The notes below the pieces were generated by a model. The model had not been told where the DNA came from. It saw only the letters and a program-made list of their open reading frames with translations, and ran no database searches. This document shows, piece by piece, positions 1 through 64,000 of a stretch of 64,000 bases of DNA. The DNA comes from Gemmatimonadota bacterium. GTDB taxonomy: Bacteria; Gemmatimonadota; Gemmatimonadetes; Gemmatimonadales; GWC2-71-9. The DNA is taken from the NCBI GenBank assembly GCA_003169895.1, contig PNAE01000007.1, positions 502,967 through 566,966 on the forward strand, written 5' to 3'. The translations under genes were made by a program, and so were the position numbers. Each line of letters begins with the position of its first letter. Position 1 is the stretch's first letter.

Positions 1-1350
1 CTGATCGGCGCGCCGTTCAAGGATTACTTCACCGACTCGGAGCGAGCCGAGGCCGGCATCAAGCTGGTGCTCGACGAAAGCAAACTCACCGAGTACGAAC
101 TCACGGCACGCGCCAGAGACGGCAAGGAAACCGTGGTGTCCTACAACGCGACGACCTTCCACGACCGCCACCGGAAGCTGCAGGGAGTGTTCGCCGCCGC
201 CCGCGATGTTACCGAACGCAAACGCTACGAGCAGTCACTGCGCCTGGCCGACCAGCGCAAGAACGAGTTCCTCGCCATGCTCGCCCACGAGCTCCGCAAT
301 CCCCTCGCGCCGATCCGCAACATGCTGGAGGTCATGAAACGCGCGAGCCCGAGCGACGAGCTGAACGAGCAGGCCCGTGATATCATGGATCGGCAGGTGG
401 AGCAGATGACGCGACTGCTCGACGACCTGCTCGACGTGAGCCGTCTCAGCCACGGCAAGATCGTACTTCGCCGGGGGCCAATCGAACTGGCCTCCGTGGT
501 GCACCATGCCGTCGAAGCCGCCCGCGTGCCGTGTGAGGCTCTGGGGCTCGAGCTGGCGGTCAGCATGCCGCCGCAGCCCGTGTACCTGAACGGCGACAGC
601 ACCCGCCTGATTCAAGTGCTGAGCAACCTGTTGAGCAATGCGTGCAAGTTCACCGACCGAGGGGGCCGCATCTCGGTGACGATCGAGCGAGAGGATGGGC
701 AGGTGGTCATTCGGGTGCGCGACTCCGGGATTGGGATCGGGCCCGACTCACTGCCACACATCTTCGAGATGTTCATGCAGGTCGATGCCTCGCTGGAGCG
801 TTCGGTAAGCGGATTGGGCATCGGCCTGACATTGGTGAAGAATCTGGTGGAGCTGCACGGCGGCACAGTGGAAGCCCACAGTGCCGGCGTCGGTCAGGGC
901 AGTGAATTCGTGGTGCGGCTGCCAACCCTGGCTGGCCCACCCGAACGGCTACCCGAGCCGGCCATCGACCCGGCATCCCCGGTGACCGCGCGCCGCATTC
1001 TCATCGTGGATGACAACCAGGATTCGACCGACTCACTCGCCCAATTGCTCGAGCTTGCCGGCCACGAGACGGCGAAGGCGTACGACGGCTTGGCGGCGGT
1101 GGAAATGGCGGCAGTCTTTCGGCCGGAGGTGGTGCTGCTCGACCTCGGCTTGCCGAAGCTCAATGGGTATGACACGGCAAAGAAGATTCGCGAGCAGCCT
1201 TGGGGCAAGGATATGGTGTTCGTGGCGTTGACGGGATGGGGCCAAGAGGAAGATCAACGCCGCTCGGCGGCCGCGGGCTTCGAGGCCCATTTGGTCAAGC
1301 CCGTGGATCTGGCCCTGCTCACCAAACTTCTGGCGGAGTTTGCCGCGTAG
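1..1350 (+). CDS. Hybrid sensor histidine kinase (PAS-HisKA-HATPase-REC), 5' end cut by window
   Basis: The reading frame is open from base 1, so the gene starts upstream; 449 residues are visible. In order: the end of a PAS domain running into the ERKRYEQ linker (to about residue 80), a HisKA dimerisation/phosphoacceptor helix with AHELRNP (His96), a HATPase domain with N-box LSNLLSNACKF and G-boxes DSGIGI and GLGIGL, and a C-terminal receiver with acidic pair VDDNQ, phosphoacceptor Asp381 in LLDLGLP and Lys433 in VKP. All catalytic residues expected of kinase and receiver are present, so phosphate should pass from His96 to Asp381 or onward to a separate partner. No membrane segment is visible, so the known part is cytoplasmic. 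The signal sensed cannot be told from this fragment. No response regulator lies downstream. Confidence 0.93.
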   Translation: MIGAPFKDYFTDSERAEAGIKLVLDESKLTEYELTARARDGKETVVSYNATTFHDRHRKLQGVFAAARDVTERKRYEQSLRLADQRKNEFLAMLAHELRNPLAPIRNMLEVMKRASPSDELNEQARDIMDRQVEQMTRLLDDLLDVSRLSHGKIVLRRGPIELASVVHHAVEAARVPCEALGLELAVSMPPQPVYLNGDSTRLIQVLSNLLSNACKFTDRGGRISVTIEREDGQVVIRVRDSGIGIGPDSLPHIFEMFMQVDASLERSVSGLGIGLTLVKNLVELHGGTVEAHSAGVGQGSEFVVRLPTLAGPPERLPEPAIDPASPVTARRILIVDDNQDSTDSLAQLLELAGHETAKAYDGLAAVEMAAVFRPEVVLLDLGLPKLNGYDTAKKIREQPWGKDMVFVALTGWGQEEDQRRSAAAGFEAHLVKPVDLALLTKLLAEFAA

Positions 1351-1467
1351 GCTTTCCCGTACGTGGTCGCAGCGAACGCCACTGGGTTCCAGGTGGTGCT
1401 GAGTGCGTCGATCACCCTCGGCACCTCGCAGAATCTGACCGGGGTCAACTTGCTGCTGGTGCCGTAG
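1351..1467 (+). other. Possible 3' relic of a secreted beta-rich protein
   Basis: Directly after the kinase stop codon an open frame of 38 codons ends at a TAG near 1467. It reads as alternating hydrophobic and small residues (ending GVNLLLVP), like the last strands of a beta-sandwich domain. It has no start codon or ribosome site and abuts insertion-sequence debris. It may be the tail of a gene whose body was lost, or chance coding appearance. Confidence is low. Confidence 0.18.
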
Positions 1468-1591
1468 CCGCGGGCATTTGTCCAATTCGATCTGATGCCG
1501 CGGATGGCACCCACCGCCCGTGTGCGCCTGGTTGTGCCCGATGCCGCTGCAGCCGGCGCCGGTGCAGGTACACCTCGCCGTCGGGATTGGC

Positions 1592-2065
1592 CGGGCATGC
1601 GCGTACCGGGACAGCGTGGGGCGGCCGGCGCGGTACGTGCGGGCGGAGGACCGCATCGTCACCGCCCAGATTCGCACGGTGATCCGCACGCGGTCGTCGT
1701 ACGGGGCGCGCCGGGTCCGGGCCCTCGTCCATCCCGCGTTTGCGACGGGCTACAACCTGAAGCGCAGCGACAACGGCAGCATCTACACGGCGCTCGACAC
1801 CCTTTGCACGGCGGAGCGCCTCCACCTGGTGCCGATCACCACACCGGCGTCAAGTCCGCAGTCGAACAGCATGTCGGAGGCCTTTGTGAATACGCTGCGG
1901 CGGGACTATCTGGCCGGGGCCGATTTCTCGACGGCGGGACGGGTCATGGCGCAAATCCCCGCCTGGATCGCCGACTACAATGCCGTCGCACCGCACTCGG
2001 CGCTCGGCTTTCAATCACCCCAGCAGTATCGAAGTAGCAGGTCCACAGTAGGTCTCACGTGCTAG
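1592..2065 (+). pseudogene. IS3-family OrfB transposase, internally deleted
   Basis: The frame encodes the N-terminal HTH_21-like part of an IS3 OrfB (an IRTVIRTRSSYGARRV segment, usually YGYRRV) and the C-terminal part (SDNGS carrying the second catalytic Asp, SNSMSEAF carrying the catalytic Glu, and the terminal HSALGFQSPQQY). About 100 residues between them, including the first catalytic Asp of the DDE triad, are missing: RALVHP runs within a few residues into the RSDNGS strand. OrfA is also absent. The protein cannot catalyse transposition. A possible right terminus is the TG/CA-type sequence near 2070-2100, but I cannot pair it with a left end. This is a dead insertion-sequence remnant. 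Confidence 0.8.
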
Positions 2066-2468
2066 CCCAAACTGCCTCACGAAACGGGGTACAGAGCAAA
2101 TGGTCATTGTGCTTGCTATTGTCGCCACTCGCGGCCGCGACAGCGGAAGTAGCACCACCGTCGTTCGTTAGTCGAACCGCAGTAGCCCATGCCGATTCCG
2201 CTGCTGCGATTCGATGGCGAGACGAGGGCCGCAAATTCCCCGTGCGCCCAAGGGGCGCTCGGGACGCGCCTACATTCCACCTCATGCGTTATTTCCTGAT
2301 CGTCCACATCCCGGCCAAATGTCCCGCGCGCGGGCGACGCTGTCCACAATGAGATAGGCCAATACGTCAGCCGCGCGTCCGGGAGCTGGCATGGCGTAGC
2401 GACTGCTGCAACACCATTCGCAGATTTCGGGCCCGAAGTCGATGGATGAGAACTGATCGCGGCAGCCG
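2066..2468. other. Intergenic stretch without a recognisable gene
   Basis: About 400 bases lie between the IS3 remnant and the end of the sensor kinase. All frames were read; none gives a recognisable protein or a credible start. The stretch is less GC-biased at codon third positions than the flanking genes, consistent with insertion-sequence or decayed DNA. Confidence 0.4.
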
Positions 2469-3536
2469 CTAAGCGCTGGGCTCGAGTTTTCTTGGCAGTT
2501 CGACCGTGAAGATGCATCCCCGGCCGGGCAGATCGCGCACACGAATCTCGCCACCGTGCAACTGGATGGCTTTGCGGCTGATGGAGAGCCCGAGCCCCAC
2601 ACCCGAGCGATCGGTGCTGTGCTGGCTGAACGGACCAAAGAGCGTCTCGGCGTGTCCAGGCGGCAGGCCGCCGCACTCGTCTTCGATGTCGATGAAAACA
2701 CGATTAGCGGTTGCATGCGCTCGGAGCCGGACATGGCCGCGGGCATGAGTGAACTTGAAGGCGTTCTGCAGCAAATTGGCTACCGCCGCCGCCAGCAGCT
2801 GTCGGTCCGCTTCGATGACCACACCATACTCGACCGGTTCGACCGTCAGTTGATGGCCGCGCGCCCTCGCTTCGATGATGGCCGCGATCTCCATTTCCTC
2901 GATGAACATCGCCAGCAGAATCGGCTCGCGTCTCCGCACGGTCGACTCGACACGGACTTCGGCCAGCGCGCCGTCAATGAGATCCCGAAGGCCCTTCAGA
3001 CTGCGCTCAAGGACCGCGCCGGTACTGCCGCCGATGGTCACCGCGCCGTCTCTCAGAATGCCAAAGGACAACAGCGCTGTATTCAGGTGGTTGCGCAGTT
3101 CGTGCGCGAGGACACCGAGGCGCTCGGTTCCGCGATCCCCCAGCGACTGCTCGCGCAGTCGACCGTACTCCGTAACGGCGTGGGCGGTGGCGTCGTCGAG
3201 ACAGCGGTTCAGCGTGTGAAATTCGCTGACCGGGATCTCTGCGTTGCGCTCGAATGCCAACTCCGTGACCGCTTGGCATACGTCTCCGTAACCGTACACC
3301 ACCTGGCCCACGGTAAAACCTTGCCGAAGCATCTCGTCGCCATACTGCGTCGCGCTGACGTCCATTTCGCTGCCGAGCGTGGAGCCCTTCAGCGTCTCAA
3401 TGAGCTGGTCGAAAAACAAGGGGATTCCGTGCGAGAGCTCTGGTTCGGTTGCGCGCGGAGCCGGTCTCGCTGCGGCTCTTGCTTTGGTGCGCCCGATAAT
3501 CTCGGCGCGTTCCGATTTGAGGAACTCATGGAGCAC
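2469..3536 (-). CDS. Sensor histidine kinase with RsbRD-like N-terminal domain
   Basis: The first ~140 residues (FLKSERAEIIGR and a four-helix globin-like fold by pattern) resemble the RsbRD N-terminal sensory domain found in stressosome-type proteins and soluble kinases. They are followed by a HisKA-like helix with AHELRNHLN (phosphoacceptor His), and a HATPase domain with N-box NLLQNAFKF, G1 DECGGLP and G2 GVGLGLSISR. No membrane segment is present, so the protein is cytoplasmic. The open frame extends upstream to an ATG at 3641, but those extra ~35 residues do not look like domain sequence. The GTG at 3536 begins exactly at the conserved helix and has AAAGGG about 11 nt upstream. No response regulator is adjacent, so it is an orphan kinase. 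Confidence 0.85.
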   Translation of the reverse strand: MLHEFLKSERAEIIGRTKARAAARPAPRATEPELSHGIPLFFDQLIETLKGSTLGSEMDVSATQYGDEMLRQGFTVGQVVYGYGDVCQAVTELAFERNAEIPVSEFHTLNRCLDDATAHAVTEYGRLREQSLGDRGTERLGVLAHELRNHLNTALLSFGILRDGAVTIGGSTGAVLERSLKGLRDLIDGALAEVRVESTVRRREPILLAMFIEEMEIAAIIEARARGHQLTVEPVEYGVVIEADRQLLAAAVANLLQNAFKFTHARGHVRLRAHATANRVFIDIEDECGGLPPGHAETLFGPFSQHSTDRSGVGLGLSISRKAIQLHGGEIRVRDLPGRGCIFTVELPRKLEPSA

Positions 3537-3739
3537 GGTTCGGCCCGCCCTTTCTGCTGGCCCGCTGACCCAGAAACGTAGTGCCCGGGACGCGGCAATG
3601 TCCACATGATCGATGCCATCGTAGCCCATGTTTGCGCGCAACGAGCCGTCGCAACCTCGTATCTCTCATGGCACCAATGCCTTGCACAGTCGCAATCTAC
3701 TGTTTCCATCGGCCGCAAACGGGTCGCCGACAGCGGCAA

Positions 3740-3938
3740 CGCCGAAGAGTTGCAGGTGCTCCCGCGCCGGCCACCCCAAGAGCGGCAAGTGGCCGAGGTC
3801 GGTCCGAGACTCCGCGAGCATACGCGGTCAGAGTTGACGCACGTCACCGGACTGACGAACGCGTGGTATACTCGGATCCGGCCGGGGCTCGCGGTGCCCG
3901 ATCCGAGACACTGCGAGGCGCTCGCGAGACTAGCGTGA
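3740..3938 (+). pseudogene. Decayed XRE/MmyB-type transcriptional regulator fragment
   Basis: The frame ending at 3938 carries a segment (LTHVTGLTNAWYTRIRPG, then PDPRHCEALARLA) that lines up with the core of MmyB-like regulators, whose consensus is REEVAxLAGVSxxWYTxLEQG...PSxxVLxALARAL. The upstream helices are scrambled, the HTH is degenerate and the MmyB ligand-binding domain is absent. There is no credible start or ribosome site. I read it as a decayed gene fragment in a region already marked by insertion-sequence debris. The alternative is chance similarity, but the spacing of the WYT and ALARLA blocks argues against it. Confidence 0.42.
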
Positions 3939-3952
3939 ATGGTACCGGTGGC

Positions 3953-4513
3953 CTATTGGCTGTCGTATCGGGAGGTCACCAACGTCGCCTTGCCGTCGTG
4001 GTAAGAAATGACGTACACCAGGTCGAACACGCTGCTTTTCCACTTCGATGGCTCCGGTGTGACACCGAGGGCCGCCACCAGTTGCGGGATCACTTCGTGA
4101 TTCCAGCAGATGATCACGGTCTTCCCGGCGTACGCCGGGTTCGCGAGAATCAGCTTCGCCACCGCGGCGTAATCCTTACCGAGGTACGGCGTCTGGACTG
4201 TCAGTTTGAGCGCCTTCGCCAGCGGCGCGACCGTTTCCTGGGTCCGCTGCCCGTCGTCGTGCTTTGTGGTCTGGGTCGCGAAGACTCCCGCGGGCAAGCC
4301 GAATCTGGTCATCGCCGGGTCGGTGGTGATGAACGACACGAGTTGTTTGGCGCGCTTCACGCCCGCTGGCGACAAATGGGGGTCGTTCGGATCGGCTGGC
4401 TTTTCGGCGTGGCGGATCAGGATGATCTGCGCCGGTCGCGGCACCGGCGACTGAGCCGGTACCGGCAGCGCAAAAACGGAGAACAGGATGATCGCGCCCG
4501 TGGTCCAGATCAC
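3953..4513 (-). CDS. Secreted histidine phosphatase superfamily protein
   Basis: A 186-residue protein with an N-terminal signal peptide (hydrophobic core to about residue 18, cleavage near PAQS). It has the branch-1 histidine-phosphatase signature LIRHAEK (Arg34, His35: the phosphohistidine nucleophile), Glu93 region and a second catalytic His139 in CWNHEVIP. It resembles SixA/PhoE-like members of minimal length. It should act outside the cytoplasmic membrane as a phosphomonoesterase; the substrate is not predictable. It stands alone, convergent with the decayed regulator, and is preceded by a perfect 9-bp hairpin in its leader. Confidence 0.82.
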   Translation of the reverse strand: MIWTTGAIILFSVFALPVPAQSPVPRPAQIILIRHAEKPADPNDPHLSPAGVKRAKQLVSFITTDPAMTRFGLPAGVFATQTTKHDDGQRTQETVAPLAKALKLTVQTPYLGKDYAAVAKLILANPAYAGKTVIICWNHEVIPQLVAALGVTPEPSKWKSSVFDLVYVISYHDGKATLVTSRYDSQ

Positions 4514-4543
4514 TTTGCTTCACTCCTTGACCGGAGACTGAAA

Positions 4544-4574
4544 ACTCCGCCGCATTCGATGAAAACGGCGGAGT
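4544..4574. promoter_or_regulatory. 9-bp perfect inverted repeat upstream of the phosphatase
   Basis: ACTCCGCCG at 4544-4552 pairs perfectly with CGGCGGAGT at 4566-4574 around a 13-nt loop. It lies 31 nt before the phosphatase start on the minus strand, so it would sit in its mRNA leader or act as an operator. There is no T-run, so it is not an obvious intrinsic terminator. Confidence 0.4.
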
Positions 4575-4647
4575 GGCGTTGCACCGTCGACCGCTATGAC
4601 GAATGAATCGGCGGCGCCCGCACGCTTGCAGCATCATCAACAACACC

Positions 4648-5808
4648 TAGTGTAGTGCCCCAGAAGTTGTAGGTATTAGTCTTGCACGATTCCGGGCATA
4701 CCTTTCCCGGAGTGTCGATGCCGATCGGTCGTCCCCGTCGCTTCGCGCTCACGCTGTCGCCCGCGGAGCGCGCCCAGCTCACCACGTGGGCGCAGTCGCG
4801 CACGCTCCCCCACAGCCATGTGCAGCGCGCAAAGGCGATCCTGCTCTCGGCCGACGGCCTCGCCAACACGGAGATCGCGCGCCGCGTCGGCCTGAGTCAC
4901 CCGATGGTCGGGCACTGGCGGCGCCGTTTTCACGCCGACCGACTGGCGGGACTGTATGACGCGCCGCGCAGCGGTCGACCGCGCACGCACGATGATGACG
5001 AGGTCGCGCGCCTGCTGCGGATGGTGCTGCAGACCAAACCGCGTAACGCCACGCACTGGAGTACGCGGACGGTCGCCGCGAAGACGGGTATCAGTAAGAG
5101 CACCGTGCAACGCTACTTCGCCTTATTCGGGGTGCAGTCCCATCGTACCATGACCTTCAAGCTCTCGACCGATCCCTTCTTCGTCGAGAAAGTGCGCGAC
5201 ATCGTTGGGCTCTACCTGAATCCGCCCGACCAGGCGCTCGTGCTCTGCGTCGACGAGAAGAGCCAGATTCAAGCGCTGGAGCGCACGCAGCCCAATCTGC
5301 CGTTGGGCCTGGGATATGTCGAGGGCTTCCCGCACGATTACACCCGGCACGGCACGACCACGCTCTTCGCCGCGCTCGACGTGCAAAAGGGCGAGGTCCT
5401 CGCGCAATGCAAACCCCGCCATCGCCATCAGGAGTTCCTCGCGTTTCTGCGCCACATCGACGCGAATGTCCCGCAGAAGCTCGACGTGCACTTGATCATC
5501 GACAACTACGCGATGCACAAACATGCCAGGGTCAAGGCGTGGCTCGCGAAACGTCCGCGCTATCACGTGCACTTCACGCTGACCTATAGCTCGTGGCTCA
5601 ATCAAGTCGAACGGTGGTTCGGCCTCATCACCCAGCGCGCGATTCGGCGCGGCTCCTTTCGCATCGTGCGCGAGTTGATTCAGCGCATCGACACGTTCGT
5701 CACCAGGTACAACCGGACGTCCACGCCGTTTGTCTGGACAGCCACCGCCGAGCCCATCCTCGCGAAGCTCACCCGATTTGCGAAAGCAATTAGCGGGACA
5801 TCACACTA
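4648..5808 (+). mobile_element. Intact IS630-family (IS870-like) insertion sequence
   Basis: A complete element of about 1.16 kb. The left end reads CTAG-TGTAGTGCCCC from 4647; the right end reads GGGACATCACA-CTAG to 5809. Reverse-complementing the right end gives an imperfect terminal inverted repeat matching the left (CCTAGTGT then GATGTCCC versus AGTGCCCC). Both ends sit in CTAG, giving the TA duplication typical of IS630/Tc1-mariner elements (TA at 4648-4649 and 5807-5808). It carries one full-length transposase. It landed 61 bp before the transketolase start and may have displaced that gene's promoter. Confidence 0.9.
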
Positions 5809-5809
5809 G
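4718..5809 (+). CDS. IS630-family transposase (DDE)
   Basis: A 363-residue transposase with an N-terminal helix-turn-helix (NTEIARRVGLSHPMVGHWRRR) and a second winged HTH (KTGISKSTVQRY). The DDE core has Asp179 in CVDEKSQ, Asp262 in IIDNYAMHK and Glu298 in LNQVERWF; the D-to-E spacing of 35 is right for IS630. All catalytic residues are intact, so it may be active. ATG 4718 was chosen because GGAG lies 5 nt before it; an in-frame TTG exists at 4682. The TAG stop at 5807-5809 is built from the duplicated TA plus the next flanking G, so the element has no stop codon of its own. This is the arrangement known for IS870, which needs CTAG targets. Confidence 0.93.
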   Translation: MPIGRPRRFALTLSPAERAQLTTWAQSRTLPHSHVQRAKAILLSADGLANTEIARRVGLSHPMVGHWRRRFHADRLAGLYDAPRSGRPRTHDDDEVARLLRMVLQTKPRNATHWSTRTVAAKTGISKSTVQRYFALFGVQSHRTMTFKLSTDPFFVEKVRDIVGLYLNPPDQALVLCVDEKSQIQALERTQPNLPLGLGYVEGFPHDYTRHGTTTLFAALDVQKGEVLAQCKPRHRHQEFLAFLRHIDANVPQKLDVHLIIDNYAMHKHARVKAWLAKRPRYHVHFTLTYSSWLNQVERWFGLITQRAIRRGSFRIVRELIQRIDTFVTRYNRTSTPFVWTATAEPILAKLTRFAKAISGTSH

Positions 5810-5869
5810 GGCCCCACCTGTCTACATGACCATTATCTTGCGGCACTCATCCTTCAACTGCTGAGCCCC

Positions 5870-7852
5870 GTGACCACGACCCCGAACCCGCCGATTGACA
5901 CCAATGCCGCCTGGCAGGTGATCAATTCCATCCGCGTCCTGTCGATGGACGCCGTCGAGGCCGCGCAGTCGGGACATCCCGGCACGCCCATGGCCCTCGC
6001 ACCGGTGGGCTATCTCCTCTGGCGGCGACATCTCAAGCACGCGCCACAGCACCCTGATTGGCCCGACCGCGATCGCTTCATTCTCTCCTGCGGCCACGCC
6101 TCGATGCTGCTCTATTCGCTGCTCCATCTTTCGGGCTACGACCTGCCACTCGATGAGATCAAGAACTTCCGCCAGTGGGGCTCGAAGACGCCCGGCCATC
6201 CCGAACGTGGGCACACCGTCGGCGTCGAAACAACGACCGGCCCACTCGGTCAGGGCATGGGCAACGCCGTGGGCATGGCGATCGCCGAGCGATTGCTGGC
6301 GTCGCAGTTCGGAGCCGGCCTGGTCAATCACCGCACCTGGGCATTCGCCTCGGACGGCGACATGATGGAGGGTGTCGGCAGCGAGGCCGCGTCACTCGCT
6401 GGGCATCTTCAGCTGGGCAAGCTGACCGTCATCTACGACGACAATCACATCACGATCGACGGCCATACCGAAATCGCCTTCACCGACGATGTCGGCAAGC
6501 GCTTCGAGGCCTATGGCTGGCGGGTGCTCCACGTCACCGACGGCAACAACCTCGAGTCGATCGATGCCGCGCTGGCCGACGCCGCCTCACAGTCCGCCAG
6601 GCCGACCCTCATCCGCCTCCGCACTATCATCGGAAATCCCGCGCCGACCAAGGAGGACACGCCGGAGGCGCACGGTGCGCCGCTCGGCAAGGATGAAGTC
6701 GCCCGGACGAAGGCCATCCTGCACTGGCCGCCGGACCCGTTCTTCGTTCCTGACGCGGCCTACGCCGAGATGCGCCCGATCGCGGCGGCGGGCAATGCGC
6801 TGGTTCGGGAATGGGAGGACCGACTGGCGTCGCATGTGGACGCTGCGACCTTCCGTGCCCGCCTTGCAGGCGAGTTGCCATCCGGCTGGGATCAGACGCT
6901 TCCCGATCTGTCGAAGGAATCCCTGGCATCCCGTCAGGCGTCGCTGAAAGCCCTTGAAGCCCTTGCCAAGGCTGTGCCCGCGATCATGGGCGGATCCGCC
7001 GATCTCGGCGGCAGCAATGGTACCAACATCAAGGTCGGTGAAACGTTCAACACCGAGACGACCGGCCCGCGAATGCACTGGGGAGTGCGCGAGCACGGCA
7101 TGGCGGCAGCGGTCAACGGTATCGCAGCGCACGGCGGATTCCGCCCGTACGGCGCCACATTCCTCATTTTCCTGGACTACTGCAAACCGTCGGTGCGCCT
7201 CTCCGCGTTGATGAAGGTGCCGTCGATCTGGATCTTCACGCATGATTCGATCGGCCTCGGCGAGGATGGCCCGACCCATCAGCCGATTGAACAACTCGCC
7301 ATGCTGCGCAGCATTCCCGGCATGGTCACGCTTCGCCCTGCGGACGCTGCCGAGACCATCGAATCGTGGCGAGCGGCGATGTCCCGGACCGGTGGGCCGG
7401 TCGCGCTGATCCTCACGCGGCAAAAGCTTGCCGCGCTGACACGCAAGGCCGATGGCGTGCGGGAAACCGCGCGCGGCGCGTACATTCTGGTCGAGCCCCC
7501 GGTGCCGCCCAGGGCGATCGTGATCGCCACGGGCAGCGAAGTGCAACTGGCAGTGAAGGGCGCGGAGATACTCAATGCCGATGGCATCCCGACTCGCGTC
7601 GTGTCGATGCCGTCGTGGGAACTGTTCGAGCAGCAGGACGTCGCGTGGCGTGAGCGCGTGCTGCCATCGTCCATTACCGCACGGGTCGCCGTCGAAGCCG
7701 CATCACCATTTGGCTGGTGTCGCTGGGTCGGCAGCAACGGCACCGTCATTGGCATGGAACATTTCGGCGCCTCGGCACCAGCGGACACATTGTTCAGCGA
7801 GTTTGGTTTCACCCCCGAGCGCGTTGCCGCCGCCGTCCGCGCCCTGATCTGA
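5870..7852 (+). CDS. tkt: Transketolase
   Basis: A 660-residue thiamine-diphosphate enzyme moving two-carbon ketol units between sugar phosphates in the non-oxidative pentose phosphate pathway. The N-terminal PP domain has [12 protein letters not shown] and the ThDP/metal motif SDGDMMEG...YDDN. The Pyr domain has the catalytic glutamate in GVREHGMAA and the GxDGPTHQP loop, and a C-terminal transketolase domain with TGSEVQLA follows. Length and domain order are normal for a fused bacterial enzyme. The GTG at 5870 begins the conserved N-terminus; no strong ribosome site is seen. The stop lies 14 bp before the transaldolase start, so the two are co-transcribed. The IS element ends 61 bp upstream and probably separates the gene from its native promoter. 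Confidence 0.96.
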
Positions 7853-7866
7853 CCGGAGAGTCCATC

Positions 7867-8976
7867 ATGTCCTCGCCCCTCCAGCAACTCACCGAACTCG
7901 GCCAGAGTGTCTGGTACGATTTCATCACCCGGGACCTGATTCACTCCGGCGAGTTGGCCCGGCTGATCAAGGAAGACAGCCTCCGCGGCATGACGTCGAA
8001 CCCGACCATCTTCGAGAAGGCGGTCGCGGCGAGCAACGACTACGACCAGGACATTCGTACGCTGAGCGATGCCGGGGAGTCACCCGACGGAATCGTGGAA
8101 GCGCTGATGATCAAGGACGTGAAAGCTGCGTGCGACGTGTTCCGCCCGGTCTACGACCGGAGCGGCCACGGCGATGGCACCGTGTCGATTGAGGTGTCAC
8201 CGGCACTGGCGTACGACACCGAAGGGAGCATCGAAGCAGCGCACCGGTTGTGGAAGCTGGTCGATCGCCCCAACCTGATGGTCAAGATTCCCGGCACCGA
8301 GGCTGGTCTTCCAGCGATTGCGCAGTGCCTCGCCGACGGGATCAACATCAACATCACGCTGCTGTTCAGCGTGGAGCGCTACCGGCAGGTGATCAACGCG
8401 TTCCGCGAAGGCCTCGAGCGCCGTGTCGCACTCAACCTTCCGATCAACACCGTCCACTCGGTGGCGAGTTTTTTCGTGAGCCGTGTCGATGGGCAAACCG
8501 ACCCGGCACTGGTCAAGGCGGGCGAACCCGGCAAGCGGTTCCTGCATCAGATCGCCATTGCCAACGCACGCGTCGCGTACGAGGTGTTTGGCCGGTCGCT
8601 GCTCACACCCCGTTGGCAGGCCCTGGCCGCTCGAGGCGCGAAGGCCCAGCGGCCGTTGTGGGCGTCGACCAGTACCAAGGACCCATCCCTTCCCGACATC
8701 TACTACATCGAGGCGCTGCTCGCGCCCGACACCGTCAACACCATTCCCCCCGACACGTTCCGCGCGTATAACGATCACGGCAAGCCCGAGGTGCGTATCA
8801 CGCCGCCCGCGGAGATCGCGGCCACGGCGTTGCTCGCCGCCTATGCGAACCTTGGGGTCGCCCCGCTGGCCGAACGCACGGCATTCCTCGAAGAGGACGG
8901 CGTGCGCAAGTTTTCCGAGAGTTGGAACTCGCTGCTCGATCGCGTCAAGCAGAAGGCAAGCGCGCTCGCCGCCTGA
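7867..8976 (+). CDS. tal: Transaldolase
   Basis: A 369-residue transaldolase of the longer TalB/type-2 form seen in actinobacteria and cyanobacteria. It transfers dihydroxyacetone between sedoheptulose-7-phosphate or fructose-6-phosphate and an aldose acceptor. The Schiff-base lysine is Lys140 in LMVKIPGTEAG. Other family blocks are GMTSNPTIFEKA near residue 40, INITLLFS and ASFFVSRVD. ATG 7867 follows a GGAGAG ribosome site; the open frame extends further upstream only inside transketolase. Pairing with transketolase completes the non-oxidative pentose phosphate branch in one transcript. Confidence 0.96.
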   Translation: MSSPLQQLTELGQSVWYDFITRDLIHSGELARLIKEDSLRGMTSNPTIFEKAVAASNDYDQDIRTLSDAGESPDGIVEALMIKDVKAACDVFRPVYDRSGHGDGTVSIEVSPALAYDTEGSIEAAHRLWKLVDRPNLMVKIPGTEAGLPAIAQCLADGININITLLFSVERYRQVINAFREGLERRVALNLPINTVHSVASFFVSRVDGQTDPALVKAGEPGKRFLHQIAIANARVAYEVFGRSLLTPRWQALAARGAKAQRPLWASTSTKDPSLPDIYYIEALLAPDTVNTIPPDTFRAYNDHGKPEVRITPPAEIAATALLAAYANLGVAPLAERTAFLEEDGVRKFSESWNSLLDRVKQKASALAA

Positions 8977-9001
8977 CACACCTCCTGCACGAGGACCGCG
9001 C

Positions 9002-10246
9002 ATGCGAAGGATCTCGCTGACCACCTGGATCGTCGTTGCGATGATTGCCGGCGTCGTGATCGGCTCGCTCAACCATGCGTATTGGCCCGGCACGGACATG
9101 GCCACGGTTCTGGGGCCATTCTCGACCATCTTCATTTCCCTGATCAAGTCCATCGTGGTGCCACTGATCTTCGGATCGCTGGTCGTCGGCATCGCCGGCC
9201 ACGGCGACGACCTCAAGCGGGTTGGCAAGCTCGCGCTGCGCAGCATCATCTACTTCGAGATCGTGACTACCGTCGCGCTCGTCGTCGGCCTCGCAGCCGT
9301 CAACATCGCCAAGCCCGGTGTCGGTGTCGTGTTGACCGCGTCGGCCGATGCTGGCAAGCAACTCGCGACCACCAGGACAACGTTCGCAAGCGTGCTCACG
9401 CACGCCGTGCCGACATCGTTCTTCGATGCCGCTTCCAGGAACGAGGTGCTGCAGATCGTCGTGTTCGCCGTGATCTTCGGGGCGGGCCTCAGCCGGGTCC
9501 GGGGAAAGTCCAAGGAGGTCATGCTCGGGTTCTGCGAGGCGCTTGCGGACGTGATGTTCAGGTTCACCGAGATCGTGATGAAGTTCGCGCCGATCGGCAT
9601 TGGCGCCGCGGTCGCCGTGACCGTCGGTCACAGCGGCCTTGGCGTGCTCCGCAATCTTGGCGCGCTGGTGCTCACACTCTATGGCGCATTGATCATTTTT
9701 GTACTGGTGGCGCTCGTACCCGTCGCGCTCATCTTCAGGGTGCCGATCGGGCTGTTCTGGAAGTACGTCAAGGAACCGTACCTGATCGCCTTCTCGACCG
9801 CATCCTCCGAAGCGGCACTGCCGCTCGCGATGGAAAACGTCGAAAAGATGGGTGTTCCCAGGCGCATCGTCGCCTTCGTGCTACCGGCGGGTTACTCGTT
9901 CAATCTTGATGGATCGACGCTCTATCTGGCTGTCGCGTCGGTGTTCGTCGCCCAGGCAGCCGGCATCACGATGACGCTGGGAGCACAATTGCTGATGATG
10001 CTGACGCTGATGCTCACATCAAAGGGGGTCGCGGCGGTGCCTCGCGCATCGTTGGTGATCCTCTCCGGCACGCTGGCATCGTTCGGCCTGCCGCTCGAGG
10101 GCGTCGCCGTGATTCTTGGCGTCGACGCGCTGATGGACATGGGGCGGACGTCGATCAACCTGCTGGGGAATTGCCTGGCATCGGTCGTGATGGCGCGGTG
10201 GGAGGGAGAATTCCATCCCGAGAACGCCAGGGAACTGACAGTATAG
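9002..10246 (+). CDS. Dicarboxylate/amino acid:cation symporter (DAACS/DctA-GltP type)
   Basis: A 414-residue inner-membrane transporter with about eight membrane helices and two re-entrant hairpins. Family signatures are intact: AFSTASSEAALP (serine-rich HP1 tip), GYSFNLDGSTLYLA (equivalent of NMDGT, cation site), SKGVAAVP (HP2) and DMGRTSINLLGN (substrate-binding helix 8). It should import glutamate/aspartate or C4-dicarboxylates with Na+ or H+; the Arg in DMGRT resembles the acidic amino acid/dicarboxylate carriers. ATG 9002 lies 25 nt after the transaldolase stop, after an AGGA-like site. The frame is open far upstream, but only through the transaldolase gene. It ends before a strong hairpin. 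Confidence 0.93.
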   Translation: MRRISLTTWIVVAMIAGVVIGSLNHAYWPGTDMATVLGPFSTIFISLIKSIVVPLIFGSLVVGIAGHGDDLKRVGKLALRSIIYFEIVTTVALVVGLAAVNIAKPGVGVVLTASADAGKQLATTRTTFASVLTHAVPTSFFDAASRNEVLQIVVFAVIFGAGLSRVRGKSKEVMLGFCEALADVMFRFTEIVMKFAPIGIGAAVAVTVGHSGLGVLRNLGALVLTLYGALIIFVLVALVPVALIFRVPIGLFWKYVKEPYLIAFSTASSEAALPLAMENVEKMGVPRRIVAFVLPAGYSFNLDGSTLYLAVASVFVAQAAGITMTLGAQLLMMLTLMLTSKGVAAVPRASLVILSGTLASFGLPLEGVAVILGVDALMDMGRTSINLLGNCLASVVMARWEGEFHPENARELTV

Positions 10247-10252
10247 AGATAT

Positions 10253-10313
10253 CATCCCGAGCAGAGCGAGGGATCGGCCCGCGGGACCGCGATCCCTCGC
10301 TGCGCTCGGGATG
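10253..10313. terminator. Long near-perfect hairpin, REP-like, after the symporter
   Basis: A 24-nt left arm at 10253-10276 pairs with the right arm at 10290-10313, with 22 of 24 positions complementary and a 13-nt GC-rich loop. It can end transcription of the tkt-tal-symporter unit, though there is no U-tract. Its arms contain CATCCCGAGC and AGCGAGGGAT, which recur in fragments elsewhere in this window (17841, 44495, 41891), so it looks like a member of a dispersed palindromic repeat family. Confidence 0.7.
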
Positions 10314-10330
10314 ACAATCTAGACTTCAGC

Positions 10331-12601
10331 ATGCGCCGCCTCACCACTCTCCTGCTTGGCATCGTGTTCTCGCGCCTGTCCGCGCAATCAGCGCTCCCGT
10401 CTGCTGATTCCGCTCTCGCGGCCGGACAGGCGTGGCGCGCAACGCAAATCCTGACGCCATTGCTCAACGATCCGCGTTCGCGGACGCCGGAGGCGGTGAT
10501 ACTGGCCGCGCGCGCGGCGGCGGCGTGGGAAGGCTGGCCGACGGTTCGGCGGCTGCTCGAGCATGAGATCTGGCTCGATACGAAATTCGATCGTCTCGGC
10601 CGCCGCCTGCTTGCCGAGGCCGACCTCGCAGAGTTTCGCAATCCCGAGGCGGTGGTGGACGCCGTTGCCGCAGTCGGGTCCGGCAGTGCGCGCGATGACG
10701 ACGAGCAGGCCAGGCGACTCTTGCTGCTCGCCCGGGCGTATGATCGTCTCGATCAGCTTGATTCCGCCGCGGTAACCTACCGCCGGGCCAGCGCACTACT
10801 ACCCGAGCTCGCCGATTGGCTGGCACTGCGCGCCGCCGGCGTTACGAAGGATTCAGTTGCCCGCGCGGCCTTGTATGGTATGGTCGCGTTGCCGGCGGCC
10901 GTGCCACGCATTCCGTGGACCGAGGCACTGGCGCGCGATCGCGGCGACGATATCGATGGGGCCGCGTCCCGTTACGAGCGCCTGGGAGCACCCGTCGCTG
11001 CGATGCGGGTTCGCTGGCGCGGGACCACCACCGATTCGGCGCGGCGCGCGCTGGCGCGCAGCCTGGCGGAGTTGATGCGGACCGGCTCGAGCGCCGCCGA
11101 CGCACGGGACGCGCTCGACCTGATCGCCCAGATCGATCCGCCCTTCGCGCAGGAGGACCGGCTTGCGGTCGCGCGGCGTGCGGCGGCCGTCACCCGGCCC
11201 CAGGACGCCGTGGATGAGTTCGCCAGCGCGGCCAAGGAAGCGCCGCTTTCCGCCGCGGACCGCGTGACCTACGGGACGGCGCTTGGAGCGATAACCCGCT
11301 GGACCGATGCTGCCGACGTGTTCGCCGGCATCGACGACCCCGCGCTGGCGGGGCGGGCGGCATACTACCATGCCCGCGCATTGATGCGGGGTGGCCAGCG
11401 GGATGCTGCCATACCGTTGCTGCATGAGGTGGTACGACGCTTCCCGACCGACACATTCGCCGCCGCCACCGCGCTGCACCTGCTGGGTGATCTCGCGATC
11501 GATGCTGGCTACGTCGATTCGGCGCGGACTGACTATCTCAACCTGGTGGCGCGATACCCCTCGAGCACCTTGCGGCCGCATGCGATCGTGCTCGCCGCCC
11601 TGATCGCGTTGCAGGCCGGCAAGCCCACGGTGACGGTGCGGGAGCTGTCACGCGCACTCGAAGCGCACCTGGTGCCGGGCGAGGTCGATGCATCGCGGTA
11701 CTGGCTGGCCCGGGCACGCCTGGTAATGGGCGACACGGCGACTGCGCGCGCCAGCCTCTGGGAACTCGCTGCCCGCGGACCCGAGAACTACTACGCCATT
11801 CGCGCCGCGGCGCAATTGGACACAATTCCATGGAGCGGCGCCAGGGTGGCCCCCATTGTGCCGCCAGATTCACTTGACGGCGTATTCGCCCGGGCTGCCC
11901 GGCTCGATGCACTCGGCATGGACGTGGAAGCCAGGCTCGAGCGCAATCGCATTGCCGCCGAAGCGCGCGGCATGGAAGCCGAGCGCGTCGCTGAAGCGTT
12001 CTTCACGCGTGGGTTCATGTCCCGCGCCGCACAGCTGGCATCGCGCGCTGTCGCCGCCGGCGTACCACGAGATCCGGTCCTGTGGCAACTGTTGTATCCG
12101 CTGCCATTCGCCGGCACGCTGCGCGACGCTGCGGCCCGGGAGCACCTCGATCCGCTGCTGGTCGCCTCGGTGATCCGCCAGGAATCCGGGTTCGAGCCAC
12201 ACGCAACGTCGCGGACTAATGCTCGCGGCCTGATGCAGGTGGAACCCGCGACGGGTCGCGACCTCGCCCAGGCGCTGGGCTTTCCGGATTTCGATCCGGC
12301 ACTGCTCTGGATCGGCCAGGTCAACCTGATCCTGGGCGTTCACCATTTCGCCGTCGCACTCAGCCGCTACCCCGAGATCGAGCGCGGGCTGGCGGCGTAC
12401 AACGCCGGGATCGCGCGCATCGACCGGTGGAGCATGTCACCGCTCGACGGCCGCCTGCGCACCGCGGACCATGTCCGCGACCCGCTGGATAACATCGAGA
12501 TATTCGTAGAGCGGATTCCCTTCGTCGAGACGCGAGACTACGTGAAAGCGATTCTGCGAAACGAAGCGGTGTACCGAATGCTGTACGGAGAGAAGCGGTA
12601 A
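10331..12601 (+). CDS. Soluble-lytic-transglycosylase-like protein with helical repeat N-terminus
   Basis: A 756-residue periplasmic protein: signal peptide (cleavage near LSAQS, residue 20), then ~560 residues of alpha-helical repeats resembling the U/TPR-like ring of Slt70, then an SLT domain from about residue 600. The catalytic glutamate is Glu618 in RQESGFEP, followed by GLMQVEPATG and AAYNAG. It should cleave the MurNAc-GlcNAc bond of peptidoglycan with 1,6-anhydro product. It is longer than E. coli Slt70 (about 640 residues). A TAGACT box sits 5 nt before the ATG, so the message may be nearly leaderless. It is separated from the symporter by the strong hairpin. Confidence 0.9.
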   Translation: MRRLTTLLLGIVFSRLSAQSALPSADSALAAGQAWRATQILTPLLNDPRSRTPEAVILAARAAAAWEGWPTVRRLLEHEIWLDTKFDRLGRRLLAEADLAEFRNPEAVVDAVAAVGSGSARDDDEQARRLLLLARAYDRLDQLDSAAVTYRRASALLPELADWLALRAAGVTKDSVARAALYGMVALPAAVPRIPWTEALARDRGDDIDGAASRYERLGAPVAAMRVRWRGTTTDSARRALARSLAELMRTGSSAADARDALDLIAQIDPPFAQEDRLAVARRAAAVTRPQDAVDEFASAAKEAPLSAADRVTYGTALGAITRWTDAADVFAGIDDPALAGRAAYYHARALMRGGQRDAAIPLLHEVVRRFPTDTFAAATALHLLGDLAIDAGYVDSARTDYLNLVARYPSSTLRPHAIVLAALIALQAGKPTVTVRELSRALEAHLVPGEVDASRYWLARARLVMGDTATARASLWELAARGPENYYAIRAAAQLDTIPWSGARVAPIVPPDSLDGVFARAARLDALGMDVEARLERNRIAAEARGMEAERVAEAFFTRGFMSRAAQLASRAVAAGVPRDPVLWQLLYPLPFAGTLRDAAAREHLDPLLVASVIRQESGFEPHATSRTNARGLMQVEPATGRDLAQALGFPDFDPALLWIGQVNLILGVHHFAVALSRYPEIERGLAAYNAGIARIDRWSMSPLDGRLRTADHVRDPLDNIEIFVERIPFVETRDYVKAILRNEAVYRMLYGEKR

Positions 12602-12650
12602 CGGACGTACGAGATGAGCGTCGAGAGATGGGAGGAACAACGTAGTTCCC

Positions 12651-12670
12651 TTTCACTTTTCACCTTTCAC
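12651..12670. repeat. TTTCAC(C) polypyrimidine repeat at gluQ 3' end
   Basis: Three tandem TTTCAC units (TTTCACTTTTCACCTTTCAC) overlap the last codons of gluQ. The same unit recurs at 39543-39570 and, in both orientations, at 41245-41316. Confidence 0.6.
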
Positions 12671-13507
12671 TCCTTGCGTTCCACCTCGCTCTGCCGCCGC
12701 AATCACCTCCTCGGCCGTCATTCCCTTGTCCCGCATCGCTCGCACGGTTTCACTCCGGTCGCGCTTGCTCAACTTCCGGCCGTCGGCGGTGTAGAGCAAT
12801 GGATGATGCGCGGTGATGAACGGCTCGGTGCGCCCGAGCATCCGGGCCAGTAACCACTGGCGTCCGGTCGACGGCGCGAGATCCTCGCCGCGAACGATCA
12901 GGTTCACTCCGTCGTGCATATCATCCACGACAACGCAGAATTGATACGTCCACTGCCCGAATACATCGCGCACGGCCACGTCACCCTGGTCGTGCTGCGG
13001 CTGGTGAAGCAGCGGTCCGCGAAGCAGGTCCTCCACCAAGGTCTCTTCCCCCGGAATTCGCGCTCGCGCGACCAATCGGCCCTCGCGATCCAGCGGCATC
13101 CCGCGACATGTTCCGGGATAGCGGCGCTCGCCATCGGGACCGCTCGTCTCCATCATCGTGCGCGTGCAGGTGCAGCCGTACACGTCGGTGACGCGCTGCA
13201 GCTGCGCAAACGCGTCTGCGTATCGCTCCGGATGATCACTCTGACGGAACGCGGACGGGGAACTCTCGAGTGAAGCACGCGACACCGGATCGGGCATGAA
13301 GCCGAGCCAATCAAGATCGGCGAGGATCGATCGTTCGTATTCGAGACGACAGCGGGTACGGTCGTGGTCTTCCATCCGGATCAGGACGGTCGCATTGAGC
13401 TCGCGCGCCACGCGCCATACGCAGAGAGCGTGCGCCACGTGACCGAGATGCAGCTCTCCGGTCGGAGACGGCGCAAACCGGGTGATGAAGGGTTTATCAG
13501 CTGTCAC
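12653..13507 (-). CDS. gluQ: Glutamyl-Q tRNA(Asp) synthetase
   Basis: A 284-residue class I synthetase-like protein lacking an anticodon-binding domain, as in YadB/GluQ-RS, which glutamylates queuosine in tRNA-Asp. The start block RFAPSPTGELHLGH carries the HIGH-type motif, KLSKRDRS is the KMSKS-type motif, and CTCTRT...YPGTC gives the Cys/Tyr zinc site characteristic of the subfamily. The GTG start at 13507 has only a weak purine-rich upstream region. The last codons (GTQGVKGEK) are encoded by a TTTCACC-type repeat (12651-12670 read in reverse), suggesting the repeat reshaped the C-terminus. It follows the S9 peptidase on the same strand. Confidence 0.93.
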   Translation of the reverse strand: MTADKPFITRFAPSPTGELHLGHVAHALCVWRVARELNATVLIRMEDHDRTRCRLEYERSILADLDWLGFMPDPVSRASLESSPSAFRQSDHPERYADAFAQLQRVTDVYGCTCTRTMMETSGPDGERRYPGTCRGMPLDREGRLVARARIPGEETLVEDLLRGPLLHQPQHDQGDVAVRDVFGQWTYQFCVVVDDMHDGVNLIVRGEDLAPSTGRQWLLARMLGRTEPFITAHHPLLYTADGRKLSKRDRSETVRAMRDKGMTAEEVIAAAERGGTQGVKGEK

Positions 13508-13509
13508 GT

Positions 13510-13531
13510 TTCTCGTCTCTCGTCTCTCCTA
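13510..13531. repeat. TCTCGTC tandem repeat between S9 peptidase and gluQ
   Basis: Three tandem TCTCGTC-like units lie between the peptidase stop region and the gluQ start. A 20-base stretch is shared with 40443-40465, inside another gene's signal-peptide coding region. Confidence 0.6.
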
Positions 13532-15571
13532 CTTGGCTCCTCCATACTTGTTGTACCAGCTCATCATATAGAGTTGGGTCCGAATCCAGTTCGACGGCTT
13601 GGACGCCGTGCCGTGATACTCCCCGGCAAAGCGCAGCAACGTCGTCGGCACACCACGCATCTTCAATGCGGCGTATAACTCCTCGCTCTGCGGCATCGGC
13701 GTCCGCATGTCCAGGTCGCCGGTCATGATGAGCGTGGGTGTCTTGATGTTGCCCGCGTACATGATGGGCGACAGCTTGAGCCATGACGCCGGATCCTCCC
13801 AGAAGGGTTTCGCGAAGAGGTCCACGCCGAACAGCGGGATATCGGTCTGCCCGGCCAACGATATCCAGTCGATCACCGGACAGCGCACCGCCGCGGCGGC
13901 AAAGCGCGTCGTGTGTCCGATGATCCAGCTCGACAGCACGCCCCCACCGCTGCACCCGCCGACGAACATCCGGGTGGTGTCGACAATCCCGCGGCTGATC
14001 GCCTCGTCGACGCCGGCCATCAGGTCGTCATAATCGACCCCGGGGTAAGCCCTGACGATCGCGTTGCCGAATGCGCTTCCGTAGCCGGTCGATCCACGTG
14101 GATTCAAGTACAGTACCAGGAAACCGGACGCGGCAAAGTTCTGCAGCGACGGATTGAAACTCGCGTTATACATCGCGTGCGGCCCGCCGTGAATCTCGAG
14201 GATGAACGGGTACTTCCTCGTTGGATCAAAGCCCGGCGGCTTTACCAACCAGCCCTGGATTTTCGCGTCGCCGGTCGACTGGTAGTCGACCTGCTCCACC
14301 TCACCGAGCCGCAGGCCCGCAATGACCGCGTCATTCACGTGCGTGAGTTGTTGCAGGTCCCATGGCTTCTTCACCGTGAACCGCACCACCTCGGCCGGTC
14401 GCTGCGGTGCCGTGCGCGTCGCGACACCGGTGCCGGTCTTCGCTGAGATCGATCCGAGCGCCAGCACGTGCGTTCCGTTCGACCCCGGCTTGACGGCGGT
14501 TCCCTTTGCATTGAGCGCTGCCGTCCACGTGTTCACCGATCCATGATCCTCCGCCGTGAACCACAGTGTCTCATTGTCCGACCAGCTGACTGATGCCGGA
14601 TCGCGATCAAATCCGGCGGACAACAGGCGGAGCGCCGTGCCATCGGGATGCATGACGTAGAGGTCCGCCGTGTGATAGGTGTCGCTCGTCTTCGCGAAGC
14701 CCGTGAACGCGATCCACCTGCCATCCGGCGACACGACCGGCCCGTGCCAGTATCCGTTGTCCGCGGTCAGTCGTCGCAGCGCGCCCGATGTGACGTCCAC
14801 CGCGTAGAGATTGGAGATCTGGTAATGGCGGTCCGCGTCCGGCGAGTCGTCACCGTCGATGATGATCGTCCTCCCGTCAACGAGCCAATCAAGGCCGGCG
14901 GGCGTCGGAATTCCGGCACCGCGCGCCCCCACGTTGAACGCCCCGCGCGTCACCTGGCGCGCGACGCCGCCCTCGGCAGGCACAACAAAGAGATGCCGCC
15001 AGTCGTCCGTGAGGAATCCCACCTGGTCAGCCCGGTACTGCAGCCGGGTGACGACTCGCGGCGCCGGCGTCCATTGCGCACCCTGCGGCGCGCGCGGCAT
15101 GGCAATGCTCCAGTTGGCCGAGTCCGGCACCGGCATCGTAAAGGCGAGCGACTTGCTGTCCGGTGACCAACGGAAGTTGACCGGCGAACGGTCCCCGCGC
15201 GTCACCTGGATTACCGCACCCTCGGTGTCCATGTAACGCACCCACAGCTGCACTTTGCCGTCGGCGTCAGCGAGATACGCAATGCGCGTCCCATCGGGAG
15301 ACCATTGTGGGTCCGATCCCTTCACCAATTGGCGCTGTCGCGAGCCGTCCGCCTCCATCCCCCACAGCATGCCAACCCACGCGTCCTTCATCGGGTCTAC
15401 GTGCGAGCGACTGAATACGATGTGGTTACCGTCCGGCGATGCCTGCGGTGACCCGACGCGCTCGATGTCGAAGTAGCGATCCACTGTAAACAGTCCCTGT
15501 GCGTCTGCACCGGCAACCACCAACGCGAGCAACAGCCCCGCGAGCCATGACGCACGACCGGCGACCGTCAC
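13529..15571 (-). CDS. Secreted S9 family peptidase (prolyl-oligopeptidase/acylaminoacyl-peptidase type)
   Basis: A 680-residue protein: signal peptide (hydrophobic to about residue 24, cleavage near ADAQG), a WD40/PD40-like beta-propeller to about residue 430, and a C-terminal alpha/beta-hydrolase domain. Catalytic residues are Ser541 in GGCSGGG, Asp621 in DLDMRTPM and His653 in GEYHGTA. It should cleave oligopeptides in the periplasm or outside the cell. GTG 15571 was chosen: GGGGAGG lies 6 nt before it and the signal peptide begins there. The frame is open to an ATG at 15730, but that part antisenses the P-loop relic and is not protein-like. The GTG overlaps the relic's stop (GTGA). Confidence 0.93.
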   Translation of the reverse strand: MTVAGRASWLAGLLLALVVAGADAQGLFTVDRYFDIERVGSPQASPDGNHIVFSRSHVDPMKDAWVGMLWGMEADGSRQRQLVKGSDPQWSPDGTRIAYLADADGKVQLWVRYMDTEGAVIQVTRGDRSPVNFRWSPDSKSLAFTMPVPDSANWSIAMPRAPQGAQWTPAPRVVTRLQYRADQVGFLTDDWRHLFVVPAEGGVARQVTRGAFNVGARGAGIPTPAGLDWLVDGRTIIIDGDDSPDADRHYQISNLYAVDVTSGALRRLTADNGYWHGPVVSPDGRWIAFTGFAKTSDTYHTADLYVMHPDGTALRLLSAGFDRDPASVSWSDNETLWFTAEDHGSVNTWTAALNAKGTAVKPGSNGTHVLALGSISAKTGTGVATRTAPQRPAEVVRFTVKKPWDLQQLTHVNDAVIAGLRLGEVEQVDYQSTGDAKIQGWLVKPPGFDPTRKYPFILEIHGGPHAMYNASFNPSLQNFAASGFLVLYLNPRGSTGYGSAFGNAIVRAYPGVDYDDLMAGVDEAISRGIVDTTRMFVGGCSGGGVLSSWIIGHTTRFAAAAVRCPVIDWISLAGQTDIPLFGVDLFAKPFWEDPASWLKLSPIMYAGNIKTPTLIMTGDLDMRTPMPQSEELYAALKMRGVPTTLLRFAGEYHGTASKPSNWIRTQLYMMSWYNKYGGAK

Positions 15572-15669
15572 GCAGTACCTCCCCGTCTCTGTTGCAGTTC
15601 GAGCCGCGCCCTCGTGGTGTTGCCGGACCCCGAGCCGCCCACTACGCCGATGATCAGCGGGTGGGTCAA
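15568..15669 (-). pseudogene. 33-codon relic of a uridine-kinase-like P-loop protein
   Basis: Reading on the minus strand from TTG 15669 gives LTHPLIIGVVGGSGSGNTTRA..., ending at TGA 15568-15570. This matches the N-terminal strand and Walker A loop of uridine kinase/phosphoribulokinase proteins (PLxIGVxGGSGSGKTT). The essential Walker lysine is Asn here and the remaining ~180 residues are gone. The tiny frame overlaps the stop of the upstream beta-helix gene (TTGA) and the start of the S9 peptidase (GTGA), so translation could still pass through it by stop-start coupling. Its ribosome site GGGGAGG serves the peptidase. It is likely the remnant of a deleted gene between the two neighbours. Confidence 0.55.
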
Positions 15670-17819
15670 TGCCAGACCGGTTCCACGTCGACCCGCAGTT
15701 CATACCAGCCATCCAGCTGCAGGTGTTCAACCCGCATGCGATGTACGCCGGTCGCCTGGAACACCGCCTCTTTCACGTGCGACTCTCCCGGCGTCCAATC
15801 GTCGAGCACCAGCTTGTCGTCGACATACACCTTGATGGCGTCATCCGAAATCGTGCGTATCACGTAGCGCCCCGGCGTGAGAGTCAGGTTGGCCGTTGCC
15901 TCCGTGAGAACGTTCGCCTGCGGAATCGTCTTCTGCGGCGGGCCGTACCAGGTCAGGTCGAGTCGATTGGTGTCGAGCGTCGCCAGCGGAGCACCCTGGA
16001 GCGCCCGGGTGATGGCGATTGCGTCTGTTCGCGGCGTACGCAAGGAATCGTATGCCACGAACTTCACGTGCCACGCCGCCATCGAAACAAAGCGCCGCCA
16101 TTCGAAGCGCACCGGCCGGCCCGCGGCGACCGGTTCGCCAAACGGCGTCACCACTGCCGCGCCGCGGTATTCGAGCGCGAGCACGAAGTCATGTTCGCGC
16201 CCGGCGACGGGGGCGATGACCACGGTGTCCCCGACCCGCCCCGAGTCGGCCGAGAGGCTCGCCACGCCATCCCGACCGACTACGCGCCAGCGTCCCGGCG
16301 GACCGAGCACGCGCAGCTTGAGCGGCAGCGCGTCATCGCGCCCCGCAGGCCACAGCTTCGGGCCCTTCCAGTCGTACGGCCCCCATTCGTCGACAATGAT
16401 CGTGGCGCGCCCGCGCCGCGCACCGTCCGGCAGTATCGCGTCCATGCCACCTGCCATCGGGGCGACCTGATACCGGGCGGAGATCGATGTGCTTGCCGGC
16501 GCAGGCGACGGCGTGAAGGACCAGCCCGTGGTGTCACCTGTCAGCCGCGTCACGGAGTCGACCTTGACGAACACGTTGCCGTCGACCCGCGCCCGCTGGG
16601 TGTTGTCCAGTCGCAGCGCGCGCCGGTTGCCGCGGAATGTATTCCCGAGGATCACGTAGTCGCGGGAACGCGTATCGCGATGCTTAGGGTAACCCCAGTC
16701 CGACGGCTCGATGCGATTCCACCACAGGTGTATCGCCGTCGTATCGCCATCGAAGGTGTTCCCGACGATCCGGTCATCCTGTCCATGCTCGATGGCGATG
16801 GCTTCCACATTGTGGGCAAAGTGGTTGCCGAGCACGACGGACTCGAACGAATATCCGCCCCAGAGACCGTGCCAGCTCTCCTCGATGCGATTCTTGACGA
16901 ATGCGTTTCGGGAGAACGTCGCTTCCATGCCGTTGGTGGGCGCGTATGAGAAGTCGTTGCCATAGAAAAGGTTGTCGTTCGCCCCATCCTTGCCCGTGTC
17001 CATCGTGTACTGCCCCGCCCAGAGGAACAGGCCGTCGCCGGAATGCGTCACGGAGTTGTACGCGACGACGTTGTTGCAGCTCTGCTCGTACATCAGCAAC
17101 CCCGCCGAATCCTGGCCGCGATTGTAGAACTCATGCGAATACCCTCGGACGTTCCAGTCAACGCGATTGTGCATGATGATGTTGCGCGACGAGCGGTACA
17201 TCCCGATCCCAAGCCCGGAATTGTAGGAGAAGGTGTTGTTCCAGGTGCGCACGCCCGTGGAACGCACCATCAGGAGGCCGTTCATTCCCTGGACGACGGT
17301 GTTCCCCTTCAAGTCGCCGATGGTCACGTCGGCAAGGTAGATCCCGGCGCCGTAGCGCAACCACTCATCCTTGTCGTTCTGGTGATAGTCGAGCCAGTCG
17401 ATCAGGCTCTCCTTCTCGATGCCGCTATAAAGCTGCGGCTTCCAGTTGTACGAGAGGTCGTTGTCCAGCAGCGCGAGACGGGTGGTGTGCCGCGCGACGA
17501 TGCCGACCTTGTATCCATGGGCGTGAACGCCCTTGACGAGGACGTTGCGTCCCCCATCAATGCGGATCGCCGTGCCGGTGAACCGGTCGGGGCGCTCGCG
17601 GTCGGGCGTCCCGATCAACTCGACGCCGGTGAGGTCGACCGCGATATCGGATCCCCGCACGGTCAGCGCGGCGCTGTCGCCGGCCGGAGCGGCATAATGG
17701 CCTGGTCGAATCTTCACGGAATGGGTGATCACCATCCCCACCGTGAACGGAACGGTGCGAGGGGGTGACTGGGCCGCGAGGGGTGCAACAAGCAAAATGG
17801 CGAACGGGAAGGCGCGCAT
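15666..17819 (-). CDS. Secreted right-handed parallel beta-helix protein with C-terminal PA14-like domain
   Basis: A 717-residue exported protein (signal peptide to about residue 17, PLAAQS). Residues ~50-400 are tandem NosD/PbH1-type coils with recurring asparagine ladders (GNTF, NNTFSYN, HNRVDWN, GNHF). Near the C-terminus a segment with SDDAIKVYVDDKLVLDDW and the closing beta strands looks like a PA14-type carbohydrate-binding module. It is probably a polysaccharide-active or carbohydrate-binding protein in the periplasm or on the surface. No lyase catalytic residue set can be assigned by eye. The stop overlaps the TTG of the P-loop relic and the S9 peptidase follows, suggesting a transcriptional unit. 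Confidence 0.85.
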   Translation of the reverse strand: MRAFPFAILLVAPLAAQSPPRTVPFTVGMVITHSVKIRPGHYAAPAGDSAALTVRGSDIAVDLTGVELIGTPDRERPDRFTGTAIRIDGGRNVLVKGVHAHGYKVGIVARHTTRLALLDNDLSYNWKPQLYSGIEKESLIDWLDYHQNDKDEWLRYGAGIYLADVTIGDLKGNTVVQGMNGLLMVRSTGVRTWNNTFSYNSGLGIGMYRSSRNIIMHNRVDWNVRGYSHEFYNRGQDSAGLLMYEQSCNNVVAYNSVTHSGDGLFLWAGQYTMDTGKDGANDNLFYGNDFSYAPTNGMEATFSRNAFVKNRIEESWHGLWGGYSFESVVLGNHFAHNVEAIAIEHGQDDRIVGNTFDGDTTAIHLWWNRIEPSDWGYPKHRDTRSRDYVILGNTFRGNRRALRLDNTQRARVDGNVFVKVDSVTRLTGDTTGWSFTPSPAPASTSISARYQVAPMAGGMDAILPDGARRGRATIIVDEWGPYDWKGPKLWPAGRDDALPLKLRVLGPPGRWRVVGRDGVASLSADSGRVGDTVVIAPVAGREHDFVLALEYRGAAVVTPFGEPVAAGRPVRFEWRRFVSMAAWHVKFVAYDSLRTPRTDAIAITRALQGAPLATLDTNRLDLTWYGPPQKTIPQANVLTEATANLTLTPGRYVIRTISDDAIKVYVDDKLVLDDWTPGESHVKEAVFQATGVHRMRVEHLQLDGWYELRVDVEPVWH

Positions 17820-17840
17820 TTCGTAAAGGTACAGTCACAC

Positions 17841-17856
17841 CGAGCGAAGCGAGGGG
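17841..17856. repeat. REP-like fragment CGAGCGAAGCGAGGGG
   Basis: A single arm of the CCGAGCxxAGCGAGGG family seen as a full hairpin at 10253-10313. It lies in the 47-bp gap between gcvP and the beta-helix gene. Confidence 0.4.
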
Positions 17857-17866
17857 TAACCGGGTG

Positions 17867-20728
17867 TTACGCGTACTCCTCCATCGGGGGACACCTGCAC
17901 ACGAGATTCCGGTCGCCGAACGCGTTGTCGATGCGCGCCACCGTCGGCCACGCCTTGCGGTCACGCAACCCACGCACCGGAAACGCCGCCCGCTCCCGCG
18001 AGTACGGCCGATCCCAGTTGTCGGCCGCAACCTGCTCGAGCGTGTGCGGCGCGCGGCGGAGGATGTTGCCTTCGCGCGAGGCGACACCGGTCTCGATCTC
18101 GCGAATCTCCTCGCGGATCGCGAGCAGCGCGTCGATGAAGCGGTCGAGCTCCTCCTTGGGTTCCGATTCCGTCGGCTCGACCATGAGGGTGCCGGGTACC
18201 GGGAACGACACTGTCGGCGGATGGAAGCCGTAGTCGATCAGCCGCTTGGCAATGTCCTCCACGTCGACGCCCGCGCTCTGCTTGAACGGACGGGTGTCGA
18301 GGATGCATTCGTGTGCGATCAGTCCGTGCGCGCCGGCGTAGAGCAGGTCGTACTGCCCGGCGAGGCGCTTCGCGATGTAGTTCGCCGCCAGGATCGCCAC
18401 CTTCGTGGCATATGCCAGTCCCTCGGCGCCCATCAGGCGGATGTAGATCCATGAGATCGGCAGGATGCTTGGGCTGCCCCATGGGCCCGCGGACACGGTG
18501 CCCGACGACTTCGCGTGGCCGAGCGGAACGACCGGGTGATCGGGCAGGAACGGCACCAGATGCTCGGCCACGCCGATCGGGCCCATGCCGGGGCCGCCAC
18601 CACCGTGCGGAATGCAGAATGTCTTGTGCAGGTTGAGGTGGCACACGTCGGCGCCGATGTCGCCGGGGCGGCAAAGGCCTACCTGGGCGTTCATGTTGGC
18701 CCCGTCCATGTATACCTGGCCGCCGTTGGCGTGCACGATGTCGCAGATCTCCTTGATCGATCCCTCGAACACACCGTGCGTCGACGGATAGGTCACCATC
18801 AGTGCCGCGAGCTGTCCCGCGTGGTGCTCGGCCTTCGCCCGGAGGTCGGTAATGTCGATGTTGCCATTGGCATCGGACGCTACCACGACGACGCGCATGC
18901 CGGCCATCACCGCGCTGGCCGGATTGGTGCCATGCGCGCTCACCGGAATAAGGCAGACGTCGCGATGCGTCTCGTCGCGCGCGTGATGATAGGCGCGAAT
19001 GGTGAGCAACCCCGCGTATTCTCCCTGCGACCCGGCATTCGGCTGCAGCGACACCGCGGCAAAGCCGGTGATTTCGCACAGGTCAGCTTCGAGTCGCCGG
19101 AAGAGTTCGGCGTACCCCGCCGCTTGCTCCGTCGGCGCAAAAGGATGCAATGCCCCGAACTCGGGCCAGCTCACCGGAATCATCTCAGTGGTGGCGTTGA
19201 GTTTCATGGTGCACGAGCCGAGCGGAATCATCGCCGAGGTCAGCGAGAGATCCTTCGCCTCGAGACCGCGCATGTAGCGCAGCATTTCGGTTTCGGAGTG
19301 GTGGCGATGAAAGACCGGGTGCGTCAGGTACGCGCTGGTGCGATACAGCGGACCGAAAAACTCCGACGGCGCCACCAGCCCGACGAGTTCCGCGGGTACA
19401 CCGGTGAAGCAGAAGATCACCTCCCGGAGGTCGTCGATCGTGGTGGTCTCGTCAAGCGCCACCGCGATCCGCGTATTCGACAGCCGACGCAGGTTGATCC
19501 TGCGATCACGCGCCTCGACGATCACGGACTCGCACTTCTCCTGCGGCATCGTCACCGCGACGGTGTCGAAGAAGCGAGCATGATCCACCTCGATCCCCGC
19601 CCTTCGGAGGGAATTCGCCAGGTGTTGCGCGAACGAGTGAACGTCGAGCGCGATACCCTTGATTCGCTCCGGTCCGTGATAGACCGCGTACATCGAGGCC
19701 ATTACCGCGAGCAGCACCTGCGCGGTGCAAACATTACTGGTCGCCTTGTCGCGCCGGATGTGCTGCTCGCGCGTCTGCAGCGCCATGCGCAGCGCCGGCT
19801 TGCCGTCGGCATCCTTGGAGACCCCGATGATGCGGCCGGGGATGTGGCGCTTGTATGCGTCCTTGGTGGCAAAGAAGGCCGCATGGGGCCCGCCGTACCC
19901 GAGCGGCACGCCGAAACGCTGCGAATTACCGACCGCGACATCGGCGCCCCATTCGCCGGGTGGCGCAAGCACTGCGAGCGCGAGAAGGTCTGTAGCAACC
20001 GTTACCATAGCGCCACCGGCATGCGCCCGATCGCACACGGCGCGCCAATCGTGCACCGCCCCGTCGGTCGCCGGATACTGCAGCAGGCAGCCGACCACGG
20101 CGGCATCAGCGGCCGCGGTCGTCCCGAAGACGAAGTCTGAGGGACGCTGCACCCGAACCTCGACGCCTCGCGCCTCCGCCCTGGTCTTCACCACCGCGAT
20201 GGTCTGCGGATGACAGTTTTCGTCCACCAGATACACCGGCTTCTCGCCGTGCTTCACCACTGCGAGCGTCATCGCCATGGCTTCAGCCGCCGCCGTGCCT
20301 TCGTCGAGCAGCGACGCGTTCGCCACAGGAAGTGCCGTGAGGTCGCTCACCATCGTCTGGAAATTCAGCAGCGCTTCGAGCCGCCCCTGTGCGATCTCGG
20401 CCTGGTACGGCGTGTACGCCGTGTACCATCCCGGGTTCTCCAGAATGTTGCGCTGGATCACCGTGGGCACGAGACAGTTGCTGTAGCCCATGCCGAGGTA
20501 GGAGCGGAAGACCTGGTTCTTGCCAGCGAGTTCGCGCATCGTGGCGAGCATGGCGGCTTCGGTCTGTCCGGGCGGTAACACCAGTGCGCGCCGCAGCCGG
20601 ATCTGGTCCGGAACGACCGCGTCGATAAAGGCATCGAGGGACGGATAACCCACCACGCCGAGCATCGACTCGATGTCATCGGGGCGGGGCCCGACATGGC
20701 GCGCCGCGAATTCGTTGGGAGATTTCAC
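17867..20728 (-). CDS. gcvP: Glycine dehydrogenase (decarboxylating), P-protein
   Basis: A 953-residue PLP enzyme, the fused full-length form of the glycine cleavage P-protein. It decarboxylates glycine and loads the aminomethyl group on lipoyl GcvH. The N-terminal half has [21 protein letters not shown]-type and EAxAMAxxLAV blocks. The C-terminal half carries the PLP lysine Lys702 in [17 protein letters not shown], where the glycine-rich loop follows. Length matches bacterial fused P-proteins (~950). GTG 20728 starts the conserved N-terminus 13 bp after the gcvH stop. It is the last gene of a gcvT-gcvH-gcvP operon on the minus strand. Confidence 0.97.
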
Positions 20729-20741
20729 GCGCGTTGGGAGG

Positions 20742-21125
20742 CTAGAGACTCGCGATCATGGCGCGGTAGCCCGCGGCATCCTTGAGCGCGTCGACATCGC
20801 TGGGATTGCTCAGCTCGATCTTGATCAGCCAGCCGGCAGCATAACAGTCGCTCGCAACGGTTTCGGGTGCATCCGCGAGGGCATCGTTGATGGCGATCAC
20901 CTTGCCGGACGCCGGCGCGAAAAGTTCACTCACGGCCTTCACCGACTCGATCACGCCGAACGGCTTCGTCGCTTGCACCGTGGTGCCCATCGCCGGCAAT
21001 TCGACAAACACGATGTCGCCGATCTGTTCCACCGCGAACGCCGTGATCCCCACCGTGCCGGTGTTGCCATCGACCGCGAGCCACTCGTGTTCGACGGAAT
21101 ACTTCAGCTTGTCAGGAACGTCCAC
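20742..21125 (-). CDS. gcvH: Glycine cleavage system H protein
   Basis: A 127-residue lipoyl carrier. It begins [15 protein letters not shown], has the [12 protein letters not shown] block with lipoylation Lys63 and ends with the helix region [10 protein letters not shown]. It shuttles the methylamine group between GcvP and GcvT. GTG 21125 was chosen because AGGAG lies about 8 nt upstream and the H-protein N-terminus begins there; the frame stays open upstream within gcvT. It lies 16 bp after gcvT and 13 bp before gcvP. Confidence 0.97.
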
Positions 21126-21141
21126 GGTGCGTCTCCTCGCC

Positions 21142-22236
21142 TCAGGTCGAACGACGGTAGAACGGCAGCGGCACCACCTCCGCGCCGGCGCGCTGGGCCC
21201 TGATTCCCACCTCGAACTGGCTGCCCGGCGCAGTACGATCGCACGGGACATACCCCATCGCGATAGGATAGCCCAGCGTCGGGGACGCGGTCCCACTGGT
21301 GACCGTGCCGCACGCTTCCGGCGCGGCGGGAAGATAGACAGGATATCCGGTCCGGGCGATGCCTCGCCCGGTGACTTTCATGCCCACCAGCGCCTTGCGC
21401 GGCCGGTCCTTCGCGGCCTCCAGCGCGGCGCGTCCCACGAAGTCGCCGCCCTTGTCAAACTTCACCACCCGGCCCAGCCCGGCCTCGAATGGCGTCGTAT
21501 TCCGGTCGAGCTCCTGACCGTACAGCGGCATGCCTGCCTCGAGCCGAAGCGTGTCGCGGGCACCGAGTCCAACGGGAACGAGCCCCGACGGCGTGCCGGC
21601 CGCGATCAGCGTGTCCCACACCGCGACGCCGTCGTTCCAGGCAACGAACAACTCGAAACCGTCCTCGCCGGTATAGCCCGTACGCGCCAGCAACGCCGGA
21701 ACGCCGCAGGCGGTAGTTTCGACACCAGCGTAGTACTTGAGGTTCGTCAGGTCGAACTCGATCCTCGGCTGCAGGATCTCGGCAGCGCGCGGCCCCTGGA
21801 TTGCCACGAGCGACGTGCGCATGGACGCATCGTCGAGCCGGGCGTCAAACTTCGCGATCCGCTCGCGCAATTCGGCCGCGACCGTTGGGGCGTTCGACGC
21901 ATTGGCGACCACGAGGTACCGCGCCTCTCCCAGGCGGTACACGATGAGATCGTCGATCACGCCACCATCAGGCGTGCAGATCATCGAGTAGTGGGCGCGA
22001 CCCACGACGAGCTTCCCCGGGGCAGTGACCAGGGCATAGTCGAGCGCCGCACCGGCTCCCGCACCAGCGATGTACAGCTCCCCCATGTGCGACAGGTCGA
22101 AGAGTCCGGCGGCGGAACGCACTGCACGATGCTCCTCGACGAGTCCCTGGTATTGCACCGGCATTTCCCAGCCGGCAAACGGGATCATCCGGGCGCCGAG
22201 GGCGCGGTGACGGGCATCGAGGGCAGTCTGGAGCAC
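21142..22236 (-). CDS. gcvT: Glycine cleavage system T protein (aminomethyltransferase)
   Basis: A 364-residue tetrahydrofolate-dependent aminomethyltransferase that releases ammonia and forms 5,10-methylene-THF. Characteristic blocks: PFAGWEMPVQY, GLFDLSHMGE, MICTPDGGVIDDLIVYRL, IQGPRAAEIL, RTGYTGEDGFEL and LRLEAGMPLYGQEL. Length is standard. GTG 22236 begins the gene. It heads the operon gcvT-gcvH-gcvP and is divergent from the efflux operon across a 220-bp gap. No glycine riboswitch could be recognised in that gap. Confidence 0.97.
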   Translation of the reverse strand: MLQTALDARHRALGARMIPFAGWEMPVQYQGLVEEHRAVRSAAGLFDLSHMGELYIAGAGAGAALDYALVTAPGKLVVGRAHYSMICTPDGGVIDDLIVYRLGEARYLVVANASNAPTVAAELRERIAKFDARLDDASMRTSLVAIQGPRAAEILQPRIEFDLTNLKYYAGVETTACGVPALLARTGYTGEDGFELFVAWNDGVAVWDTLIAAGTPSGLVPVGLGARDTLRLEAGMPLYGQELDRNTTPFEAGLGRVVKFDKGGDFVGRAALEAAKDRPRKALVGMKVTGRGIARTGYPVYLPAAPEACGTVTSGTASPTLGYPIAMGYVPCDRTAPGSQFEVGIRAQRAGAEVVPLPFYRRST

Positions 22237-22456
22237 GGCGGATCCGGGTACGGGTGAAGCGGGACGGCAGACGCTTCGTCAGACCGCGAAACATACGGCA
22301 CCCCCTTCCCCGGTGCTTCGAAAGCAGTTCTCTTGCATTGCTGCGGGTGCGACTGCCACCCCGATTCAGGGTCTTCAGCCGGTTGCACCGGCGCCGCGCC
22401 GCGTTCGTGTCAACGTCGCCTCTCGTGCGAACGTAGCAATCAGATACGGCGGATTC

Positions 22457-23950
22457 GTGCGCCCATTGGCGGATAACAGACTTCTGACGGTTTCCCGGTA
22501 TTGGCTGGTCTTGAGCAGTCTTGGCGTGCTGACCGCGTGCTATCCGCCACTGCCCGGTGCCGGTGGCGCTGCAGCCTCGGCGCCATCGCCGGGCGAACGG
22601 TGGAACCCGCCTGCCTCAGCGGCGTCCGAAGCGGCGAATAGCCACCTCGCGCCCGATTCGTTGCCGCCGGCACTCGAAATCCGGCGTGCCGGTCTCACTC
22701 CGACCGACCTGGTCAACCTCGCGCTGGAGCGGAGCCCGGAAACCCGCGCCACCTGGCTCGGGGCTCGCGCCGCGGCCGCGACCTACGGCGAAGCCCGCAG
22801 CACGCTGTTTCCCGACATCAGCGCGGCAGCGGCGGTCACCAACCTCAAGACGGCGGCGACCGGCGGACGGGTCTCCGTACAGCAGACCACATATGGTCCC
22901 TCGCTCTCGTTCAATTGGCTGGTGTTCGACTTCGGCGGGCGCACCGGGGCCATCGACGCCGCCCGCGAAGGGCTCTTCGCCGCCAACTGGACGCACAACG
23001 CAACCGTCGCCGATGTCGTACGACGTGCTGTGCAAGGCTATTTCGCATACGTCGGTGCGCGCGGCCTGGTCGACGCACAGCGAACGACCCTGCTGGAATC
23101 GCAGGTGAATCTCGCGGCGACCGAGGATCGCCGTACCGTTGGCGTCGCCACGATCGTCGAGGTGCTGCAGGCCCGCACCGCGGTCTCCCAGGCGCAACTT
23201 GCGCTGCAGCAGGCGGAAGGCTCGCTCGCGAGCACGCGTGGCGCGCTTGCCACGCTAGTCGGCCTGCCGCCCAGTGCCGCCTTCGACGTGGACACCACGG
23301 AAGCCGGTACGCCCGTCGCCGCACTCGCCGACGCCGTCGACTCGCTGATGAAGCGTGGCCTGCTCGATCGGCCAGACCTCGCGGCCGAACGCGCACAGGT
23401 CGACGTGCGCCGGGCCGAGGCCCGCGAAGCGCGGTCGCAGTACCTGCCGAGTCTCTCGGCTATCGGTGCGGCCGGCACGACCTGGGTCGGCAGCAATCCG
23501 CAGGATTTTCCGTCCTATAGCATCGGCCTCTCGCTGGCGATCCCGCTTTTCAATGGCTTCGGCTGGCAGTACGCGGCTCGCGCCGCCGCACTGACCGCCG
23601 ATGCCGAGGCCGCGCGGCTGCGCACCATGGAACTGCAGGTCGCGCTGCAGGTCTTCCAGACCTACCAGGAACTTCGTACTGCGACGCAGAGCGTCAGCAC
23701 GTCCAACGAACTGTTCGCCAGCGCCAGCGCGGCGGTCGACGCGGCACGCGCTCGCTACCGCGAGGGCGTGGGATCGCTGCTCGAGCTGCTTACGGCCGAG
23801 AACTCCCTGGCCAGTGCCCGCGCACAACGCATTCAATCACGAGTCGAATGGCACACCTCACTGGTGCAACTGGCGCACGACGCCGGTCTTCTCGAGCCGA
23901 GTGGTGCGACAGGGCTCCGCCTCGCGCCGGCTCCGGACGGCAACCAATGA
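22457..23950 (+). CDS. TolC-family outer-membrane efflux lipoprotein
   Basis: A 497-residue outer-membrane factor of the NodT/OprM type. The lipoprotein signal ends at LGVLTAC, so Cys would be lipid-modified. Two OEP repeats follow, with LTPTDLVNLALERSPE near residue 90 opening repeat one, the YQELRTA coiled coil and the GVGSLLELLTAENSLASAR helix closing repeat two. It forms the exit duct for the RND pump. The frame is open to 22313, but GTG 22457 (or TTG 22466) places the signal peptide correctly. It overlaps the adaptor gene by ATGA. Confidence 0.9.
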   Translation: MRPLADNRLLTVSRYWLVLSSLGVLTACYPPLPGAGGAAASAPSPGERWNPPASAASEAANSHLAPDSLPPALEIRRAGLTPTDLVNLALERSPETRATWLGARAAAATYGEARSTLFPDISAAAAVTNLKTAATGGRVSVQQTTYGPSLSFNWLVFDFGGRTGAIDAAREGLFAANWTHNATVADVVRRAVQGYFAYVGARGLVDAQRTTLLESQVNLAATEDRRTVGVATIVEVLQARTAVSQAQLALQQAEGSLASTRGALATLVGLPPSAAFDVDTTEAGTPVAALADAVDSLMKRGLLDRPDLAAERAQVDVRRAEAREARSQYLPSLSAIGAAGTTWVGSNPQDFPSYSIGLSLAIPLFNGFGWQYAARAAALTADAEAARLRTMELQVALQVFQTYQELRTATQSVSTSNELFASASAAVDAARARYREGVGSLLELLTAENSLASARAQRIQSRVEWHTSLVQLAHDAGLLEPSGATGLRLAPAPDGNQ

Positions 23951-25158
23951 CCCAACCGCACACCATTCGCCTTCGCCGTTCGCGTTGCCGACTGCCAACT
24001 GCGACCGCAATGCTCGGCCTCGTGAGCGCTGGCCTGGTGTCGTGTCACAAAGCCGCGCCCCCGCCGCCACCGCCCGTCCCGGTCGGAGTCGCCTTCGTGC
24101 GCCGCACCGACGTGCCACTCCTGATCCAGGCCACCGGCACCGTCGAACCGATTCGCACCGCGTCGGTGCAGGCCCAGGTCAGCGGCCAGCTGATTCACGT
24201 GCGGTTCAAGGAAGGCGATGACGTCGCGGAAGACGAGGTGCTGTTCGAGATCGATCCGCGCCCGTTCAAGGCGGCGCTGGAGCTGGCGCAGGGATCGCTG
24301 GCGCGCGACCAGGCGAACTGGGAAAGCGCCGAGCACGACGTGCAGCGCTACGGCGCGCTGGCTTCCAAGGAGTACGTCACGCAGCAGCAACTCGATCAGG
24401 CACGCGCCGCCGCCAACGCGCTCGCCGGGACGCTTCGCGGTGACAGCGCTGCAATCGACCAGGCCCGGCTGAACCTGCAATACGCCACCATTCGCGCACC
24501 GGTCACCGGCCGCGCCGGCTCGGTGCTGGTGAAGGAAGGCAACCAGGTTCGCGGCGGTGCGGCGCAGACCCTCGTGGTGATCAATCAGATCTCGCCCATC
24601 CTGGTGCGCTTCCCGGTGCCGTCGATGTACTTCGACGCGGTGCGTCGCCGCGCCGGCCAGTCGCTCGAGGTGCAGGCGACATCGTTCGGTGACACGACGC
24701 GCGCCGAAAAGGGCTCGCTTGTGTTCCTCGACAATGCCGTGGACTCAACCACTGAAACGGTGTTGCTCAAGGCCAACTTCACGAACGCGAAGGGCACGCT
24801 CTGGCCGGGCGCACTGGAAGCGGTGTCGCTACAGCTCGACGTCGAGCATGACGTGCTCGTCGTGCCATCGTCGGCTGTTCAGGCGGGTCAGTCCGGCAGC
24901 GTCGTCTGGATCGTCGATTCGACAAGAAAGGCGCACGTCGTCAAGGTGAATGTGGTGCGGAGCACCGACTCGCTCACGATCCTCGCCAGCGGCCTGAACG
25001 TCGGACAACGCGTGGTGACCGATGGCCAGTTGCGCCTCACCGACGGCTCGCGTGTCTCGATCCGCGGCGAAGGGCCTGCGCCCGGTGGGCGCGATACCGC
25101 CCGCGGCGGTACCCCACTCGACACCGGAGCACGGGGTAAAAGGAGAGGATCACGATAA
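23947..25158 (+). CDS. RND efflux periplasmic adaptor (HlyD/MdtA-type)
   Basis: A 403-residue membrane-fusion lipoprotein (lipobox GLVSC, then a proline-rich tether of about ten prolines). Domains: lipoyl half-motif (SVQAQVSGQLIHVRFKEGDDV), alpha-hairpin, second lipoyl half (ATIRAPVTGRAGS), beta-barrel and membrane-proximal domain (VVPSSAVQAG). It links pump and TolC. ATG 23947 overlaps the tolC-like stop (ATGA), a translationally coupled arrangement. Its own TAA stop overlaps the apparent ATA start of the pump gene. The last ~25 residues are Arg/Gly-rich and probably disordered. Confidence 0.92.
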   Translation: MTQPHTIRLRRSRCRLPTATAMLGLVSAGLVSCHKAAPPPPPPVPVGVAFVRRTDVPLLIQATGTVEPIRTASVQAQVSGQLIHVRFKEGDDVAEDEVLFEIDPRPFKAALELAQGSLARDQANWESAEHDVQRYGALASKEYVTQQQLDQARAAANALAGTLRGDSAAIDQARLNLQYATIRAPVTGRAGSVLVKEGNQVRGGAAQTLVVINQISPILVRFPVPSMYFDAVRRRAGQSLEVQATSFGDTTRAEKGSLVFLDNAVDSTTETVLLKANFTNAKGTLWPGALEAVSLQLDVEHDVLVVPSSAVQAGQSGSVVWIVDSTRKAHVVKVNVVRSTDSLTILASGLNVGQRVVTDGQLRLTDGSRVSIRGEGPAPGGRDTARGGTPLDTGARGKRRGSR

Positions 25159-28100
25159 ACGCACCAGCGGAGCCGCCACCGCCGGCCCCTGAGCCCGCTG
25201 CCGGCGGACGCACGCGTAACCTGTCGGCGCCGTGGATTTCCCGCCCGGTCATGACGACGCTGATCATGGGCGGCATCCTGATCTTCGGCATCGCCGCCTA
25301 CCGCAGTCTGCCCGTGGCCGACCTGCCGACGGTGGACTACCCCACCATCTCGGTCGGAGCTTCGTTGCCCGGTGCGAGCCCGGAAACGATGGCCTCGTCG
25401 GTTGCGACGCCGCTCGAAAAGCAGTTCTCGACCATCGCCGGACTGAGCGCGATGACGTCATCGAGCCTGCAGGGATCCACCAGCATCACGCTGCAGTTTG
25501 ACCTCACCCGCGACATCGATGCCGCGGCTGCCGACGTGCAGGCCGCCATCACCCAGACGGCGCGCACCCTGCCGACGACACTGCTGCCGCCGTCATACCG
25601 CAAAGTCGATCCCTCCGCGGGCGCGATCATTCTCTACGCGTTGACATCCCCGACGTTGCCACTGTCCACGCTCGACGAGTACGGTGAGAACCAGGTCAGC
25701 CAGCAACTGTCCACGGTGAGCGGCGTCGCGCAGGTGCAGGTATACGGCTCGCAGAAGTACGCGGTGCGCATCCAGCTCGACCCGCAGGCGCTCGCCGCGC
25801 GCAAGATCGGCATCGATGAGGTCGCCAGCGCCGTCAACACCGGCAACGTGAATCTGCCCACCGGCATTCTGTGGGGAACCGACAAGGCGTACGCGGTCGA
25901 AACCGACGGCCAGCTGCACAATGCCGCGGCATTCCGGCCGTTGATCGTGACCTGGCGCGACGGTCGGCCGGTGCGTCTGCAGGATCTTGGCAACGTTGTC
26001 GACAGTGTGCAGGATACCAAGGCCGCCGCGTGGTTCGGCAACGCCGACGGTACCGTCGCCCGCGGTATCGTGCTGGCGATTCAGCGCCAGCCCGGCACGA
26101 ATACGGTGACCGTGGCCCGCGCGGTGCGCGACCAGATGGCGCAGATGACCCGCACGCTGCCCGCGTCGGTGAAGGTGACGACCATTTACGACCGCTCGCA
26201 ATCGATCGACGCGTCGGTCAAGGACGTCAAGTTCACGCTCTATCTCACGCTGTTCCTCGTGGTGATGGTCATCTTCCTGTTCCTGCGAAACGTCTCGGCG
26301 ACGATCATTCCCAGTCTCGCACTTCCGATGTCGCTGGTCGGCACCTTCGCGGTGATGTACCTGCTCGGTTATTCGCTCGACAACCTCTCGCTGATGGCAC
26401 TGACGCTGTCGGTCGGCTTCGTGGTCGACGACGCTATCGTCATGCTCGAAAACATCGTGCGGCATACCGAGATGGGCGAAAGCCCGCGCGAGGCCGCCTA
26501 TCGGGGTTCGGCGGAGATCGGCTTCACCATCCTGTCGATGACCATGTCGCTGGTCGCGGTGTTCATTCCAGTGCTGTTCCTCGGCGGACTGATCGGGCGC
26601 CTGTTCCACGAATTCGCCGTGACCATCGGCGTCGCGATCCTGGTGTCGGGCTTCGTATCGCTCACGCTTACGCCGATGCTGTGCAGCCGGTTCCTGCGCT
26701 CCGGGCACCGCGATGACGGCAAGGGCAGGCTGGCGGGCATGTTCCAGTTCACTGAAGGGATTTACGAGCGGACGCTGCACCGCTACGACCGGTCGTTGCA
26801 ATGGGTGATGCATCACGCGCGACTTGTGTTCGCCTTTTCCGGGCTGATCCTGGTCGGCACTGTCCTGCTGGCGCGGGCGGTCCCCAAGGGATTCATCCCG
26901 TCCGAGGACCAGAACCAGCTCCGGATCACGACCGAGACGTTGGAGGGAACCTCCTTTAACGGAATGTACCGGCATCAAGTCATGGCGATGAACGTGGTGG
27001 CGGCGGATTCCAACGTCGCCGGGTTCATGTCGGCGATGGGGAGCGGTGGCGTGGGATCGACGTCCAATCAGGGGCGCTTCATCATCCGGCTGAAGGATCG
27101 CACGGACCGAAAGCTTTCCGCCGACGAGGTCGCTCGCGAGCTCCAGGGCAAGCTTGCCCAGGTTGCCGGGCTTCGTGCATTCGTCCAGAATCCACCGGTG
27201 ATCAATATCGGTGGCCGGCAGTCCAAGAGCCTCTATCAGTATACCCTGCAGGGCGCGGACATTGATGAGCTCTACCGCACCTCGCAGGCGATGCAGGCGC
27301 GGATGACCGACATGAAGCAGCTGCGCAACGTCACCAGCGACCTCCAGATCAAGAATCCGCAGGTGCAGCTCAGCATCGATCGCGATCGCGCGTCGGCGGT
27401 GGGCGTCACCATGCAGCAGGTCGAGGACGCCCTGTACGACGCCTATGGCGCCCGGCAGATTTCGACGATCTACACCAGCACCAACCAGTACTGGGTGCTG
27501 ATGGAACTGCTGCCGCAGTACCAGCGCGACCTCAATGCGATGTCGTTGATATCGATTCGCGGCAGCAATGATCAGCTCATCCCGCTAACGGCGCTGGCCC
27601 ATGTCCGTGAGGACATCGGACCGCTCACCGTCAACCACTCCAGCCAGCTACCCGCGGTGACCATTTCGTACGACCTCGCGCCCGGCGTCTCGATCGGTGA
27701 TGCCCTGACCGAGATCAACCGCCTCGCGGCGGGGATCCTGCCACCGACCGTCACCGGCGCCGCGGCCGGCACGGCCCAGGCGTTCCAGGACGCGCAGCAG
27801 GGACTCACCATCCTTCTGATCCTCGCGATGGTGGTGATCTACATCGTGCTCGGCGTGCTATACGAAAGCTTCATCCATCCGCTCACGATCTTCTCGGGCC
27901 TGCCGTTCGCCGGATTTGGCGCCTTGCTGGCCCTGATGATCTTCCATATGGAACTCAGCGTGTATGCGTTCGTCGGCATCATCATGCTGATCGGCCTCGT
28001 CAAGAAGAACGCCATCATGATGATCGACTTCGCGGTCGAGGCCGAAAAACGGGGCAAGTCGCCGCGCGAGGCCATCCATGAGGCCTGCATGGTGCGCTTC

Positions 28101-28346
28101 CGGCCCATCATGATGACGACGATGTCGGCGCTGATGGGGACCCTGCCGATCGCGCTCGGCACCGGTACCGGGGCCGAATCGCGTCGTCCGCTTGGTGTCG
28201 CGGTTGTCGGCGGCCTCGCCGTGTCGCAGCTGATCACCCTGTACGTCACCCCCGTGGTGTACGTATGGTTCGACGAAATGCGACTGCGGTTTGCCAAGCA
28301 ACACGCCCCGTCACCGGCGCAACACCAGGCCGCCGAGGCGATATAG
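25155..28346 (+). CDS. RND multidrug efflux permease (MdtB/MdtC-type) with apparent AUA start
   Basis: A 1063-residue inner-membrane proton-driven pump. It has TM4 proton-relay aspartates in GFVVDDAIVMLEN, TM10 lysine in LIGLVKKNAIMMIDF, two large periplasmic loops and the VDYPTISV porter motif. An ATG at 25251 would delete the conserved N-terminal NLSAPWISRPV helix, which is encoded in frame upstream. The only start-like codon in the right place is ATA 25155, overlapping the adaptor's TAA (ATAA), with AGGAGAGG 6 nt upstream. ATGA would be expected; ATA may be a real rare start, a mutation or an assembly error. Third gene of the tolC-adaptor-pump operon; substrate unknown. Confidence 0.93.
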   Translation: MNAPAEPPPPAPEPAAGGRTRNLSAPWISRPVMTTLIMGGILIFGIAAYRSLPVADLPTVDYPTISVGASLPGASPETMASSVATPLEKQFSTIAGLSAMTSSSLQGSTSITLQFDLTRDIDAAAADVQAAITQTARTLPTTLLPPSYRKVDPSAGAIILYALTSPTLPLSTLDEYGENQVSQQLSTVSGVAQVQVYGSQKYAVRIQLDPQALAARKIGIDEVASAVNTGNVNLPTGILWGTDKAYAVETDGQLHNAAAFRPLIVTWRDGRPVRLQDLGNVVDSVQDTKAAAWFGNADGTVARGIVLAIQRQPGTNTVTVARAVRDQMAQMTRTLPASVKVTTIYDRSQSIDASVKDVKFTLYLTLFLVVMVIFLFLRNVSATIIPSLALPMSLVGTFAVMYLLGYSLDNLSLMALTLSVGFVVDDAIVMLENIVRHTEMGESPREAAYRGSAEIGFTILSMTMSLVAVFIPVLFLGGLIGRLFHEFAVTIGVAILVSGFVSLTLTPMLCSRFLRSGHRDDGKGRLAGMFQFTEGIYERTLHRYDRSLQWVMHHARLVFAFSGLILVGTVLLARAVPKGFIPSEDQNQLRITTETLEGTSFNGMYRHQVMAMNVVAADSNVAGFMSAMGSGGVGSTSNQGRFIIRLKDRTDRKLSADEVARELQGKLAQVAGLRAFVQNPPVINIGGRQSKSLYQYTLQGADIDELYRTSQAMQARMTDMKQLRNVTSDLQIKNPQVQLSIDRDRASAVGVTMQQVEDALYDAYGARQISTIYTSTNQYWVLMELLPQYQRDLNAMSLISIRGSNDQLIPLTALAHVREDIGPLTVNHSSQLPAVTISYDLAPGVSIGDALTEINRLAAGILPPTVTGAAAGTAQAFQDAQQGLTILLILAMVVIYIVLGVLYESFIHPLTIFSGLPFAGFGALLALMIFHMELSVYAFVGIIMLIGLVKKNAIMMIDFAVEAEKRGKSPREAIHEACMVRFRPIMMTTMSALMGTLPIALGTGTGAESRRPLGVAVVGGLAVSQLITLYVTPVVYVWFDEMRLRFAKQHAPSPAQHQAAEAI

Positions 28347-28405
28347 GTACCGATCGGTCTCGAGCAGACTGGTCGACTTCACCTGAAGTGAGCGGACAGG
28401 GGATC

Positions 28406-30691
28406 ATGCTTCCGATCGTACCGCTGGTTCGATTACTGGGCGCCATGGCCGGAATTCACGGCACCGTGCACGCCGCCGGACACGGTCCAGCCGCAGGCGT
28501 GCACGTGGAGCTGGACGGCGCTGACCGCTGCGCAACCGACTCCGCTGGTCGCTACGCCGTCATCGGCGTGGCGCCCGGGTCGCACGCCGTCCGGTTCGTG
28601 GCCCCCGGCTACGAAACCCGCCAGGTCACCGTGCTCCTCGCCGATTCATCCGATCTCGCTCTCGACGTGGAACTCATTGTCGAGCCGGTCTTCCTGCCAC
28701 CGATCGAGGTTGTCGCCGCCACGCCGGACACCACGCCCGCCGGCGGCGGCGCCAGTTCGTCGCAATGGCATGAAGCTGGGCACTATCGCTTTGCCCCCGG
28801 TTGGCAGGCCGATCAGCCCGCGGGTGGCGCCGACATCCAGCAGTTGGTCGCCGCCGTGCCTGGAGTGGCAACTCGCGGCGACAACAGCACGGCGCTGAGC
28901 ATCCACGGCGGCCGGGGATCGGAAAACCTGATCCTCCTCGACGGAATTCCGGTGATCGGCGCGGTGCATTTTGCCGGCGCATCCAGCGCCATCAACCCGG
29001 ACGCGATTGCCGCACTTGACGTCCATACCGGCATCAGTTCGGCCCGATACGACGGCGCACTTTCCGGCGTTATCGAGCTCGAGACGGCGGCAGCCCCGTC
29101 GCGCACTGTTCAGCTGACGGGCACCCTCTCGTCCACCGACGTCCGGTCGGTGATGCGGGCACCGCTCGGCAGCACCGGCGGCCTGTTGCTCGGTGCGCGC
29201 ACCAGCTTTCGCAACCTTTTCACCGACCGCACCGGCTTGGGCGCACTCAATGGGTACGACGACTTCATCGCAACGGCACACCTGTCCGTCGGCGCCGGAA
29301 CGCTCCGCATCGTGTCGTTCGAGAGCAGTGATCGCCTGCATTGGACACCGTTCGCCGGGGGCGGTATCCAGTCGGCGGACGACCCGCTCAGCGGCGCACC
29401 ATCGGCCCCCGACGCCGCCGACTGGCGCAGCGGCACCGTCGGCGCCACCTGGACCCAGGCACACGGCGCGTACGGTGCGTGGCACGCCGCCGCTTGGTGG
29501 ACCGGAAGCAGCGCAAGCATCGCACTGCTCAGCCGGACGCAGGCCCAGCAGCTGAACAGCACCATCGGCGAGTTCGGCCTCTCAACCGAGATGCGGCAGC
29601 GCTTTCGCGCCAGCACGCTGACGATCGGCGGAGAGCTGCAACAGCCGCGCACGTCGTACGTGGTCACCACTCGGCCGCTGTCGCAGGCCGACAGCAGCAC
29701 TCGCCTCGCGCTGGGCGCGGCTCCGGTCCTCGGATCCCTCTATAGCGAGTGGGATTGGCACGGGCCGTCGCCGGTCGACTTCCGGGCCGGCCTTCGCGCG
29801 AGCACCGATTTCCGCGGCACGATCAACCTCGACCCGCGGCTGGTCGTGAATCTGCACCCTGACCAGGCAACACGCTTCGAGGCTGGCTTCGGTCGCACGC
29901 ACCAGACCGTACAGTCGATGCTGAACGAAGAGAACCTCACCAGCTCGATGGCCGCGCCCGCGTTGCCGGTGATCTCGGTCAGCAACATCCCGACCGCGAC
30001 CGCCGACCAATGGCTGCTCAGCGTCGATCGCCAATTGGGCGGCGCGGTGTCGCTCGGGCTGGACGCTTATCTCCGGCGGTGGAGTAACGTCGTGGTGCCA
30101 GCCAGTTCGACCAGCAGCTTTCTCGTCGCGGGTACACCCCTCTACGGTGACGGTCGTGCCCAGGGAGTGATTGCCAGCGCCGCGTTCGTGCATGGAGCGC
30201 TGGCCATGCATATGTCCGCCGGGTTGGCGACGGCGCTGCAACAGGCTGGCGGGGCCACCTACCACACCGGATTCGATCAGCCGTGGTCGTTCGCCGGCGA
30301 TGCCGCGTATCACGTCACGCGGCGAACCACGCTGCAACTCCGCTGGACGACCAGTGCTGGTCAATCCGTCACCCCGCTCAGCCCCGGCATCGAGTGGCGT
30401 CCCTATCAGCCCGCCACCGGCACCGGAGAGATGGAAGGCGTGGCAACCAACCTCCCCGGACCCCTCAATGCGGCCCGGCTCGCCGGGCCGCTGCGCATTG
30501 ACCTCGGCGTGCGCCACACCTGGCTGGTCAATCTCCACGGCGGGCAGAGCGGAATCAGTGCGGCGCTGCGCCTGGAGAACCTGCTCAACCGACCCGACCC
30601 GGTCGGCATCATGGCGCGCCCCGACGGGTCGTTGCAGCTGCTCCGGGGCACCCCGCGGGGACTGATCTTCGAGGTCGACTGGGTCTATTGA
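28406..30691 (+). CDS. TonB-dependent receptor-like outer-membrane protein
   Basis: A 761-residue protein. A carboxypeptidase-regulatory-like (SusC/CirA N-terminal) beta domain spans ~residues 15-95 (IHGTVHA, DSAGRYAVIGVAPGSH), then a plug domain (LSIHGGRGSENLILLDGIPV, ISSARYDGALSGVIELET), then a C-terminal barrel of alternating strands ending in aromatic Tyr (VDWVY). No STN signalling domain is present, despite the ECF sigma factor downstream. The signal sequence is weak. ATG 28406 follows GGACAGGGG; the frame is open upstream only through the pump gene's end. Substrate unknown; the barrel is short for a siderophore receptor. Confidence 0.8.
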   Translation: MLPIVPLVRLLGAMAGIHGTVHAAGHGPAAGVHVELDGADRCATDSAGRYAVIGVAPGSHAVRFVAPGYETRQVTVLLADSSDLALDVELIVEPVFLPPIEVVAATPDTTPAGGGASSSQWHEAGHYRFAPGWQADQPAGGADIQQLVAAVPGVATRGDNSTALSIHGGRGSENLILLDGIPVIGAVHFAGASSAINPDAIAALDVHTGISSARYDGALSGVIELETAAAPSRTVQLTGTLSSTDVRSVMRAPLGSTGGLLLGARTSFRNLFTDRTGLGALNGYDDFIATAHLSVGAGTLRIVSFESSDRLHWTPFAGGGIQSADDPLSGAPSAPDAADWRSGTVGATWTQAHGAYGAWHAAAWWTGSSASIALLSRTQAQQLNSTIGEFGLSTEMRQRFRASTLTIGGELQQPRTSYVVTTRPLSQADSSTRLALGAAPVLGSLYSEWDWHGPSPVDFRAGLRASTDFRGTINLDPRLVVNLHPDQATRFEAGFGRTHQTVQSMLNEENLTSSMAAPALPVISVSNIPTATADQWLLSVDRQLGGAVSLGLDAYLRRWSNVVVPASSTSSFLVAGTPLYGDGRAQGVIASAAFVHGALAMHMSAGLATALQQAGGATYHTGFDQPWSFAGDAAYHVTRRTTLQLRWTTSAGQSVTPLSPGIEWRPYQPATGTGEMEGVATNLPGPLNAARLAGPLRIDLGVRHTWLVNLHGGQSGISAALRLENLLNRPDPVGIMARPDGSLQLLRGTPRGLIFEVDWVY

Positions 30692-30843
30692 TACCGGCCT
30701 GACCGAGCCTCCTGGCACAACCGTCTGGTCTCGCGCGCTCCTCGGCTGTGACCAGTCTCACAAATTCACCGCCTTCCTTCGCGGGCCTATCGCCGATGCG
30801 ATTGCACCATCAAGCATCCCGACGGTCCGGACCGCGTGATTCC

Positions 30844-31356
30844 ATGGACCAGTTCGATGCCGAGTTCGATCGGCTCTTTGAGCAGCACTTCGCCCGGCTG
30901 TTTCGCTACCTCGATCGCAGTCTCGGCGACGCGCAGCTTGCCGCCGACCTGGCGCAGGAGGCGTTCGTCCGCCTGTTCGATCGTGGCGAGATGCCCGATG
31001 AACCGATCGCCTGGTTGATCACAGTGGCCGCCAACCTGCTGCGCGACGACAAGCGCCGCACCACGCGGCGACTACGACTGCTCGCCCGCGCTCCCGACGA
31101 TGTCCCGCATGCCACGGCCCCGCCGGATCCGGCGGCTGCGATCGACCAGGCCGAGCGCCGCGATCAGGTGCGCGCGGCGCTCGCGCGGCTCGCGCCGCGT
31201 GACCGCGACGCGTTGCTGCTGCGGCACTCAGGCTACAGCTACCGCGAGATCGCGCTGGCACTCGGAATCACGGAAACCGGCGTGGGCACTGTCCTGCTCC
31301 GCGCGGGCGCGTCGTTTCGGAAGGCCTATCAGGAGCTGCACGGTGACCCAGACTGA
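30844..31356 (+). CDS. RNA polymerase ECF-type sigma factor
   Basis: A 170-residue sigma-70 family protein with region 2 (EHFARLFRYLDR, ADLAQEAFVRLF, WLITVAANLLRDDKRR) and region 4 (LAPRDRDALLLRHSGYSYREIALALG). There is no region 3, as expected for ECF sigma factors. ATG 30844 begins the conserved region; an in-frame ATG at 30748 would add an unconserved 32-residue leader. It is co-transcribed with the anti-sigma gene, whose start overlaps its stop by 14 nt. The likely targets are the membrane/Rieske genes just downstream. Confidence 0.9.
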   Translation: MDQFDAEFDRLFEQHFARLFRYLDRSLGDAQLAADLAQEAFVRLFDRGEMPDEPIAWLITVAANLLRDDKRRTTRRLRLLARAPDDVPHATAPPDPAAAIDQAERRDQVRAALARLAPRDRDALLLRHSGYSYREIALALGITETGVGTVLLRAGASFRKAYQELHGDPD

Positions 31357-32107
31357 CATGATCCATCCGGCGGACGAGACGCTGCTCGCGCTGCTGCACG
31401 AGCAACCGGTCGAGAACGCGACGGCAACTCGCTCGCACGTCACCGCGTGCGACGACTGCGCCAGTCGGTGGCGGCAATTATCGGCAGATAACGATGCCGT
31501 CGCGGGGCTGCTCGGCGTGCTCGATCATCCGGCCCCGGCAGTTCGCGCCGGCTCGACGCTCTCGTTCCGGCGGCGGCATCGGTTGCGTCGTGCGCTTCTC
31601 ATCGCCGGCTCTGCCGCGACGCTCGCGGTCGCGGCCGCCGCGACGGTGGCGCCAGTTTCGCCGTTGCATCAATGGATCCACGATGCCGTAACGGGGCGCG
31701 TGGTCCCCAGCGATGCGCCGCGCCCGCTGTCGCCGCCGCCGGCCGCGCCGGCAGCCCTCGCATCCGGCATCGCCATCCCCGCCACCCGGAGGCTCGTGGT
31801 CGTCTTCCGTCGTGAGCCGACGAGCGGCGTCGTCGAGATTGCACGCTCGGACACGGGCGACGTGACCTTCCGTTCTCGCGGGGGGACGACCGCGTATGCG
31901 GTCGCTTCGAACCACGTCTCGATCGATAATCAGGCGCCCGCGGTTGCGTACTTCATCGGCATCCCGCCTGCCGTCCAGCAGGTCCGCATCCTGGTCGGCT
32001 CGCGTGTGCTGCTGCGCTGGCCCGAGGATTCTGCGCGCGTCGCGCTGCCCGAGCCGTCGGTGCGCGCGAGGATCGTGCTCGCTGCACCGCGCGAGAACGT
32101 CCCCTGA
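31343..32107 (+). CDS. Zinc-binding anti-sigma factor, single-pass membrane protein
   Basis: A 254-residue protein. The N-terminal ZAS motif is His32-x3-Cys36-x2-Cys39 (SHVTACDDC). A membrane helix follows near residues 82-105 (Ala-rich, after RRHRLRR). The ~140-residue outer part has no recognised fold but contains FecR-like beta strands. It should hold the ECF sigma factor at the membrane. GTG 31343 was chosen: AGGAG lies 7 nt upstream inside the sigma gene, and the start overlaps the sigma stop, giving translational coupling. ATG 31358 is too far from that site. Confidence 0.85.
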   Translation: MTQTDMIHPADETLLALLHEQPVENATATRSHVTACDDCASRWRQLSADNDAVAGLLGVLDHPAPAVRAGSTLSFRRRHRLRRALLIAGSAATLAVAAAATVAPVSPLHQWIHDAVTGRVVPSDAPRPLSPPPAAPAALASGIAIPATRRLVVVFRREPTSGVVEIARSDTGDVTFRSRGGTTAYAVASNHVSIDNQAPAVAYFIGIPPAVQQVRILVGSRVLLRWPEDSARVALPEPSVRARIVLAAPRENVP

Positions 32108-32127
32108 ACATCATCCGGGGAGGTCAC

Positions 32128-32820
32128 GTGTCTCCGTTTCCCGCGCAACCGCAACCGTTCACGGCCTCACACCGGCGCCGTGCTGCGTGGCGAATCGCCG
32201 CTGCCACTGTAGTGGCCAGCCTGACATCCGCCCATCGCGCGGTCGCGCAACGCGGTGACTCGCTCGTCATCCCGCTGACCAACCGCCAGGCGGCTTGCGG
32301 GCCGTGCGGCGCTGGTCCAACCGCGGGCCTGGCTCCAATGAGCGGGGAGGTTGCGGCGCAGGACACCACCCGCCGGCGGGCGATCGAATACAGCTCGTCC
32401 TACTTCACTCGACTGACGATTCATCGCATCGGCAGCTACGTCGAGCTGCCGTTGTTCGCGACCGAGTATGTACTGGGACAGAAGCTGCTCACCGCCGAGC
32501 GTAACAATCCACACGTCCGGTCGAGCCTGCGAGGTCCGCACGGACTCGTCGCGAGCGGTCTTGAAGTGCTGTTCGCCGCCAATACCGTGACCGGGGTGTG
32601 GAACCTGGTCGAGGCCCGGCACGATCCGGCGGGCCGCACGCGGCGATGGATTCACAGCATCGCCATGCTCATTGCCGACGGCGGCTTCGTCGCGAGCGCC
32701 CAGTCGGCGGGAGCCGCGCGCCGAACCGACAGCGGCGCCAATCAGCATCGCAACATCGCCATTGGCTCGATGGGCCTCGCGACGGCCGCCACCCTGATGA
32801 TGTGGCTCTGGAAGAACTGA
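32128..32820 (+). CDS. Membrane protein with paired transmembrane histidines, unknown family
   Basis: A 230-residue protein with a signal-like N-terminus (to about residue 40) and about four membrane segments: IHRIGSYVELPLFATEYVLG, GLVASGLEVLFAANTVTGVW, IHSIAMLIADGGFVA and a C-terminal helix. Two histidines sit at the starts of helices one and three, a layout that could bind heme b. It has two CxxC-like cysteines (ACGPCGA) just after the signal region. GTG 32128 follows GGGGAGG at 5 nt. It overlaps the next membrane gene (TGATG) and belongs to the sigma/Rieske cluster. I do not recognise the family; an electron-transfer role is inference from context. Confidence 0.75.
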   Translation: MSPFPAQPQPFTASHRRRAAWRIAAATVVASLTSAHRAVAQRGDSLVIPLTNRQAACGPCGAGPTAGLAPMSGEVAAQDTTRRRAIEYSSSYFTRLTIHRIGSYVELPLFATEYVLGQKLLTAERNNPHVRSSLRGPHGLVASGLEVLFAANTVTGVWNLVEARHDPAGRTRRWIHSIAMLIADGGFVASAQSAGAARRTDSGANQHRNIAIGSMGLATAATLMMWLWKN

Positions 32821-33353
32821 TGATCGCATCGTTGATTGCGACGCTCGCGCACTGGTTCGCCCCTTGGCAATCGCTCTATGCCGACTCCAAGGTGCTGGAG
32901 ACGACCGTGACGTCGGCGCACATCGTTGCCACGCTCGTCGGCGGTGGCATCGCCGTCGCCGCTGATCGTGACACGCTGCGCACCGAACGCACCGAGGCCG
33001 GCATGGGCCCGCAGGCGCTCGACGAGCTGCACGCGACGCACCGCCCCGTGATGATCGGGCTTGCGGTGCTGTTCCTCAGCGGTGCCGCGCTCGCCGCCGC
33101 GGACATCGCCACCTTCGCCAAGTCGCCCGTGCTGCTGATCAAGCTGGGATTTGTGACGCTGTTGTGCATCAATGGCACCTTCCTGGCGCGGACCGAACAT
33201 CTCCTGCGCCGCCGGGTGTTCGCCGAGATCGCTCGACCGGCGTCGCCGGACACCACGCCGGTGCTCTGGCGCCGCCTCCGGGCGGCGTCCTGGCTCAGCA
33301 TCACCCTCTGGATCTGCACCGCGGTGGCGGGAACCGCGCTGCTCAATGTCTGA
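32820..33353 (+). CDS. Four-helix membrane protein, unknown family
   Basis: A 177-residue protein with four clear membrane helices (around TSAHIVATLVGGGIAVAA, THRPVMIGLAVLFLSGAAL, PVLLIKLGFVTLLCINGTFL and ASWLSITLWICTAVAGTALL). Histidines at SAH and ATH lie at the starts of helices one and two. ATG 32820 overlaps the previous stop (TGATG). It lies between another four-helix protein and two Rieske proteins, so a quinone- or heme-linked role is likely but not shown. Confidence 0.75.
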   Translation: MIASLIATLAHWFAPWQSLYADSKVLETTVTSAHIVATLVGGGIAVAADRDTLRTERTEAGMGPQALDELHATHRPVMIGLAVLFLSGAALAAADIATFAKSPVLLIKLGFVTLLCINGTFLARTEHLLRRRVFAEIARPASPDTTPVLWRRLRAASWLSITLWICTAVAGTALLNV

Positions 33354-33397
33354 CGCCCGAGCGCCATGCCTTGACCCTCTTTCACTGGATACCGTCC

Positions 33398-33937
33398 ATG
33401 AGTGACCGTCATTCCGATGCCGACCAGTTCGAATGCGATGCCTGCCCGTGGGCCCAGAATCGCCGCGAGTTCGTCCGCCAGACCGGGCTGGCCGCCATCG
33501 GCGCGCTGGTCATGGTCGGCATACCGCCCGGCTTGGCCGCGAGCGTCACTCCCACGCGCACCGCGCCGCGCCGCCGGGTCGGCGCCAATCCGAGTTACCC
33601 CATCCCGGCCCAGGATGGCGTGCAGATCGATCACGACAATCAGGTGATCCTGGTCCGCTGGAAGAACGAGGTCTACGCGTTCAACCTGTCGTGCCCGCAC
33701 CAGAACACCGCACTCAGGTGGAACCAGGGCGACGGCCAGTTTCAGTGCCCGAAGCACCACTCCAAGTATCAACCGGATGGCACCTTCATCTCCGGCCGCG
33801 CGACGCGTAACATGGACCGCTTCACCCTGACTCGATCTGGCAATGAGGTCATCGTGAACGTGAGCGCGATGCACAAGAACGACGTCGATCCCGCCGGCTG
33901 GAGCGCGTCGGCAGTACACGTGGGGGACGGCGCGTAA
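33398..33937 (+). CDS. Tat-exported Rieske [2Fe-2S] protein
   Basis: A 179-residue protein. It has a twin-arginine signal (NRREFVRQTGLAAIGAL) after a 22-residue Cys-containing N-terminal region (ECDACPW), then a Rieske fold with Cys99-Pro-His101 and Cys117-x2-His120 (CPH...CPKHH) as cluster ligands. The full ligand set is present. It should sit in the periplasm, anchored by its uncleaved Tat helix, and pass electrons. ATG 33398 is 44 nt after the preceding gene; the frame is open upstream only inside that gene. It abuts a second Rieske gene at 1 bp. Confidence 0.88.
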   Translation: MSDRHSDADQFECDACPWAQNRREFVRQTGLAAIGALVMVGIPPGLAASVTPTRTAPRRRVGANPSYPIPAQDGVQIDHDNQVILVRWKNEVYAFNLSCPHQNTALRWNQGDGQFQCPKHHSKYQPDGTFISGRATRNMDRFTLTRSGNEVIVNVSAMHKNDVDPAGWSASAVHVGDGA

Positions 33938-33938
33938 G

Positions 33939-34373
33939 ATGTCCGGCCCCGGCTGCAGCTCCATCACACGCCGCGAGCTACTGGAACGGACGCTTGCCGG
34001 GCTGGGTCTGGGCGCATTGGCCGCGTGTGGTGCGAGCCTGTTTACCGCTCCGTCGATCACCGCGTTTACCATCAAGCTGGCGGACTTCCCCTCACTGGCA
34101 TCGGTCGGTGGCCTGGCCATCGTCGACGATGGCGCGCGTTCCGGCGACCCGGTCGCCGTGGCGCGAACCGGCACCAGCACCTTCGTGGCGCTATCGCTGA
34201 TTTGCCCGCATCGCGGCTCCGCCGTGCAGATCTCTGGATCAGGCTTCTATTGCCCGGGCCACGGTGCCACGTTCGCGGCAAACGGATCGTGGACCGGCGG
34301 GCAGCCGACCTCCAATCTGGGCAGCTACCGCATCAGCTACGATACGACCAACGGCACGTTGCAGATCGGATAG
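33939..34373 (+). CDS. Second Tat-exported Rieske [2Fe-2S] lipoprotein
   Basis: A 144-residue minimal Rieske protein with twin arginines (SITRRELLERTLAG) and a lipobox-like LAAC, so it may be a Tat lipoprotein. Cluster ligands are Cys89-Pro-His91 (CPHRGSAV) and Cys105-x2-His108 (CPGHGATF). It starts 1 bp after the stop of the first Rieske gene. The two proteins differ in loop lengths and second-box residues (CPKHH versus CPGHG), so they are not a recent duplication; they probably have different potentials or partners. Confidence 0.88.
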   Translation: MSGPGCSSITRRELLERTLAGLGLGALAACGASLFTAPSITAFTIKLADFPSLASVGGLAIVDDGARSGDPVAVARTGTSTFVALSLICPHRGSAVQISGSGFYCPGHGATFAANGSWTGGQPTSNLGSYRISYDTTNGTLQIG

Positions 34374-34473
34374 TCTACCGCCCGTCGGTCCACCAGCTCG
34401 ATGCACCACGTCGTCCCGGGCGAAGCGAGCTGTAAGTCTTTGTATTTCAATGCCTTAACTGGTGCATTCAGGC

Positions 34474-34502
34474 TTGTTTCCCGTCCCGCGATCCGGTATA
34501 TT
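34474..34502 (+). promoter_or_regulatory. gyrA promoter, predicted leaderless
   Basis: TTGTTT at 34474-34479 and TATATT at 34497-34502 are separated by exactly 17 bp, a canonical sigma-70 geometry. The GTG at 34511 begins 8 nt after the -10 box, where transcription should start, so the mRNA would have no leader. The same 8-nt gap from a TAnATT box is seen at hutU and hutI. Confidence 0.65.
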
Positions 34503-34510
34503 TCGGAGTT

Positions 34511-37045
34511 GTGCCTCCGGCCCTGCCGGACCGCCCATTTCCCCGTCTCCGGACCCCGATGACCGCGCCCAATTCCCGCGAACGGATCGTCCCGCGCCTG
34601 ATCGAAGACGAGCTGCAGCAGTCGTTCATCAACTATTCGATGAGCGTGATCGTCTCGCGCGCACTCCCCGATGTCCGCGACGGCCTCAAGCCGGTACATC
34701 GCCGGATTCTCCATGCAATGAACGAGCTCGGCCTGCTCCCGAATCGCGCGTTCAAGAAGTCCGCCACGGTGGTCGGCGACGTGCTCGGCAAGTATCACCC
34801 GCACGGCGACCAGTCCGTCTACGACGCGCTCGTGCGCATGGTGCAGGAGTTCTCGCTAAGGTACCCGCTGGTGGACGGTCAGGGGAACTTCGGGTCGGTG
34901 GACGGCGATCCCGCAGCGGCCTATCGCTATACCGAATCCCGGCTCACCCGCATCGCGCTCGAGATGCTGGCCGATATCGACAAGAACACCGTCGATTTCG
35001 TGCCCAACTTCGACGACCAGCGCGAAGAGCCGTCGGTGCTGCCGGCCCGGCTGCCCAACCTGCTGATCAATGGCTCCAGCGGGATTGCGGTCGGCATGGC
35101 GACCAACATCCCGCCCCACAACCTTCGCGAAGTGGCCAGCGCCATCGCGGCGCTGGTGCGAAATCCGGACACGACCATCGACGAACTGCTCACGCACATC
35201 AAGGGTCCGGATTTCCCCACCGGTGCCTATATCTACGGCGAAGCTGGCATTCGCGAGGCGTACGAAACCGGCCGTGGCCGCGTCGTCATGCGCGCGCGGG
35301 TCAAGATCGAGGAGAACGAGCGGACCGGCAAGAGTGCGCTGATCATCACCGAAATTCCCTACCAGGTCAACAAGGCGACCCTGCACACCAACATCGCCGA
35401 GCTGGCGATGGCAAAGCGTGTCGAGGGCATCAGTGGGGTGCGCGACGAGTCGGACCGCGAGGGCATGCGCCTGGTCGTCGAACTCAAGCGCGACGCCATC
35501 GCCCAGGTGGTGCTCAACGGGCTCTACAAGCACACCGCGATGCAGAGCACCTTCGGCGTCATCAACCTCGCGCTGGTGAACGGCGCGCCGAAGGTCATGT
35601 CGCTCAAGGAAATGCTGCAGCACTTCATCAGCCATCGGCACACCATCATCGTGCGCCGGACCGAGTTCGACATCGCGGAGGCAAAGAAGCGCGAGCACAT
35701 CCTCGAGGGCCTCAAGATCGCCGTCGACAACATCGACGAGGTGATCCGGATCATTCGCGGTTCGGCCGACACGCCGACGGCGGACGCAGCGCTGCGCGCC
35801 CGGTTCGGCCTGAGCGAGACCCAATCGGACGCCATTCTCAACATGCGCCTCGCCAAGCTCACCGGCCTGGAGATCGACAAGCTCGAGGCGGAACTGACCG
35901 AGGTGCGCGCGACCATTGCCGAGCTGCAGAGCATCCTCGACTCGCGCGAGAAGCGCATGAAGATCCTCGTTGACGAGGTCGAGGAGCTGGCGACCACGTT
36001 CGGCGACGAGCGCCGCACCGAGATCCTCAAGGACCAGGGCGAGTTTTCCGTCGAGGACCTGATCGCCGAAGAGGACATGGTCATCACCATTTCGCACACC
36101 GGATACATCAAGCGCATTCCGGTGACCACCTACCGGCGCCAGCGCCGCGGCGGGCGCGGCCTGACCGGAATGGAAACCAAGGAACTCGACTGGGTCGAGC
36201 ATCTCTTCATCGCGTCGACCCACGACTATCTGATGTTCTTCTCCGATCGCGGCACCGTGTACTGGCTCAAGGTGCACGAGATCCCGCAGGGCGGCCGTGC
36301 CGCGCGCGGCAAGCCGGTGGTCAACTGTATCAACATCCGCGAGGGCGAGCGGGTCGCGGCGCTGGTGCCGGTGCGGAAATTCGGCGACGACGAGTGGTTG
36401 ATGTTCGTCACCCGCAACGGCACGGTGAAGAAGACGGTGATATCGGCGTACGGCAATGTGCGCACCATCGGCATCAACGCCATCAACATCGATCCGGATG
36501 ACGAGTTGATCGACGTGCAGAAGACCCGCGGCAACGATGACATCGTGCTGGCGACCTCGTTCGGCATGAGCATCCGCTTTCACGAGACCGACGCGCGCGA
36601 AATGGGCCGCGCGACGTCGGGGGTCAAGGGGATCGAGCTCGACAAGGGCGACCAGGTGATCGGTATGGTCGTGGTGCGCGAGCGGGCGGAACTGCTGGTG
36701 GTGAGCGAGCGCGGCATCGGCAAGCGCAGCGCGCTCGGCGACTACCGGGTTCAGCGCCGCGGCGGCAAGGGCATCATCACGATGCAGCAGACCGAGAAAA
36801 CCGGCAAGCTGATAGCGCTCAAGGATGTGCTCCCCGAGGATGAACTGATGATGATCACCAAGGGTGGCGTGATCATCCGCTGTCCGGTTGAGGGCATTCG
36901 CGTCAGCGGGCGCAACACGCAAGGCGTGAAGCTGATGAATCTCGATCCGGGTGATCAGATCGTCGACGTGGCCCGCGTGCAGAAGGAAGAAGGCGAAGGG
37001 CTGGAGGACGACGTCGAAGCGGAGGCGCCGGTTGCCGAGGCGTGA
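34511..37045 (+). CDS. gyrA: DNA gyrase subunit A
   Basis: An 844-residue (828 from ATG 34559) type IIA topoisomerase subunit that supercoils DNA with GyrB. The breakage-reunion domain has the catalytic tyrosine Tyr124 (numbered from ATG 34559) in AYRYTESRL. The C-terminal pinwheel has the GyrA-box QRRGGRG, which separates it from ParC, and further GyrA-type repeats. In the quinolone region [15 protein letters not shown], the position usually Ser/Thr (E. coli Ser83) is Gln85. GTG 34511 is annotated because a promoter places the transcript start there. ATG 34559 matches the usual GyrA N-terminus ([16 protein letters not shown]) but has no ribosome site. The stop overlaps the next gene by GTGA. 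Confidence 0.97.
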
Positions 37046-38058
37046 TTGAAATCACCCTCGACAACCTCCGAGAAGCCCAGGCCGGCCTAGCCGGCGTCGC
37101 CGAACGCACACCACTGATTCCCCTCGAGCAAGCGCGAAGCATGAGTCGAGAGGTAAGACTCAAGGCCGAGCACCTGCAGCCCATCGGTGCGTTCAAGATT
37201 CGCGGCGCGTGGACCGCGCTTCGTCGGCTCCCAGCCGACGCCCGCCGCCACGGCGTTGTCACGTCGTCAAGTGGCAACCATGGCCTGGGCATCGCGTTTG
37301 CCGCGAACCGACTCGGCATCCGCGCCGTGGTTGTGATGCCGGAATCGGCGGCCGCGGTGAAGGTCGACGGTGTGCGGCAGCTTGGCGCCGAAGTGGTCCT
37401 GACTGGCAAAACACGCGGACCGGAGCAGACCATCGCTGCCCAGGAATTCGTCGACCGCGAGGGCCTGACCATGATTCCGCCGTTCGACCATCCCGACGTG
37501 ATTGCCGGCCAGGGGACCTGCGGCCTGGAGATCCTGGAGCAGTGGCCGGAGGTGCGCACCATCATGGTCCCAGTCGGCGGCGGCGGCCTTCTTGCCGGAA
37601 TCTGCTCGGCCGTCCGTGCCACCGGCGCCGACGTCAGGGTCATCGCCGTCGAGCCGGCCCGAATTCCCAAGTTGTCTGCGGCCTTCGCCGCCGACCGCCC
37701 CACTACTCTGGCAGCCGGATCGAGTCTGGCCGATGGTTTGCTGACCAAGTCCGTTGGGAACGTGACGTGGCCGTTGATTCGTGACACCCTTGATAGTGTG
37801 GTCTCAGTGACGGATGACCAGATTCGGGCAGCGATGCGTTGGCTCGGCGCCCACCATCTCAGAGTGGAGCCGTCGGGGGCGGTCACCACCGCCGCCCTGC
37901 TGGCGCTCGACTCGTCGTGTCGCGACTCGCTCGAGCAGACCGGCGAGCAAGCGCGTCACGTCGAGCGAGCGCGTAGCGCGAGTCGAGAAGCAACCGCCCT
38001 CGTCTGCACCGGCGGCAATGTCGATGCGGCACGCTACGCTGAGTTGACCGCCCGATGA
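37042..38058 (+). CDS. PLP-dependent threonine/serine dehydratase family protein
   Basis: A 338-residue fold-type II PLP enzyme. The PLP lysine lies in [11 protein letters not shown], the phosphate/substrate loop is [10 protein letters not shown] and the glycine-rich loop is [10 protein letters not shown]. It is related to catabolic threonine dehydratase and serine racemase; there is no ACT domain, so no isoleucine feedback site. GTG 37042 overlaps the gyrA stop (GTGA) and its own stop overlaps the next start (ATGA), so gyrA, this gene and the cyclase are coupled. It differs from the second dehydratase at 54634. Two copies of a 30-nt repeat are embedded in frame (37124-37153 and 37961-37990). 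Confidence 0.88.
37124..37153 (+). repeat. 30-nt embedded repeat, copy 1
   Basis: In-frame within the dehydratase gene, encoding EQARSMSRE. It matches copy 2 at 37961-37990 in 25 of 30 positions. Confidence 0.5.
37961..37990 (+). repeat. 30-nt embedded repeat, copy 2
   Basis: In-frame near the 3' end of the dehydratase gene, encoding ERARSASRE. It matches copy 1 in 25 of 30 positions and carries a weak dyad (TCGAGC...GTCGAG). Confidence 0.5.
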
Positions 38059-39485
38059 GCAATCCTCGCCTGCTGCTGGCGACCGAGGACACCGCCCTCG
38101 CGCGCACCTTGTCGTGGGTGCTCAAGGAGAACGGCTACGACGTGGTCACCGCGCTAGGCGGACCGCAATTGATCGAGCGCCTCGAACAGGATGTGTACGA
38201 CCTGCTGGTCGTGGACCTCGCCAACTCTGATGCCGGCACACTGGACCGGCTGGCCCGGGTACGGGAGGACGTGCGGCACAAGGACGTGCCGCTGTTCGTG
38301 ATCACCGACGCCGAGTTCAACCTGGCGGACCTCGAGCCATTTGGCCTCACTGGATCGGATGCGATCCAGCGTCCCTACCAGGTGCGCGAGCTGTTGTCGC
38401 GCATCAAGGCGCACCTGCGGGTCGGTCGCGAGTTGAATCGGGCCCGCTCCGACGCCCGGTCTCGCAACGAACTGGTGTCGATCCTCAAGGAAATCACCGC
38501 ATCACTCAACTCGAGCGAGATCTACCAGATCCTGGTCCGGCGGGTCGCATCCGGGTTGCGAATCGCCCGCTGCTCGGTCGTGCTCGCCGCACCGGGAGCC
38601 CGCGAGGGCACGGTGGTCGCCGCGTTCGAGAACCCGAACCTGCGGGACCTCCGCGTCGACCTGACCAAGTACCCCGAAATCACTCGCGCGCTGCAGACGG
38701 GTGAGACCGTGATGGTGGCCGACGTCGATGCTGATCCGCTCTACCAGGACGTGCTGATGACGTGGGGCGCCCAGCAGACCGGCGCACGCCGTACCAAGTC
38801 GGTCATCGCACTGCCGTTCGCGCTGGCGGGGCGACTGTCGGGCGTGTTCTTCCTGCGCACCACGGCGGATGATCCCCCGCTCAATCGGCTCGATCTCGGA
38901 TTCGCCGAGCAGGTGATCGAGGCCGCCGTGACAGCCCTCGAGAAGTCGTACGACCTGGAACACGGCACCGGTCGAGGCGAGCAACTGCGGGAACTGGCAG
39001 ACACCGACCCGCTGACCGGCTGTGCCAACCGCCGGGTGCTCGACCAGCGGCTGCGCGAAGAGCTCGATCGCGCGCGTCGCTACACCCAGGTCGTTACCGT
39101 GGTGCTGTTCGATGTCGATGACTTCAAGCGGGTCAACGATACCTATGGTCACCAAGCGGGCGATCGGGTATTGAAACAGCTCGCCTTCCTGCTTCGACAC
39201 GAGCTGCGCACCATGGATTTTCTCGCGCGCTACGGCGGCGAGGAGTTTGTCGTCGTCCTACCCGAGACCGGCGGCATCGGTGCCCGACTGTTCACCGACC
39301 GGATCCTGCGACGGGTTCAGCTGCACAACTTCGGCGATTCGGCCTTCCCGGTGAGCGTCACCGTGAGCGCCGGCCTCGCCACGTTCCCCGACGATCGCGT
39401 GGCGGACGACGAATCGCTGATGCGCCTGGCGGACGAGAACCTGTACAAGGCGAAGCGGGCGGGCCGGAACCGGTACCGGGACTGA
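38055..39485 (+). CDS. REC-GAF-GGDEF diguanylate cyclase
   Basis: A 476-residue cytoplasmic signalling protein: receiver (residues 1-125), GAF (about 150-300) and GGDEF (from about 315). The cyclase domain has DPLTGCANRR, FDVDDFKRVNDTYGH and the active GGEEF, with an RTMD inhibitory I-site exactly five residues before it, so feedback by c-di-GMP is expected. In the receiver, phosphoacceptor Asp (VVDLANS) is kept but the acidic pair is TEDT and the conserved Lys is Arg (QRPY), so phosphorylation may be impaired. ATG 38055 overlaps the preceding stop (ATGA). Confidence 0.92.
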   Translation: MSNPRLLLATEDTALARTLSWVLKENGYDVVTALGGPQLIERLEQDVYDLLVVDLANSDAGTLDRLARVREDVRHKDVPLFVITDAEFNLADLEPFGLTGSDAIQRPYQVRELLSRIKAHLRVGRELNRARSDARSRNELVSILKEITASLNSSEIYQILVRRVASGLRIARCSVVLAAPGAREGTVVAAFENPNLRDLRVDLTKYPEITRALQTGETVMVADVDADPLYQDVLMTWGAQQTGARRTKSVIALPFALAGRLSGVFFLRTTADDPPLNRLDLGFAEQVIEAAVTALEKSYDLEHGTGRGEQLRELADTDPLTGCANRRVLDQRLREELDRARRYTQVVTVVLFDVDDFKRVNDTYGHQAGDRVLKQLAFLLRHELRTMDFLARYGGEEFVVVLPETGGIGARLFTDRILRRVQLHNFGDSAFPVSVTVSAGLATFPDDRVADDESLMRLADENLYKAKRAGRNRYRD

Positions 39486-39542
39486 ACGACCGCAACGGGT
39501 GAGACGTAAGCGGGAGGGTCCAATGTCGACGGAGACGCTCGT

Positions 39543-39577
39543 TCACCTTTCACCTCTCACCTTTCACCTTGTAGATT
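39543..39577. repeat. TTTCACC polypyrimidine repeat joined to a TAGATT box
   Basis: Units of TTTCACC/TCTCACC run from 39543 to 39570 (TTCACCTTTCACCTCTCACC and onward) and are followed at 39572-39577 by TAGATT, a possible -10 box for the hydrolase gene starting at 39606. The repeat itself supplies a TTTCAC about 18 bp upstream of TAGATT. Confidence 0.5.
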
Positions 39578-39605
39578 CTCGCCGTCCATTTCCGGGAGCC
39601 CTCCC

Positions 39606-40403
39606 ATGCGCTCAATCCGCGGCACGACAGTCACCCCCATCCTCACCACACTCGCATTCGCCGCCGCGATCACCGGTGGCGTGCTCTTCGGGCAGCGACA
39701 CCCCAACCTGCGCGTCACGACCCATGGTGAGTGGGTCAAATTCACCAATGCGAAGGGTGACAGCGTCCGCGCCTACGTGGCGTATCCGGAGCGCCAGGGA
39801 CAGGCGCCCGCAGTGATCGTCATTCACGAGATCTTCGGGTTGACCGATTGGGAACCCACCATGGGCGACCACTTCGCCGCGCAGGGCTACGTCGCGATCG
39901 TTCCCGACTTGCTTTCGTCAAAGTACAAGTCGAGCGATGCAGTGAAGGACAGCGCCACCAAGCTGGTGAGTTCGCTGCCGAACGAGAGCGTGATCACCGA
40001 CCTCGACGCGACGTACCGGTATGTCAACAACCTGCCCGCCACGCAGAAGGACAACACCGGCGTGATCGGCTTCTGCTGGGGCGGCGGGACAGTGTGGAAG
40101 TACGCCGCCACAAATCCCGACCTGAAGGCCGCGGTCGTCTGCTACGGCCCGCTGCAGGACACGATGCTCCTCAGGACCATCAAGGCGCCGGTCCTCGGCG
40201 TGTTCGGCCAGAACGATGGTCGGGTCACGAACATGGTGCCGACCGAGCAGCGGATCCTCGGGTCACAGTTCGTCGCCGACAGTTACCTGGGCACGGGCCA
40301 CGGCTTTCTGAAGCCCGGACGCACGGGCTCCGGCACCGCCGAGGCGCAGCGCGCGCTCAACAACATCGACGCCTTCTTCGCGAAGCAACTCGACCACAAG
40401 TAG
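39606..40403 (+). CDS. Secreted dienelactone-hydrolase family protein
   Basis: A 265-residue alpha/beta-hydrolase with an N-terminal signal or anchor (hydrophobic to about residue 28). The catalytic triad is Cys157 in GFCWGGG, Asp204 in GQNDGRV and His232 in GTGHGFL, and HEIFGL carries the partner Glu; this is the DLH arrangement. It should hydrolyse an ester or lactone outside the cytoplasm; the true substrate is unknown. GGGAG lies 8 nt before ATG 39606. The promoter region contains the TTTCACC repeat. Confidence 0.88.
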   Translation: MRSIRGTTVTPILTTLAFAAAITGGVLFGQRHPNLRVTTHGEWVKFTNAKGDSVRAYVAYPERQGQAPAVIVIHEIFGLTDWEPTMGDHFAAQGYVAIVPDLLSSKYKSSDAVKDSATKLVSSLPNESVITDLDATYRYVNNLPATQKDNTGVIGFCWGGGTVWKYAATNPDLKAAVVCYGPLQDTMLLRTIKAPVLGVFGQNDGRVTNMVPTEQRILGSQFVADSYLGTGHGFLKPGRTGSGTAEAQRALNNIDAFFAKQLDHK

Positions 40404-40412
40404 TCGAACACG

Positions 40413-41237
40413 ATGACCGTGCCGATGCGCCGGGGAGTTCTCGCCTCTCGTCTCTCGTCTCTCCTCTGTCGCAGCGCGATCGCAGCCCTGGCTGCGATCG
40501 CGCCCCTTTTGTCGGCATGCAGCCTCTCGCCGCTCAACCACCGCATCAACGTCGGCCAGGAGCCGTTCATCATCTTCGTCGGTGATGGCATCGACCACCA
40601 TACCGACCTGTTCGCGGCGGCGGCCGGCGGTGGAACCGTCGCTCAGGTCACGTTCACGCCATTGGTCGAGCAAGGTCCCCGACTCACGCCGATCGGCGAT
40701 GTCGTTGCGTTCCTGCGCATGCGCGACACGTTGCCGGGAACTCGTCACGACGTCGTGGTGATGAACCTGCTGAGCGGTAGTGAAGTCGTGCTCGGTCTTC
40801 CCGCCGGCAGTGGCCAGCCGGAGCGCGTCGCCTGGAGCCCGGACGCGAGCAACCTCTACATCCGCACCGATCGCGGCGTATGGCAATCGACTGCTCCACC
40901 GATGCGGTCTGCGGTCATGCCGGTTGCGTCATCCGAACGGGCCGACGCCGATTCCGCGCTCGAACTCTGGCTCGGCCAGCCGCGATTCGCTCGAGTCGTT
41001 GGTTGCGCCGCCGGCGGGCTCTGCGTCGTGGGCCCCAAGGGCGACACCACCGCGCTGGCGCCGACCGGAAGCGATGCACTGCGCTGGGGCGACGATTCGG
41101 TGGCGTGGTTCGAAAACAATGGCGTCACGGTGCGCTCACTTGGGCCGGGGCGTTCGCGGCGGGTGAATTGGCGGAACCCGCCGGTGCATCCGCGGGATGG
41201 TTCATATGCAGCGGGGGCGCCTATCCGCAGTCAGTGA
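40413..41237 (+). CDS. Lipoprotein with propeller-like repeats, function unknown
   Basis: A 274-residue protein with a lipoprotein signal ending PLLSAC (Cys near residue 36). Segments such as ERVAWSPDASNLYI and DALRWGDDSVAWF resemble PD40/TolB-type beta-propeller blades, of which perhaps four are present. It may bind a partner at the membrane. The signal-peptide n-region (GVLASRLSSLL) is encoded by a TCTCGTC tandem repeat shared with 13510-13531. Nine bases separate it from the hydrolase. Confidence 0.7.
   Translation: MTVPMRRGVLASRLSSLLCRSAIAALAAIAPLLSACSLSPLNHRINVGQEPFIIFVGDGIDHHTDLFAAAAGGGTVAQVTFTPLVEQGPRLTPIGDVVAFLRMRDTLPGTRHDVVVMNLLSGSEVVLGLPAGSGQPERVAWSPDASNLYIRTDRGVWQSTAPPMRSAVMPVASSERADADSALELWLGQPRFARVVGCAAGGLCVVGPKGDTTALAPTGSDALRWGDDSVAWFENNGVTVRSLGPGRSRRVNWRNPPVHPRDGSYAAGAPIRSQ
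40440..40468. repeat. TCTCGTC tandem repeat inside a signal-peptide coding region
   Basis: Three to four TCTCGTC-type units encode the ASRLSSLL part of the lipoprotein signal. A 20-base core is shared with the intergenic copy at 13510-13531. Confidence 0.6.
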
Positions 41238-41244
41238 TACTTCC

Positions 41245-41316
41245 AAGGTGAAACGTGAAAGGTGAAACGGGGACTCCAAGAAATCGGTAACCCATCTGAC
41301 CTTTCACATTTCACCG
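41245..41316. terminator. Inverted GTGAAA/TTTCAC repeat between convergent genes
   Basis: AAGGTGAAACGTGAAAGGTG at 41245-41264 and onward faces ACCTTTCACATTTCACC at 41299-41315. The two are the TTTCACC family in opposite orientations and can pair to a hairpin of about a dozen base pairs. It sits between a plus-strand gene ending at 41237 and a minus-strand gene ending at 41321, the place for a shared terminator. Confidence 0.5.
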
Positions 41317-41320
41317 CGCC

Positions 41321-41680
41321 TCACACTCGCCCCGATGAGAACAGCCGTCCGATCCACCCGCCCAGCGCGCCCGTCACGGCAGAACTTGCCGTACCAACCA
41401 ACAGCAGCGACGCGGGCACATCCCCGAGCAGGCACGACACCAAGATGCCGATAAACGCGCACACTGCACCGGCGATCAGCCCGCCCGTCACGTTGTCGCG
41501 GATGATCACCTCCGTGGAAATCACGGCGTACAGGATCCCCGCGACGAGCGATATCCCCATGCCACCCGCGACAAAGATGCCTCTCACCGCCGGAGTGCTG
41601 TGGCCCAGCGTGACCATGATTACCTGCAGCGCCGTGCCGATGAGTATTGCGATCGCGAGCGCGCGGTTGGCGAGTTTCAT
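41321..41680 (-). CDS. Small four-helix membrane protein, unknown function
   Basis: A 119-residue protein with four membrane helices; the last has a glycine-rich ALGGWIGR ending. ATG 41680 was chosen because GAGGAG lies 6 nt upstream; the frame is open to 41932 but that extension reads as non-coding and overlaps a separate small gene. It probably forms an operon with the 54-residue frame upstream. No family recognised. Confidence 0.65.
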   Translation of the reverse strand: MKLANRALAIAILIGTALQVIMVTLGHSTPAVRGIFVAGGMGISLVAGILYAVISTEVIIRDNVTGGLIAGAVCAFIGILVSCLLGDVPASLLLVGTASSAVTGALGGWIGRLFSSGRV

Positions 41681-41714
41681 TGTGGCTCCTCGAGGGACGG
41701 TGAGATCATGGGGG

Positions 41715-41879
41715 TCAGGACGTTGCCTTCGGGTTGCGCCGCAACACCTCGATCGGCACCTCGGCCCGAGACTGCTCGATGATCTGGTCGAGCCGACGCA
41801 ATCGCGTGAGCCAGCGTCGGAACCACACGGCAGGAAAATACCCTCGATGACTCCACTCCTGCCGTGCAGGCTGGCGCAT
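41715..41879 (-). CDS. Predicted 54-residue basic small protein
   Basis: ATG 41879 to TGA 41715 encodes 54 residues. It has an aromatic/basic amphipathic stretch (YFPAVWFRRWLTRLRRL) and an acidic helix (DQIIEQSRAEVPIEVL). Composition and third-position GC look coding, unlike the other frames here. Its stop lies 34 nt before the start of the small membrane protein, so the two may be one operon. The WF-RRW-RLRR stretch could bind a membrane surface. No ribosome site is obvious. Unknown function. Confidence 0.45.
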   Translation of the reverse strand: MRQPARQEWSHRGYFPAVWFRRWLTRLRRLDQIIEQSRAEVPIEVLRRNPKATS

Positions 41880-42034
41880 CGGCAGCAGGGCATTCGCTCA
41901 GGATGACAGCAAAATAGGGCCAAATCCTCCATAATTTCTTACAGATGTAGCGACCTTTTCACCTATTCTTACGTCCTTCCTATTGCTTACCGATATGAGC
42001 GTTCGTAGCTTATCTCGCTAACCGAGAGGAATGC
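41880..42034. promoter_or_regulatory. AT-richer divergent promoter region upstream of padR
   Basis: The stretch around 41915-42020 is far richer in A/T than its surroundings and lies between divergent genes. It contains TATTCT near 41964 as a possible -10 box toward padR, an imperfect dyad GATATGAGC/GCTTATC near 41993-42017 that could be a PadR operator, and a REP-like piece (CATTCGCTCAGGATGACAGC) at 41891-41910. GAGAGGA precedes the padR start. Confidence 0.35.
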
Positions 42035-42370
42035 ATGAGCCGACCCAACGACTTGGTCCAGGGCACCCTGAATCTCCTGATCCTCAAGCTGGTGGCGCTG
42101 GAACCGCTCAACGGATGGTCGATCTCGCTGCGGCTGAAGCAGCTCTCGTCGGACGTGCTTCAGGTGAGCGATGGCTCGCTCTATCCGGCGCTCCACAAGC
42201 TCGAGCAGGAAGGGTGGATCCAGTCGGAGTGGCACCAGAGCGATAACAATCGCCGGGCAAAGTTCTATTCGCTCACCCATCTCGGCCAGCGGCAACTGCA
42301 GCGCGAAACGGATCACTGGCACCGCCTCTCCACGGCGATCAACCACGTCGTGCGCTTGCAGGAGGGGTGA
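42035..42370 (+). CDS. PadR-family transcriptional regulator
   Basis: A 111-residue winged-helix repressor: LVQGTLNLLILKLVALEPLNGWSI opens the HTH, SDGSLYPALHKLEQEGWI is the recognition helix and wing, and a C-terminal dimerisation helix (HWHRLSTAINHVVRLQ) follows. This form is regularly found in front of large MacB/FtsX-like orphan permeases, and a relic of one follows 3 bp downstream. It probably repressed that operon and may now have lost its target. GAGAGGA lies 5 nt before ATG 42035. Confidence 0.9.
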   Translation: MSRPNDLVQGTLNLLILKLVALEPLNGWSISLRLKQLSSDVLQVSDGSLYPALHKLEQEGWIQSEWHQSDNNRRAKFYSLTHLGQRQLQRETDHWHRLSTAINHVVRLQEG

Positions 42371-42373
42371 CCC

Positions 42374-42762
42374 ATGCGCATCGAACACTGGATCTACACG
42401 CTGCCGCTGGTGGCACTCATCCTGGCGGCGGTCGGCGTGTATGGCGTCATCAGTCATACCGTGTCCACGCGGATTCGCGAAATCGGCATACGCCTCGCCC
42501 TCGGCGCCGAGCGAAGTGCGCCGTTCAAGCTGGTGGTGAGCCAGGGCTTGCGCCTCGCTGCGACCGGCACCGGCGTAGGCTTGGTCGGCGCCGTCATGCT
42601 GACGCGATATATCCGCACGCTCCTGTTCGATGTGCGGCCCAATGACCGGCCACCCTGATCGCCGTCCCGCTGGTGCTGATCGCAGTTGCGGTGGTGGCAT
42701 GCTACGTTCCCGCACGCCGAGCGGCCGGGATCGAGCCGATGATCGCGCTGCGACGGGAGCAG
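42374..42762 (+). pseudogene. Collapsed MacB/FtsX-type orphan ABC permease (ADOP)
   Basis: The first 12 codons (MRIEHWIYTLPL) match the N-terminus of ~800-residue duplicated orphan permeases. They run straight into the C-terminal FtsX domain of the same family (ILAAVGVYGVISHTV, REIGIRLALGA), so about 700 residues are lost in frame. Near 42646 a one-base loss shifts the frame: GACCGGCC reads to a stop after NDRPP, whereas the other frame continues with the expected ending (ATLIAVPLVLIAVAVVACY, ARRAAGIEPMIALRRE). The gene is dead. The padR gene just upstream is intact. The deletion joint lies at a repeated CTGCCGCTG/GTGGC-type sequence, suggesting slippage or recombination. Confidence 0.85.
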
Positions 42763-42800
42763 CCAAGCGAAGGGAGGTCGGCACGACAGCGCTTGTTGCC

Positions 42801-43694
42801 CTACCTGCGTTGCAGGCTGACGACCAGCGCACCACCGACGATCAATGCCCCGCCAAGGACCGTGTGTGATCCCAGCGATTCATGCAGCAGCCACACGCCC
42901 AGGGCCGCGCCGACCACCGGCTCGAGGTTGATGAATGCTCCAGCCTTGCCGGCATCGGTGTGCGCCAGCCCCCAGTTCCACAGCACGGTGCTGCACGTCG
43001 TAGCGATCAGGCCGAGGGCCAGCACCGCCATCCAGGTGCCGGAGCGAAGCGCCGTCGGGGGCAGGCCGTCCCGGGCAATGACCCAGGCTGCCAGCACGAT
43101 GGTGCCGGTGATCGTGATCAGGCCACTCACTACGATCGGCGAGTAATGCGTCATCAGGCGCTTGCTCACCAGAATCCATACCACCGCGGCAAACAGCGAC
43201 GCGAGCACCAGCATGTCGCCTGACAGCGTTGGCTGGGCGTGACCCGCGCTCGCCGTTCCACCCGTCTGGATCACGATCAGCGCGACGCCAAGTGTCGAGG
43301 CGCCCAGTGCGAGCCACGCGGTGATCCGGAGACGCTCATGAAAAACGATGAACCCGGCAATCGCGACCAGGACGGGTGCCGTGCCGATCATGAGGGCCGC
43401 GTGTGACGCCGTGGTGTGTGCCAGGCCTTCGAACTGCAGCAGAAACTGGATTGGCACACCGACCACGGCGGCGATGACGACAATTCCCCAATCGCTCCGG
43501 CGTAGTCCAGGACGGTGGCGCCACAACAGCGGCAGGAAGCCGATCGACGCGAATGCAAACCGATACAGCATCAGATGGGAGACGCTCAACTGAATCAGCG
43601 CGACCTTCCCGAGCACGAACGACGTGCCCCAGATCACCCCGGCCAGCGCAAGCGCAGCGAACGCAGGCGGTGCATCACGTCGGCGAACGGTCAC
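42801..43694 (-). CDS. EamA/DMT-family transporter
   Basis: A 297-residue protein with ten membrane helices in two EamA repeats (GVIWGTSFVLGKVALI opens the first; GAFINLEPVVGAALGVWLLHE marks the second). Such proteins export metabolites or amino acids; substrate unknown. GTG 43694 overlaps the stop of the methyltransferase gene (GTGA), so the two are coupled. The open frame upstream lies within that gene. Confidence 0.88.
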   Translation of the reverse strand: MTVRRRDAPPAFAALALAGVIWGTSFVLGKVALIQLSVSHLMLYRFAFASIGFLPLLWRHRPGLRRSDWGIVVIAAVVGVPIQFLLQFEGLAHTTASHAALMIGTAPVLVAIAGFIVFHERLRITAWLALGASTLGVALIVIQTGGTASAGHAQPTLSGDMLVLASLFAAVVWILVSKRLMTHYSPIVVSGLITITGTIVLAAWVIARDGLPPTALRSGTWMAVLALGLIATTCSTVLWNWGLAHTDAGKAGAFINLEPVVGAALGVWLLHESLGSHTVLGGALIVGGALVVSLQRR

Positions 43695-44428
43695 TGGCCC
43701 AATTTCCAGCTGTAGAGCGCGACGGCGACCGCAGTGGCGAGGTTGAGGCTGGACACGCCGGGTTGCATGGGAATGCGCAAGCGTGCATACGCCCTGGCGC
43801 GCAACTCGGCGGAAAGGCCGGATCGTTCCGATCCAAACGCGAGTAGTGCGTTGCCCGGGATCATGCCGGGCGCGAGATCGTCGCCGCCCGGATCGACGGC
43901 AATCAGGACCCGACCGGCCACGTCGGCCGTGTCGGCGTGCAGTACCGGAAGAGCATAGTGCAGTCCCGCCGAGCCCCGCAGGGCGCCAGGATTCCACGGA
44001 TCGTTGGTGCCAGTGGTGATCACGGCCGCGGCACCAGCGCCTGCCGCCACACGTACGACGGCGCCAATGTTACCGCTATGTGACGGCGACTCGAGCAGCA
44101 CCATCGGCGCCGCACTTCTCGCGCTGGAGAGTCCGGTCAGGGTGGTGACGCGTCGCTTTGCGATCGCGATGACCCCGGTCTCCGGCGGAGAAGGCGAGAG
44201 CTGATCGAACACGGCGCTGGTGACCGATGCCGCAAGCCGGCTCAATGCCAGCGCGACATCGGGGGCAAGTTGCGCCGCTAATGCTTGTAGCTTGCTGGCG
44301 TCACATGTTGCCACCGATTCAAACTCGGCGCTGAAGCGAATCGCGTGCTTGATGGCGTGAAAGCCTTCGAGAACGGCGCGCGATGGGTCGTTTCGGGCGG
44401 AGCGGAAACGCTCGATCAGGGCAAGCAC
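43691..44428 (-). CDS. SpoU/TrmH-family RNA methyltransferase
   Basis: A 245-residue SAM-dependent 2'-O-ribose methyltransferase with an N-terminal substrate-binding domain and a trefoil-knot domain. The three SpoU motifs are present: SGNIGAVVRVAAG, LAFGSERSGLS and IPMQPGVSSLNLATAVAVALY. The RNA target (tRNA or 23S rRNA) cannot be told. GTG 44428 begins the conserved LALIERFRSARND helix; the frame is open to an ATG at 44527 through REP-like sequence. It is followed by the transporter through a GTGA overlap. Confidence 0.86.
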   Translation of the reverse strand: MLALIERFRSARNDPSRAVLEGFHAIKHAIRFSAEFESVATCDASKLQALAAQLAPDVALALSRLAASVTSAVFDQLSPSPPETGVIAIAKRRVTTLTGLSSARSAAPMVLLESPSHSGNIGAVVRVAAGAGAAAVITTGTNDPWNPGALRGSAGLHYALPVLHADTADVAGRVLIAVDPGGDDLAPGMIPGNALLAFGSERSGLSAELRARAYARLRIPMQPGVSSLNLATAVAVALYSWKLGQ

Positions 44429-44491
44429 GCGCGAATCATAGCCTGCGTCGCGCCCCGGCACCCCGCGAGGAGGCGGCGCGATCGCTTTCGG

Positions 44492-44540
44492 CAATCCCTC
44501 GCTTCCCGTCGCATACGCTCGGGGCATGCGCTCGGGATGA
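44492..44540. repeat. Interrupted REP-like repeat
   Basis: ATCCCTCGCT at 44494 and TGCGCTCGGGATGA ending at 44540 are the two parts of the right arm of the 10253-10313 hairpin, here split by a 23-nt insertion that itself repeats CGCTCGGGGCA. It lies between the divergent methyltransferase and ftcD genes. Confidence 0.45.
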
Positions 44541-44562
44541 TACCGGCACCATATTCCCCCCC

Positions 44563-46212
44563 ATGGCTCCCCTGGTTGAGTGTGTACCGAACTTCTCCGA
44601 AGGCCGTGACCTGGCGGTCATCAAGCAGATCACCGATGCCATCGGCGCGGTTCCCGGGGTGCGCCTGCTCAACGTCGATCCGGGCAATGCCACCAATCGC
44701 ACCGTCGTCACGTTCGTGGGCGACCCGGACGCCGTGATCGAGGCGGCCTTTCGCGGCATCAGGAAGGCCTCCGAGCTTATCGACATGAGCCGCCATCACG
44801 GCGCGCACCCGCGCATGGGCGCGACGGATGTCTGTCCCCTGATTCCTGTCTCCGGGATCACGATGACCCAGGCGGTGGAATTTGCCCGCCGGCTGGGAGA
44901 ACGCGTTGGGCGCGAACTCGGCATTCCAGTCTACCTGTACGAGGCGGCACAGCCCGACAAGACTCGCAGCAACCTCGCCATGATCCGGTCCGGTGAGTAC
45001 GAGGGACTGGCGCGAAAGATCCTGCAGCCCGAGTGGCGGCCCGACTTCGGCCCAGCCGGGTTCAATGCGCGCGCCGGCGCGACCGTGATCGGTGCGCGCG
45101 ACTTTCTGGTGGCGTACAACGTCAACCTCAATACCACGTCGACACGGCGAGCCAACGCCATTGCATTCGACGTGCGCGAGGCAGGCCGCACGATCAAGAA
45201 CGCCAGCGGTCACGACGTGGTGCAGCCCGGCATCTTGAAATCCGTCAAGGCGATCGGCTGGTACATCGCCGAATACGGTATCGCCCAGGTCTCGATGAAT
45301 CTCACTGACATCAATGTCACACCACTGCATGTCGCATTCGACGAGGTTTGCCGAGCCGCGGAGAAGCGCGGTGTGCGAGTGACCGGCTCCGAGCTGGTGG
45401 GACTGGTACCGATCACATGTCTGCTTGATGCGGGTCGCTACTTCCTGCAGAAGCAGCAGCGATCGAGCGGTGTGTCGGAACGCGAGCTGGTCAGGATCGC
45501 GGTGCAATCGATGGGGCTCGACGAGTTGACACCGTTCAATCCGGAGGAACGTGTGATCGAATACCTGCTGCGCAGTCCCGGCGACACCCGCCTCGTGAGC
45601 ATGTCGCTCGCCGACTTCATGGACGAGACTGCGAGCGAATCACCGGCGCCCGGTGGCGGCTCGATCGCTGCGTACGTCGGCGCGCTGGGCGCAGCGCTCG
45701 CCACCATGGTGGCGAACCTGTCCAGCCACAAGCGCGGCTGGGACGACCGCTGGAAGGAGTTCTCGGATTACGCGGAACAGGGCCAAGGCCATGCCCAGGA
45801 GCTGCGGCGGCTGGTCGACGAGGATTCCAGGGCGTTCAGCCGCGTGATGGCAGCGTTCGCGCTGCCCAAGACCACCGCTGACGAAAAGGCCGCGCGAACG
45901 GCGGAAATTCAGACTGCGACCAGGGAGGCGACGCTGGTGCCGTTCCGCGTGATGGAGACAGCGGTTGCGTCAATGTCGGTCGTCAAGGCGATGGCGGAGC
46001 TCGGCCAGGAGAACTCCGTGTCCGATGCCGGCGTCGGTGCGCTGTGCGCCCGAAGCGCCGTGATGGGCGCCTATCTCAATGTGAAGATCAACGCCCGGCA
46101 ACTCACCGATCGACCCTTCGCCGACGACGTCGTGACTCGAGGCGCCGCGATCGAGGCGGAGGCGCAACGACTGGAAGCTGACATCCTGACGACCGTTAAT
46201 CGAAGGATCTGA
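44563..46212 (+). CDS. ftcD: Bifunctional glutamate formimidoyltransferase / formimidoyl-THF cyclodeaminase
   Basis: A 549-residue fusion of both FTCD activities. Residues ~1-330 are the formiminotransferase (ECVPNFSEGRD, catalytic His82 in RHHGAHPRMGA). Residues ~345-549 are the cyclodeaminase (ETASESPAPGGGSIAAYVGALGAAL). It moves the formimino group from formiminoglutamate to THF, releasing glutamate, then forms 5,10-methenyl-THF and ammonia. It completes the histidine route begun by HutH, HutU and HutI 14-19 kb downstream. ATG 44563 lies 7 nt after a CATATT box, so the mRNA may be leaderless; no ribosome site is seen. Confidence 0.95.
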   Translation: MAPLVECVPNFSEGRDLAVIKQITDAIGAVPGVRLLNVDPGNATNRTVVTFVGDPDAVIEAAFRGIRKASELIDMSRHHGAHPRMGATDVCPLIPVSGITMTQAVEFARRLGERVGRELGIPVYLYEAAQPDKTRSNLAMIRSGEYEGLARKILQPEWRPDFGPAGFNARAGATVIGARDFLVAYNVNLNTTSTRRANAIAFDVREAGRTIKNASGHDVVQPGILKSVKAIGWYIAEYGIAQVSMNLTDINVTPLHVAFDEVCRAAEKRGVRVTGSELVGLVPITCLLDAGRYFLQKQQRSSGVSERELVRIAVQSMGLDELTPFNPEERVIEYLLRSPGDTRLVSMSLADFMDETASESPAPGGGSIAAYVGALGAALATMVANLSSHKRGWDDRWKEFSDYAEQGQGHAQELRRLVDEDSRAFSRVMAAFALPKTTADEKAARTAEIQTATREATLVPFRVMETAVASMSVVKAMAELGQENSVSDAGVGALCARSAVMGAYLNVKINARQLTDRPFADDVVTRGAAIEAEAQRLEADILTTVNRRI

Positions 46213-46232
46213 CGGAGCCGCCCGGCTCCGTC
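46211..46232. terminator. Hairpin after ftcD
   Basis: GACGGAGCC at 46211-46219 pairs perfectly with GGCTCCGTC at 46224-46232 around a 4-nt loop, overlapping the ftcD stop. Convergent genes end here (ftcD at 46212, the S46 peptidase at 46254), so it likely serves as a terminator although there is no T-run. Confidence 0.65.
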
Positions 46233-46253
46233 GCCGGGCGAGTTGGGTCGTCA

Positions 46254-48440
46254 CTATCTCTTTGCACCGGCCGATTCCACCTCGTCCGCCAATCGCGCCG
46301 CTCCGTATACCTTCCGCAGGGCTTCGACGATCGCTCTGGTATGCACCGCGACGGATCGGGCCACTTCGTCCGTGTAGATGAACCGGTTGGGCAACATCTC
46401 GATGTTGCCGTCGAAGATCAGGCCCACCACCTCTCCGTTGCGGTTGATCACCGGGCTCCCCGAATTCCCGCCGATGATGTCCGCCGTGGAAACGAAGTCG
46501 AGCGGCGCCGACATGTCGATGGCGGCACGCGCCGCCAGCCACCGTGCCGGCAGATTGAATGGCGGCTGGCCATCGAACTCGGCGTTGTGTGCGAACATCC
46601 CGTAGAACGAGGTCTTGTACGGTGCGATCGTGCCGTTGTACGGGAATCCCTTCACTAAGCCGTCGCTGATCCGCAGCGTGAAGGTGGCGTCCGGCGGCAG
46701 GCTCTCCCCGTACGCCGCATAGATCGCCTGCCCCACCAGCTCGACGTTCGCGCTGATCACGGCATTCAGCCGCAGCGCCCGAAGCGCGTGCCGGGTCGCC
46801 ATAGGGTTCACCGTCCGTGCCAGCACGATCATCGGATCGTTGCTCGCCACGATCGCCGACGCTCCGCCATCCAACAGCGCCTTGCGCGCCGCAACCGAGC
46901 CCATCGTCGTGCCGTTCACCAGCGCCTCGGCCGCGACCTCCGGACTCCGCCCGCCGAGTGCAGCGGCGAGGAACGGATCCCCCGCCGGCAGCCCTTTCTG
47001 CGCCATCCGGAACTGCGCGGCGAGCACCTGCTTCTCGACCTCGGCATCGATCGGAATGCTCTGCCCCATCTGCCCCTTGACGCGATCCAGGCCCGCACCA
47101 CGGTATTGCGGCAGGCGGAGTGAATCCGGCAGCTTCACCTGTTCCGGAAGCCGCACCAGGCCAGCCGCAAGGTTCAGCAGACTCGATCCGCCCCCGAATC
47201 CCTGGAACCGCTGCTGCGGGGCGAAGCTGGTCAGCTCGGCTTGCGCGGCCGCAATGTTGGCCCAGGCCCGGCCGTATTTGGCCGCAAGCTCCGGCTTCGC
47301 CGTGATCCGCCCACGGAAGTCCCTTTCGAATGCCGCTTTCCGGGCCATGATCGTCGGATCCAGCAGGCCAGCGTCATATCCTTTCACCGCCTTCTGCGAG
47401 TTCTCCAGGCCAAAGATGGTGTTCTCGTACTTGCGCTTGTTCGCGTCGCTCTGCTGCGCCAGTTCCTTGTAGATGGTGATCTGCTCGCGATACGTCGCGA
47501 GTGCGGCGGGATACTGGACGTCGCGGAGGTATTCCATCTGCGCCATGGTGAGCAATCGGCCGGTGCTACCCGGGTTGCCGACCACGAAGGTGAGATCGCC
47601 TTCCTTGAATCCGTTCGAGTTCCAGCGCAGGTAATGCTCGATGTGCATCGGCTGATCGTTGTCGTAGACGCGAAGCAATGTCACGTCAATGTCGTAACGT
47701 GGATAGGTGAAGTTGTCGGGGTCGCCGCCAAAGAACGAGATTGTTTCTTCAGGTGCCATCACCAGTCGGACGTCGCTGTAACGCTTGTAGCGGTACAGTG
47801 AATACTTGCCGCCCTGATAGAACGTCACCACCTCGCAGACGAGGTGGGTTTCGGCCTGGCAGGACGCCTGCATGTCGTTGATGGCCTTGTCGCGCTGTTC
47901 GACCTGCTTCGCGGTGGCCGACGCCGTGACCGCCGCGCGGATCCTTGTGGTCACGTCCTCCATCGACACGAGCTGATCGGCGAAGATCATCGTGCACTTC
48001 TTCTCATCCGACTCGGCCTTGGACACAAATCCCGCATCCTGGTAGCTGGTGTCGGGCGGCGACACCGCGGTGATGCAGGCGCGGGCGCAGTGGTGATTGG
48101 TCATCACCAGCCCCCTGTCCGACACAAACGACGCCGAGCAGCCGGGTATCCGGATACTCGAGAGGCGAACGTTGTCGAGCCATTCCTGGCTGGGCTCGAA
48201 TCCGTAACGCCCCTTCCAGTATGCCAATGGCGGTGCGTCGAAGGTCCACATGGTGCCGAATTCCTTGATCCAGCCGCCGGGGCCGGTCTCGACCTTTGGC
48301 GCTGGAGCGGCGACAGGCGCGGCGACCGGCGGCTTTGCGGTCCGCCTCTGGGGTGTTGCCTGAGCCACGATAGTGGATAATGGCAGCAGTACGATCAGAA
48401 CCGCTGCGAGTGCGCGGATGATGCTGAGAGTGTGACGCAT
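46254..48440 (-). CDS. S46-family dipeptidyl-peptidase (DPP7-like)
   Basis: A 728-residue periplasmic serine peptidase (signal peptide cleaved near IVAQA). It removes dipeptides from the N-terminus of peptides. The catalytic His is in TNHHCARA (His116/117), the Asp in YDIDVTLLRVY, and Ser660 in GGNSGSPV. The residue 18 positions after the serine is Gly678 in IFDGN; in this family Gly here gives DPP7-like preference for hydrophobic P1, while Arg gives DPP11 preference for Asp/Glu. ATG 48440 starts the signal peptide; the frame is open far upstream only through antisense of other sequence. Confidence 0.93.
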   Translation of the reverse strand: MRHTLSIIRALAAVLIVLLPLSTIVAQATPQRRTAKPPVAAPVAAPAPKVETGPGGWIKEFGTMWTFDAPPLAYWKGRYGFEPSQEWLDNVRLSSIRIPGCSASFVSDRGLVMTNHHCARACITAVSPPDTSYQDAGFVSKAESDEKKCTMIFADQLVSMEDVTTRIRAAVTASATAKQVEQRDKAINDMQASCQAETHLVCEVVTFYQGGKYSLYRYKRYSDVRLVMAPEETISFFGGDPDNFTYPRYDIDVTLLRVYDNDQPMHIEHYLRWNSNGFKEGDLTFVVGNPGSTGRLLTMAQMEYLRDVQYPAALATYREQITIYKELAQQSDANKRKYENTIFGLENSQKAVKGYDAGLLDPTIMARKAAFERDFRGRITAKPELAAKYGRAWANIAAAQAELTSFAPQQRFQGFGGGSSLLNLAAGLVRLPEQVKLPDSLRLPQYRGAGLDRVKGQMGQSIPIDAEVEKQVLAAQFRMAQKGLPAGDPFLAAALGGRSPEVAAEALVNGTTMGSVAARKALLDGGASAIVASNDPMIVLARTVNPMATRHALRALRLNAVISANVELVGQAIYAAYGESLPPDATFTLRISDGLVKGFPYNGTIAPYKTSFYGMFAHNAEFDGQPPFNLPARWLAARAAIDMSAPLDFVSTADIIGGNSGSPVINRNGEVVGLIFDGNIEMLPNRFIYTDEVARSVAVHTRAIVEALRKVYGAARLADEVESAGAKR

Positions 48441-48490
48441 AGGACGCGACGAGCTCCGACAGAGGATGATAAAGCGGCGACGAATCCTCG

Positions 48491-49630
48491 TCACCGATCG
48501 AACGTGACCGCAGCGGCACTGAAGCTCCAGCCAGCCGGATCGCCACAGGCGCCGCTCGCGGCGAATTCGATTCGCAACCGGGTGACAGTTTCCAGCCGAA
48601 TGTAGATCCTGGAGGATGAGTTGGTGAACTGATAGCAGTAGATGTTGCCGTCGGCGGTCACCCGGTTGAAGTCGAGATTCAACCTTCCGCTTACTGCCGG
48701 CGTGAAGAACAGCAGGGTGGACGGGGTGCCGGGAAGCGATGTCCCGATCGAGAACGCGCCGATCGTCGGGTCCCAGCTGGTGTGTACTAGCGCAAGATGG
48801 TGGTCCTCCTGCACCGTTGCATCGAAGAACCAGCGCCCCTGCGCAGTGTTGGCGACATCCTGCATGATGGTACCGCAAATGGGTGCCACGGTGCGATGGA
48901 CCCCGTTCACCGCAACCAACTGCAATAGTGCATCGCGAACACCGGGCACGAAGTAGTCGATCGGACATGCAGCATGCACGCCACCCTGGCCCGTTATTCG
49001 GCCAGGGTCCACGAATGCGAGCGCCGTCGAGGCGTGATCGATCGCGCCGAGATCCAGTGCACCCTGACCCGGGCCGCCCGCGGTACCGATCGCGTCGCCG
49101 GCGCTCAGGGCAATGTCGACGTTCTTGCTGCACTGCTGGAAGGTAGAGCCGCCGGTCTGGTAGGGTGTGTCGCACGACTGGTCGAGCGAGCCGACTTGGG
49201 CGGCAAGGCCCGCTGAGAGCGTGGTGATGTGCCCGAAGTAGAACTCCAGCGTACTGCAAGAGAAGAAGCTGAGGCCGTAGTCGTCGAACTCTGCGGCACC
49301 GCCGCCGGTGCGCTTCTGCAGCAGGACACTGCTGACCCGAATGGCTCCCGGTGAAGCGATCGGCGCCGACGCCGTCCCACCCCCGGTGAACGCAGTGTAG
49401 AAGTACATATGATCGCTTGGGAATGTGTGCCCGGACGGCGCGAGGTTTCCTAGCGGTGCAAGCTCGTGGATGTCGGCATTGGCGAGGGGTGCGACCGTCA
49501 ACAGCGTGGCCGAACTGCACGATGGCAGCCCCGACGGTGTCGATGATCCGTCGCTGCCGGAGCTGCAACCGACGATGATGGCGGCGACAAAAGCCAGCAT
49601 TGTCGCCGACGTGATCAGCCAGGTCTTCAC
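48491..49630 (-). CDS. Cysteine-containing lipoprotein, function unknown
   Basis: A 379-residue secreted lipoprotein (lipobox IIVGC, Cys22, followed by a Ser/Gly-rich linker). It has a conserved-looking PLGNLAPSGHTFPSDHMYFY segment near residue 60 and many beta-strand stretches. Cys pairs (CSTLE, CDTPY, CSKN, CPID, CGT, CYQF, CGD) suggest disulfides. No catalytic motif is recognised. GTG 49630 follows GGGGGG at 3 nt. It lies 50 bp upstream of the S46 peptidase on the same strand. Confidence 0.7.
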   Translation of the reverse strand: MKTWLITSATMLAFVAAIIVGCSSGSDGSSTPSGLPSCSSATLLTVAPLANADIHELAPLGNLAPSGHTFPSDHMYFYTAFTGGGTASAPIASPGAIRVSSVLLQKRTGGGAAEFDDYGLSFFSCSTLEFYFGHITTLSAGLAAQVGSLDQSCDTPYQTGGSTFQQCSKNVDIALSAGDAIGTAGGPGQGALDLGAIDHASTALAFVDPGRITGQGGVHAACPIDYFVPGVRDALLQLVAVNGVHRTVAPICGTIMQDVANTAQGRWFFDATVQEDHHLALVHTSWDPTIGAFSIGTSLPGTPSTLLFFTPAVSGRLNLDFNRVTADGNIYCYQFTNSSSRIYIRLETVTRLRIEFAASGACGDPAGWSFSAAAVTFDR

Positions 49631-49652
49631 AGGCCCCCCTTGCTACCTCACC

Positions 49653-49973
49653 TCACTTACCTGGCGGGCGATACCCGACCGACTTCTTGCACGCCTGATC
49701 CATCTCGTCCGGCGTGATCAGCGGCGTCATCGCCAGGCGGACAGCGCCGGATGAATTGATCGCGACGCTAGTCGCCAGTGCGGTCGTGGTGTCGGGGAGA
49801 TCGACGAAAGCGTAGACGTCGGCCTCGCCGAAACCGAAATAGAACGACTCGAGCTTGCCGCCGGTGGCTTGGATCATCTTGGCGACCGCGTCGCGGCGGC
49901 CGGTGCCGCCTTCCTTCTGAAGGCCGCGGGCGCCCTCAACAGTGTAGGTAGCGGTGATCAGGTACTTGGGCAT
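49653..49973 (-). CDS. GYD-domain protein
   Basis: A 106-residue protein of the GYD family (dimeric ferredoxin-like alpha/beta fold): MPKYLITATYT opening strand, GGKLESFYFGFGEADVYAFVD core and TPLITPDEMDQA near the end. These proteins have no settled function. ATG 49973 has GGAG 8 nt upstream; an upstream ATG at 50030 would add an unconserved basic leader. It is divergent from the M61 peptidase. Confidence 0.8.
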   Translation of the reverse strand: MPKYLITATYTVEGARGLQKEGGTGRRDAVAKMIQATGGKLESFYFGFGEADVYAFVDLPDTTTALATSVAINSSGAVRLAMTPLITPDEMDQACKKSVGYRPPGK

Positions 49974-50122
49974 GATGAGGCTCCGGAATCTGGGACGCCG
50001 AGAATCTCGCTCCTTTCGCGGTTCCGGCAAGGGTGGCCGCGGCTACGCGCGGCCACTTGACACCTGCGGACCAAGCCGTAGCCTGCATCACAGCTTGGTG
50101 TGAAACTCGTGAGGAGGCGGTG

Positions 50123-51952
50123 ATGAATCTCGAACGTCTGTCATACGGCGCCCGTCTTCGCGCCCTCTTTCTCGCGCTCGGAGTTGCGCTCGGCCTACGA
50201 GGCGCGTCGGGACAGGCGCCGCGCCGGGTGGAGTATACGCTGCGGGTCGACTCCGCCGATCTCTCTGAAGTCGCCGTCGAGATGCGCATCCACAATGCGC
50301 CGGCCGACTTCCGCCTCGCGATGGCGACGCATCCGGAATACGACGATCAGTATTGGCGCTACCTCACCGACCTGCGGGGTGCCTCGGCGCGCGGAACGGT
50401 GGGCGTGACCCGCGAAGACAGTTCACTCTGGCATGTCATTGCACCCGCGGGTGATGTCACGATCCGCTACCGCGTTGGCTATCCCGCGTCGCCCCCGATG
50501 CAGCAGGCGTCGTGGAAGGCCCATCTAACACCAACCGGCGGGCTCGTCGGCGGGCCGCATTCATTCCTCTACGTCGTCGGCGCCGAGCGCACGCCGGTGC
50601 GCGTGACACTGGCGCTGCCCCGCGGCTGGGATGTCGCGACCGGGCTCGCGCCGGCGCAAGCCGCAGGTGAGTTCACTGCTCCAGGCCTGGAGGCCCTCCT
50701 CGACTCGCCGATGCTCGTCGGCCGCTTCCGCACTTGGCAGTTTGAGATCGACGGTGTTCCACACCGCGTCGCCTACCTCGGCCAGCCGGGTGGAATACCG
50801 TTCGACTCGGCGCTGTTCGTGGCGAACGTCGAGCGCATCACGCGTGAGACGGCGCAGTTGTTCGGGTGGATGCCGTATCATCAGTATCAGTTCCAGTTCG
50901 AGGACGGCGCGTTTGGCGGCCTCGAGCACCTGAACTCCGTGACGATCGGGACGCCGAGCACTGGACTCGCCCGCGATCCGAACATCTCGCTCGCACAGAT
51001 TACGCATGAGTTCTTCCACACCTGGAATGAAGTCCACCTGCGACCAGCGGCGTGGATTGGCGTGCGCCATGTGGCGCCTGCGCCGACCGGAGAATTGTGG
51101 TGGAGCGAAGGGGTAACGCTCTACTACGCCGATCTCCTGCTCCGCCGCGCGGAATTGCACACCACGGATTCGACGCGTCTGGCGCACCTTGAGCGACTCA
51201 TTACGGTCTACACTGCCAATCCCTCGCACGCGATGGTTTCCGCCGAGCGGACAAGCCGCGCGTTCAACCAGCCGCCAGGTGGCAATGGCGACTTCATCCC
51301 GAGCATGTTCACGCAGGGTGAGGTGCTGGGGGCGATGCTCGACCTGATGATTCGCGAGGGCAGCAGCGACGGCCACTCGCTGGATGACGTGATGCGCGAT
51401 CTCGCGACGCGGTTCACGCCCGAGCGTGGGTTCACCGGCGGCGATGTGGAGCGTGCGGTGAGCGATGCGTGCGGCTGCGATGCGCGCCCGTTCTTCGACC
51501 AGCATGTGCGCGCAGCAGGCGCGCTCGATTTCAACCGGTGGCTCGCTGTCCTGGGGTTGCGCGCCGTCGTCACGTGGGAAGCAGCACGCGCGGCGGATGG
51601 CACGCCGGCGGTGGATCTGCGCCTGTCGGGGTATCTCCTACCCAGCGAAAGTCAACCGCGACTCCAGGTCTGGTTCCCCTCGACCGTGTGGGGGCGCGCG
51701 GGACTGCATACGGGCGACCGGCTCGTGTCGTGGAATGGCATTGCGATTGGCGATGCGCAGCAACTCCGGGCCGCGATCAGTCAACTACACATGGGAGACA
51801 CTGCGCGAGTCGATGTGATGCGAGATTCGGGGAAGTTCGAGGTTGCGGTGGCGGGCGTTGGATACGAACGGCCGGTCGTGCGGCTCGAAGAACGAGCCGA
51901 CGCGACCGATGCGCAGCGGGCGCGCAGGAAGCGGTGGCTGGCGGGGCAATAA
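50123..51952 (+). CDS. Secreted M61-family metallopeptidase with C-terminal PDZ domain
   Basis: A 609-residue protein of the glycyl-aminopeptidase (M61) family. It has a signal peptide (cleavage near ASGQA), an N-terminal beta domain, a gluzincin core with zinc site His295-Glu296-x2-His299 (THEFFHTW) and a downstream Glu329 in WWSEGVTLYYADL. A PDZ domain near residues 500-580 contains AGLHTGDRLVSWNGIAIG. It should clip small N-terminal residues from peptides in the periplasm. ATG 50123 follows GGAGG. With the S9 and S46 enzymes it makes three secreted peptidases in the window. Confidence 0.9.
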   Translation: MNLERLSYGARLRALFLALGVALGLRGASGQAPRRVEYTLRVDSADLSEVAVEMRIHNAPADFRLAMATHPEYDDQYWRYLTDLRGASARGTVGVTREDSSLWHVIAPAGDVTIRYRVGYPASPPMQQASWKAHLTPTGGLVGGPHSFLYVVGAERTPVRVTLALPRGWDVATGLAPAQAAGEFTAPGLEALLDSPMLVGRFRTWQFEIDGVPHRVAYLGQPGGIPFDSALFVANVERITRETAQLFGWMPYHQYQFQFEDGAFGGLEHLNSVTIGTPSTGLARDPNISLAQITHEFFHTWNEVHLRPAAWIGVRHVAPAPTGELWWSEGVTLYYADLLLRRAELHTTDSTRLAHLERLITVYTANPSHAMVSAERTSRAFNQPPGGNGDFIPSMFTQGEVLGAMLDLMIREGSSDGHSLDDVMRDLATRFTPERGFTGGDVERAVSDACGCDARPFFDQHVRAAGALDFNRWLAVLGLRAVVTWEAARAADGTPAVDLRLSGYLLPSESQPRLQVWFPSTVWGRAGLHTGDRLVSWNGIAIGDAQQLRAAISQLHMGDTARVDVMRDSGKFEVAVAGVGYERPVVRLEERADATDAQRARRKRWLAGQ

Positions 51953-51993
51953 CGGGCCCTTCGCGGGAACCTGCCCCGGGCAAGGCGAGGGGC

Positions 51994-52485
51994 TCAGGGC
52001 AACAATGGCATGCTACCGATCAGCCTGACGCAGCCATCCGGCTCCAGATGTACGACATGCCCATGTCGGCGCTCACGCCACGCCTCCGCAAGGACCCCGC
52101 GATGGCAGTCGTCCGGATGCCGTTCATAGCACGTCAGCGCGACCTTCTTCCCCGCCGCCAGATACCCGTTGATCAACTGATCGAGCTCGTCCAGAATCCT
52201 GGGTGACGCCGACAGATGCTCGCGATACTTCGCCACGATCTCGGCGTGATCAGTGGCGGCGGCGCGAAGACGCTTGGGATTGCCCGCGAACCATGCGTGA
52301 ACGTACTCGATACCGGCGGCCGCGAGCCCTGTGGTCAGGCCGCTCTTCGAGAAGCCGTGTTTGCGGGTCCAGGCGGTCTCGCGCACATCGATCACGACAT
52401 CGATCCCGGCAGCCTGCAGGACCGCGAGGAATTCGTCGAATGAGCGCTTCTCGTAACCAATGGTGAAAAGAGAGTCGGTTGGCAT
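51994..52485 (-). CDS. DUF488 family protein
   Basis: A 163-residue cytoplasmic protein of the DUF488 family. It has the opening LFTIGYEKRSFDEFLAVL, the VIDVRETAWTRKHGFSK block and the C-terminal ALTCYERHPDDCHR motif, whose Cys and Arg/His residues are the family hallmark. The family has no established activity; a nucleic-acid or phosphatase-like role has been guessed. It stands alone, with no ribosome site evident. Confidence 0.85.
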   Translation of the reverse strand: MPTDSLFTIGYEKRSFDEFLAVLQAAGIDVVIDVRETAWTRKHGFSKSGLTTGLAAAGIEYVHAWFAGNPKRLRAAATDHAEIVAKYREHLSASPRILDELDQLINGYLAAGKKVALTCYERHPDDCHRGVLAEAWRERRHGHVVHLEPDGCVRLIGSMPLLP

Positions 52486-52596
52486 GCGTGGGAATTGATC
52501 GCGGGCCTATGAGCGGCGCCATCCGAAAAACTGCAAGAGTGGACCAGGGAACGCATGTCCTCCTTCACTCGGGTCAGAGCGACAAGATGACGCAAG

Positions 52597-53139
52597 TTAC
52601 GGTTCTTGGGTAACCAGGTCAGCGAGGCCGGGCCACGCTTCGCTGTTGTAGAGCAGGATGGTGCGAAGGTAGCGTCGTGCGTCGCCGCCGTGCCGTTGCA
52701 GCAATGTTTCCGCAGCGTGGCGGACGGTGGCGGCGTCGGCGAAGGGGGGCGTCAGATCATCGGGAATCGACGCGCCGTCACGGGCGACGCCGGCGAGGTC
52801 GAGGAAGGCGATCTGAATGGCCGGCTCCAGTTCGACGTACAGGGCGACCATAAGCGAGAGTTCGTCCTGGGGTGTTTCGAGATTGTGGCGGACGATCTCG
52901 CGGGCGAGTTGGTCAGGGGGCCATTTCCGCAACTTCTCCGGTCGGAAGCCGCCCCCGCGGCTGACGATGCTGCGGATGTATCCGTCACGAGATTCGCGGT
53001 TGTGAGCGATCTCGTGGGCGACGAGGGTGAGACGCTGGGAAGTGGGGAGGGTGCGGTAGGGAGTGTTGTTCGGCATCCGGTGATAGTAATCAACAACTGC
53101 GTCCTGGTCGAACGCAGCCCAAAGGGTGTCCCTCATCAT
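52597..53139 (-). CDS. HExxH-containing protein of unknown family
   Basis: A 180-residue protein. It holds a helix with LTLVAHEIAHNRES; His42-Glu43-Ile-Ala-His46 is an HExxH zinc-peptidase signature. No third ligand is obvious, and the match may be fortuitous. The remainder is alpha-helical and acidic. Its ATG overlaps the stop of the nuclease gene (ATGA on the minus strand), with GAGGA 3 nt upstream, so the pair is co-translated. I do not recognise the family. Context suggests a partner of the nuclease; nothing more can be claimed. Confidence 0.6.
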   Translation of the reverse strand: MMRDTLWAAFDQDAVVDYYHRMPNNTPYRTLPTSQRLTLVAHEIAHNRESRDGYIRSIVSRGGGFRPEKLRKWPPDQLAREIVRHNLETPQDELSLMVALYVELEPAIQIAFLDLAGVARDGASIPDDLTPPFADAATVRHAAETLLQRHGGDARRYLRTILLYNSEAWPGLADLVTQEP

Positions 53140-54620
53140 GTTCCTCGTCGTGTCTTCAGAGTGCCGGCAGATCTGAGTATGCCCAGCAATTCCTCATGAA
53201 CCCGCACCATTGCCAGGGTGTCAAGCTTGCAATACTCGAGCAGGTCGCGGCGATGTTGCTCGACACTCTCCTCGTGGTATACACCAACCCGCATCAGCCC
53301 GAACACGCCCGACGCCGAATTGCCCTCGTTCACCGCCATGCCTTCGTACCCCAGTTCCGGCACCATGACAGGTAACACCTTCTTGATGCTGGTCCGTCCC
53401 TGGAATCCCGGATGACAATAGCCGCTCTTCACCACGGCGTGGAGATCGAAGATTCGCCTGATCACCATGGCGATGCGGTCCGCCAGGTCCGGAAAGGGAT
53501 TGGCCATTGCGTTGAGAACTTTCTTCTCGAAATCCGTGTACACCACGACTGAGCCGGCATCACCCAGAACATCGAGCAGACGTTCGACGAAATCACGGCG
53601 CCAGTCGCCCTCGCACTGAGCGAGATACTCGTGATGCGCGACGACGTGACCCGGCGCATCACAGACGTGCACCGAGAACTGGAAGGGGTGTTGTTCGTGC
53701 GCGCCGTCCTGGTCGAACCATGGCAGCGTCGGTGACACCGTCTCGAAGTCGAGGTAGTACGCCGGCCAGCTTACGGCGTCGAGTTGCGCGAGCCCGGCAC
53801 TGACCCGCGGTTCGCCCGAGCGGATCACCTCGAATACGCGACGCTGGTTGTCGGTCAGGTCGGCATCGGCTGGCAGCAGACGGAGGTCCACCAGCGGCTT
53901 CATTGCGGCGAGGCGCTTCTCGCTCAACCCCGGCAGCATGAAAATGTGCGCGTCAATCCCCCGCCCGAGACACTCCGATTCAAAGAACTCACACTTGCGG
54001 CAGATGATCTTCAGCTCCGGGGGCGGAGCTTCCTCTTCCACGCATCCTCGGACAATCTCCGGCAGCATCTCGGTGAACTGAGCGACACGGGCCAGCACCG
54101 CATCGGTCACGTCGACCTCCACCAGAACATCGCCCGGTGCGCCGAGGCGGTATTCACGCGACAGTAGCATCAGCGAACAACGATTGATTGGCACACCGCT
54201 GCGCTGCATGACGAGTGCGGTGAACGAAACATCGTCGAGATACTCGCCTTTGACTTCCCCGTCTTCAGTCTCCTTGCCCGACTTCACCTCGATCAGATCC
54301 CAGCCACGGCCGGCTCGGCGCAGCACATCGGCCCGTGCGACGAGCGCCCCGTTGCGGAACGTCGCCTCGAACAGCAGGGAAATGCCCGGAATCGCGAGCG
54401 CGCGCGCGGTTGCATCGAGCGCGACATGCTGCGGCGAACGCGGTAACATCAGTCCATCGCCCAGCTGTACTCGCGCGGTACGACCGACTTCGTTGCCGCC
54501 GTAGAACTGCCACTCGAGTCCAGGAGTGGGCGACTCTTTCGGCTGACGGCGGGTGTACCATCCGGCGGTGCGGCAACCGACTGCAGCAAGAAAGGTTTGC
54601 TTGTCGATGGTGGCGTCCAT
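53136..54620 (-). CDS. DUF2779 protein: Cas4-like PD-(D/E)XK nuclease fused to a DEDD exonuclease-like domain
   Basis: A 494-residue protein. The N-terminal half has the nuclease core (Asp98, then Glu111-Val-Lys113 in LIEVKSGKE) and four cysteines placed as in Cas4/AddB iron-sulfur nucleases: Cys16, then Cys207, Cys210 and Cys217 (ICRKCEFFESEC). The C-terminal half has an RNase H-like exonuclease pattern: Asp291-x-Glu293 (YLDFET), Asp363 region (VVYTDFE), Asp392 and Asp467 (KLDTLA). It should process DNA or RNA ends. It forms an operon with the HExxH gene, by a 4-nt overlap. The family is found near mobile and defence genes but its function is not settled. Confidence 0.8.
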   Translation of the reverse strand: MDATIDKQTFLAAVGCRTAGWYTRRQPKESPTPGLEWQFYGGNEVGRTARVQLGDGLMLPRSPQHVALDATARALAIPGISLLFEATFRNGALVARADVLRRAGRGWDLIEVKSGKETEDGEVKGEYLDDVSFTALVMQRSGVPINRCSLMLLSREYRLGAPGDVLVEVDVTDAVLARVAQFTEMLPEIVRGCVEEEAPPPELKIICRKCEFFESECLGRGIDAHIFMLPGLSEKRLAAMKPLVDLRLLPADADLTDNQRRVFEVIRSGEPRVSAGLAQLDAVSWPAYYLDFETVSPTLPWFDQDGAHEQHPFQFSVHVCDAPGHVVAHHEYLAQCEGDWRRDFVERLLDVLGDAGSVVVYTDFEKKVLNAMANPFPDLADRIAMVIRRIFDLHAVVKSGYCHPGFQGRTSIKKVLPVMVPELGYEGMAVNEGNSASGVFGLMRVGVYHEESVEQHRRDLLEYCKLDTLAMVRVHEELLGILRSAGTLKTRRGT

Positions 54621-54633
54621 TCGGGCTAGTCCG

Positions 54634-55593
54634 TCAATTCCACCGTAACCCGCGAATCTGGTCGAGATTCAGGTTCCCGCCAGACAGCACCACCGCCACC
54701 TTCGATCCCTGCGGCAGTTTCACCAGCCCCTGCATCAACGCCCCCACGCCTGCCGCCGCCGCGCCCTCCACCACCAGCTTGCAGCGTTCCATGATCCACA
54801 ACATCGCCTCGAAAATCTCGGTGTCCGGCAGCGCCACGATCTCGTCCACGAACCGCTGCACCACAGCGAAGTTGATCCCGCCGACGCGCCGGACCCGCAG
54901 CCCGTCGATGATCGTGTTGCACTCGATCGTTTGCAACTCACCGGCCGCGATGCTGGCCTGCATCGCCGGGCCATCCGACGATTCGACGCCCACCACCCGG
55001 ATCTCCGGGTTGTGCGACTTTACCGCCATCGAAACGCCCGAGATCAAGCCACCACCGCCGATCGGCACCACCACCGCGTCCAGGTCGGGCCAGTCCTGTA
55101 CGATCTCGAGACCGAGCGTCCCCTGGCCCGCGATCAACTGCTCGTCGTCGAACGGGTGCACGTATGTCAGTCCCTCATCGCGAACCAGTTCCTTTGCCTT
55201 TTCGTTCGCTTCGTCCCAGATGCTGCCGTGCAACACCACCTCCGCCCCGTACCCTCGCGTCGCCGCGATCTTGCTCGGCGTGGCGTTCGTCGCCATGCAC
55301 ACCACCGCGCGAATGCCGTGAATCTTCGCCGCCAATGCCACGCCCTGCGCATGATTCCCCGCCGACGAGCAAACCACCCCGCGCCGCTTCTGCTCGTCAC
55401 TCATCAATGCGAACTTGTTGAGGGGCCCGCGGATCTTGTATGAGCCGCCGCGCTGAAACACCTCGGCCTTGAGCCGCACTTCATGACCGGTCAACTCGCT
55501 CAGTTGCCGCGATGCCAGCAATGGCGTGTGCTTGATGTGCGGCGCGATCCGGTCGCGAACGTCCTGGAAATCACGCAGGGTCAGGGTGAACAT
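54634..55593 (-). CDS. Threonine ammonia-lyase (catabolic, no regulatory domain)
   Basis: A 319-residue fold-type II PLP enzyme converting threonine to 2-oxobutyrate and ammonia (also serine to pyruvate). It has PLP lysine in GGSYKIRGP, SSAGNHAQGVA and VPIGGGGLISG. It lacks the ACT domains of biosynthetic IlvA. Length fits TdcB-type enzymes. A second related gene is at 37042. A perfect (GTGGCTA)8 tandem repeat begins 10 bp upstream of its ATG, in the leader on the minus strand. The nuclease operon follows at 13 bp. Confidence 0.92.
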   Translation of the reverse strand: MFTLTLRDFQDVRDRIAPHIKHTPLLASRQLSELTGHEVRLKAEVFQRGGSYKIRGPLNKFALMSDEQKRRGVVCSSAGNHAQGVALAAKIHGIRAVVCMATNATPSKIAATRGYGAEVVLHGSIWDEANEKAKELVRDEGLTYVHPFDDEQLIAGQGTLGLEIVQDWPDLDAVVVPIGGGGLISGVSMAVKSHNPEIRVVGVESSDGPAMQASIAAGELQTIECNTIIDGLRVRRVGGINFAVVQRFVDEIVALPDTEIFEAMLWIMERCKLVVEGAAAAGVGALMQGLVKLPQGSKVAVVLSGGNLNLDQIRGLRWN

Positions 55594-55602
55594 GATTTCC
55601 CG

Positions 55603-55658
<56 letters not shown>

Positions 55659-55939
55659 TGCCCGGAAGCTACTGCCACCCACCGATCCAAGGAGCAGCGA
55701 GGGTCACGTCGCAGGGACGACTTCATGCGCGAGTGCCTTCAACCGGGCACTGATCACCGAAGTCGGTTTCCGCGGTGCCGCTCTTCCGTCTGCTGGTTGG
55801 GGCCGTTGCGGCGGCATCGTTCGGAAACCGCAGGCGCGAGCAGAAGTCGTTTCGAGACGCGGCCGTCGCTGCGAGCCGGTGTAAGCCGCACCGACTTAGC
55901 TATTCTTCGCTGCCAGTACCCAATCAATCTGAGATACAC

Positions 55940-56992
55940 ATGATCTCAACGCCCGCCTACGCCGGTTTCGCTGCCACGACACCCCTCGGCCCGCACGCCA
56001 TCAATCGCCGCGAGCCCGGCCCGACGGACGTGCAGATCGACATCCTCTTCTGCGGCGTCTGCCACTCCGACCTGCACACCGTCAAGAGCGAATGGACGCC
56101 ACCGACCTACCCGTGCGTACCCGGCCACGAGATCATCGGCCGCGTCGTGGCCGTCGGCAGCGACGTGACGGTGTTCAAGGTCGGCGACATCGGCGGCGTT
56201 GGATGCCTCGTCGACTCGTGCCGGACCTGCCCGAACTGCATGGAAGACCTCGAACAGTTCTGCGAGCGCGGCCCCACGTGGACCTACGGCTCGACGGATC
56301 CGCACACCGGAGGCGTCACTTACGGAGGCTACTCCACGACCATCGTGGTTGACGAGCAATTCGTCGTGCACATCCCGGCGTCGCTCGATCTCGCCAGCGC
56401 GGCGCCACTCCTGTGTGCCGGCATCACCACGTATTCGCCCCTGCGCCATTGGCGTGCCGGGCCCGGCAAGCGGGTCGGCATCGTGGGACTCGGCGGGCTC
56501 GGTCACATGGGCGTCAAGCTCGCACATGCGATGGGTGCACACGTCACGCTGTTCACGACGTCCAGCGCCAAGGAAGCGGACGCCAGGCGACTCGGCGCCG
56601 ACGTCGTCGTGCTTTCGCGCGATCCTGAGCAGATGAAATCATGCGCGAACTCACTCGATTTCATTCTCGACACCGTGGCCGCATCGCACGACCTCAACCC
56701 CTACATCGTCTTGTTGGCCCGTGAGGGCGTCATGACGCTGGTCGGCGGGCCACCCACTCCGCACCCGCCCATCCTCGCCGGCAAGCTCGTCAACAAGCGT
56801 CGTTCACTCGCTGGCTCCCTCATCGGCGGTCTCAAGGAGACACAGGAGATGCTCGACTTCTGTGCGGAGCATCGCATCGCCTGCGACATCGAGATGATCA
56901 GGATGCAGCAGATCAACAATGCTTACGAGCGGATGCTCAAGAGCGACGTCAAGTACCGGTTTGTGATCGACATGGCGTCGCTGAAAACCTGA
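55940..56992 (+). CDS. NAD(P)-dependent zinc alcohol dehydrogenase (YahK/cinnamyl-type)
   Basis: A 350-residue medium-chain dehydrogenase. The catalytic zinc site includes Cys38 and His42 in CGVCHSD and the PGHE glutamate region. The structural zinc is held by CRTCPNC...FC. The coenzyme loop is GLGGLGHMG with TTSSAKEADA, the pattern of NADP-preferring YahK/AdhC enzymes. It should reduce aldehydes. ATG 55940 starts the conserved N-terminus; upstream frame is non-coding. A 9-bp inverted repeat (CGGTTTCCG 55764-55772, CGGAAACCG 55822-55830) lies in the 280-bp region before the gene. Confidence 0.92.
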   Translation: MISTPAYAGFAATTPLGPHAINRREPGPTDVQIDILFCGVCHSDLHTVKSEWTPPTYPCVPGHEIIGRVVAVGSDVTVFKVGDIGGVGCLVDSCRTCPNCMEDLEQFCERGPTWTYGSTDPHTGGVTYGGYSTTIVVDEQFVVHIPASLDLASAAPLLCAGITTYSPLRHWRAGPGKRVGIVGLGGLGHMGVKLAHAMGAHVTLFTTSSAKEADARRLGADVVVLSRDPEQMKSCANSLDFILDTVAASHDLNPYIVLLAREGVMTLVGGPPTPHPPILAGKLVNKRRSLAGSLIGGLKETQEMLDFCAEHRIACDIEMIRMQQINNAYERMLKSDVKYRFVIDMASLKT

Positions 56993-57032
56993 GCGTGCTC
57001 AGTGGCGCGGTCTCGGTCTTACGTTTCATGGT

Positions 57033-58028
57033 TCACGCCTTCGGCTCTTCCAGCCCCGCCACCATCAAATCCAGCACCCGCCCACCTTGGCTCAGTCGAT
57101 CTTCATCACTCGGGCACCTGCTGATGATCCCGTTCATCATTGATGCGAAACCCGCCGTCTCCGGCCGGCCGAACGCATCGTGCTGCAGGTCGATGTCATG
57201 CACCATCTGGCCGATGGTGCGGAGCGGTGAGTCGCTGATCGCAAAGTGATCGAGCAGGACCTCGAATGTGCAGCGCTTGCCGTCGTGGGTGAACTCGCCA
57301 GCGAACATGCCGAACTGCACGCTGCCCTTGGGGGCCGCTTTGCCCTCTGCCACGAACACGAACTTCGCGTTCTCGTCGATCTCGCGCCGGATGAGCCACG
57401 CGGTCGCGATGCGATCGACCTTGACGCCGGCTCGCGTCGCCCAGACTCGACGGTGATACTGGTCGCGGGCACCAGTCGCTGGCCCCGGCCTCGGCGTGGC
57501 GATGTCGAGCACGATCACCCGTTCGATCGCCTGCATGGCATCCTCCCGTTCCGGGGCAGCGAAGAAATCGCGGCCAAGAATCTCCTCCAGCCGGCGACGC
57601 AGACGCCCGCGCTCGGCAACGACCGAGGACCCGGCCGTTCGCTCACCGCCCGCTGACGCTGCTGACCAGTGCTCCTCGAGTTCACGGCACGCGGAGACGA
57701 ACCCTCGATACTCGGCGTCACGGTCCCGGTTGAACTGCGCGATCACGTCCGCGTCGCTCATCCCATCCACAAGGTGAGCCATGCACACGGTGGCGTCGCC
57801 GCCATCAGCCAGAATCTCCCGCCGCAACCACTGGAAGCCCTCGATCGCGTCGGGGCTGTCGGGTAGCACGTACACGGCCCCCTTAAGCCCCACGGCACCG
57901 AGCCGCTGCACCCGCCGACGCAGCTTGACGCGCAGGTAATCCGGCTTGGATGGCACTGCCGTGATCAAGAGCAGCCAAGCTCGCCCAGTGCCAGGAATAG
58001 GCACTGTTGCTTCCGATGAATCAGGCAT
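57033..58028 (-). CDS. chrB: Chromate resistance protein ChrB
   Basis: A 331-residue protein with the ChrB N-terminal domain (WLLLITAVPSKPDYLRVKLRRR, GAVGLKGAVYVLPD) and ChrB C-terminal domain (WATRAGVKVDRIATAWLIRREIDENAKF, ending VHDIDLQHD...). ChrB is a chromate-responsive regulator of the chrBA efflux operon. No chrA pump lies within the window next to it, which is unusual. ATG 58028 has no ribosome site; a TATGAT box sits 12 nt upstream and dyads overlap it. Confidence 0.92.
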   Translation of the reverse strand: MPDSSEATVPIPGTGRAWLLLITAVPSKPDYLRVKLRRRVQRLGAVGLKGAVYVLPDSPDAIEGFQWLRREILADGGDATVCMAHLVDGMSDADVIAQFNRDRDAEYRGFVSACRELEEHWSAASAGGERTAGSSVVAERGRLRRRLEEILGRDFFAAPEREDAMQAIERVIVLDIATPRPGPATGARDQYHRRVWATRAGVKVDRIATAWLIRREIDENAKFVFVAEGKAAPKGSVQFGMFAGEFTHDGKRCTFEVLLDHFAISDSPLRTIGQMVHDIDLQHDAFGRPETAGFASMMNGIISRCPSDEDRLSQGGRVLDLMVAGLEEPKA

Positions 58029-58029
58029 A

Positions 58030-58061
58030 GATACAAACGTATCATAAACTATATCTGATAC
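58030..58061. promoter_or_regulatory. GATAC/GTATC operator-promoter upstream of chrB
   Basis: GATAC (58030-58034), GTATC (58039-58043) and GATAC (58057-58061) form two overlapping dyads: GATAC-N4-GTATC and GTATCA-N11-TGATAC. On the minus strand they overlap TATGAT, a good -10 box ending 12 nt before the chrB ATG. The stretch is far more AT-rich than its surroundings. It is a likely autoregulatory site for ChrB. Confidence 0.6.
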
Positions 58062-58155
58062 GCAAGCCCAATCAGCACAATAACTTCCTCTGCGAATTCC
58101 AAGGCGTTGTGGCGCGGCTCCCAGCCTTCGACCTGCGGCCTCAGGACCAGCCAGT

Positions 58156-58635
58156 TCAGTTCCCGGGCCAGATCCCCAGCAGGCGGCGCACCACTATGAG
58201 TTGACCCAGATGATGCGCGGTGTGGTCGATCACCACGAGCAACTCACGGAGAAACGTCTGACCATTTCCGTTCGGCACTTTCGCGCCGAGATCGATGGAT
58301 GGGTCGTTCGCGAGTTGTTGCAGGCGCTTCCGATCCTCGCGGTAGCGGCGGATCGAATCGTCCCACGCCTGCTTGTTCGCGGGTGCCGCCGCCTCTGGCC
58401 AGTAATCCCGCGGCCAATGCAGCTCCTTGTAGCTCTCGTCGATGCAGAAGTCGAGTATGTCACGCTGAGTGATCCGGACGTGCTCGAGCAGCTGCCACGG
58501 CGAGTACGGCAGGCCAGGGGGAGCGTGGCCACGCTCGGCGATGGGAAGGTCCGCCACCACCGCATCGAAATCAGCGTGCGCATCGTGCCATGCTAGCGCC
58601 GTCGCCAGCTGGGTCCGCAACGCGTTGTCCTCCAT
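58156..58635 (-). CDS. DinB/YfiT-family four-helix metalloprotein
   Basis: A 159-residue four-helix bundle with the metal-ligand histidines expected of DinB-like proteins: one in PWQLLEHVRITQ and two in VIDHTAHHLGQL. Members include thiol transferases using bacillithiol or mycothiol; the substrate here is unknown. ATG 58635 was chosen because GGAGG lies 5 nt upstream; an ATG at 58680 would add 15 unconserved residues. The gene is 127 bp from chrB on the same strand. Confidence 0.85.
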   Translation of the reverse strand: MEDNALRTQLATALAWHDAHADFDAVVADLPIAERGHAPPGLPYSPWQLLEHVRITQRDILDFCIDESYKELHWPRDYWPEAAAPANKQAWDDSIRRYREDRKRLQQLANDPSIDLGAKVPNGNGQTFLRELLVVIDHTAHHLGQLIVVRRLLGIWPGN

Positions 58636-58817
58636 GATAGCCTCCAGTTTGAACGTTAATTGGTACCAGTCATCTTCCACATCCAGGTCTGCGTTGATGC
58701 CCCGTTGGTGACCGGGCTGCGGGGAATCCGGGCGGCATTGGATTCAGCGCGGCAGTGATGTGTGTCCTCCCAACCCCGGTCCTCGTCACTGCATGCGACC
58801 CCAATGTCGAGGGCAGC

Positions 58818-58988
58818 ATGAGCAAGCGGAAACCGAACGCGCAGACACATTTCGATTCCGATCCGGCGCGACCCAACGTGCGTGACCCGGAGCAGAAGAA
58901 CGACGAACTCGAACGCCACGACCATCCCAGGCAAACTGATCCGGCAGAGCGCGGCGTAATGCCGCCCGACAAGGACGGCTCGAAGTAA
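58818..58988 (+). CDS. Small hydrophilic protein, unknown
   Basis: A 56-residue highly charged frame (MSKRKPNAQTHFDSDPAR onward, rich in Asp, Pro, Glu and Arg), likely disordered. GAGGG lies 4-8 nt before ATG 58818; an ATG at 58755 would add a hydrophobic stretch that looks non-coding. It is isolated and convergent with the beta-lactamase. It may be a real small protein or a chance frame. Confidence 0.38.
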   Translation: MSKRKPNAQTHFDSDPARPNVRDPEQKNDELERHDHPRQTDPAERGVMPPDKDGSK

Positions 58989-59000
58989 CGGCACATACGC

Positions 59001-59909
59001 TTACTTCCTCGCCTGGTGCGTCGCGGCATCCCACGCCGCGCGGGCAATGCCGGCGATCACCGCTTCGCGCTGCGGTCCGGTTGCCCGTGAATCCTTGATG
59101 AACACCGCGATCACTAGATGCCGCCCGTTCGGCAGTGTCGCGATACCGACGTCGTTCGTTGCGCGCGTCAGGCCGTTGCGGGTGTTGTCGAGTCCGGTCT
59201 TGTGGGCCACCACCGTACCGGCCGGAAGTCGTGCCTTGATGCGGTTCGCCCCGCTTGTCGTTTCCGTCAGCCATCCCAGCAGCAGGGTCTGGCTCGGCGC
59301 CGAGACGCCGAGCCCGCGTTGCAACGACCGGAACAATTGCACAGCGGCGCGCGGCGTGCTCCAGTTCCGGTACTGCACCATCTCATTTGCCGCCATTGCA
59401 CGCTCTGTCGCGGCGACGGTCATGCCGTCGATGCCGAGTCGGCGCAGCATCTTCGTCACCTCGGCCGGTGGCGCGAGCTGCAACAGCATGTCCGACGCCG
59501 TCCCGTCACTCTCGACGATTGCGGCACGCAGCAGCTCACGGACAGTGAGGTCCGTGCCATTGGGATTCTGGTCGCGGATCGGACTGTGGACCTTCATCAC
59601 CAGGTCAGCCCTGCGAATGTGCATCACCTGGCTGAGTCTCGCCTTTTCGGCATCGATCTGCCGCAGCACCGCCATCGCGACGGGGACCTTGTAGACGCTC
59701 TGCATCGGGAAACGTTCGTCGCCGCGCACCATGAGGACGTCACCGGTCTCAATGATCATTGCGGCGGCTCCGACCCTGCCCAGGATCGACGCGGCGAGCC
59801 TGGTGATGGCGGGTTCGGCGCTCCTGAGACCCACGGCCCGGAGCGGGTGCTGCCCGATGTTCCATGCCGTGCTGGCCGCAAGTGCCACTGCAACGATGCG
59901 TGTATTCAT
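59001..59909 (-). CDS. Class A beta-lactamase, A2-like subclass
   Basis: A 302-residue periplasmic serine hydrolase (signal peptide to about residue 30). Catalytic blocks: Ser71-x2-Lys74 in MQSVYKVP, Ser134-Asp-Gly136 in ESDGTAS, Glu169 in ATERAM (the omega-loop general base) and Lys237-Thr-Gly in HKTG. The VQYRNW segment after the omega loop is typical of the PER/CfxA-like A2 lineage. The usual SDN motif is SDG; Gly at this place is known from mycobacterial BlaC and is linked with altered inhibitor sensitivity. It should hydrolyse penicillins or cephalosporins. ATG 59909 starts the signal peptide. Confidence 0.88.
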
Positions 59910-60033
59910 TCGTGCACGTATCCCCGGAACTGCTCTACAAGCAACGCCATCGTCAGCTCCGGGAAGGGACAGCTGAATCTCCCGCCGGAACCTAGAACGG
60001 GCAACCGGTGCGGGCACAGCATCCTGCGCCCCT

Positions 60034-60039
60034 TAGATT
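60034..60039 (+). promoter_or_regulatory. hutU -10 box TAGATT, predicted leaderless start
   Basis: TAGATT ends 8 nt before the hutU ATG at 60048. There is no Shine-Dalgarno sequence in between. No convincing -35 hexamer was found. Confidence 0.5.
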
Positions 60040-60047
60040 CTACGCCC

Positions 60048-61697
60048 ATGCCCATTCATGCAGCGCGCGGCAATACCCGCACCGCCCAAGGCTGGATTCA
60101 GGAAGCCGCCAAGCGGATGCTGATGAACAACCTCGACCCGGAGGTCGCAGAGAAGCCGGCCGAGCTGATCGTGTATGGCGGCAGGGGCAAGGCAGCGCGC
60201 AACTGGGAGGCGTATCACAACATCATCGCCACGCTCGATCGCTTGAAGAATGACGAGACGCTGCTGATCCAGAGCGGCAAGCCGGTGGCGGTGCTGCGCA
60301 CGCACGAGATGGCGCCACGGGTGCTGCTGGCGAATTCCAACCTGGTCCCCAAGTGGGCCACATGGGAGGAATTCGACCGCCTCGATCGCCTCGGCTTGAT
60401 GATGTATGGCCAAATGACGGCAGGATCGTGGATCTACATTGGCACGCAAGGCATTCTGCAGGGCACCTACGAAACCTTCGCCGCCGCGGCCGAAAAACAC
60501 TTCGGCGGGTCGCTCGCCGGTACGATCACTGTCACCGCTGGCCTGGGCGGCATGGGCGGTGCGCAGCCGCTCGCCGTGTCACTGGCGGGTGGGGTCTCGA
60601 TCTGCATCGAGATCGACGCCGCCCGCATCCAGCGGCGACTCGACACGAAATTCCTGGATGTCGTGGCACCGTCGCTTGATGCCGCCATCACACTCGCACA
60701 ACGCACTGCGCACGATGCCCGGCCGTTGTCGATCGGCCTGCTCGGCAATGCAGCGGACCTGCTGCCGGAAATGGTCAAGCGGAACTTCACGCCCGAGCTC
60801 GTCACGGATCAGACATCCGCCCATGACCCCATGTGGGGCTATATCCCACCCGCCAAGCCGGATGAGGACATCAACGAGCTGCGGACCAGCCAGCCGGCGG
60901 AATATCTCAAGCGTACGCGTGATGCGATGGTCGCTCATGTGGCAGCGATCCTGGAGCTGCAACGCCGCGGAGCGATTGCGTTCGACTACGGCAACAACCT
61001 TCGCGCCCAGGCGGAGCTCGGTGGGCTGGCAGGCGCTTTCGGATATCCGGGGTTCGTCCCGGCGTTCATCCGGGACTCGTTCTGCGAAGGCCGCGGCCCG
61101 TTCCGTTGGGTGGCGCTTTCGGGGGATCCGGCCGACATCGCCGCGACGGACCGGGCCCTGCTCGAGCTGTTCCCGGCCGACGCGCGGCTGCAAAAGTGGC
61201 TGGGCTGGGCCGGCGATCGCATCGCGTTTCAGGGCCTGCCGGCGCGGATCTGCTGGCTCGGATACGGACAACGCGACCAAGCTGGGCTGCTGTTCAACCA
61301 GATGGTCCGGCAAGGCAAGCTCAAGGCGCCCATCGTCATTGGCCGTGACCATCTCGATGCCGGGTCGGTCGCCTCGCCGTACCGTGAGACCGAAGCGATG
61401 AAGGATGGGTCGGACGCCGTGAGCGACTGGCCACTGCTCAACTTCGCCACCGGCATCGCCAGTGGGGCCGCGTGGATGTCGTTCCATCACGGCGGCGGCG
61501 TCGGGATGGGCTATTCACAACATGCCGGACTGGTCGCCGTCGCTGATGGCTCCGCCGATGCCGACCGCCGGCTGGCGCTGTGCCTCACCAACGACCCCGC
61601 CCTGGGAGTCATCCGCCACGCCGATGCGGGCTACGACAAGGCGATTGCCGTCGCCAGGGACCGGCATATCGACATGCCCTCGATCGACGCATCCTGA
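60048..61697 (+). CDS. hutU: Urocanate hydratase
   Basis: A 549-residue NAD-dependent enzyme hydrating urocanate to 4-imidazolone-5-propionate, step two of histidine degradation. It has [40 protein letters not shown] (NAD-binding glycine-rich loop), active-site Cys402 in [13 protein letters not shown] and a C-terminal [18 protein letters not shown] 60048 matches the family start. The frame is open well upstream, but that part antisenses the beta-lactamase. It is followed by hutI after 82 bp. Confidence 0.97.
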
Positions 61698-61765
61698 GCG
61701 TTGCCGGCTCCCGCCAAGGCTGCGCTACGACGCGACGGCCCCGAGCGACCCTCTGCCGACCACCG

Positions 61766-61771
61766 TACATT
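61766..61771 (+). promoter_or_regulatory. hutI -10 box TACATT, predicted leaderless start
   Basis: TACATT ends 8 nt before the hutI ATG at 61780, the same distance and a similar spacer (TCGGCGTC) as at gyrA (TCGGAGTT). It lies in the 82-bp gap after hutU, so hutI may have its own promoter. No -35 hexamer was recognised. Confidence 0.5.
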
Positions 61772-61779
61772 TCGGCGTC

Positions 61780-63006
61780 ATGCATGCCGACTTCCTCGTC
61801 ATCGACATCAACGAACTCGCCACCCCCACCGGCACCGGTACCTGCCGCGGCCATGCCATGGACGCGGTCAACGTGATCGACGACGCTGTGATCGCGATTG
61901 TCGGGGATCGGATCGCCTGGGTTGGTGAGCGCACGGAATGGACCGGCACGGCGCAGGCCGAAATCGATGCGGCCGGAAGCGCGGTCATCCCGGCACTGGT
62001 GGACCCCCATACCCACGCAGTGTGGGGCGGCGACCGACTGGAGGATTTCGAAGCCCGCAGTCGCGGCGCGAGCTATCAGGAGATTCTCGCTCGCGGCGGC
62101 GGCATTCGCAGCACGGTCGAGGCAACGGAGTTCGACGATGCCGGCTGGCTCGCGGAGCTGGCCGAAGAACGACTCGATCTGCTGATCAGCAGCGGCGCCG
62201 GCACGATCGAGGTCAAGAGTGGCTACGGTTTCTCGCACGAAGGCGAAATCACGTCGCTCGAAGCCATTCGCATCCTTGCCGAGCAGTCACCGGCCACCGT
62301 CCTGGCGACACTGCTGATTCACGTGCCGCCCCGCGATCCAGCCGAGCGCGATGAGTACGTCGAGATGGTGGCCCGCGGGCTGATCGCCGAGACGGCGCGG
62401 CGGAAGCTTGCCAGCGCGGTCGACGTCTTCGTCGAGCGCGAAGCGTTCAGCGTGGCCGAGGCGCGGATCATCTTTTCGGCGGCACGCGACGCCGGCCTCC
62501 GCGTCAAGGCGCACGTCGACCAATTTCACGCCATTGGCGGCCTCGAGCTGGCAATCGAATTCAACGCGTTGTCGGTTGATCATCTCGAAGCATCCGGTGC
62601 GGCACAGATCGCAGCACTTGCTGCGAGCGACACGGTCGGAGTGCTCCTGCCCGGCGTGACCCTCCATCTCGGCATTCCCGCGGCGCCAGGGCGGGCCCTG
62701 ATTGACGCGGGTGCTGCCGTGGCAGTGGGCACCGACCTCAATCCGGGTTCGTCGCCGCTGTTCTCGACCCAGCTGGCCATGGCGCTGGCGGTCCGGCTCA
62801 ATCGCCTCACCGTTTGCGAGGCCCTGACAGCCGCGACCGCCAATGCCGCTGCGGCCCTCGGCCTGCGCGACACCGGCAGGCTCGCTCCGGGTCAGCGGGC
62901 CGATTTCATCATCAGTGATGGTCCCGACTGGCGCGATCTCGTGTACACTCTGGGCGGCGCGCCGGTCGAGCGGCTATTCCTCGGCGGCAAGGAGCTGACG
63001 TTCTGA
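61780..63006 (+). CDS. hutI: Imidazolonepropionase
   Basis: A 408-residue amidohydrolase cleaving imidazolone-propionate to formiminoglutamate. Metal-binding His77-x-His79 in DPHTHAVW, then KAHVDQFH and the Asp in AVGTDLNPGS. Also EVKSGYGFSHEGE, the family's substrate loop. ATG 61780 starts the conserved N-terminus. A 4-nt overlap joins it to hutH (CTGA), and AAGGAG lies inside its last codons. Confidence 0.97.
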   Translation: MHADFLVIDINELATPTGTGTCRGHAMDAVNVIDDAVIAIVGDRIAWVGERTEWTGTAQAEIDAAGSAVIPALVDPHTHAVWGGDRLEDFEARSRGASYQEILARGGGIRSTVEATEFDDAGWLAELAEERLDLLISSGAGTIEVKSGYGFSHEGEITSLEAIRILAEQSPATVLATLLIHVPPRDPAERDEYVEMVARGLIAETARRKLASAVDVFVEREAFSVAEARIIFSAARDAGLRVKAHVDQFHAIGGLELAIEFNALSVDHLEASGAAQIAALAASDTVGVLLPGVTLHLGIPAAPGRALIDAGAAVAVGTDLNPGSSPLFSTQLAMALAVRLNRLTVCEALTAATANAAAALGLRDTGRLAPGQRADFIISDGPDWRDLVYTLGGAPVERLFLGGKELTF

Positions 63007-64000
63007 CGGACATCGATTCCGAAGTCATCCAGGTCGGGATGCCGTTGTCGCTGCGTGACGTGATGCGCGTTGCCAACGACGGCGCTCCGGTCGCACTCGC
63101 CGACGGCGCGCGCGAACGCATCGCCCACAGCCGGCGCTACATCGAGCGCATCGTTGCGGAAGGCCGCACCGTATACGGGGTCACTACCGGATTCGGCAAG
63201 CTTGCCAATGTGCGGATTGCCCCGGAGGACGTGCAACAGCTGCAACGCAACCTGGTCCGGTCGCACGCCATGGGTGTCGGCGAGCATTTCTCGCAGGAAA
63301 TCGTGCGCGCCATGCTACTGCTGCGCGCCCAGTCGCTCTCGTTCGGAAACAGCGGTGTCCGTATCGAGGTGATCGAGCTGCTGCTGGCCTTGCTCAATCA
63401 CGGAATTCATCCGGTGATTCCGTCGCAGGGCTCGGTGGGCGCCAGCGGCGACCTGGCGCCCCTGGCCCATATGGCGCTGGCCCTGATCGGCGAGGGCAAG
63501 GTCGAATTCCTCGACGCGATGCTGCCGGCGGCGGGCGCGCTGGCGGAGGTCGGTCTTGCGCCGATCACTCTGGAAGCCAAGGAAGGGCTGGCGCTGATCA
63601 ACGGCACCCAGGCGATGACGGCGATCGGCGCCCTGACGGTGTTCGACGCGCTCGAGCTCGCCACCGCCGCCGACATCGCGGCCTCCATGTCACTCGAGGC
63701 CCTGAAGGGATCGCGCACTCCTTTCGACCTGCGGGTGACCGCGCTGCGCAATCACCCCGGTGCGGCAGAAACCGCAGCGAACGTGCTCGCCGTCTCCGCC
63801 GGCTCACCGATTCACGCATCCCATGCCGACTGCGACAAGATCCAGGATGCGTATTCGCTGCGTTGTGTGCCACAGGTGCATGGTGCGTCACGGGATGCAC
63901 TGCGGCACGCCGCCGAGGTCCTCACCCGCGAGATCAACGCCGTCACCGACAACCCGCTGGTTTTCGCCGACGATGATATGGTTATCTCGGCCGGCAACTT
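63003..64000 (+). CDS. hutH: Histidine ammonia-lyase, 3' end cut by window; apparent CUG start
   Basis: The first 332 codons of histidine ammonia-lyase (usual length about 510). It deaminates histidine to urocanate. Blocks: VYGVTTGFGKLANVRI, SQGSVGASGDLAPLAHMALALIGEG with the MIO-forming Ala147-Ser148-Gly149, and CDKIQDAYSLRCVPQVHGASRDAL. AAGGAG at 62989-62994 has a perfect 8-nt spacing to CTG 63003, which overlaps the hutI stop (CTGA). The first ATG is at 63039, 44 nt from that site, and would shorten the conserved N-terminus. The CTG start is inference. Confidence 0.95.
   Translation, partial: MTDIDSEVIQVGMPLSLRDVMRVANDGAPVALADGARERIAHSRRYIERIVAEGRTVYGVTTGFGKLANVRIAPEDVQQLQRNLVRSHAMGVGEHFSQEIVRAMLLLRAQSLSFGNSGVRIEVIELLLALLNHGIHPVIPSQGSVGASGDLAPLAHMALALIGEGKVEFLDAMLPAAGALAEVGLAPITLEAKEGLALINGTQAMTAIGALTVFDALELATAADIAASMSLEALKGSRTPFDLRVTALRNHPGAAETAANVLAVSAGSPIHASHADCDKIQDAYSLRCVPQVHGASRDALRHAAEVLTREINAVTDNPLVFADDDMVISAGN

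Follow-up and report, generated by a model that had tools for sequence, protein, structure and literature searches.

The M1-M2-Rieske gene unit of Gemmatimonadota, a predicted quinol-to-periplasm electron-transfer system linked in some genera to a TonB receptor and an ECF sigma factor

Two small membrane proteins (M1 and M2) and a Rieske protein (Rieske 1), usually together with a second one (Rieske 2), are encoded by a conserved gene unit of Gemmatimonadota. Taken as a whole, the explanation we consider probable is that this unit transfers electrons from quinol to the periplasm and that, in six genera, it is controlled by an adjacent receptor, sigma factor and anti-sigma factor.

Gene organization and conservation of the unit

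In the window (the whole 64-kb stretch of DNA that was analyzed), six adjacent genes are present on the forward strand in the order sigma factor (30844..31356), anti-sigma factor (31358..32107), M1 (32128..32820), M2 (32820..33353), Rieske 1 (33398..33937), and Rieske 2 (33939..34373). The successive junctions are +1, +20, -1, +44, and +1 bp. The six positions given in a preliminary description of this DNA were hence confirmed, while the overlapping or 1-bp junctions it claimed hold for three of the five, the other two being gaps of 20 and 44 bp. A TonB-dependent outer-membrane receptor gene on the same strand (28406..30691, start codon picked by eye) had been missed and opens the regulatory cassette as its first gene; its product carries an N-terminal CarboxypepD_reg domain (PF07715 plug, 1.2e-10; PF13620, 1.4e-10). 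A search of the region against Rfam gave no match.

Among the 394 Gemmatimonadota genomes searched, the trio M1, M2, and Rieske 1 was clustered on one strand in 96, and 92 of the 100 clusters had the order M1-M2-Rieske 1. Rieske 2 joined the trio in most of the loci examined. The preliminary description had staked its proposal on the co-occurrence of the four genes elsewhere, and the proposal withstood this search. Between about one quarter and one third of the genomes sampled from the phylum carry the module; some genomes have M1 but lack M2, and some have Rieske 1 by itself. The remaining neighbors vary among the loci examined, so the unit stands alone, and no electron-acceptor gene is conserved beside it. 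An ORF of 675 aa between Rieske 2 and M2 in one locus (L040) was rejected, being antisense to an ABC-F-type ATPase gene. With tblastn against plasmids, M1 and M2 gave no match and Rieske 1 gave generic Rieske proteins only. No description of an M1-M2-Rieske gene set was found in the open-licence literature.

Candidate cofactor ligands of M1, M2, and the Rieske proteins

M1 comprises a signal peptide, a linker, and four predicted membrane helices, and M2 is predicted to be a four-TM protein. Both were predicted to consist entirely of helices, four main ones following the N-terminal part, in agreement with their earlier designation as four-helix proteins. The histidines that had been pointed out at helix starts proved to be invariant, four in M1 and two in M2. 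In M1 these are H99, H138, H176, and H207, kept in all rows that have a residue at the position (62-63 of 63), one at the beginning of each helix as placed by a low-confidence model and hydropathy. Helix 2 also contains an invariant Thr-Gly. The helices are moderately hydrophobic (peak about 1.1-1.4), and the topology is uncertain because positive charges occur in every loop. The b561 arrangement has four core helices, whose single histidines lie at alternating membrane faces. M1 resembles cytochromes of this type (PF01292 and relatives; DUF4079) in its four-helix core with one candidate heme-ligand His per helix, and such a placement at alternating faces would give bis-His pairs between helices 1 and 3 and helices 2 and 4. 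It differs from them in having a signal peptide, a long linker, and fixed M2 and Rieske 1 partners, and it did not reach the cut-off of a b561-superfamily model.

Many M1 members gave weak profile matches to DUF4079, DUF420 or cytochrome b561 models (4-12 of 24 members for b561-type models and DUF4079), the best being DUF4079 (E 5.2e-5) and Ni_hydr_CYTB (0.0025), with none over the cut-off where scores were given. The window M1 itself had no Pfam match and no credible NCBIfam match, and no family above its cut-off names it. AlphaFold modeling of M1 with two relatives, and of M2 alone, gave low-confidence four-helix models (the two pLDDT values being 59.7 and 53.4). Foldseek searches with both returned nothing below E 0.001, and generic four-helix matches were set aside. 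In the designed diheme four-helix bundle 4D2, each helix likewise carries a single His, and threonines are in contact with these ligands (PMC10400981), which may be compared with the Thr-Gly of M1; 4D2, however, is a water-soluble design. A profile match that would have made M1 4D2-like (E 3.1e-4) was discarded, as it summed three repeat copies that were individually insignificant. When the four M1 helices were tested as internal repeats, the signal was no more than modest (share of the background scoring at least as high, 0.006-0.37), and it is therefore not counted as proof. The most likely reading of M1 is a membrane cytochrome of four helices that holds two b hemes.

In M2, H34, H74, and K108 are likewise kept in all rows that have a residue there (58-59 of 59), and N118-G119 is also invariant. 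M2 members match DUF6644 (best 4.2e-7) and DUF2214, aligning over most of both, and match UPF0093/HemJ and CopD weakly. Two members exceed the DUF6644 cut-off (28.1 and 30.7 bits vs 27), but most fall below cut-off, and the window M2 had no Pfam match, no credible NCBIfam match, and no family above cut-off. M2 members resemble this group of families in these alignments and in the invariant His and Lys, and differ in their Rieske operon partner and in that no CopC or copper motif was noticed. M2 is taken as a second small membrane protein, a remote relative within the HemJ/CopD-like superfamily, and probably binds one heme or forms the quinone site.

Both Rieske proteins score above the PF00355 cut-off of 20.3 bits (Rieske 1, 38.7 bits, 9.4e-10; Rieske 2, 33.7 bits, 3.4e-8). 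As described earlier, both keep all cluster ligands in C-x-H and C-x-x-H boxes, the second box differing between them (CPKHHSKY vs CPGHGATF), and both carry twin-arginine signals. The Rieske 1 ligands (C99/H101/C117/H120) are all kept in 60 of 60 rows, and the protein also has an invariant GRATR..DR motif and a conserved CxxC ahead of the Tat motif. The Rieske 2 ligands are C89/H91/C105/H108; RR11-12 and the lipobox Cys30 are present in all 39 rows that have a residue there. Rieske 1 is hence predicted to be Tat-exported and Rieske 2 to be a Tat lipoprotein. Among solved structures, a bc-type Rieske domain (9rk3) and AioB are the best relatives found for Rieske 1. The fold and ligands are common to the bc1/b6f Rieske proteins and AioB, but the window proteins score far below the equivalog cut-offs (AioB, 31.3 and 28.2 bits vs 95.65), both are without the disulfide cysteines of bc1-type proteins, and neither a bc1 cytochrome b nor AioA is encoded adjacently. 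To our knowledge, membrane partners have been identified for few Rieske proteins other than those of bc complexes and oxygenases.

The sigma/anti-sigma cassette and its promoter motif

The sigma factor (170 aa) contains sigma-70 regions 2 and 4 but not region 3 (PF04542, 1.7e-10; PF08281, 9.8e-11; TIGR02937, 73.1 bits vs a cut-off of 42.9), as is the case for ECF sigma factors. The anti-sigma factor, for which a Pfam search gave no match, has one predicted TM helix, a conserved periplasmic domain, and the motif HVTACDDC (H-x3-C-x2-C) of the zinc-anti-sigma type. This spacing is kept in seven relatives and absent in two (L033 and L083). Full-length anti-sigma relatives were found at the module locus only (24 genomes). 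Six genera have a cassette of TonB receptor, sigma factor, and anti-sigma factor next to the module, with three arrangements among them, and in the genus of the window the sigma/anti-sigma operon runs continuously into the module. The receptor is near the module at 12 of about 60 loci, and most loci keep M1-M2-Rieske 1 intact without the sigma pair. The pair, previously taken as part of the module, does adjoin it here but is not core to it; it is a clade-specific addition that travels with the TonB receptor.

The strict motif GTCACAA-N15-CGYTC occurred 11 times in 917 kb, each time before a sigma or M1 gene (11/11), whereas spacings of 13, 16, 17, and 20 gave zero occurrences in the same 917 kb and order-3 Markov shuffles gave 0-1. 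The copy in the window, GGCACAA-N15-CGCTC (30714..30740, forward strand), has one mismatch to the strict motif and lies about 100 bp before the sigma start, where it is predicted to be the ECF promoter. It is the single match to the relaxed pattern GKCACAA-N15-CGYTC in the window, vs 0.05 expected. In a whole-genome search, no additional regulon member stood out clearly from the level of a reversed-pattern control. The ECF41 promoter, TGTCACA-n16-CGTC (PMC3426412), has the same -35 element and the same spacing, and autoregulation along with control of one neighboring gene set is a further likeness. In contrast, the -10 element here is CGYTC, the sigma protein stops shortly past region 4 and lacks the C-terminal regulatory domain that is fused to ECF41 proteins, the anti-sigma factor is a separate membrane protein, and the predicted targets are redox genes. 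The self-regulation suggested earlier gains independent support from the motif shared by the sigma and M1 operons, and there is good support for a dedicated sigma factor that regulates itself.

Proposed function and alternative explanations

We infer that electrons from (mena)quinol would cross the membrane through the hemes, those of M1 being ligated by H99/H176 at one membrane face and H138/H207 at the other, and would reduce the Tat-exported Rieske 1. From there they would pass to the lipid-anchored Rieske 2, and the Rieske proteins would deliver them to a periplasmic acceptor encoded outside the cluster. In the lineage of the window and five other genera, the cassette would control the unit. 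The sigma factor is predicted to recognize the motif before its own operon and the M1 operon, so that the set would switch itself on when the anti-sigma factor senses an envelope signal. Somewhat more tentatively, the unit may represent an undescribed respiratory or redox complex, unrelated to bc complexes, with a diheme four-helix cytochrome of its own type, a HemJ/CopD-like subunit for heme or quinone, either one or two Rieske proteins exported by Tat and, in some genera, a dedicated receptor-linked ECF sigma switch.

The link to the TonB receptor and sigma cassette in six genera would also fit a periplasmic metal or metallophore reductase, in which chelated metal imported by the receptor is reduced by M1, M2, and the Rieske proteins for release. 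FsrB of Bradyrhizobium, of the FoxB family, reduces ferric siderophores on the periplasmic side, these inner-membrane reductases being teamed with TonB receptors (PMC10760861), and copper TonB receptors with a link to respiration are known (PMC12914433). This explanation is unlikely, though the foremost of the alternatives, as the receptor is an inconstant neighbor, no metal transporter is conserved beside the module, and FoxB-type family models, which describe a different protein family without Rieske partners, match neither M1 nor M2.

Less likely still is a maturation system, in which M2 (CopD/HemJ-like) and M1 (weakly DUF420/CtaM-like) would deal with copper or heme during the assembly of oxidases while the Rieske proteins hold the redox state of thiols, metal or porphyrin. 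The weak UPF0093/HemJ and CopD matches of M2 members and DUF420 matches of M1 members point this way, as does the precedent of CtaM, a DUF420 protein required for oxidase assembly with a proposed copper-trafficking role (PMC13344008). However, no oxidase or assembly gene recurs beside the module at the loci examined, and the module is confined to a fraction of the sampled genomes, whereas oxidases would be expected more generally. Nor do we know of Rieske proteins in oxidase or heme maturation systems.

It is improbable that the unit is a minimal bc-like Q-cycle complex in which a diheme M1 would act as cytochrome b and Rieske 1 as a mobile high-potential acceptor. A diheme-like four-helix protein and a Rieske protein do form the core of a bc complex, and Rieske 1 retains the Ser and Tyr (S122 and Y124) that raise the potential in bc1. 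But in cytochrome b of bc1 two helices bear a pair of His each, unlike the one per helix of M1; the locus has no PF00033 match, no cytochrome c1, and no conserved partner of c type; and Rieske 1 is without the disulfide. The reported absence of cytochrome b/c1 and of the arsenite-oxidase large subunit stands for the locus (no large-subunit gene of the latter was seen among the ORFs at 28000-37000, read by eye) but not for the genome, in which a Rieske/cytochrome b pair lies elsewhere (C9:63460 and 63809), the sole PF00033 match lying on a different contig, where it is accompanied by a separate Rieske gene. The genome also has two NrfD-family genes, possibly of alternative complex III. With bc-type and NrfD-type complexes present, the unit would not be its only quinol-oxidizing route. 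That the module is mainly a redox sensor reporting to the anti-sigma factor, without metabolic electron flux, is very improbable, for although the operon continuity in the genus of the window and the CxxC of Rieske 1 would suit it, the trio persists at most loci without the sigma pair and is itself a predicted target of the sigma factor.

The M1-M2-Rieske unit is a compact gene set found across a poorly studied phylum; with all its candidate cofactor ligands invariant, it offers a defined object for expression and testing. The common promoter motif and the seemingly devoted sigma/anti-sigma pair provide a route to the inducing signal and hence to the physiological role of the unit in Gemmatimonadota.

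Gene Organization and Occurrence of the Module

The positions of the six genes in the preliminary description were confirmed by ORF coordinates, i.e., the ECF sigma factor (30844–31356), the membrane anti-sigma factor (31358–32107), M1 (32128–32820), M2 (32820–33353), Rieske 1 (33398–33937), and Rieske 2 (33939–34373), all on the forward strand. The gaps are, in gene order, 1, 20, −1, 44, and 1 bp; the overlapping or 1-bp junctions described earlier were thus found at three of them but not at the 20 and 44 bp gaps, and the six-gene set is operon-like, though not tight throughout. Pfam recognized the sigma gene product and both Rieske proteins, and the Pfam search returned no match for the anti-sigma factor, M1, and M2 of the window. 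The source genome has 13 contigs totaling 3.42 Mb. An RND-type efflux pump gene (25251–28346) is located upstream of the TonB-dependent receptor (28406–30691), and gyrA (34565–37045) directly downstream of the module; the same order of pump, receptor, module, and gyrA was observed in genome G001 (locus L028).

M2 was present in 22 of 61 relatives, with M1 and Rieske 1 adjoining it in almost all. In a survey covering 394 Gemmatimonadota genomes, M1 was detected in 120, Rieske 1 in 131, and M2 in 116 among the listed matches retained; the M2 count excludes a trailing set of weak hits, with E of about 1e-11 or poorer, which are probably other CopD-like proteins. All three were found in 104/394 on the same basis, and within 5 kb on one strand in 96 of the 394. 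The order M1-M2-Rieske 1 was seen in 92 of 100 trio clusters. As the surveyed genomes are related, these counts are not independent events, and further clusters are split by draft assemblies. The flanking genes vary by genus (peptidases, malic enzyme, Omp85, and histidine kinase). The in-depth search covered Gemmatimonadota genomes, and close M1 relatives from a named collection are Gemmatimonadetes MAGs; a GTDB contig scan with the M1 pattern alone gave two Gemmatimonadetes contigs, from which absence of the unit elsewhere does not follow.

M1 was also observed without M2 or Rieske 1 (related loci L025:7803–8489 and L026:3840–4442; genomes G075, G188, and G297), in up to three copies per genome, and some M1 family members may thus serve a different function. 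Small secreted proteins adjoining M1 at L026:4442–5023 and L031:2977–3612 are alike at the start (SGSWKLNAEASD, AGVWKLNEERSD). At L040:6877–8864, an opposite-strand ABC-F-type ATPase gene separates Rieske 2 from M2 and so interrupts the module.

Predicted Cofactor Sites of the Membrane and Rieske Proteins

A low-confidence model and hydropathy indicated that M1 consists of a signal peptide, a linker, and four helices of moderate hydrophobicity. The helix starts carry H99, H138, H176, and H207, which were invariant in a 24-member alignment and in all rows with a letter among the 63 of a profile search, these including members from which the profile was built; T155, G156, N159, and G117 were likewise invariant. 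Since the helices alternate in direction, the first and third His would face one side and the second and fourth the other. Bis-His diheme bundles are arranged in this way, and from this pattern we infer diheme binding. Weak matches to DUF4079 were found in half of the M1 members and to DUF420 and cytochrome b561 in others. The four helices of M2 are strongly hydrophobic, and H34, H74, K108, N118, and G119 are invariant. The 23 M2 members matched DUF6644 (13/23), DUF2214 (12), UPF0093/HemJ (8), and CopD (2); two of the scored matches, both to DUF6644, were above the cut-off. HemJ probably binds b heme. Structure predictions of M1 and M2 were too weak to serve as evidence on cofactor sites.

Rieske 1 retains the Tat RR motif in 60/60 sequences, all cluster ligands, and the Ser and Tyr of the bc1 type, which raise the potential of bc1 Rieske proteins; the bc1 disulfide cysteine positions, in contrast, are mostly Asn and Lys. 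A CxxC is present directly ahead of the twin-arginine motif (residues 13–23; window 33434–33466) in 58/60 relatives. Rieske 2, found in many loci but not all, contains RR and a lipobox Cys in all rows with a letter. Its second box is variable among relatives, and the disulfide cysteines are present in some of them but absent from the window protein. Two genera harbor a tandem double Rieske of about 270 aa, apparently Rieske 2 fused to a second Rieske domain (L032:4377–5198 and L037:6134–6946). Downstream of the latter, a repeat protein of 788 aa is encoded at L037:3753–6119; by eye, its C-terminus (CATSGCHVPGK...) is similar to a c-type cytochrome domain, and the protein may be an electron acceptor in that genus.

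The Sigma Factor Cassette and Its Candidate Promoter

The TonB-receptor/sigma/anti-sigma cassette adjoins the module in the window and at L027, L028, L033, L034, L035, L074, L076, L077, L079, and L083, loci spanning six genera in which it is placed upstream colinear, downstream colinear, or divergent. At L079, receptor and sigma were detected and no other cassette gene; L078 has a TonB receptor at the contig end. Ten cassette-bearing genomes, nine of them contained in the search model and G133 outside it, each yielded a single full-length anti-sigma, which lies at the module; matches elsewhere were weak and covered the N-terminal part only. The anti-sigma factors at L033:3382–4029 and L083:11907–12560 (two genera) lack the zinc-binding N-terminus and keep the membrane helix and periplasmic domain.

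Reading of the upstream regions suggested the motif GTCACAA-N15-CGYTC, whose presence in those regions is therefore partly by construction. Three results do not follow from the derivation: in 917 kb, 11/11 strict matches were ahead of sigma or M1 and none elsewhere; spacings of 13, 16, 17, or 20 gave zero matches, and a spacing of 14 gave three, two near labelled genes; and where M1 is placed separately from sigma, the motif was found ahead of both in the same genome (L033, L034, L077, and L083). Order-3 shuffles gave 0–1 matches. The window's genus, colinear from sigma to Rieske 2, has one site, the window copy (30714–30740) carrying one mismatch. In 12 whole genomes, matches outside the locus were comparable to a reversed-pattern control, and hence the sigma factor appears, from motif distribution, to serve the module locus. 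A TGTCACA-type −35 element is reported as specific for ECF41 (PMC3426412); the −35 element of the predicted motif equals that of ECF41, whereas the ECF41 extension is absent from this sigma factor.

Owing to the TonB receptor beside the module, reduction of a metal or metallophore is the main alternative to an electron-transfer role. The best reading of the module is a membrane-to-periplasm electron-transfer unit, in some genera under a dedicated sigma factor.
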